Origin: a virus
IMG/VR virus record: IMGVR_UViG_3300006990_000203
Span: 1 to 20,998 of that record
Strand: one strand, 5' to 3'
DNA: 20,998 nt
Shown here: in pieces, positions 1 to 20,998 of the stretch
How positions within the stretch are numbered: position 1 is the first letter of the stretch
Layout: each line of letters opens with the position of its first letter
Position numbers and translations under genes: made by a program
The notes under the pieces: generated by a model
The model's database searches: none
Told to the model about the DNA's origin: nothing
The model's input: only the letters and a program-made list of their open reading frames with translations

Positions 1-1
1 A

Positions 2-172
2 TTAACTTCAAAGCATGGAAAATATGCCGAAGTATTGGGACTTATCGACAGTCCCAGCGGGGTTCAGGCACGACTAAAGTTCGGAGACGAGCATAGAGAA
101 ACCATTTCGGTAAAGAGACTAAGAATGGTACAACAAGAAGGAGTACCTAGGTCGAAAGATGGATGGTTTTGA
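2..172 (+). CDS. C-terminal end of a protein with an SH3/KOW-like segment (partial)
   Basis: This reading frame is open from the left edge and stops at the TGA at 170-172, giving the last 56 residues of a protein whose start lies outside the window. The visible part contains GKYAEVLGLID, then VQARLKFGD and ISVKRLRMV. This alternation of short beta strands around a G-K-x-A-x-V-x-G core resembles small SH3/KOW-type barrels that bind nucleic acid or protein. The rest of the protein is unseen, so its function cannot be given. It is followed within about 30 nt by an intrinsic terminator, so it is the last gene of a plus-strand transcript. Coding is supported by the codon pattern and by the terminator placement. 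Confidence 0.6.
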   Translation, partial: LTSKHGKYAEVLGLIDSPSGVQARLKFGDEHRETISVKRLRMVQQEGVPRSKDGWF

Positions 173-201
173 CGGCTAGAGGGGAAATTTACACAAACAA
201 G

Positions 202-223
202 AGGGGCTTTATGTCCCTTTTTT
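202..223 (+). terminator. Rho-independent terminator
   Basis: A stem AGGGGC (202-207) pairs with GTCCCT (213-218) around a 5-nt loop, with one G-U pair. It runs straight into a T tract (218-223). It lies 30 nt after the stop codon of the gene ending at 172 and closes that plus-strand transcript. Confidence 0.8.
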
Positions 224-255
224 ATTGCTTAAAAAAATTTCGGTTGGTGGAAGTT

Positions 256-272
256 ACGTTAACTTGTAACGT
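256..272. repeat. Short inverted repeat ACGTTA/TAACGT
   Basis: ACGTTA (256-261) and TAACGT (267-272) are perfect reverse complements separated by 5 nt. They could be a protein-binding site or a small hairpin. There is no T tract, so a terminator is unlikely. Confidence 0.5.
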
Positions 273-307
273 ATTTGTAGTAATTAAGTATTATAGTAGA
301 ATTTATA

Positions 308-319
308 AACTCATGAGTT
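308..319. repeat. 12-bp perfect palindrome AACTCATGAGTT
   Basis: AACTCA and TGAGTT meet without a spacer and form a perfect dyad, with a further GAGTT copy immediately downstream. The geometry fits a dimeric protein-binding site. Nothing else in the window shows what would bind it. Confidence 0.45.
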
Positions 320-368
320 GAGTTTAGTCGATACTTGGTTGTATCTTGTTGATTGGATTATACAATTA

Positions 369-458
369 ACACTCTATCATTGTCCCAGATTAGATGTTCC
401 GCCAAGACTCCATTTCATTTCGCTATGGCGTCATTCATCAGTTAGGACTAACGAGTGT
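369..458. ncRNA. Candidate structured RNA, strand undetermined
   Basis: Four complementary pairs are nested in order: ACACTC 369-374 with GAGTGT 453-458; GTCC 382-385 with GGAC 445-448; GATG 393-396 with CATC 436-439; and GAC-T-CCAT 406-413 with ATGG-C-GTC 425-432. The last has one internal mismatch and an 11-nt loop. Together they describe one long imperfect rod of about 90 nt. The pairings are read directly from the sequence. That the element is transcribed, and from which strand, is inference. No known RNA family was recognised. Confidence 0.3.
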
Positions 459-502
459 AATCGGTAGTTTGTATTGACTATATAATCAAATTATGTATTT
501 AT

Positions 503-557
503 TTTATCATACTTTTCAACATAATGCAAGTATTGTTTTTCTCAGGGGTATGATAAA
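503..557. repeat. 10-bp inverted repeat with 35-nt spacer
   Basis: TTTATCATAC (503-512) and GTATGATAAA (548-557) are perfect reverse complements. The element lies just past the 3' end of the minus-strand gene ending at 574. A transcript of that operon could therefore end in, or be protected by, this stem-loop. Neither orientation has a T tract right after the stem, so it is not a standard intrinsic terminator. Confidence 0.5.
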
Positions 558-573
558 GTGGATTGGTATAAGT

Positions 574-1119
574 TTAGATATCGTAAATATTTTTTATTTT
601 TTCAGTAGGAATTGAATTTGTATGTGCAATTAAATTGGAAAGGTCTTCCAGACTTCCAGCATTTTTAAGGTATGATTGGAGAGTGACTTCTTGAAGTACA
701 TAAAGTATCTTACTGAAATCAATTTCATGACGAATTATGAAAGTTTCAGTCGCACCAGAAAAGGCATATGAATGTTTAAAATCTAAATCTACTTTGTGAG
801 TGGGTGTTTTGGACATTCCAAGTATCGGTTCTCGAACAACAAATTCTTCTATTTGTTGAAAAACCTCTTGTTCTACTTTACGCGCTTCTTGTATTTCCAT
901 AAATCCTAGTGCAAAATAGAGAGCGTCGTCCGATTGAGTGCCTTGCTGTTTATTTCTTTTGACAGGATTGCACGAATGTCCTATTTTAAGTTTCTTTTTA
1001 GTACCATCTTGAACATAAAAACAGTATAACCATCTAAATTTAAAGTTTTGGTCTATGGGATGTACTAATTCTTTAGGATTGCACATTAAAAAGTCCAAGG
1101 CGTTGGTTAGATTCTTCAT
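574..1119 (-). CDS. GIY-YIG superfamily (T5orf172-like) protein
   Basis: The 181-residue protein resembles the T5orf172/MUG113 branch of the GIY-YIG fold. A strand LYCFYVQDG (31-39) is followed by KLKIGHS (43-49), a basic helix with R55, and a helix EARKVEQEVF in which E83 sits where the family has its metal-binding glutamate. GIY-YIG proteins cut DNA in repair, homing and restriction, but many T5orf172 proteins are uncharacterised. Residues 95-181 were not recognised. The ATG (1117-1119) overlaps the stop of the bS21 gene by 4 nt, so the two are probably translationally coupled. It is the last gene of the leftward operon. Nuclease activity is inferred, not shown. Confidence 0.55.
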   Translation of the reverse strand: MKNLTNALDFLMCNPKELVHPIDQNFKFRWLYCFYVQDGTKKKLKIGHSCNPVKRNKQQGTQSDDALYFALGFMEIQEARKVEQEVFQQIEEFVVREPILGMSKTPTHKVDLDFKHSYAFSGATETFIIRHEIDFSKILYVLQEVTLQSYLKNAGSLEDLSNLIAHTNSIPTEKIKNIYDI

Positions 1120-1340
1120 CTGCGTAATCGTTTCTTTCTTATTTCGAGTTGTTCTGCCTTCAGTTTGTCCAATTGTCGTGAACGCTTCCTATAATTATTC
1201 GCTGCATTTCTTTTAGCATTGGGTTTTTCATAGTACTGTTTCTCTCTGCATCGTTCTTTGATTTCGGCTCTCATGCACTTCTTTCGGAATATTCTAAGTC
1301 CTTTCTCGAAGCTCATTCCTTTTAGATTAACACTTGGCAT
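1116..1340 (-). CDS. rpsU: Phage-encoded 30S ribosomal protein bS21
   Basis: The 74-residue product starts MPSVNLKGMSFEKGLRIF. It carries the bS21 hallmarks: a short N-terminal strand, a phenylalanine/arginine helix (FRKKC), the central REKQYYEKP block (cellular bS21 has R-R-x-x-F-Y-E-K-P), and a long Arg/Lys-rich C-terminal helix. Length matches cellular bS21 (about 70). I chose the ATG at 1340 because AAGGAG lies about 6 nt upstream and because it gives the family's usual N-terminus; the open frame continues upstream but overlaps the HTH gene. bS21 takes part in translation initiation near the 16S 3' end. Viral bS21 genes are known from aquatic phages and have been proposed to bias host ribosomes toward phage mRNA. 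Identification is by motif reading. Confidence 0.85.
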   Translation of the reverse strand: MPSVNLKGMSFEKGLRIFRKKCMRAEIKERCREKQYYEKPNAKRNAANNYRKRSRQLDKLKAEQLEIRKKRLRR

Positions 1341-1500
1341 CTGTTCTCCTTGTAAATGTCCATCCTCTCTTGCGTAGGTAGTAGACCTTAGCGACAACGC
1401 TGTTCTCACTTCTGTCAAGTTTTATACAGAGTTCGTTGAGTGGCATCTCATTGTAATGCCTTCTTAAAAACTCCAATTGCTCTAGTGTCCATTTCTTCAT
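1327..1500 (-). CDS. Small helix-turn-helix (Myb/SANT-like) DNA-binding protein
   Basis: The 57-residue protein begins MKKWTLEQLEFLRRHY and continues with LNELCIKLDRSENSVVAKVYYLRKRGW. This is the pattern of a Trp-initiated three-helix domain, with helix 3 carrying SENSVVAKV. Small proteins of this type are common in phages as DNA-binding regulators. The start at 1500 is preferred over an in-frame ATG at 1530. The -10 box of its own promoter ends 6 nt before 1500, and the ATG at 1530 lies inside the -35 box. Hence the mRNA is predicted to be leaderless. The 3' end overlaps the bS21 start by 14 nt. Target and role are unknown. Confidence 0.6.
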   Translation of the reverse strand: MKKWTLEQLEFLRRHYNEMPLNELCIKLDRSENSVVAKVYYLRKRGWTFTRRTDAKC

Positions 1501-1506
1501 ACCTGT

Positions 1507-1535
1507 ATTATACTCCAATTTTGATTGCATGTCAA
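1507..1535 (-). promoter_or_regulatory. Sigma70-type promoter for the leftward HTH-bS21-GIY operon
   Basis: Read on the minus strand, TTGACA (1535-1530) and TATAAT (1512-1507) are separated by exactly 17 bp and preceded by AATAGTTC. Both hexamers match consensus. The -10 box is followed by 6 nt and then the ATG at 1500. The -35 box contains the TGA stop of the upstream nuclease gene. Confidence 0.85.
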
Positions 1536-1984
1536 GAACTATTTTTTAGTTGTTGAAAACTCTGCATACGAAAGTTCTTGTTGAGCAGTTGTCCCTTTGT
1601 GTTGCTAAAGTGTTCGAGAAAGTATGTTTTCAATGTTGCACTATCGCAGTAGGCAACCTCCTCTACATTTACTCCGACTATTCTAGCACAGTAAGCACCC
1701 TCCCATGAGTCTACTTTTGTGGAAATCTTCTCTTGCCAAGTCATTCCGTTCTGCATTGCTCGAGTTCCAAAGTTAAAATTAAATTGATTTGTATGAGAAA
1801 TTTTGTACTCGAACTGCTTACCCTCTTCATCAAAGGCATCAGCGTTTTTGTCTCCATCTACAAGTGTATGACCGAGATGATTTGCGAGTGCAAGTTCTCC
1901 GACTCCACCTTTTGTAAGTTCAACGCCTTCAGGAAGTTCCTCGAACGCTTTTCTCAAATGTTCTATTGCTTTTTTATATTTCAT
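1532..1984 (-). CDS. Putative PD-(D/E)XK-fold nuclease
   Basis: The 150-residue product has GGVGELALANHLG (26-38), then GDKNADAFDEEGKQFEYKIS (44-63). E30, D49 and E59-x-K61 follow the E...D...ExK order of restriction-like nucleases. A helix carries the first Glu, a strand the Asp and a second strand the E-x-K. The C-terminal half (TWQEKISTKVDSW and onward) would complete the fold or recognise the target. No exact family was recognised, so cutting activity and substrate are inference. It could instead be an inactive relative or a modification-dependent nuclease used against host or rival DNA. The ATG lies 6 nt after a perfect -10 box with no Shine-Dalgarno sequence, predicting a leaderless transcript. 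Confidence 0.5.
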   Translation of the reverse strand: MKYKKAIEHLRKAFEELPEGVELTKGGVGELALANHLGHTLVDGDKNADAFDEEGKQFEYKISHTNQFNFNFGTRAMQNGMTWQEKISTKVDSWEGAYCARIVGVNVEEVAYCDSATLKTYFLEHFSNTKGQLLNKNFRMQSFQQLKNSS

Positions 1985-1990
1985 ACAGAT

Positions 1991-2019
1991 ATTATACTAA
2001 ATTTAAAAGGTAGTGTCAA
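1991..2019 (-). promoter_or_regulatory. Sigma70-type promoter for the leftward nuclease gene
   Basis: On the minus strand TTGACA (2019-2014) and TATAAT (1996-1991) are 17 bp apart, preceded by AATAGTAC. The ATG of the nuclease gene lies 6 nt past the -10 box. It is back to back with the plus-strand promoter at 2051-2079, so this 100-bp stretch is a divergent promoter region. Confidence 0.85.
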
Positions 2020-2050
2020 GTACTATTTTCAGCAATGGTATAGATTTACC

Positions 2051-2079
2051 TTGACAGGAGGTTACAAAGTTGCTATAAT
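2051..2079 (+). promoter_or_regulatory. Sigma70-type promoter, rightward, leaderless
   Basis: TTGACA (2051-2056), 17-bp spacer, TATAAT (2074-2079), then 6 nt to the ATG at 2086. Unlike the other promoters in the window it lacks the upstream TAGTWC extension. Confidence 0.8.
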
Positions 2080-2085
2080 ATGTTT

Positions 2086-2232
2086 ATGATAAATAATGAA
2101 ATAAGTGAAATAATATTTTTAATTATGTGCATAGCTTGTGCATATACCATAGGGAAACAAATTGGAATCCAAACCACGGTAGACTATTTAGAGGAGAAGG
2201 GACTCATAGAGTTTGATGACTCTGAAAAATAG
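2086..2232 (+). CDS. Small membrane protein, 48 residues
   Basis: The ORF encodes a short N-terminus (MINNEISE), one hydrophobic segment of about 16 residues (IIFLIMCIACAYTIG, roughly 9-23) and a polar acidic tail containing TTVDYLEEKGLIEFDD. Small phage proteins with a TM segment and a VDYLEEKGLIE-like tail are common, but their role is unknown to me. Its support as a gene is the perfect promoter whose -10 box ends 6 nt before the ATG. There is no Shine-Dalgarno sequence, so a leaderless mRNA is predicted. The TAG stop (2230-2232) lies within the upstream extension of the next promoter. Confidence 0.6.
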   Translation: MINNEISEIIFLIMCIACAYTIGKQIGIQTTVDYLEEKGLIEFDDSEK

Positions 2233-2235
2233 TTC

Positions 2236-2264
2236 TTGACATCAAGGTTAAAATTTGATATAAT
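2236..2264 (+). promoter_or_regulatory. Sigma70-type promoter for the Hsp20/lysis genes
   Basis: AATAGTTC precedes TTGACA (2236-2241). A 17-bp spacer leads to TATAAT (2259-2264). The expected transcription start near 2271 coincides with the first base of the leader hairpin. The first start codon is 80-90 nt downstream, so unlike its neighbours this promoter makes a real 5' leader. Confidence 0.85.
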
Positions 2265-2270
2265 TATTCT

Positions 2271-2321
2271 GTAAGTCATAGTTTTGACTTACAAATTGGT
2301 GCGTCTACCGAAAGGAGGCGT
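2271..2321 (+). promoter_or_regulatory. Structured 5' leader of the Hsp20 mRNA (two hairpins)
   Basis: Hairpin 1: GTAAGTCA (2271-2278) pairs perfectly with TGACTTAC (2285-2292) around a 6-nt loop, right at the predicted mRNA 5' end. Hairpin 2: GCGTCT-A-CC (2301-2309) pairs with GGAGGCGT (2314-2321). It has one bulged A and G-U pairs, and is closed by a GAAA (GNRA) tetraloop. The second hairpin buries AAGGAGG. A 5'-terminal hairpin often protects mRNA. An RNA thermometer is conceivable because the gene is a heat-shock protein, but the buried AGGAGG is about 25-35 nt from the start codons, too far to be their ribosome site. The structures are seen; the function is inferred. Confidence 0.5.
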
Positions 2322-2355
2322 GAATATTTACTGAAAAGGAATTATGGAGAAAAAA

Positions 2356-2736
2356 ATGAGTATAGATTTAAGTAAATTTTGGCTTGGATTGGATATGCCT
2401 ACACTGCCGTCGTATACGGACACAGCATATCCTAGATATAACTTAATAGCAAGGAACGAGGGCTATCGTATAGAAGTCGCAGTTCCAGGTTGGAAAAAAG
2501 AAGAATTGGAGATAATCTTTGATAACAAAGAACTCCAGATAACGGGTAAAAAAGAACACAAACTAGGTGATGATGAAGATTTCGTTCATCAAGGTCTTAG
2601 TCTAAAATCTTTTGAACGAAGGTTTATTCTAAACGCCGACCTGTTGGTAGATGAGGTACAGCTACAAGACGGGTTACTGACAATCAACTTATCACGAACT
2701 CCAGATTCTAAGAGGAAAATCTTGGAGATAAACTAA
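2356..2736 (+). CDS. Small heat-shock protein Hsp20 (alpha-crystallin family)
   Basis: The 126-residue product has a short N-terminal arm (about 1-30), then the alpha-crystallin domain. YNLIARNEGYRIEVAVPGWKKEELEI-type strands are seen in pieces: YRIEVAVPGW carries the A-x-PG motif, followed by LQITGKKEH and FERRFIL. The C-terminal GLLTINLSR segment matches the family's G-x-L motif, and the tail ends in an I-x-I-like ILEIN. Hsp20 proteins are ATP-independent holdases; phage copies are conserved in marine T4-like phages and may help virion assembly. I prefer the second ATG (2356) because GGAGA sits about 6 nt upstream. An ATG at 2344 is only 3 nt from its AAGGA. The gene follows the structured leader at 2271-2321. 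Confidence 0.88.
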   Translation: MSIDLSKFWLGLDMPTLPSYTDTAYPRYNLIARNEGYRIEVAVPGWKKEELEIIFDNKELQITGKKEHKLGDDEDFVHQGLSLKSFERRFILNADLLVDEVQLQDGLLTINLSRTPDSKRKILEIN

Positions 2737-2737
2737 A

Positions 2738-2869
2738 ATGAAAGCAATAGCTATCAAAGTTCGTGATACAATATGTGAGAATGGAGAATTCTGCGAAGCA
2801 ATGAACCAAATGCTCTTAATGTGCTTTGGTGTCAGTGTAATCGGAATGAATATATCATATCTCGTATAA
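2738..2869 (+). CDS. Tiny hydrophobic-tailed protein, 43 residues
   Basis: The ORF starts one base after the Hsp20 stop codon (TAAAATG) and encodes a polar N-terminal half with two cysteines (C13, C19). A hydrophobic C-terminal half (LLMCFGVSVIGMNISYLV) is long enough for one membrane span. It sits between Hsp20 and the endolysin. Small single-span proteins next to endolysins are sometimes holins or antiholins, but nothing in the sequence proves that here. Support is the tight spacing and the absence of any other gene in this gap. There is no strong Shine-Dalgarno sequence of its own, so translation would be coupled to Hsp20. Confidence 0.45.
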   Translation: MKAIAIKVRDTICENGEFCEAMNQMLLMCFGVSVIGMNISYLV

Positions 2870-2883
2870 ACTGTCAACGACTG

Positions 2884-2905
2884 TGGGGACTCTTTGGAGT
2901 CCCTA
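2884..2905 (+). other. Intercistronic hairpin before the endolysin
   Basis: TGGGGACTC (2884-2892) pairs with GAGTCCCTA (2897-2905) around a TTTG loop, forming 9 pairs including one G-U. There is no T tract afterwards, so it is unlikely to terminate transcription. It more likely stabilises or marks processing of the mRNA just ahead of the endolysin ribosome site at 2912-2917. Confidence 0.6.
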
Positions 2906-2922
2906 CACCTATAAGGAAACAA

Positions 2923-3360
2923 ATGAAAATATCAGAACAAGGACTAGACTTAATCAAACACTTTGAAGGGTGTGAACTAGAAGCATATAAGTGTGCTGCT
3001 GGTGTATGGACAATAGGTTATGGTCATATAAAAACTGCTGTAGAAGGCAAAACAATCACACAAGAAGAAGCAGATTCACTGCTTGTTGAAGAAATTATAG
3101 AGTACGAAGACTATGTAAGAGCAGCTGTCACAGTACCATTACAACAACATCAATTTGACGCACTCGTCAGTTGGACATTCAATTTAGGCAATGGAAACTT
3201 AAACGCATCAACTATGCTAAAAGTACTAAATGCAGGTGATTATGAAGGAGTTCCAGCTCAAATGGCAAGATGGAACAAAGCAGGTGGTAAGGTTCTTGAA
3301 GGACTTATTCGCCGTAGAGAAGCAGAGGGTCTTCTGTTTGAAAATAAGAAATGGACATAA
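2923..3360 (+). CDS. Endolysin, GH24 lysozyme (muramidase)
   Basis: The 145-residue enzyme belongs to the lambdoid/P22-type branch of phage lysozymes, which cleave the MurNAc-GlcNAc bond of peptidoglycan. HFEGCELEAYKCAAGVWTIGYGH (split as 13-35) shows the E-8-(D/C)-5-T catalytic spacing: E15, C24 and T30, with Cys in the usual Asp position as in many such endolysins. VSWTFNLGNGNLNASTMLK and LIRRREAE are further family signatures. There is no signal peptide, so it needs a holin. The ATG at 2923 is chosen for the AAGGAA about 7 nt upstream and for starting directly at the conserved ISEQGLDLIK helix; the frame is open further upstream but lacks a ribosome site. It is followed by spanin genes. 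Confidence 0.9.
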   Translation: MKISEQGLDLIKHFEGCELEAYKCAAGVWTIGYGHIKTAVEGKTITQEEADSLLVEEIIEYEDYVRAAVTVPLQQHQFDALVSWTFNLGNGNLNASTMLKVLNAGDYEGVPAQMARWNKAGGKVLEGLIRRREAEGLLFENKKWT

Positions 3361-3575
3361 AAGAGATTTGGTTAAAAATACTTAGTTACTTCTCGACAAG
3401 ATATAAGCTAACTGTTAGTTATAATGCCGTATATGGTGACGCTGATGATACAACTTATATAGTTCGTAAATTTTTGAAAAAACAACCTAAATACCTAAAG
3501 TTCCTCAATGAGGACAAGGAAGTAGTAGAGATTCGAGGCGCAGATGGTCTTAACTACAAGATAGAGCAATTATGA
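3351..3575 (+). CDS. Hypothetical protein, 74 residues
   Basis: The protein begins with an amphipathic helix (DIKEIWLKILSYF) and then alternates short strands (KLTVSYNAVYGD, TTYIVRKFLKK, YLKFLNEDKEVVEIRG, LNYKIEQL), suggesting a small alpha/beta or beta-sheet domain. I do not recognise the family. It overlaps the endolysin end by 10 nt and its own stop overlaps the next small ORF by 4 nt, so it is embedded in the lysis gene run. No membrane segment or cysteine pair is present. Confidence 0.65.
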   Translation: MDIKEIWLKILSYFSTRYKLTVSYNAVYGDADDTTYIVRKFLKKQPKYLKFLNEDKEVVEIRGADGLNYKIEQL

Positions 3576-3715
3576 TAGAAAAACTCAAACTTAAACATAT
3601 GAAGTTCATAAACGAAGTAAAAGTAAAGTATGGACTAAGTCTATATCAAATGTATTGGATATGTTTTGGTAAGGGACTAATCATTGGAGGACTGTTATGT
3701 ATCAGTTTCTCCTAG
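3572..3715 (+). CDS. Small membrane protein in the lysis region, 47 residues
   Basis: The ATG overlaps the previous stop as ATGA. The first 20 residues are strongly basic (eight Lys plus a His). After that comes YQMYWICFGKGLIIGGLLCISFS, a C-terminal hydrophobic stretch long enough for one span. The 3' end overlaps the Rz-like gene by 19 nt. A tiny protein with a basic head and one span between an endolysin and spanins is a plausible holin or lysis modulator. Many unrelated small proteins look the same, so this stays a guess. Confidence 0.5.
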   Translation: MIEKLKLKHMKFINEVKVKYGLSLYQMYWICFGKGLIIGGLLCISFS

Positions 3716-4107
3716 CAATTATACTATCACTAGGTCTAAGTACCTATTGGTTATGGAATGAGAACGCCACACTTACACAAAATAATGCAAAATTAGAAAA
3801 TGCAGTACAACTGCAAGAAGATGCAATCTCATCACTACAAAACGACTTTGCCTTACAGACAGGCAAACTCAACGAATTACAAATTAAAAGTCAGGAAGCA
3901 CAGAAAGAAATGAATCGTTATCTTGATATATTTAAAAGGCACAGTTTAACTAAACTTGCCGCAGCAAAGCCTGGGTTAATAGAACCTAGAGTAAACAAAG
4001 CAACAAAAGAGGTATTTGATGGAATCGAACAAGATAGCCGTGACATTGACGCTGCTGATGATGGTATCGTCGTGCAGCCTGTTACCAACAAAGACATTAG
4101 AGGTTAG
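3697..4107 (+). CDS. Rz: Rz-like inner-membrane spanin (i-spanin)
   Basis: The 136-residue protein has one N-terminal membrane anchor (about 2-20, FLLAIILSLGLSTYWLW). A long coiled-coil-like periplasmic region follows (about 22-75, rich in Gln, Glu, Leu and Lys), with a C-terminal tail of about 55 residues. This is the type II signal-anchor plus coiled-coil layout of i-spanins, which pair with an outer-membrane lipoprotein to fuse the two membranes in the last step of lysis. A GGAGG about 6 nt before the ATG fixes the start. The o-spanin gene starts inside its 3' end in another frame, as expected of Rz/Rz1 pairs. The call rests on topology and context, since spanin sequences diverge widely. 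Confidence 0.75.
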   Translation: MYQFLLAIILSLGLSTYWLWNENATLTQNNAKLENAVQLQEDAISSLQNDFALQTGKLNELQIKSQEAQKEMNRYLDIFKRHSLTKLAAAKPGLIEPRVNKATKEVFDGIEQDSRDIDAADDGIVVQPVTNKDIRG

Positions 4108-4384
4108 TGCAAAACCTATTGAAAGGAAGATAGCACAACCAGTACTGCCAAGAGAAATAGACTTAAAAGAACCTTATTGGTATGTAGTTAGTGAGAAAAA
4201 TATAGAAGAATTTTTAGCAAGAGTAGAAAAAGACCAAGGACAAGTGGTATTTTTTGCCATGACAGTACCAGATTATGAGTTAATGGCATATAACACTCAA
4301 GAGTTAAAACGATATATTCGTGAACTCAAAGAAGTAGTAATATACTATAGAGAAGTGACAACCAATGAAACAAATACCGATTAA
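4019..4384 (+). CDS. Rz1: Rz1-like outer-membrane lipoprotein spanin (o-spanin)
   Basis: The product starts MESNKIAVTLTLLMMVSSC. This short basic head, hydrophobic stretch and lipobox V-S-S-C19 is a lipoprotein signal for cleavage before C19 by signal peptidase II. The mature part (about 102 residues) holds several prolines early (KPIERKIAQPVLPRE) and then helices. It overlaps the Rz-like gene by 89 nt in a different frame. The ATG at 4019 with AGAGG about 6 nt upstream is preferred over a TTG directly before it. The mature protein is longer than lambda Rz1 but in range for non-embedded o-spanins. It should act with the preceding i-spanin. Confidence 0.75.
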   Translation: MESNKIAVTLTLLMMVSSCSLLPTKTLEVSAKPIERKIAQPVLPREIDLKEPYWYVVSEKNIEEFLARVEKDQGQVVFFAMTVPDYELMAYNTQELKRYIRELKEVVIYYREVTTNETNTD

Positions 4385-4982
4385 AGAACACCAGATAATC
4401 CAGAGGTTAGATTTATTAGCACAAGATTTCTATAGATTACCCCATAGATGGACATACAAGCCATTACCTAAGACAACAGCGGCTGATTTAAGAGAAAAGA
4501 TGGCTGATGAATCAGACAATGGATATCCTAAACCTAGTAATTCTATTGATTATGCTGGTAGAGCGATATCAAAAGACTTCAAACAAAGAAGTTCAGTATT
4601 CTTAGGTTCAGTACGACAACTAACTGATAATCAAGCATGGTACTGGGACAGTATGGTATTCCAACCCCCAGCAACAGGATGGACTGCATGGAGTAATGGA
4701 GGAGATAGACCTAGACACTTCTTTAGATTTATACACAATAGTGAGGATGGCTTTACAAACTTTATCAAAGATGGTAAACGTACAAAAGTAGTAGACCAAC
4801 ATAATCCTAGTACTACTAAAGACTGGACTTGTGTAACAGGTATGCTAGACGGCGATAGTACATGGATTAGTGATAGAAACATGGGCGATAGTCCAAGAAT
4901 AGTGTTTGATATATCCATACCTAGTAGATACCACGACCAAGCGAATGCTTTTGCTACATTTATAAGCACTTGTCATGGTTAG
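4365..4982 (+). CDS. DSBH/2OG-oxygenase-like phage protein lacking an obvious HxD
   Basis: The 205-residue protein has a helical N-terminal part and a probable beta-sandwich C-terminal part. GWTAWSNGG (105-113), RPRHFFRF (115-122), DWTCVTGM (153-160), STWISDRN (165-172) and SPRIVFDISI (176-185) recall a group of phage proteins with a GWHTxS...RxYxxY...F..HCV..xxxRxSxGF layout, which are 2-oxoglutarate/Fe(II)-oxygenase-like. Here the histidines expected at the iron site are replaced (W-T-A, W-I-S), so metal binding is doubtful. It may be a structural relative or an inactive paralog. It starts inside the end of the o-spanin gene and overlaps the next gene by 8 nt. Function is unknown. Confidence 0.55.
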   Translation: MKQIPIKEHQIIQRLDLLAQDFYRLPHRWTYKPLPKTTAADLREKMADESDNGYPKPSNSIDYAGRAISKDFKQRSSVFLGSVRQLTDNQAWYWDSMVFQPPATGWTAWSNGGDRPRHFFRFIHNSEDGFTNFIKDGKRTKVVDQHNPSTTKDWTCVTGMLDGDSTWISDRNMGDSPRIVFDISIPSRYHDQANAFATFISTCHG

Positions 4983-5235
4983 ATTTATAAAGATGCTTTT
5001 ATGGAAAAGAGCAATGGAGAAACACTCCAAGTGGTTCGACAAGAACGAACCAGCACAGGCACGATTCGGAGAATGTGAAGAGTGGCTAGAAGAATTAGAG
5101 GACAGAGTAGTAGCATTAGAACATGACTCACATCCTCCCAAAGACTTGTGTGAATTCGATTCATACGACCAATTTAAAAACGAAATCAAACAAATGATAA
5201 AAGATGAACTTAGTACTCAGTCAAGACAAGAATAA
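4975..5235 (+). CDS. Hypothetical protein, 86 residues, helical
   Basis: The protein starts with a short hydrophobic/basic helix (MVRFIKMLLWKRAMEK). It continues through an acidic heptad-like helix (EEWLEELEDRVVALEHD, 35-51) that would form a coiled coil, and ends in FKNEIKQMIKDELS. No catalytic motif is visible and I do not recognise it. The ATG overlaps the previous gene by 8 nt, and its 3' end overlaps the following oxygenase gene by 32 nt. The gene order suggests co-expression with the oxygenase run, nothing more. Confidence 0.6.
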   Translation: MVRFIKMLLWKRAMEKHSKWFDKNEPAQARFGECEEWLEELEDRVVALEHDSHPPKDLCEFDSYDQFKNEIKQMIKDELSTQSRQE

Positions 5236-5851
5236 TACATCAGACCTATGCGGACACATAGAGAACTTCCTGTCTGATAATGAGATACAAGACTTTTATT
5301 CCCACCAAACCAAACAATTCAAACCAGCAACTACAAGATACAGAGGACTAGATAAGTCTCTGAGAGACTGTGATAGACTTGGAGGTGCAACTGTACCTGA
5401 ATGGTTAAGGTACAAACTACAGTATGCAATCGATTCATACAATGATAGAACATATAAGTTTGATTTATATCCTATTTTATCTGACCATCACGAATTTAAT
5501 ATAGTAAGATATAAAAAGAAAGGACAATTTTTTACTGCACATAGAGATTGCAGACCTTACTTAAATCACATAATAACACGAAGATCGATGCGAAAGATAA
5601 GTATTAGTGTACAATTGAGTGATAAGTACGAAGGAGGAGACTTAGAGATTGCTGAGTCCTTCAACCAAAGAGATTTATTAGGGGGACAACATACACCTCC
5701 AAACCAATTTAGACACAAATTTAAAACAATGAAGAAGAAAGGCAGTTTAACAATATTCACAGCATTTCATATGCACGAAAGCACTCCACTAGTATCAGGA
5801 CTAAGAGATGTATTAGTATGTTTTATACGAGGAGAAAGTAAAGTATGGTAG
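5204..5851 (+). CDS. Prolyl-4-hydroxylase-like 2OG-Fe(II) oxygenase
   Basis: The 215-residue protein shows the P4Hc layout. FTAHRD holds the H113-x-D115 iron ligands. A strand KISISVQLSDKYEGGDLEI carries the family's GGDL/GGxL turn. KKGSLTIFTAFHMHESTPLVSGLR supplies the distal iron ligand H191 and R201, the 2-oxoglutarate-binding Arg ten residues later. All key residues are present, so it should be active. The substrate could be a host or phage protein side chain, a glycan or a nucleotide. Marine phages often carry several such enzymes, mostly uncharacterised. The first 90 residues are a helical cap. It overlaps both neighbours and belongs to the oxygenase/glycosyltransferase run. Confidence 0.82.
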   Translation: MNLVLSQDKNNTSDLCGHIENFLSDNEIQDFYSHQTKQFKPATTRYRGLDKSLRDCDRLGGATVPEWLRYKLQYAIDSYNDRTYKFDLYPILSDHHEFNIVRYKKKGQFFTAHRDCRPYLNHIITRRSMRKISISVQLSDKYEGGDLEIAESFNQRDLLGGQHTPPNQFRHKFKTMKKKGSLTIFTAFHMHESTPLVSGLRDVLVCFIRGESKVW

Positions 5852-6369
5852 TACCACAAAGTATAACAGACCTATGTAATGAAGTAGTAGAGTGGATGGA
5901 CCCTCAGCGTGATGCTCAGTTTCCTTTCTGTGATACATATTTAATGTGGCATTACTTCCCACCTAAGTATGATATCGAAGTATATAACTGTACTTATCCT
6001 TACTGGAGAACTCATGGTAATACTGTTATGGAAGATATCAGTACCCAAGGTGAGTTTAAGGAAACAATAGAAAAAATAGTTATAGTTAAAGGTACAGATA
6101 AAGGAATAGCTCTACCTAAAGCCCGAAAAACCAGACAAGCATACTATATAGTCAAAGGAGATACTGATATAATACTAGGTAAAAGCTACCAAAAGCTATG
6201 CCAATCACTAGAAGTTAATGATTATAAGTTAAATTCATGGGATAAACGACAACTAGAGTGGAAACCTCAGAAAGAGGGCGACGTTGAGAGTGTGGGTAAC
6301 TTATGGAATATGAACGTACACATAAAAGAAGGAGATATAATACTACATGTCACATACTATGATGACTAA
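5845..6369 (+). CDS. Hypothetical protein, 174 residues
   Basis: GGAG about 10 nt before the ATG and a 7-nt overlap with the oxygenase gene support the start. The N-terminal half has many aromatics (FPFCDTYLMWHYFPPKYD, VYNCTYPYW). The C-terminal half alternates strands such as KIVIVKGTDKG, AYYIVKGDTDIILG and VHIKEGDIILHVTYYDD. The repeated K-G-D turns before hydrophobic strands are cupin-like, but no clear HxH or Glu/His metal set was found. I do not recognise the family. Its place between a P4H-type oxygenase and a glycosyltransferase suggests a part in the same modification, which is inference. Confidence 0.6.
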   Translation: MVVPQSITDLCNEVVEWMDPQRDAQFPFCDTYLMWHYFPPKYDIEVYNCTYPYWRTHGNTVMEDISTQGEFKETIEKIVIVKGTDKGIALPKARKTRQAYYIVKGDTDIILGKSYQKLCQSLEVNDYKLNSWDKRQLEWKPQKEGDVESVGNLWNMNVHIKEGDIILHVTYYDD

Positions 6370-7195
6370 TGAAATAACAGGCCACTTTAAAAAGGCGGTT
6401 TTAGATTTCAATAGCGAAGAACCTATACGCTTATTTGTTGGAACAAGTGAAAACTTTGACCCTACAATAGAGAAAGTATATTTATATAGCATATTAAAGA
6501 ATACAAATCATCCTGTAGAAGTTACATGGCTAAGACCAAGTATGTTTCCTACATGGAAAAGAAAAGGTTGGGGAACACCCTTCACTTGCTTCAGGTATGC
6601 TATACCAGAGCTGTGTGGATTCAAAGGCAGAGCTTTGTACACAGATTGTGATATGATAAACTTCAGAGATATATTTCATTTATGGAGAACAGACCTGAAA
6701 GGGAAACCTTTTGGCATGGTCTGGGATTCTTTACAAATGAATAATGTAAGGCACAAAGACACCCCACAAGAAAGAGGATGGTGGTGTGATAGTATTATGC
6801 TAATAGATTGTGAAAAAGCAAAAGAACATGTACACTCTATAGAAGAACAAGCTCAATGGGATGGAACTTATAAGTGGTCATTTATGGAAAGTATTGGTTC
6901 TCCCTTTAGAAAAAAGAGTGAACATATAGTACATGAGATTGATGCTAGATGGAACAGCTTCGACGGGTGTGATACAGCTTATCCATACAAGACTAATAAT
7001 ATAAGTGATATAACGAAAGTACATTTTGAACTAGAAGAGATTTGGCAAGTACATCTTACAGCACTTAGCTATCAACCTTGGCATCCGAAGTACTCTCCTC
7101 ACGCTAAAGCAACGCACAAAAGACAGGACATAATGGAAGTATATTGGAAGTACCAAAGAGAAGTAAAACAATTGGAGAAACTTAGTGAAGTTTGA
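6347..7195 (+). CDS. Glycosyltransferase, GT8-like (GT-A fold)
   Basis: The 282-residue protein opens with a Rossmann-like strand RLFVGTSENFD (28-38). A helix with KVYLYSILKNT and then EVTWLRP follow. The conserved TPFTCFRYAIPEL leads into GRALYTDCDMINF, whose D100-x-D102 is the metal- and nucleotide-sugar-binding DxD motif. Later W/H-rich segments (WQVHLTALSYQPWHPKY) match the end of the GT-A domain in GT8-type enzymes, which transfer a sugar from UDP-sugars. The acceptor is unknown: modified DNA base, hydroxylated protein or surface glycan are all possible. A GGAG about 12 nt before 6347 supports this start, though ATG codons at 6359 and 6362 also exist. It sits between a P4H-like and a JmjC-like oxygenase. 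Confidence 0.72.
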   Translation: MSHTMMTNEITGHFKKAVLDFNSEEPIRLFVGTSENFDPTIEKVYLYSILKNTNHPVEVTWLRPSMFPTWKRKGWGTPFTCFRYAIPELCGFKGRALYTDCDMINFRDIFHLWRTDLKGKPFGMVWDSLQMNNVRHKDTPQERGWWCDSIMLIDCEKAKEHVHSIEEQAQWDGTYKWSFMESIGSPFRKKSEHIVHEIDARWNSFDGCDTAYPYKTNNISDITKVHFELEEIWQVHLTALSYQPWHPKYSPHAKATHKRQDIMEVYWKYQREVKQLEKLSEV

Positions 7196-7871
7196 AGAGC
7201 TAATAAGTCCCATCGGGGTTGATGAGTTTCATCTGAAATACAAGGGGAAGAAACATTTTTATATTAAGAGAGAGGACAATCCTTTCTCAAAACATTTTAG
7301 TTGGGAAGAACTCGACAACTATCTCAATCAAATGAATATTGGACAATGGGATAGAACACCACAGTTACAGGTAGTTTTACCTGATGGAAACAAGTGGTGT
7401 AAGAAGAAAGACAAGAAAAAATTATCACGCACAGAACTTTGGAATCTGTGGAATAATGGAAGTAGTTTTATACTTACGCTAAGTGAGTTCCTAAACGAAA
7501 CTATGTGGAAGCAGTGCCAAGACTTTGAAAAACACTACGGTGTTGGACAAGCAAATCTATATTGTAGTAAATCTAGAGATGCACACTGTTTTCCGATTCA
7601 TGCAGATTCGACTGATAACTTTTTGTTTCATGTATCAGGCACAGTACGCTGGTACATTTATGAAGAGTTTGAAGTAAAAGGGGGTCGCAGAGAAACTGCT
7701 ACTTTGGAAGAAGTAATAGACTTAAATGACGGCGACCTACTATACATACCGAAAGGTAAGTACCATAGAGTTGATACTCTAAGCCCAAGAATATCAATTA
7801 GCTTTCACTTCCAAGAAAGAAGTGTAGGCAGACCCTATAATAGGAGGAATTGGTATAACTGGAAACCATAG
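7185..7871 (+). CDS. JmjC/cupin-4-like 2OG-Fe(II) oxygenase
   Basis: The 228-residue product resembles the cupin-4/JmjC group that includes ribosomal-protein and histone hydroxylases. FPIHADSTDNFLFHVSGTVRW contains H139-x-D141 followed by the hydrophobic strand. LNDGDLLYIPKGKYHRVDT supplies the distal ligand H194 after the typical GDxLYIPxGxxH strand, and ISISFHF closes the barrel. All three iron ligands are present. Known relatives hydroxylate arginine or histidine in proteins, so protein hydroxylation is the best guess, but the substrate is unknown. It starts with GTG at 7185, with GGAG 7 nt upstream, overlapping the glycosyltransferase gene by 11 nt. Confidence 0.78.
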   Translation: MKFEELISPIGVDEFHLKYKGKKHFYIKREDNPFSKHFSWEELDNYLNQMNIGQWDRTPQLQVVLPDGNKWCKKKDKKKLSRTELWNLWNNGSSFILTLSEFLNETMWKQCQDFEKHYGVGQANLYCSKSRDAHCFPIHADSTDNFLFHVSGTVRWYIYEEFEVKGGRRETATLEEVIDLNDGDLLYIPKGKYHRVDTLSPRISISFHFQERSVGRPYNRRNWYNWKP

Positions 7872-7880
7872 GAGATTACT

Positions 7881-8255
7881 ATGGCAGAAGGAACTGATAA
7901 TTCACGAAACGAAGTTGAAATAGATTTGGACAAGTACATGGCTCTCATTGAGAAGCTAGACAAGTCTGAAGATATGATAAAGGAGATGCAACTCGAGGCT
8001 GCAGCAGCTAAGAAAAGACTTGCACCACCTAAACGAAAGTTTATGGATTTATTTTTGGACGACAACGATGTTAATGAAAAAGCTATAATTGGCTTCATCG
8101 CGTTCTTTATGCTTATTGTTTTTGCTGGGTGTGATTTAATAACAGCGTTCTGGGGACAGGACTTAGTAATTAGTGACACCATATTCACAAGTCTCGTAGT
8201 GATTACACTCGGAGCATTTGGAATCAGTGAAGCAGGAAGAGCATTTGGAAAGTGA
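7881..8255 (+). CDS. Two-span membrane protein, possible holin
   Basis: The 124-residue protein has a charged, probably coiled-coil N-terminal half (15-47, with an Ala-rich end). Two hydrophobic segments follow, about 68-90 (AIIGFIAFFMLIVFAGCDLI) and 98-115 (FTSLVVITLGAFGISEA). It ends with a short glycine-rich tail. AGGAG about 6 nt before the ATG supports the start. Two closely spaced spans with a charged tail resemble class II holins or other small phage membrane proteins. It is 3.5 kb from the spanins, which weakens the holin idea. No other known motif is present. Confidence 0.65.
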   Translation: MAEGTDNSRNEVEIDLDKYMALIEKLDKSEDMIKEMQLEAAAAKKRLAPPKRKFMDLFLDDNDVNEKAIIGFIAFFMLIVFAGCDLITAFWGQDLVISDTIFTSLVVITLGAFGISEAGRAFGK

Positions 8256-8638
8256 TAACAGCAAGATTATTTATAGACTTTGAATTAGTAGAGAGAAAGT
8301 ATGAACCTGAGATGGTTCATGCTACGGACATTTTCTGTCCTGTTTCCCATAGAAAGGAGCAGGACGGATATGACGTTTTGCGCAATGACATTCTTAAGAA
8401 TGGAATGAAGCATCCAATCATACTCTTACCGAATACTTACGACAACTGGCAACTTACAATGCGTAATGTCAACCCTGAGTATATAGTACCCTATCAAAAG
8501 ACAAAGTACATATGTGCCTATGGAAACCAGCGCTGTGATATACTTATGAGTACTGGGTCTACATATATGTGGAGTTTAGTAACTGATAATGTGGAATGGT
8601 CACATGCTGCGTTTATGGAGTTAAAAAATAGTACTTGA
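8252..8638 (+). CDS. ParB-like (ParBc/sulfiredoxin fold) domain protein
   Basis: The 128-residue product contains YDVLRNDILKNGMKHPIILLP (split about 40-60) and then YICAYGNQRCDILMSTG. This matches the ParB N-terminal pattern: L-x-x-x-I-x-x-x-G-x-x-x-P-I-x-V, a spacer, and a G-x-x-R helix. ParB-type domains bind CTP in plasmid/chromosome partition proteins, and free-standing phage versions occur as nucleases, methyltransferase partners or unknowns. This one has the core domain only and no HTH. It starts with GTG in a GTGA overlap with the membrane protein. Its TGA stop lies inside the -35 box of the next promoter. Activity cannot be predicted. Confidence 0.55.
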   Translation: MITARLFIDFELVERKYEPEMVHATDIFCPVSHRKEQDGYDVLRNDILKNGMKHPIILLPNTYDNWQLTMRNVNPEYIVPYQKTKYICAYGNQRCDILMSTGSTYMWSLVTDNVEWSHAAFMELKNST

Positions 8639-8663
8639 CAGATGGTTTCAAATTTAGTATAAT
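8635..8663 (+). promoter_or_regulatory. Sigma70-type promoter, leaderless
   Basis: AATAGTAC, then TTGACA (8635-8640), 17-bp spacer, TATAAT (8658-8663), 6 nt, and the ATG of the small zinc-ribbon gene at 8670. The -35 box contains the stop codon of the ParB-like gene. Confidence 0.85.
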
Positions 8664-8669
8664 ATACAT

Positions 8670-8828
8670 ATGAAAAATACAGAAACAAACAAAAACAAAA
8701 TTGTAAACATGTGGAACTCAGAAACAAAAGAGTTTGACAAGTATCATTACGGAGAGTGCGAACACTGTGGGACAGCAGTACAGCCAGAGAATGGCGAGTG
8801 TCCTAAGTACAAGTGCTGGATAGCGTAA
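8670..8828 (+). CDS. Small zinc-ribbon-like protein, 52 residues
   Basis: The protein carries CEHC (C30, C33) and CPKYKC (C44, C49), a C-x2-C-x10-C-x4-C arrangement that should bind one zinc ion. It is preceded by a polar, Asn/Lys-rich N-terminus. Such mini zinc ribbons occur in phage DNA- or RNA-binding proteins, but no function is known for this one. Its existence is supported by a perfect promoter ending 6 nt before the ATG (leaderless mRNA, no Shine-Dalgarno). Its TAA overlaps the next ATG (TAATG), implying coupled translation of the following gene. Confidence 0.65.
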   Translation: MKNTETNKNKIVNMWNSETKEFDKYHYGECEHCGTAVQPENGECPKYKCWIA

Positions 8829-9427
8829 TGAATTTATTTTATTTAGATGAAGACCTAGACAAATGCGCAGAGTATCATGTCGACAAGCACATAGTAAAGA
8901 TGCCTCTCGAGGCAGCACAACTCTTATGTACTGCGATATGGATTGATGCCAAACTAGGTTTTGTACCCCGTGCGCTTGACAAGGACGAACGTGAGGTACT
9001 AAATAGTGAGAAAGCCAAGATTAAGCACCTACCGCTTGACCAGCGACCGCTCACGCCATACTTACCAATGATGTATAATCATCCGTGTACGATATGGGTT
9101 AGGTCGAGCTTGGATAACTTTGAGTGGACTCATTGTTATGCTAACGCATTGAACGATGAGTACCACTATCGTTATGGTAAACAACACAAATCCATAGTGG
9201 AAGTAGTAAACAAACTACCTGAGCCAAAGAATATGCCCAGACTCGGATTTACAGAATTTGGACTAGCAATGCCAGATGACTTGAAAGATTATGATAACCC
9301 TATACAGAGCTATCGTGACTACTACCATCTAGACAAAGCTACGTTCGCCGCATGGTCTCACAGAGACAAGCCTCATTGGTGGAGCGAAGACTACGCTGAC
9401 TATGAGAAAAGGATAACAGCAACATGA
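8828..9427 (+). CDS. Conserved phage-type protein with a YHVDKHIVKM motif
   Basis: The 199-residue product begins MNLFYLDEDLDKCAEYHVDKHIV and continues KMPLEAAQLLCTA. The F-Y-L-D-E-D start with a following Y-H-x-D-K-H-x-V-K-M-x-L-E-x-A-Q-L-L helix is a pattern I associate with a conserved family in tailed phages, but I cannot attach a proven activity. H17, D19, K20 and H21 could be a metal or catalytic site. The rest is rich in aromatic residues and prolines (RPLTPYLPMMYNHPC, FEWTHCYANAL) and ends in WSHRDKPHWWS. The ATG at 8828 overlaps the previous stop and is preferred to the in-frame upstream ATG at 8813, which would extend into the zinc-ribbon gene. It is probably enzymatic; function unknown. 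Confidence 0.65.
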   Translation: MNLFYLDEDLDKCAEYHVDKHIVKMPLEAAQLLCTAIWIDAKLGFVPRALDKDEREVLNSEKAKIKHLPLDQRPLTPYLPMMYNHPCTIWVRSSLDNFEWTHCYANALNDEYHYRYGKQHKSIVEVVNKLPEPKNMPRLGFTEFGLAMPDDLKDYDNPIQSYRDYYHLDKATFAAWSHRDKPHWWSEDYADYEKRITAT

Positions 9428-9618
9428 TCAAAGTGGAACATAAAGGGTATACATTTACCTTTAACGATGGAACTACAGAAGAACAGCAGCACGAAGCAAT
9501 CAAAAAACATCTAGCAAAGAGCAGATGGTTTAGACCGATTGTAATGAGAAAATCAAGTGGACAACAGGTTCATTTAGGAAACGGAGTTAGAAAGCATGGC
9601 AAAAGACACACCTCTTGA
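9424..9618 (+). CDS. Hypothetical protein, 64 residues
   Basis: The ATG overlaps the previous gene by 4 nt, with AAGGA about 10 nt upstream. The product has a short beta hairpin (VEHKGYTFTFNDGT), a helix (EEQQHEAIKKHLAK) and a basic tail with many Arg, Lys and His residues. It may bind nucleic acid on charge grounds only. I do not recognise it. The 3' end overlaps the next gene by 23 nt. Confidence 0.55.
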   Translation: MIKVEHKGYTFTFNDGTTEEQQHEAIKKHLAKSRWFRPIVMRKSSGQQVHLGNGVRKHGKRHTS

Positions 9619-9811
9619 TGTCCTACTAGGTATCAAGAAAGAACCAATAAATACTATGGAGCATAGGGATATGTTGCGTCAAAACCTAAATCAACAAAGA
9701 GTAACAGCTGAAGAAGAGATAGCAGTTCTAAAAGGACAGCTATCCTCTAAAAGAGAATATTTAGCAAAGATTGAAGGTGGACTTGACGTACTTGATGAAT
9801 TAAGCAAGTGA
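9596..9811 (+). CDS. Hypothetical coiled-coil protein, 71 residues
   Basis: After a short start containing LDVLLGIKKEP, residues about 22-71 form one long predicted helix with heptad-like hydrophobics (EEEIAVLKGQLSSKREYLAKI). The layout is common among small accessory phage proteins. No function can be assigned. GGAG about 11 nt before the ATG supports the start. The stop overlaps the GTG of the following oxygenase gene by 4 nt. Confidence 0.6.
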   Translation: MAKDTPLDVLLGIKKEPINTMEHRDMLRQNLNQQRVTAEEEIAVLKGQLSSKREYLAKIEGGLDVLDELSK

Positions 9812-10431
9812 TAGTAATAAAGGACGATTTTTACCCCAACGTGGATGAAGTTCGAGAACGAGCTTTGTCCATGTTTTTTAGACCAGGACGTAGAGAAAGA
9901 AGTACTATGTTTCCAGGTCGTCGCACTATGTCCTCATTTAGTAATGAGAACTTTGTGTATTGTAGAAATCAATGGGAACATATGCTTAATGCAAGGATGC
10001 AGTACTTTCCTAGAAACAACAGCAACACAGCATTTACATTATCAGACAAAGATGATGCAAACTGGAACTGGGTACACCATGACTGTTCAGGATTCTTAGA
10101 GAATACTAGTGAAGAAATGAAAGGTCAAGCCTATGCAGCGGTAGTATATCTAAGTCCTAATGCTGATATTAAGAAAGGTACAGGATTATTTCAATCCAAC
10201 CAAACTGGTAAAGTTTACAAGAATGATGAACTTAGCAAAGGCAAAGGTATGTTCAAACAAATGTGGGAAGAGGATGGAGAGTTCTTGATGCACACTTATG
10301 TTGGCAATCTATATAACAGATGTGTTTTATACCCTGCACACTATTGGCATGCTCCATTCTGTGCAGGATTTGGACACGACAAAGCAACAGGCAGACTTGT
10401 ACAAGTAGGCTTTTTTACGGTGAATAAATGA
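9808..10431 (+). CDS. DUF6445-type 2OG-Fe(II) oxygenase-like protein
   Basis: The 207-residue protein starts with the family-like MIVIKDDFYPNVDEVRERAL. It carries WVHHD (H90-x-D92) as proximal iron ligands, then AAVVYLSPNADIKKGTGLF. NRCVLYPAHYWHAP has H181 as distal ligand, and GRLVQVGFF has R196 as the 2-oxoglutarate-binding residue. This order matches the P4H-like DUF6445 proteins of bacteria and phages, whose substrates are unknown. The start is GTG at 9808 within a GTGA overlap. With the genes at 5204 and 7185 it makes three complete oxygenase active sites in about 5 kb. It may act on a phage or host protein, or on a nucleotide. Confidence 0.75.
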   Translation: MIVIKDDFYPNVDEVRERALSMFFRPGRRERSTMFPGRRTMSSFSNENFVYCRNQWEHMLNARMQYFPRNNSNTAFTLSDKDDANWNWVHHDCSGFLENTSEEMKGQAYAAVVYLSPNADIKKGTGLFQSNQTGKVYKNDELSKGKGMFKQMWEEDGEFLMHTYVGNLYNRCVLYPAHYWHAPFCAGFGHDKATGRLVQVGFFTVNK

Positions 10432-10754
10432 GTGATTACAAAACAGACAAATATAAATTTAATGAAGATGTAGTATTAAACAAACTGCGTAATCATATAT
10501 TGGGAACATACGACCAACACTATAGTATGAATAAAATCCAGTCAACGGAGTTCATCTTTGATGCTGGTCATGGTGAAGGCTTTTGCTTAGGAAATATCAT
10601 AAAGTACGCTCAACGCTATGGAAAGAAGGAAGGAAAAAACGAGCAGGACTTACTAAAGATTCTGCATTATGGAATTATATTAATGGGGTCAAAAATTAAT
10701 GAGAACGAAGAAACACGAGAATCTTACACAGGCAAATATAACCAAGGTAATTGA
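10428..10754 (+). CDS. DUF3310 family protein (nucleotide-kinase-associated)
   Basis: The 108-residue protein carries the DUF3310 signature: HYSMNKIQSTEFIFD, GFCLGNIIKYAQRYGKK and QDLLKILHYGI (about 31-83). The family pattern is HY...ie.ie.i.......F..GN.iKYi.R...K....DL.KA..Y. Members are widespread in phages and include T7 gp1.7-type proteins linked to nucleotide metabolism, although most are uncharacterised. A role in nucleotide supply is therefore an inference. The last 25 residues are polar. The ATG lies in an ATGA overlap with the oxygenase gene, and the 3' end overlaps the next gene by 56 nt. Confidence 0.78.
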   Translation: MSDYKTDKYKFNEDVVLNKLRNHILGTYDQHYSMNKIQSTEFIFDAGHGEGFCLGNIIKYAQRYGKKEGKNEQDLLKILHYGIILMGSKINENEETRESYTGKYNQGN

Positions 10755-11358
10755 GTTATTAAATCCTACTGATGGTAGCAAACCTATAACAAAGAAAGAA
10801 GCATGTGGTATATTAAACATTGCTTACAACACAACTAGATTAGGTAATATCATTATTGAGTTCAATGAAACTATGGAGTTTCGTGCTAAAAGAAAAGCAC
10901 AGAACAAAGGAAAAGCTGCAACTAAAAAAGAAATTACAGATGCAATAGCAGGATATTTAGATGGCGAAACAGTAGCAGACATTGCTAAGTCACTGTATCG
11001 TTCACCTGCTTTTGTAAAGGGAATCATAGAAAGAATAGGAGTCCCACAAAAAATAGCACACACAGACTTTGAAGGCAGACGGAATGCACTATTACCAGAC
11101 CAGTGCATGTCTGATGATTTTGCCAAAGGAGAAAAGGTTTGGGCAATAAGACAGAACTATCCAGCGATAGTACAAAAAGAACTTAAGCCTGAACAAGCAG
11201 AGGATAGAGGCTACAAGATATACCTAGTGTATACAATTGAAGCACAACAAGAAGACCTCAAAGATACGTACTTTCCATACTTAAGTTTTGCAGGTAAATA
11301 CCATGCAGTACCAGCTTATGATATGGGCAGTCTAAGACATTTACGAGAGTATATGTAA
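10699..11358 (+). CDS. Helix-turn-helix DNA-binding protein with two HTH units
   Basis: The 219-residue protein has two helix-turn-helix-like units. The first (about 9-50) contains PITKKEACGILNIAYNTTRL. The second (about 75-117) contains TKKEITDAIAGYLDGETVADIAKSLYRSPAFVKGIIERIGVP. The C-terminal half (120-219) has a beta-rich unit with GEKVWAIRQNYPAIVQKE and YKIYLVYTIE, and ends in a helix. A regulator or a sequence-specific DNA-binding factor is likely; I do not know a named homolog. The ATG lies within the previous gene (56-nt overlap), and a weak purine stretch precedes it. Confidence 0.6.
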   Translation: MRTKKHENLTQANITKVIELLNPTDGSKPITKKEACGILNIAYNTTRLGNIIIEFNETMEFRAKRKAQNKGKAATKKEITDAIAGYLDGETVADIAKSLYRSPAFVKGIIERIGVPQKIAHTDFEGRRNALLPDQCMSDDFAKGEKVWAIRQNYPAIVQKELKPEQAEDRGYKIYLVYTIEAQQEDLKDTYFPYLSFAGKYHAVPAYDMGSLRHLREYM

Positions 11359-11369
11359 AAGGAAAACAA

Positions 11370-11630
11370 ATGGACACACTATACTATGTGGCGTCGTTTT
11401 GGTTAGCAGGAGTAGGTATGGGTATCTATAACCTATACTTACCAGCGATACAAATAATTGGAAGAATAGATAAAAGTAATATAGCATATAGATACGCTTG
11501 GGTAGGTGGAATAGTATTCACTTGCTTTTTATTAGTATTTTTGCCTATTCTTATTCATGTAATACTAATGGATAAACACCAAGAAAGATTCTTGAAGTCG
11601 TTTATCCCAGCATATATGGGAGACAAATAA
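11370..11630 (+). CDS. Two-span inner-membrane protein, 86 residues
   Basis: Hydrophobic segments at about 3-29 (YYVASFWLAGVGMGIYNLYL) and 44-68 (WVGGIVFTCFLLVFLPILIHVIL) flank a short polar loop. The tail after residue 69 is basic and short. AAGGA about 8 nt before the ATG supports the start. There is no recognised family. A TAATG overlap couples it to the next gene. Confidence 0.65.
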   Translation: MDTLYYVASFWLAGVGMGIYNLYLPAIQIIGRIDKSNIAYRYAWVGGIVFTCFLLVFLPILIHVILMDKHQERFLKSFIPAYMGDK

Positions 11631-11836
11631 TGCATAGAGGAAATAGATACTACGAAGCTCTGAAAGCTAAGTATATAGCAGAAGCTAAAGAAGCAGAGGC
11701 AGTGTTGCATACATACTTTACTAACTCAGTAGGTATTGGGGAACACTCTGACCTCATAGAAGAGTTTGATAAACAACTAGATAAACTAGCATCCGCACAG
11801 GAAAAGCTAGAGTCATTAGAGGGTTTATTAGATTGA
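11630..11836 (+). CDS. Hypothetical helical protein, 68 residues
   Basis: Nearly the whole sequence is predicted helical, in two parts joined by a short loop (YFTNSVGIGEHSDL, 29-42). The second part (EEFDKQLDKLASAQEKLESLEGLL) is coiled-coil-like. Proteins with this N-V-G-I-G-E-H loop between two helices are common in marine T4-like phages but remain uncharacterised. GGGAG about 7 nt before the ATG supports the start. Confidence 0.65.
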   Translation: MHRGNRYYEALKAKYIAEAKEAEAVLHTYFTNSVGIGEHSDLIEEFDKQLDKLASAQEKLESLEGLLD

Positions 11837-12177
11837 TTTTACATTGTGAAGGGGAGACAATAGGCGTAGTTAGAAATCCATATGAAAGGGTAGTATCTAT
11901 GTATATGGCAAGTCTAGATTATATTGGACTAGACAACTGGCTTGATAAGTCTACCCCCATCACACAAGTAGAACTATTTAAAGACTGTGACCACATTGTT
12001 AGATTCGAGTCGTGGAAACATGAATTAAATTTTGCAAACCTACATCCGAAAGATATTTCAATTTTGCAAGATGAAATAGTACAACCCATGTGGGAACGTT
12101 GGTACACATTAAGAACTAAACAACATGTATACGAGCTATATCGCGAAGATATTACAGTGTACGGTTATAACTTCTAA
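11833..12177 (+). CDS. Sulfotransferase-like protein lacking the N-terminal PAPS P-loop
   Basis: The 114-residue product contains VVRNPYERVVSMYM (12-25). This is the 3'-phosphate-binding R-x-P-x-x-R-x-x-S-x-Y segment of PAPS-dependent sulfotransferases, followed by the FESWKHELNF and TKQHVYELYREDITVYGY elements at the end of that fold. The N-terminal 5'-phosphosulfate-binding loop (P-x-x-x-x-S/T-x-W/L) is absent. The frame upstream is closed by stops, so the gene is either a shortened, possibly inactive remnant or a minimal variant. The start is a TTG at 11833 overlapping the previous TGA, with an AGAGG about 10 nt upstream. It could be a pseudogene; the reading frame is otherwise intact. Confidence 0.6.
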   Translation: MILHCEGETIGVVRNPYERVVSMYMASLDYIGLDNWLDKSTPITQVELFKDCDHIVRFESWKHELNFANLHPKDISILQDEIVQPMWERWYTLRTKQHVYELYREDITVYGYNF

Positions 12178-12187
12178 AATATAGTTC

Positions 12188-12216
12188 TTGACACATGGTT
12201 AAAATTTCGTTATAAT
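12188..12216 (+). promoter_or_regulatory. Sigma70-type promoter with a short leader
   Basis: ATAGTTC precedes TTGACA (12188-12193). A 17-bp spacer leads to TATAAT (12211-12216). A leader of roughly 18-24 nt containing AAGGAA precedes the ATG at 12241, so unlike several sister promoters it gives a conventional mRNA. Confidence 0.85.
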
Positions 12217-12240
12217 ATATTTATAATAAGGAAATAAGCA

Positions 12241-12711
12241 ATGAGCGACAGATATTACACACAGATGCTAGAAACCACAGGTTGGTGTCCTGGATATCGT
12301 AATACCTTCAGCCTTGCCGAATATAAACAAAACTACACATTAAAAAGGAAAAGAAACATGGCGTGGACAGACGAAAGTAAAGAACAAGCAGTTGAAATGT
12401 ATACTGCTGAAGAACCAACTCCAGAGAACAGTATGGAGATTGTTAAGATGGTTGCTGAAGAGTTAGGCGAGAGCCCAAATGGTGTCAGAATGATTTTAAC
12501 AAAAGCAGGAGTATATGTAAAGAAAACTCCAGCTGCAAAAAGCAGTGGTGGTGGAACTGGTGGTGGCAGAGTAAATGTCGCACAAGCACAAGATGACTTA
12601 GTAAAAGCTATCTCTGATGCAGGTAAAGAAGCCGACACAGCAATTGTCAGTAAGCTAACAGGTAAGGCTGCTGTATATTTTGCAACACTAATTAACGAAC
12701 TTAACGATTAA
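12241..12711 (+). CDS. HTH-type DNA-binding protein
   Basis: The 156-residue protein has an unusual aromatic N-terminus (MSDRYYTQMLETTGWCPGY), then a basic linker (TLKRKRNMAW). A Trp-started helical domain follows at about 40-95 (MAWTDESKEQAVEMY, AEELGESPNGVRMILTKAGVYV), with SPNGVRMI as the probable recognition helix. A Gly/Ser linker (SSGGGTGGG) leads to a C-terminal helical region (QAQDDLVKAISDAGKE, KLTGKAAVYFATLI). It is related in style to the multi-HTH protein at 20313. AAGGAA about 9 nt before 12241 supports this start; an ATG at 12358 with its own AAGGAA could give a shorter 117-residue form. A strong terminator follows, so it forms a single-gene transcript. Confidence 0.65.
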   Translation: MSDRYYTQMLETTGWCPGYRNTFSLAEYKQNYTLKRKRNMAWTDESKEQAVEMYTAEEPTPENSMEIVKMVAEELGESPNGVRMILTKAGVYVKKTPAAKSSGGGTGGGRVNVAQAQDDLVKAISDAGKEADTAIVSKLTGKAAVYFATLINELND

Positions 12712-12722
12712 TTACCCCTGAG

Positions 12723-12753
12723 CTTGGGGAGGGCAACCTCCCTGAGTATTTTT
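12723..12753 (+). terminator. Rho-independent terminator with GNRA loop
   Basis: CTTGGGGAGG (12723-12732) pairs along its full 10 bp with CCTCCCTGAG (12737-12746), including two G-U pairs, around a GCAA tetraloop. TATTTTT follows. A competing CCCC/GGGG pairing just upstream could act as an antiterminator-like alternative, but it is short. Confidence 0.88.
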
Positions 12754-12830
12754 GTACCTATAAGAATCACCTTGTAAGAAGATACCATTGTTGGGACGCT
12801 AATAGATATTAACTACCCACAAGGAAAATA

Positions 12831-13103
12831 ATGAAGCAAGACGATTTTGTTAGAAAACTTGACGATGCAGGCGATGCTATCGTCACATATCGTAGTCAAA
12901 ACAGCCGCAGACTAAAGTATAATGTCTGCACTAGCGACTTCGATAACAAATATATACAGTCGAAAAAGAATCGAGCAAAGCCTTCCGCCAGACAAGTTCT
13001 ATTGTTCTGCTGGGACACCGACTCTTATAGATTACTACAGCCTGAGAACGTGACTTCCATTGTTCCTTTAGCAGCGATACTGAAGAATGATAGAATTACA
13101 TAA
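12831..13103 (+). CDS. Conserved phage-type hypothetical protein, 90 residues
   Basis: The protein has a helical start (DDFVRKLDDAGDAIVTYRS), basic residues (RRLKYNV, SKKNRAK) and a strand pair ending in VLLFCWDTDSYRLLQPENVTSIVPL (57-81). The latter resembles a small beta-barrel-like domain that could set up a nucleic-acid interaction. I do not recognise a named family. AAGGA about 8 nt before the ATG supports the start. It overlaps the PC4-like gene by 17 nt, so the two are probably co-expressed. It begins after the terminator at 12753, and no canonical promoter was seen in the 77-nt gap. Confidence 0.62.
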   Translation: MKQDDFVRKLDDAGDAIVTYRSQNSRRLKYNVCTSDFDNKYIQSKKNRAKPSARQVLLFCWDTDSYRLLQPENVTSIVPLAAILKNDRIT

Positions 13104-13389
13104 CGAAACACCTGTTTACGAAAAGGAAGTACATTTTAACGAAGACAAAGGTGAAAAAGTCTTTGTTATGATAAACAACTTTCGTGGAACAGAGTATCTA
13201 CATATCAGGAAGTATTATCAAGACTTTGATGAAGAATGGAAACCAACAAGGGACGGCATAGCCCTGCCTATCGATTTGGATAACCTAAGAGAAATCTTCA
13301 CAGCATTAGTAGAGATACTTTCTATCTCTGAAGTTAAAGGAGTATTAGAAACTCATTTCAAAGAGATTCTCGACGAGTTGTACCAATAG
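13087..13389 (+). CDS. PC4-like (transcriptional coactivator p15) ssDNA-binding protein
   Basis: The 100-residue product matches the PC4 core. EDKGEKVFVMINNFRGTEYLHIRKYY (seen in parts, 19-44) is the beta hairpin. DEEWKPTRDGIALPIDLDNLREI (48-70) has the W-K-P-x-x-x-G-I-x-L signature and the dimer helix. The tail is a second helix. PC4-fold proteins form dimers that bind single-stranded or melted DNA. Eukaryotic PC4 aids transcription, while phage and bacterial versions have been linked to replication, recombination or transcription. Immediate proximity to the DNA ligase N half fits a replication/repair role, but that is inference. The start overlaps the preceding gene by 17 nt. Confidence 0.78.
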   Translation: MIELHNETPVYEKEVHFNEDKGEKVFVMINNFRGTEYLHIRKYYQDFDEEWKPTRDGIALPIDLDNLREIFTALVEILSISEVKGVLETHFKEILDELYQ

Positions 13390-13405
13390 CTCTCAAAAAT
13401 AGTAC

Positions 13406-13434
13406 TTGACAAATCCTTAAAAATTCTGTATAAT
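13406..13434 (+). promoter_or_regulatory. Sigma70-type promoter for ligase N half and cassette, leaderless
   Basis: AATAGTAC, TTGACA (13406-13411), 17-bp spacer, TATAAT (13429-13434), 6 nt, then the ligase ATG at 13441. As the next seven or eight genes overlap head to tail without another visible promoter, it probably drives 13441-19452. Confidence 0.85.
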
Positions 13435-13440
13435 ATATTT

Positions 13441-14379
13441 ATGAATAAGACAGAATACCTAGAATATTGTAATCAAATGTATGCAGAGGGCAATCCTGTA
13501 TTGCCTGACGATGTATACGATAGACTTGTAGAGAACACTGCTCTTGAGGAGCAAGTAGGTCATGCAATGGTTGACGTACGATATTATCACCCTTTCCCAA
13601 TGTATTCACTTCAGAAAGTCTTTGTAGGCGAAGATGAAGAACCAAACTGGGAATCTAACCAACCCACAATTATGACTGCCAAACTGGACGGTGCTGCTGT
13701 GTCTATAACTTATGTAGACGGCATCTTTCATCAGGCTCTTACTCGTGGAAATGGTAGAGCGGGTCTAGATATTACTGATAAAATTAAGTCTTTAGTGCCA
13801 AATGAAATATGGAGCAAAGGTGTCAAACAGATTACTGGAGAAATCGTTGCCCCTAAAACAATACCAAATGCTAGAAATTATGCAAGTGGTGCTTTGAATC
13901 TAAAAGACTTAGAAGAATTTAAATCCCGTGATATTACTTTTGTTGCATACGGAATCCAACCAGCCATCTGTGCTGAGTGGACTGAAGATATGAACATGGT
14001 TGCAGGCATGGGGTTTAACGCTATCACCAAAAGTGATTATCGTGAATTCCCTCAGGACGGTAAAGTTGTACGAGTCGACTCTAATATATATTTTGAAAAA
14101 TTAGGCTACACAGCACACCACCCTAGAGGTAGTTTCGCTTTAAAAACAAGACAGGCTGGAGTAGTTACTCGACTCTTGGACGTTGAATGGAATGTCGGGA
14201 AGTCAGGTGCTGTTTCGCCAGTTGCGATTCTAGAGCCATGTGTGATAGGCGAAGCTACTATTAGTAGAGCTACTTTACATAATATGGCATACATTGAAGC
14301 ATTGGAACTAGAGATTGGTTGTGATGTAGAGGTTATTCGTAGTGGAGAAATAATACCTAGAATTGTAAAGAGAGTATGA
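13441..14379 (+). CDS. ligA: NAD+-dependent DNA ligase, N-terminal half (adenylation + OB)
   Basis: The 312-residue product matches LigA only to the end of the OB domain. Residues about 10-30 (NPVLPDDVYDRL) are a shortened Ia domain with the Y-D pair that helps bind NMN. K81-L-D-G84 is the catalytic KxDG lysine motif. TRGNGRAGLD (101-110), GEI (133-135), NARNYASGAL (143-152) and LDVEWNVGKSGAVSPVAILEP (246-266) are nucleotidyltransferase/OB motifs. The protein stops right after IRSGEIIPRIVKRV, where intact LigA continues into the zinc finger. The missing part is encoded at 19552-20310. A two-gene NAD+ ligase is known from phage T5. The start codon lies 6 nt after the -10 box, so the mRNA is predicted leaderless. 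Confidence 0.9.
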   Translation: MNKTEYLEYCNQMYAEGNPVLPDDVYDRLVENTALEEQVGHAMVDVRYYHPFPMYSLQKVFVGEDEEPNWESNQPTIMTAKLDGAAVSITYVDGIFHQALTRGNGRAGLDITDKIKSLVPNEIWSKGVKQITGEIVAPKTIPNARNYASGALNLKDLEEFKSRDITFVAYGIQPAICAEWTEDMNMVAGMGFNAITKSDYREFPQDGKVVRVDSNIYFEKLGYTAHHPRGSFALKTRQAGVVTRLLDVEWNVGKSGAVSPVAILEPCVIGEATISRATLHNMAYIEALELEIGCDVEVIRSGEIIPRIVKRV

Positions 14380-14912
14380 AAACGATTGATGATTTTTATG
14401 TAATGGGAAACCCACGCCGTAATGGTTTGGGTTTTATTTGGCTTATGGAAAGTCCTAAAGTTAGATGGAATTTTTACCATCCAGACTTAGTACCTCAAAA
14501 AGTCAGTGAATATCATAATCATCAAAATAGTTTTATATCTACAATTTACAAAGGAAGATTTTGTAATAAAAGAGGTAAGATAGTAGAAGGAAACAAGGAT
14601 ATAAAAACTATAAATTGTGTTGAAAATAACTCACAAGGGTTTGAGTCAGAGGTATGGCAGAAGAATGTAGATATTGAACCTAAAGAAGTAGAAAGATATA
14701 TAAGCGGAGACGCTTATTCAATGTCTGCAAAAGAGTATCACATAGCATGGGCAGAAGCGCCCACTATTACTAGACTTGAAGTTTATGGTAATGAAAATGA
14801 GCCTGGACTAGCAGTATATGATAAAGAGCAAGAGATTGTTTGCCCTATAAAAGAGTTTAGATATCCCCATAGCTTATGCTGGGATATAATACGAGAAGTT
14901 TTTGATGCATAA
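14376..14912 (+). CDS. Cupin-like protein A
   Basis: The 178-residue protein shows a cupin-like metal set: H47-N-H49 in SEYHNHQNSF, then FISTIYKG, and H122 in SAKEYHIAW. It is a clear paralog of the protein at 16387. Both have GLGFI, KVRWNFYxPDLxP or QVRWNFYxPDLxP, HNH, and a closing block C-P-x-K-x-F...C-W-x-I-I-R. The iron-site residues fall at the same numbers (47, 49, 122) in both. Cupins of this size act as dioxygenases, isomerases or binding proteins; the substrate here is unknown. It starts with an ATGA overlap on the ligase N half, which ties the cassette to ligase expression. Confidence 0.65.
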   Translation: MKTIDDFYVMGNPRRNGLGFIWLMESPKVRWNFYHPDLVPQKVSEYHNHQNSFISTIYKGRFCNKRGKIVEGNKDIKTINCVENNSQGFESEVWQKNVDIEPKEVERYISGDAYSMSAKEYHIAWAEAPTITRLEVYGNENEPGLAVYDKEQEIVCPIKEFRYPHSLCWDIIREVFDA

Positions 14913-15672
14913 CCCATTTCTAATTAATATAGATGTATGTGGTATATGCAACGAGTCATGTAATTATTGTCCGAGGTCAAGTTCATATCCGAATATAAAA
15001 GAATATATGAGTGTTGAACTTTTTACGAAGTTCATAAATGATTGTAGGGATTATACTGGGACTATTTGTTTCTCAGGCAGAGGCGAAAACAGTTTACATC
15101 CTAAATTTAAAGAACTTGTGGAAATTTTACATTTTAGTGGTAGAAAGTATAAGACTAGAATTTTGACAAACGGCTATAAACTAGAATCAAAGTTCAAGTG
15201 GTTTAATATGTTTGACTCTATTATAATGAACTCTTATACGAGTAAAGAACAGATGGAAGAACGGAAAAAGATAATCCCTCGTGCCACCCATAGATATTGG
15301 GATCAAAGCATGGAGCCATCAGAGTGGGGTGAAACACCTATTCAAGTTCAAAATAGAACTGAGCTATATGAAAGAATAGCAACTGATAGAAGTGAGATAC
15401 GTACTCCTTGTGTACTACCATCTACTAAAGGATGGGTACACCATGACGGGACAATACAGTTATGTTGTAATGACTGGACAAACACAAATGTGTATGGCAA
15501 CATTGCAGACAGTAACTTTTTTGATGTATGGCACACTAGTAAAGAACTAGAGGAAGTAAGAAAGAAATTATTATTTGGAGACAGAAGTAGTAACCCTATA
15601 TGCAAAAATTGTAATAGAAAGGTTACAGCAAGAGAGGAAAAAAGAGTTGCAAGGCTTAGACAAAAGTATTGA
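14905..15672 (+). CDS. Radical SAM/SPASM-type enzyme
   Basis: The 255-residue product has C15-x3-C19-x2-C22 (CNESCNYC), the 4Fe-4S cluster motif that cleaves S-adenosylmethionine. FSGRGENSLHPKF (57-69) replaces the usual G-x-G-E-P-x-x-H-P, and ILTNG is at 86-90. The C-terminal part carries C169, LCCND (C187, C188) and CKNC (C233, C236), with GNI...FFDVWHTSKEL between them. This matches the SPASM/twitch extension that binds extra clusters in peptide- or sugar-modifying radical SAM enzymes. The ATG at 14905 overlaps cupin A by 8 nt and is preferred to a TTG one codon earlier. The substrate is unknown; peptide maturation or nucleotide-sugar chemistry are the main options. Confidence 0.82.
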   Translation: MHNPFLINIDVCGICNESCNYCPRSSSYPNIKEYMSVELFTKFINDCRDYTGTICFSGRGENSLHPKFKELVEILHFSGRKYKTRILTNGYKLESKFKWFNMFDSIIMNSYTSKEQMEERKKIIPRATHRYWDQSMEPSEWGETPIQVQNRTELYERIATDRSEIRTPCVLPSTKGWVHHDGTIQLCCNDWTNTNVYGNIADSNFFDVWHTSKELEEVRKKLLFGDRSSNPICKNCNRKVTAREEKRVARLRQKY

Positions 15673-16390
15673 TACCATTGTAAATGTTAGTGGCGGAGCA
15701 GAATGTTTTGCTGCTTTATGGTGGGCAAAAGAAAAAGGTCTAAATGCCGTTGGCTTACACCTATACAACAATCCACATAACCATCCTGCGAAAGACGCAC
15801 AGTTATACTACGCTCAGAAACAGTGTGAGTTCTTTAAATTCCCATTAGTTGTAGATAGAAACGATTTACCACAAGAGGTTACACTAGCACTAGCAGTCAA
15901 TCAAAATATGTCAGCAGCAGCGACTTTGCTTCTAGGAAACCCAAGAGAGTGGAAATATTTAGTATGGGGCGCAAATGCAGAAGATTCATTTGCGCAACGT
16001 CTACAGTTAAGATTCCCAATAAGAGCATATCTTGCACAGAAGTCATATCAGTTAGACTTGCATGGATGTTCTGCGAAGGAATTGCTATCTGCACCTACTA
16101 ATATCTTTCCTTTTGAGACTCTGTATAAATCAGAAGTCATATCGATGTTAGCAAAAAACATTTGGGACTTTGCAAAACATAATGTCTGGTATTGTTATCC
16201 TCCTGATAGACAGACAGACCTAGTTAAAAAGATAAAGAAAAAAGACAATGGAGGTTACATTCCATGTGGAGAATGTATCAAATGTATAGAATGGAGACAT
16301 GCAGTTCAAGTTGCAAATAAATCAGTATATAAACAACAAGAAGGAACATTTAAAAAACATAAACCAAAACAAGAATGGATAGACGAATGA
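15647..16390 (+). CDS. QueC-like PP-loop ATPase with altered PP-loop
   Basis: The roughly 247-residue protein resembles 7-cyano-7-deazaguanine synthase (QueC). A PP-loop strand TIVNVSGGAE is followed by WWAKEKGLNAVGLHLYN, YAQKQCEFFKFPLVV, YLVWGANAEDSF and FPFETLYKSEVISMLAK. A C183...C207-G-E-C210-I-K-C213 zinc site lies at the C-terminus with R/H/A after it, as in QueC. The PP-loop reads S-G-G-A-E-C rather than S-G-G-x-D-S, so the usual Asp and Ser are changed. Together with the absence of QueD/QueE/DpdA neighbours, this argues against ordinary queuosine synthesis. The start is taken as the TTG at 15647, which has AGAGGA 8 nt upstream; a TTG at 15575 would overlap the radical SAM gene by 98 nt. 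Confidence 0.72.
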   Translation: MQGLDKSIDTIVNVSGGAECFAALWWAKEKGLNAVGLHLYNNPHNHPAKDAQLYYAQKQCEFFKFPLVVDRNDLPQEVTLALAVNQNMSAAATLLLGNPREWKYLVWGANAEDSFAQRLQLRFPIRAYLAQKSYQLDLHGCSAKELLSAPTNIFPFETLYKSEVISMLAKNIWDFAKHNVWYCYPPDRQTDLVKKIKKKDNGGYIPCGECIKCIEWRHAVQVANKSVYKQQEGTFKKHKPKQEWIDE

Positions 16391-16917
16391 TAGATGAACT
16401 AAAGACATGGGGAGTAACCCCAGAGTATAGTGGATTAGGATTTATATTCCTACACGAACCTAACAAACAAGTTAGATGGAACTTCTATTGTCCAGACTTA
16501 ACACCTGTGGAAGTGAACGATTTTCATAACCATAGAATCAAATTTGAATCACAAATAATTAGAGGAGCGCTAATAAATGAAGTAGTGCAATGGAAACCTG
16601 CAAAGGATAGTCCATTACAGATAGTTGAAACTAACTGTGTTAATCCTCACCATAGAAGGAACGTAGTACAAGACAGCGTCAGCATACATCATGATGGCGA
16701 ATACTACCTCCCAGCGGGTGCATACTATACTAGTGAAGCTTATACGTTTCACAGAGTTCATTGCCCTGTACAAACTATTACCAAATTACATATAATTGCG
16801 AATAAAACGAAAGATAACTTGACCATACGGGACAAGAATAAACCGTTTCGTTGTCCTCTAAAGGACTTTAAGAAACCAGAGAAAGAGTGTTGGGAAATTA
16901 TAAGGACATTCTTCTAA
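16387..16917 (+). CDS. Cupin-like protein B (paralog of A)
   Basis: The 176-residue protein aligns over its length with cupin A at 14376. It shares GLGFI near 16-20, QVRWNFYCPDLTP (28-40), H47-N-H49, SQIIRG (55-60), H122 in YTFHRVH, and the closing CPLKDF...CWEIIRTFF. A metal-binding cupin fold is likely. It has an additional HHRRN and SIHHDGEYY segment with more histidines than copy A. The start at 16387 makes an ATGA overlap with the QueC-like gene and brings the metal residues into register with copy A; an ATG at 16375 is also possible. The two copies flank the radical SAM and PP-loop genes. They may handle substrate and product of the same reaction, or two halves of one complex. Confidence 0.65.
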   Translation: MIDELKTWGVTPEYSGLGFIFLHEPNKQVRWNFYCPDLTPVEVNDFHNHRIKFESQIIRGALINEVVQWKPAKDSPLQIVETNCVNPHHRRNVVQDSVSIHHDGEYYLPAGAYYTSEAYTFHRVHCPVQTITKLHIIANKTKDNLTIRDKNKPFRCPLKDFKKPEKECWEIIRTFF

Positions 16918-17297
16918 TGGCAGGTGGAATATACAACGAGACTTATTTCAAAAACTATCCTGAAGAAAAACTGAAGGAAGGAATACTGTATGGTATTGTA
17001 CTGGTGAATCAAACAACATGGGAACGAGAAACTATAAAAGTCGGCATCGCAAAAGGAAGAACATTCAAAGACGCAGTAAAAAGAGCGCGTGGATTTACAA
17101 ACTACGACATCCGAATCCAGAGGATTTGGAGCGGGACGATCTACGATGCGTGGAGGTTCGAGCAAAAATTACACAACCAGTTTCAGAAAGATAGACATAA
17201 AACGGAGCATAAATTTGGAGGGCACACGGAGTGTTTCTCAATGGACAGCAAAATATTGGAGGCGTTTCCAAAGAAAAATGAAGTATTTGGGGATTAG
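16917..17297 (+). CDS. GIY-YIG-like (T5orf172-type) protein
   Basis: The 126-residue protein has GILYGIVLV (22-30) in the place of the GIY/YIG strands and TIKVGIAKGR (39-48), with a basic helix KDAVKRARGF. IYDAWRFEQKLHNQF then has E82 where the family places its metal-binding Glu. This is the same fold class as the protein encoded at 574-1119, although sequence outside the core differs. Such domains cut DNA in homing and repair enzymes. Here it could be a nuclease linked to the modification cassette, a relic homing nuclease that brought the cassette in, or a non-enzymatic adaptor. The ATG at 16917 (TAATG overlap, AAGGA about 10 nt upstream) is preferred to an upstream GTG. Confidence 0.6.
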   Translation: MAGGIYNETYFKNYPEEKLKEGILYGIVLVNQTTWERETIKVGIAKGRTFKDAVKRARGFTNYDIRIQRIWSGTIYDAWRFEQKLHNQFQKDRHKTEHKFGGHTECFSMDSKILEAFPKKNEVFGD

Positions 17298-18624
17298 TGA
17301 AGGGTTTCATAATGCAGCGTATGCTGTAGTCAATGACAACAAGATAGAATTTGCTACAGAAGTAGAGAGAATAACACGAACTAAAAACGATAGTACAATA
17401 CCTAATTGGCACTTTGATGTACTAAAGGAGAGATATAATTATGATAAAACAGTATTTTATGAAAATACTCATTTCAAGAATGCACGACGAGAGATGTATG
17501 GAATGGCAAAAACAACGCCGTGCAGAGAGTATGATATCTCAACTATTCTTCACCATGAAAGTCACTACGCCAGTGCTTATTTTTCTGCTCCTTTCGTACC
17601 TGACAGCACGGTTGTAATAGATGCTATCGGAGAGTTTGATACAGCAAGTATTTGGGTAGATGGTGTAAAGATATGGAATAAAACTTATCCATGGTCACTA
17701 GGATTGTTCTATAGTGCAATTACGAAACGGATAGGACTCAAGCCTAATGAAGATGAATATATAACTATGGGCATGGCAGCTTATGGAGATATTAGAATAG
17801 ACATGACTAAAGATATAGGCATGAATCATCACCGTGGTATCAAGAAAAGAAAATGGTTTTGGCATACACCAGAAGATATAGCCGCGTCAGCACAAGCTCA
17901 GTTAGAATCAGAGCTGCTAGACATATTTGCACTAGCAAGAACGTACGGTCCGAATGTGGCCTATGCTGGTGGAGTTGCACTAAACTGTGTAGCAAATAGC
18001 AAAATAAGACCTATGTTTGATAATATGTGGATATTCCCAAACCCAGGCGATGCAGGGAGTGCGCTAGGTTGCGTACTAGCCCATACAAAAGAAAGAATAG
18101 AATTTAAAGATACTTTCCTAGGACATGATATAACAAGAAGTATCAATCCTAAGTTAGTAGTCGATACACTACTTAAAAGAAAAGTAGTAGGAGTAGCAAA
18201 TGGAAAAGCAGAATTTGGACCTCGGGCGCTTGGTAACAGGAGTTTGCTTGGTGATGTTCGTTTTGATATTAAAGACACAGTCAACAACATTAAACGAAGA
18301 CAGAAGTTTCGTCCTTTTGCTCCCGCAATATTGGAGGAGTTTGTAGATGAATACTTTGAAGGCCCTGCTAATGAATATATGCAGTTTGTTTCAAAAGCAA
18401 AACACGACTACAACAGCGTCTCGCACGTTGATGGAACAGCAAGAGTACAAGTTGTCAAAAGCGATAGTCGATCAGCACTGCGACCCATACTAGAAGAATA
18501 TTACGAGAGAACAGGAGTACCTATGTTATTGAATACAAGTTTGAATATTAAGGGCGAGCCTATAGTAAATACTGTAGATGACGCTAATAGATTTCAACAG
18601 AACTATGGAGTGAGAGTATTTTGA
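17278..18624 (+). CDS. Carbamoyltransferase, NodU/CmcH family
   Basis: The 448-residue product begins MKYLGISEGFHNAAYAVV, the family's usual N-terminus. It carries HHESHYASAYF (92-102, metal-binding histidines), GGVALNCVANSKI (231-243), FGPRALGNRSLLGDVR (313-328), KFRPFAPAI (343-351) and NTSLNIKGEPIV (419-430). These are the conserved blocks of the O-carbamoyltransferases NodU, CmcH and TobZ, which use carbamoyl phosphate and ATP to carbamoylate a hydroxyl. It is shorter than the about 550-residue bacterial enzymes but keeps all core motifs. Marine phages carry such genes, and a phage carbamoyltransferase acting on 5-hydroxymethylcytosine is known, so DNA, a sugar or a peptide are possible acceptors. 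The ATG at 17278 overlaps the GIY-YIG-like gene by 20 nt; the open frame continues upstream without family similarity. Confidence 0.88.
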   Translation: MKYLGISEGFHNAAYAVVNDNKIEFATEVERITRTKNDSTIPNWHFDVLKERYNYDKTVFYENTHFKNARREMYGMAKTTPCREYDISTILHHESHYASAYFSAPFVPDSTVVIDAIGEFDTASIWVDGVKIWNKTYPWSLGLFYSAITKRIGLKPNEDEYITMGMAAYGDIRIDMTKDIGMNHHRGIKKRKWFWHTPEDIAASAQAQLESELLDIFALARTYGPNVAYAGGVALNCVANSKIRPMFDNMWIFPNPGDAGSALGCVLAHTKERIEFKDTFLGHDITRSINPKLVVDTLLKRKVVGVANGKAEFGPRALGNRSLLGDVRFDIKDTVNNIKRRQKFRPFAPAILEEFVDEYFEGPANEYMQFVSKAKHDYNSVSHVDGTARVQVVKSDSRSALRPILEEYYERTGVPMLLNTSLNIKGEPIVNTVDDANRFQQNYGVRVF

Positions 18625-19370
18625 TTTATTGGAATGGATGTAGCTTCGTAAGAGGTATGGAAATAAAAGTACGCCCTCGTGATATATTTGCTAACATAGT
18701 TAGTGAAGAACTTGGTCAGCCTTGGTGGGATAATGCTAAAGTTGGTGGTAGTAATGATAGAATCTGGAGAACAACTACAGATGATATGATACGAAAGCCA
18801 GCAAAGTTAGCCATCATTATATGGTCAGGAATAAATAGATTTGAATACTTAGATGAAAGAAACGCATGGCGCAGTGCCGTATGGGTAAAGTATATGTTTA
18901 ACAAGAAAACATTAGAAGTAGGAGAACAATCCGAAACTCACTTTCACCCACGCATGACACTAAAGCAATGGAAAGCTATCCAAGGATGGGCGACTGAAGT
19001 GAGGACTATGAGATATAACTTAATAAATAGTTTACATCATATGCTCAGTATAAAGTATCTTTTAGAAGCAAAAGGTATACCATATCTATTTTACAATTTG
19101 TCAGATGGTCAAATAGGTTGCACACTAAAGACCTTAGACGAACAAAGAATGGAAGGTGCTAATAATTTATGGGAGGTAGAACATATGAAGTTAAAAGACT
19201 ATCTCAATGAATTACCTCATATGAAAGAAGAAGCCTTCTATGATATGTGCAAAAGAGAAAAAGTCCCCTTTGGACCTAAAGATCATCCATTAGAGGAAGG
19301 ACATAGGTTGATGGCGGACAGAATTTTAGGAGATATATATGATAAAAAACTGGATAAAGTCTTTAGTTAA
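18621..19370 (+). CDS. SGNH/GDSL hydrolase-like protein
   Basis: The 249-residue product begins MIYWNGCSFVRG, where S8 fits the nucleophile of block I (G-x-S). GGSNDRIWR supplies N45, and IIIWSGINRFE resembles block III (G-x-N). GPKDHPLEEGH (218-228) near the C-terminus fits the D-x-H-P...G-H block V that holds the catalytic acid and base. SGNH proteins remove or transfer acyl groups on sugars, lipids or peptides. Phage and cyanobacterial relatives with an NGCSF start often sit in surface-glycan or modification clusters. It starts with TTG at 18621 in a TTGA overlap with the carbamoyltransferase, so the two likely act in one pathway. Assignment is by motif order; activity is unproven. Confidence 0.65.
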   Translation: MIYWNGCSFVRGMEIKVRPRDIFANIVSEELGQPWWDNAKVGGSNDRIWRTTTDDMIRKPAKLAIIIWSGINRFEYLDERNAWRSAVWVKYMFNKKTLEVGEQSETHFHPRMTLKQWKAIQGWATEVRTMRYNLINSLHHMLSIKYLLEAKGIPYLFYNLSDGQIGCTLKTLDEQRMEGANNLWEVEHMKLKDYLNELPHMKEEAFYDMCKREKVPFGPKDHPLEEGHRLMADRILGDIYDKKLDKVFS

Positions 19371-19452
19371 GAAATTTCAAGCGTTAAGCTTTCAGTGGAA
19401 GAATCGTAATATGGTTGAGGACACTCACATTTATGAAGGCGAGGACAATTAA
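19339..19452 (+). CDS. Short ORF at the end of the cassette, 37 residues
   Basis: The ORF overlaps the end of the SGNH gene by 32 nt in another frame. It has a strong AGGAG exactly 6 nt before its ATG, which is the main reason to report it. The product is basic in the first half (IKNWIKSLVKKFQAL) and acidic at the end (VEDTHIYEGEDN). A single amphipathic helix with an acidic tail is likely. Small peptides next to radical SAM/SPASM genes are sometimes substrates, which is worth testing. There is no cysteine and no clear leader/core pattern, so this is speculative. Confidence 0.45.
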   Translation: MIKNWIKSLVKKFQALSFQWKNRNMVEDTHIYEGEDN

Positions 19453-19494
19453 TTTTGTTCATGATTTTGCCATCTACCATAGAAAAAATAGTTC

Positions 19495-19523
19495 TTGACA
19501 GATGCTTAAAAATTGGATATAAT
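19495..19523 (+). promoter_or_regulatory. Sigma70-type promoter for ligase C half
   Basis: AATAGTTC, TTGACA (19495-19500), 17-bp spacer, TATAAT (19518-19523). The leader of about 22-28 nt carries GGAGAGAG ahead of the ATG at 19552. It belongs to the same family as the ligase N-half promoter, but the mRNA has a leader. Confidence 0.85.
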
Positions 19524-19551
19524 ATATGTATATTTTGGAGAGAGAAGATAA

Positions 19552-20310
19552 ATGAGACAGATTACCCCACCGACAAACTGCCCCGCTTGTACTAGCGAAT
19601 TAGTTTATCGTAATGACCAGTTGTTCTGTGAACACAGTGACTGTTCAGCACAGTGGGATAAGAAAGTTCAGCATTTCGCTTCAACTCTTAAGATAAAAGG
19701 ACTCGGACCTGCGACTCTAGACAAGTTGCAAATCCAAGAATATGAAGAACTATATAAACTTACTGTATCTGAAATACAGGAAAGATTAGGCAGTCAAAGA
19801 TTAGCTGAGAAACTCTTTGTGGAGATTGATAAATCGAAGCAGAGTAAGTTGGTTGATATAATACCAGCTTTCAGCGTACCCCTTATTGGTCGGTCGGCTT
19901 CTCAAAAATTATGCGATTCAATATCAGACATCGAAGATATTAGCGAGAAAAGTTGTACTGAAGCAGGTATTGGACCAAAGGCATCAGCTAATCTACTTCA
20001 CTGGTTACACAGTGAGTACTATCCTTATCAATACAGAACTACACTACCTTTCAACTGGAAAAATAAAATTATTAAGAAAAAAGAGGTCATAGGCGTTGTT
20101 TGTATATCTGGAAAGTTAAAGTCATATCCGACTAAAGCCTTCGCTACTAAAGTTCTAAATGAATATGGATTCACAGTAAAGAGTTCTTTGACTAAAGACT
20201 GTACTCATCTTATAAATGAGTCAGGCGTAGAGTCAAGTAAAACACAGACAGCTCGTGACCGAGGTGTTATTATAATAAGTAATATAAAACATTTAATTGG
20301 AGAAAATTAA
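19552..20310 (+). CDS. ligA: NAD+-dependent DNA ligase, C-terminal half (Zn finger, HhH, BRCT)
   Basis: The 252-residue product begins where the N half stops in ordinary LigA. PTNCPACTSEL with C10, C13, C26 and C31 is the four-Cys zinc finger. HFASTLKIKGLGPATLDKL (41-59) and AFSVPLIGRSASQKL and AGIGPKASANL match the helix-hairpin-helix repeats. A BRCT-like domain follows (about 178-252, VIGVVCISGKL, THLINES, GVIIISNIKHLI). It has no adenylation motif, so it cannot work alone. It is expected to bind DNA and complement the protein at 13441, as the two ligase subunits of phage T5 do. It has its own promoter and a GGAGAGAG ribosome site. Confidence 0.85.
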   Translation: MRQITPPTNCPACTSELVYRNDQLFCEHSDCSAQWDKKVQHFASTLKIKGLGPATLDKLQIQEYEELYKLTVSEIQERLGSQRLAEKLFVEIDKSKQSKLVDIIPAFSVPLIGRSASQKLCDSISDIEDISEKSCTEAGIGPKASANLLHWLHSEYYPYQYRTTLPFNWKNKIIKKKEVIGVVCISGKLKSYPTKAFATKVLNEYGFTVKSSLTKDCTHLINESGVESSKTQTARDRGVIIISNIKHLIGEN

Positions 20311-20312
20311 AA

Positions 20313-20998
20313 ATGGCATTACCAAAATGGACAGACGAAAGAACACAACAATTAGTGGACTTCGTTGGTGGAGAGAGCCCAATCTCACAAGACACAGTTG
20401 CAAACGCAGCTACTGAGTTAGAAACATCTGTAAGATCAGTAAGTTCAAAACTTAGAAAAATGGGTTATGATGTAGAATTAGCATCAGCTTCAGCAAGCAA
20501 ATCTTTTTCAGATGAGCAAGAAGCAACTCTTAGCACTTTTGTGCAAGACAACAGCGGTTCGTATACATATGCAGAAATCGCATCTAACTTTGACGGCGGA
20601 AGCTTCACAGCTAAGTCAATTCAAGGTAAAATCCTTTCTATGCAGTTAACAGAACATGTTAAACCTGCTCCTAAAGTTGAGACTGTTAAGTCATACAACG
20701 AGGAAGAAGAAGGACAATTTGTATCATTAGTTAATGATGGTGCATTTATTGAAGACATCGCAGAAGCTATGGGCAGAAGCGTTAATTCAATCAGAGGAAA
20801 AGCTTTATCACTACTAAGAGCTGGTGAAATCAATGCTATTCCTAAGCAGAAAGAAACCAAAGGTTCTAGCAAAGCTGATCCTTTAGCAGGTGTCGACATT
20901 GACGGCATGACTGTTGAAGAAATTGCTGATGAAATCGGCAAAACAGTAAGAGGCGTGAAAACAATGCTTACTAGAAGAGGCTTACAGTGCTCAGACTA
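20313..20998 (+). CDS. Multi-HTH DNA-binding protein (partial at 3' end)
   Basis: The visible 228 residues contain about four related helical units that each end in a recognition-helix-like segment. They are roughly 1-55 (KWTDERTQQLVDF, SVRSVSSKLRKMGY), 63-115 (FSDEQEATLSTFV, TAKSIQGKILSM), 127-175 (YNEEEEGQFVSLV, SVNSIRGKALSLL) and 195-228 (MTVEEIADEIG, TVRGVKTMLTRRGL). The repeated S/T-V-x-x-(I/V)-x-x-(K/M)-x-L pattern suggests tandem Myb/SANT- or sigma-region-like HTH domains. It may bind DNA at several sites as a structural or regulatory protein. It is related in style to the HTH protein at 12241. GGAG about 10 nt before the ATG supports the start. It is two nucleotides downstream of the ligase C half and likely shares its transcript. 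Confidence 0.7.
   Translation, partial: MALPKWTDERTQQLVDFVGGESPISQDTVANAATELETSVRSVSSKLRKMGYDVELASASASKSFSDEQEATLSTFVQDNSGSYTYAEIASNFDGGSFTAKSIQGKILSMQLTEHVKPAPKVETVKSYNEEEEGQFVSLVNDGAFIEDIAEAMGRSVNSIRGKALSLLRAGEINAIPKQKETKGSSKADPLAGVDIDGMTVEEIADEIGKTVRGVKTMLTRRGLQCSD

Follow-up and report, generated by a model that had tools for sequence, protein, structure and literature searches.

A ribosomal protein bS21 gene coupled to a small HTH gene in a conserved operon of an uncultured T5-like phage

The bS21 gene and its conserved neighbourhood

A viral bS21 gene lies on the minus strand of the window, that is, the complete 20,998-base IMG/VR virus record analysed here, among co-directional genes that are flanked by a divergent set (Table 1). 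The sequence-only reading had described a full-length bS21 with a YYEKP core, and this was borne out: the open frame specifies 74 amino acids with the core QYYEKPNAKR, in keeping with the approximately 60-75 amino acids and (F/Y)YEKP core expected of the family, and its product matches Pfam Ribosomal_S21 (PF01165) with an E-value of 2.2e-9 and 37.3 bits, above the gathering cut-off of 27, so that the poor profile match which that reading had named as an argument against itself did not materialise. Further matches were obtained to PHROG 21469 'ribosomal protein S21' (E 4.6e-7) and, at the sequence level, to bS21 chains of the PDB (best E 2.4e-5). The AlphaFold model consists of three helices (mean pLDDT 86) and its best 12 PDB fold matches are all bS21 chains of organellar ribosomes, none of them significant for a protein this short. 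The ribosome-facing core FEK-LRIFRKK-YYEKPN is kept, while in the C-terminal helix NNYRKR replaces KAAAVKR. The ATG at 1340 was preferred to the TTG start of a longer open frame (1116-1418), as the former has a Shine-Dalgarno (SD) site and is conserved. Neither an Rfam scan nor a tRNA scan of the window returned a match, and a narrow viral bS21 pattern gave none in a first genome scan.

Relatives of the gene were found on 41 IMG/VR viral contigs at identities (best segment) from 100% down to ca. 52%, and a median dN/dS of 0.16 (maximum 0.39; 16 sequences, 110 pairs) indicates purifying selection on it. Just upstream, all 40 contigs that reach that far (41 loci in total) have the same small HTH gene, whose product matches PHROG families of D5-like transcription regulators. 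Among 20 listed cases in which the two genes adjoin, the HTH stop falls 14 nt inside bS21 in 19 and 13 nt inside in the other (L034); the two genes lie 213 nt apart in L033 and 451 nt apart in L036. Beside the operon a divergent 50-amino-acid gene, Hsp20 and lysozyme follow in constant order wherever the contigs extend. As the nuclease gene is present in the nearest relatives only, and a fourth co-directional gene, directly after bS21, in L002 only, HTH-bS21 constitutes the core of the operon; the fourth gene is a candidate for a recent insertion.

The co-directional HTH and nuclease-like genes of the sequence-only reading were both found in place. For the product of the latter no informative family match was obtained with Pfam or PHROG; its AlphaFold model (pLDDT 86, pTM 0.81) matches PvuII endonuclease (Foldseek E 8.5e-6), which shows the nuclease-like label to have been apt, and the invariant residues D43/D45/D49 and E59-x-K61, taken with the predicted fold, fit a PD-(D/E)XK nuclease. 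Such an enzyme could target host or competing phage DNA.

Table 1. Coordinates of genes and signals at the bS21 locus (window positions).
Feature	Position	Strand	Basis
Weak GIY-YIG/MUG113-like gene	574..1119	-	ATG overlaps bS21 stop by 4 nt (ATGA); L002 only among 41 loci
Viral bS21 gene, 74 aa	1116..1340	-	Pfam, PHROG, PDB, model, dN/dS
Small HTH (D5-like) protein, 57 aa	1327..1500	-	PHROG phrog_323, E 3.6e-7; stop overlaps bS21 start by 14 nt, overlap conserved
Shine-Dalgarno site AAGGAG of bS21, 5 nt before ATG	1346..1351	-	AGGAG-like site in most relatives
Perfect sigma-70 promoter TTGACA-N17-TATAAT, 6 nt before HTH ATG; predicted leaderless mRNA with HTH and bS21	1507..1535	-	Sequence
PD-(D/E)XK nuclease-like protein, PvuII-like predicted fold	1532..1984	-	Model and invariant residues; nearest relatives only
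Perfect sigma-70 promoter, 6 nt before nuclease ATG, predicted leaderless	1991..2019	-	Sequence
Divergent perfect sigma-70 promoter, 6 nt before ATG 2086, predicted leaderless	2051..2079	+	Sequence
Short divergent protein containing a single hydrophobic stretch; kept next to bS21 operon	2086..2232	+	ORF and locus comparison
Hsp20 gene, conserved neighbour of bS21 operon	2356..2736	+	Pfam/PHROG and locus comparison

The T5-like virus and the origin of its bS21

Synteny with a 105-kb relative (G001, locus L016) spans the whole window, and it is on this relative, not on the window itself, that the T5-type TerL and capsid module was sought and found: the TerL has 48% identity with its counterparts in T5-like phages of Pectobacterium, Serratia and Vibrio, and the fused prohead protease/capsid protein shows 34-40% identity to T5-like capsid genes. 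The window itself harbours a split NAD-dependent DNA ligase, with the adenylation and OB portion encoded at 13441-14379(+) and the BRCT portion at 19552-20310(+), the two genes being 5 kb apart; a split ligase of this kind is a known trait of T5-like phages. The TerL of the relative, coupled with the split ligase of the window, identifies the virus as an uncultured T5-like phage, and the likeness to the Demerecviridae, which is ca. 35% for the prohead protease/capsid protein, extends to the D5-like HTH proteins. The bS21 gene sets it apart, as a tblastn search of the cultured phage records in the collection returned no match to it at E 0.01; a nucleotide search of phage records gave short lysozyme matches only. 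Elsewhere in the window, 14376-18624(+) carries a cluster encoding a radical SAM/SPASM protein, a QueC-like protein, a carbamoyltransferase that is ca. 43-48% identical to marine virus proteins, and two paralogous proteins (14376-14912 and 16375-16917), which represents a possible small-molecule or surface modification cassette.

In a bS21 tree of 67 rows the viral family forms one clade (support 100/100) among gammaproteobacterial sequences and far from the bS21 of pelagiphage HTVC008M. With 66 columns and a bacterial sample limited to Pseudomonadota, this tree speaks for one viral family of probable gammaproteobacterial type and not for a host genus. The earlier suggestion that bS21 phylogeny could name the host was consequently given up, as the clade of the window has a long branch and shares no more than about 40% identity with any cellular bS21 retrieved; what remains is a gammaproteobacterial affinity. 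Identity to gammaproteobacterial bS21 is 57% for the basal members L037 and L040 and about 38% for the clade of the window, and the C-terminal helix was rebuilt within the phage lineage. The viral family profile matches PDB bS21 chains at E 4e-14, these being proteobacterial, as against only 0.12 for that of F. johnsoniae, and the protein is thus not of the Bacteroidetes type. An anti-SD sequestration like that of F. johnsoniae (Tyr54) was rejected because the protein is proteobacterial-type and Y50 of NNYRKR is without an equivalent in the basal members. The changed helix and the fixed coupling to the HTH gene would both suit a diverged bS21 that has become an RNA-binding regulator outside the ribosome, with the HTH protein as a possible partner, and bS21 has been reported in the OLE RNP of Bacillota (PMC12054373); the intact ribosome-facing core and the good profile match argue against such a role, which we regard as very unlikely.

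Among viral ribosomal proteins bS21 occurs most often, and its presence in phages is well known, from about 1,300 genomes and contigs (PMC6375957) and from an entire study of Bacteroidetes phages (Chen et al. 2022, PMC9723584). As the latter lists Hsp20 as a neighbour of bS21 in 127 genomes and lysozyme in 29, contigs of the kind represented by the window have probably been sampled before. In a partial search of the literature we found no paper on bS21 in T5-like phages and none on a conserved leaderless HTH-bS21 operon, and it is the HTH-bS21 operon with its promoter arrangement that is newly recognised here. In the Bacteroidetes phages, as in the present family, bS21 is encoded on the other strand from the genes around it, is strongly conserved within its clade and is assigned the same proposed role; their bS21, however, is Bacteroidetes-like, lies among terminase and capsid genes and is expressed late, whereas that of the window neighbours Hsp20 and lysozyme, at a long distance from the capsid genes and behind host-type promoters. 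On G001 bS21 is found at 62 kb, TerL at 38 kb and the capsid genes at 34-36 kb, and none of TerL, portal, MCP and protease lies within five genes of bS21. The analogy to pelagiphages drawn in the sequence-only reading is sound with regard to function only. HTVC008M is an aquatic lytic phage whose bS21 (AGE60443) is proposed to replace the host protein; incorporation into 30S has been shown for HTVC008M only, its bS21 being found in E. coli 70S ribosomes, with GFP translation then at ca. 5% (PMC6375957). The analogy fails for sequence and lineage: HTVC008M is a pelagimyovirus and its bS21 is very distant (end branch of 7.7 changes per column), unlike the T5-like virus studied here with its gammaproteobacterial affinity and known relatives that share the HTH-bS21 arrangement.

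Promoters, predicted leaderless starts and SD-led genes

The window contains eight perfect TTGACA-N17-TATAAT promoters, as compared to none in 20 dinucleotide shuffles and none in the first 50 kb of T5. Five of the eight are placed exactly 6 nt from an ATG, namely those of the HTH gene at 1500(-), the nuclease gene at 1984(-), the 50-amino-acid gene at 2086(+), a gene start at 8670(+) and the ligase gene at 13441(+). At this spacing the expected transcription start coincides with the A of the start codon, and leaderless mRNAs are thus predicted. Across relatives the HTH promoter (TTGACA/T-N17-TATAAT-N6-ATG, with TTGACT allowed) is present in 19 of 25 loci, has N7 in one and is absent in five, all of which retain bS21. 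The designation of the operon as early-type is plausible because its promoters are perfect host sigma-70 sites, although the bS21 of Bacteroidetes phages is expressed late (PMC9723584); 'early' and 'leaderless' are, for these mRNAs, predictions from promoter sequence. Of the perfect promoters, those on the plus strand at 8658, 12211, 13429 and 19518, spread over a replication/metabolism region, and those in G001 share an ATAT-N-TAT sequence downstream. The Hsp20 mRNA likewise has a perfect promoter followed by a structured leader (2236-2361(+); folding z -3.1), in which a hairpin that begins on the predicted first nucleotide shows compensatory changes at five of its eight pairs among 16 relatives and a second hairpin with a ACCGAAAGG loop follows by eye; this leader might stabilise the mRNA or act as an RNA thermometer.

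The pairing of bS21 with leaderless transcripts to which the sequence-only reading drew attention holds as predicted promoter geometry; bS21 itself, however, is not leaderless but SD-led, and a causal link between the two is a proposal. Along with bS1 and uS2, bS21 is reportedly needed for SD-led mRNAs, and leaderless mRNA is selected by ribosomes devoid of these three proteins (PMC4929434, PMC12186496). Given five predicted leaderless genes in the window, and the fall of in vitro translation to ca. 5% with pelagiphage bS21, it is conceivable that viral bS21 in ribosomes weakens SD-led initiation on host mRNAs while leaderless phage mRNAs, being independent of bS21, continue to be translated. 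We consider such a shut-off improbable to a high degree, as the starts of the phage itself are enriched in SD sites (0.38-0.44 against a background of 0.10-0.14, longest-ORF starts), that of bS21 included, and the pelagiphage result may reflect host mismatch. That bS21 is kept in the five loci without a leaderless-type HTH promoter speaks against the shut-off too and, coupled with the SD enrichment, disfavours an obligate link between bS21 and leaderless mRNA. A related and equally doubtful idea is that the HTH-bS21 pairing is functional, the diverged bS21 altering 30S initiation while selected early genes, including the first of the operon, are leaderless and bS21-independent; if true, a single operon would have built-in phage control over whether ribosomes choose leaderless or SD-led mRNA.

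Proposed role of viral bS21 in the host ribosome

By analogy with the pelagiphage protein, replacement of host bS21 by the viral protein appears to be the best explanation for this gene, and we propose that viral bS21, produced from a strong host-type promoter, probably enters the host 30S subunit and there supports or biases initiation on phage mRNA. Host RNA polymerase would read the strong promoter to give an mRNA that begins at the HTH AUG and carries bS21 as its second cistron, and bS21 would be started from its own Shine-Dalgarno site, probably aided by the ribosome that completes translation of the overlapping HTH gene, so that functional protein is made. Since bS21 is among the last and most loosely held proteins of the 30S subunit, and has been described as loosely bound and exchangeable (PMC9578407), the viral form could exchange into host 30S, beside the 3' end of 16S rRNA, where in the infected cell it would support the initiation of translation on phage mRNAs and may bias it. 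The proposal draws on the profile and PDB matches, the organellar bS21 chains among the non-significant best fold matches, the low dN/dS, the conserved HTH-bS21 order and overlap and the perfect promoters, together with the published work. Entry into the ribosome is not to be assumed, as the protein shares at most ca. 40% identity with cellular bS21 and has a rebuilt C-terminal helix; the GFP translation of only ca. 5% by ribosomes with pelagiphage bS21 (PMC6375957) likewise counts against the proposal.

A preference for phage mRNA may not be required, and the viral protein could simply replace the host supply following a T5-like shut-off of the host. Relatives of T5 destroy the DNA of the host and silence its genes (annotation, T5 gene A1), bS21 is exchangeable and needed in SD-led initiation (PMC9578407, PMC4929434), and purifying selection on the gene accords with this account too; yet ribosomes would outlast the lytic cycle, such that little new bS21 is needed, and a plain substitute would be expected to lie nearer to the host sequence than ca. 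40%. Mere dosage is accordingly held to be unlikely, albeit less so than the other alternatives, and support or bias of initiation on phage mRNA by an incorporated viral bS21 is retained as the preferred reading. The lineage is related to tractable T5-like phages and combines a compact, conserved HTH-bS21 operon with strong host-type promoters, and its predicted leaderless genes beside SD-led ones would offer a clean system in which to ask whether a viral bS21 changes the choice of mRNA by the ribosome.
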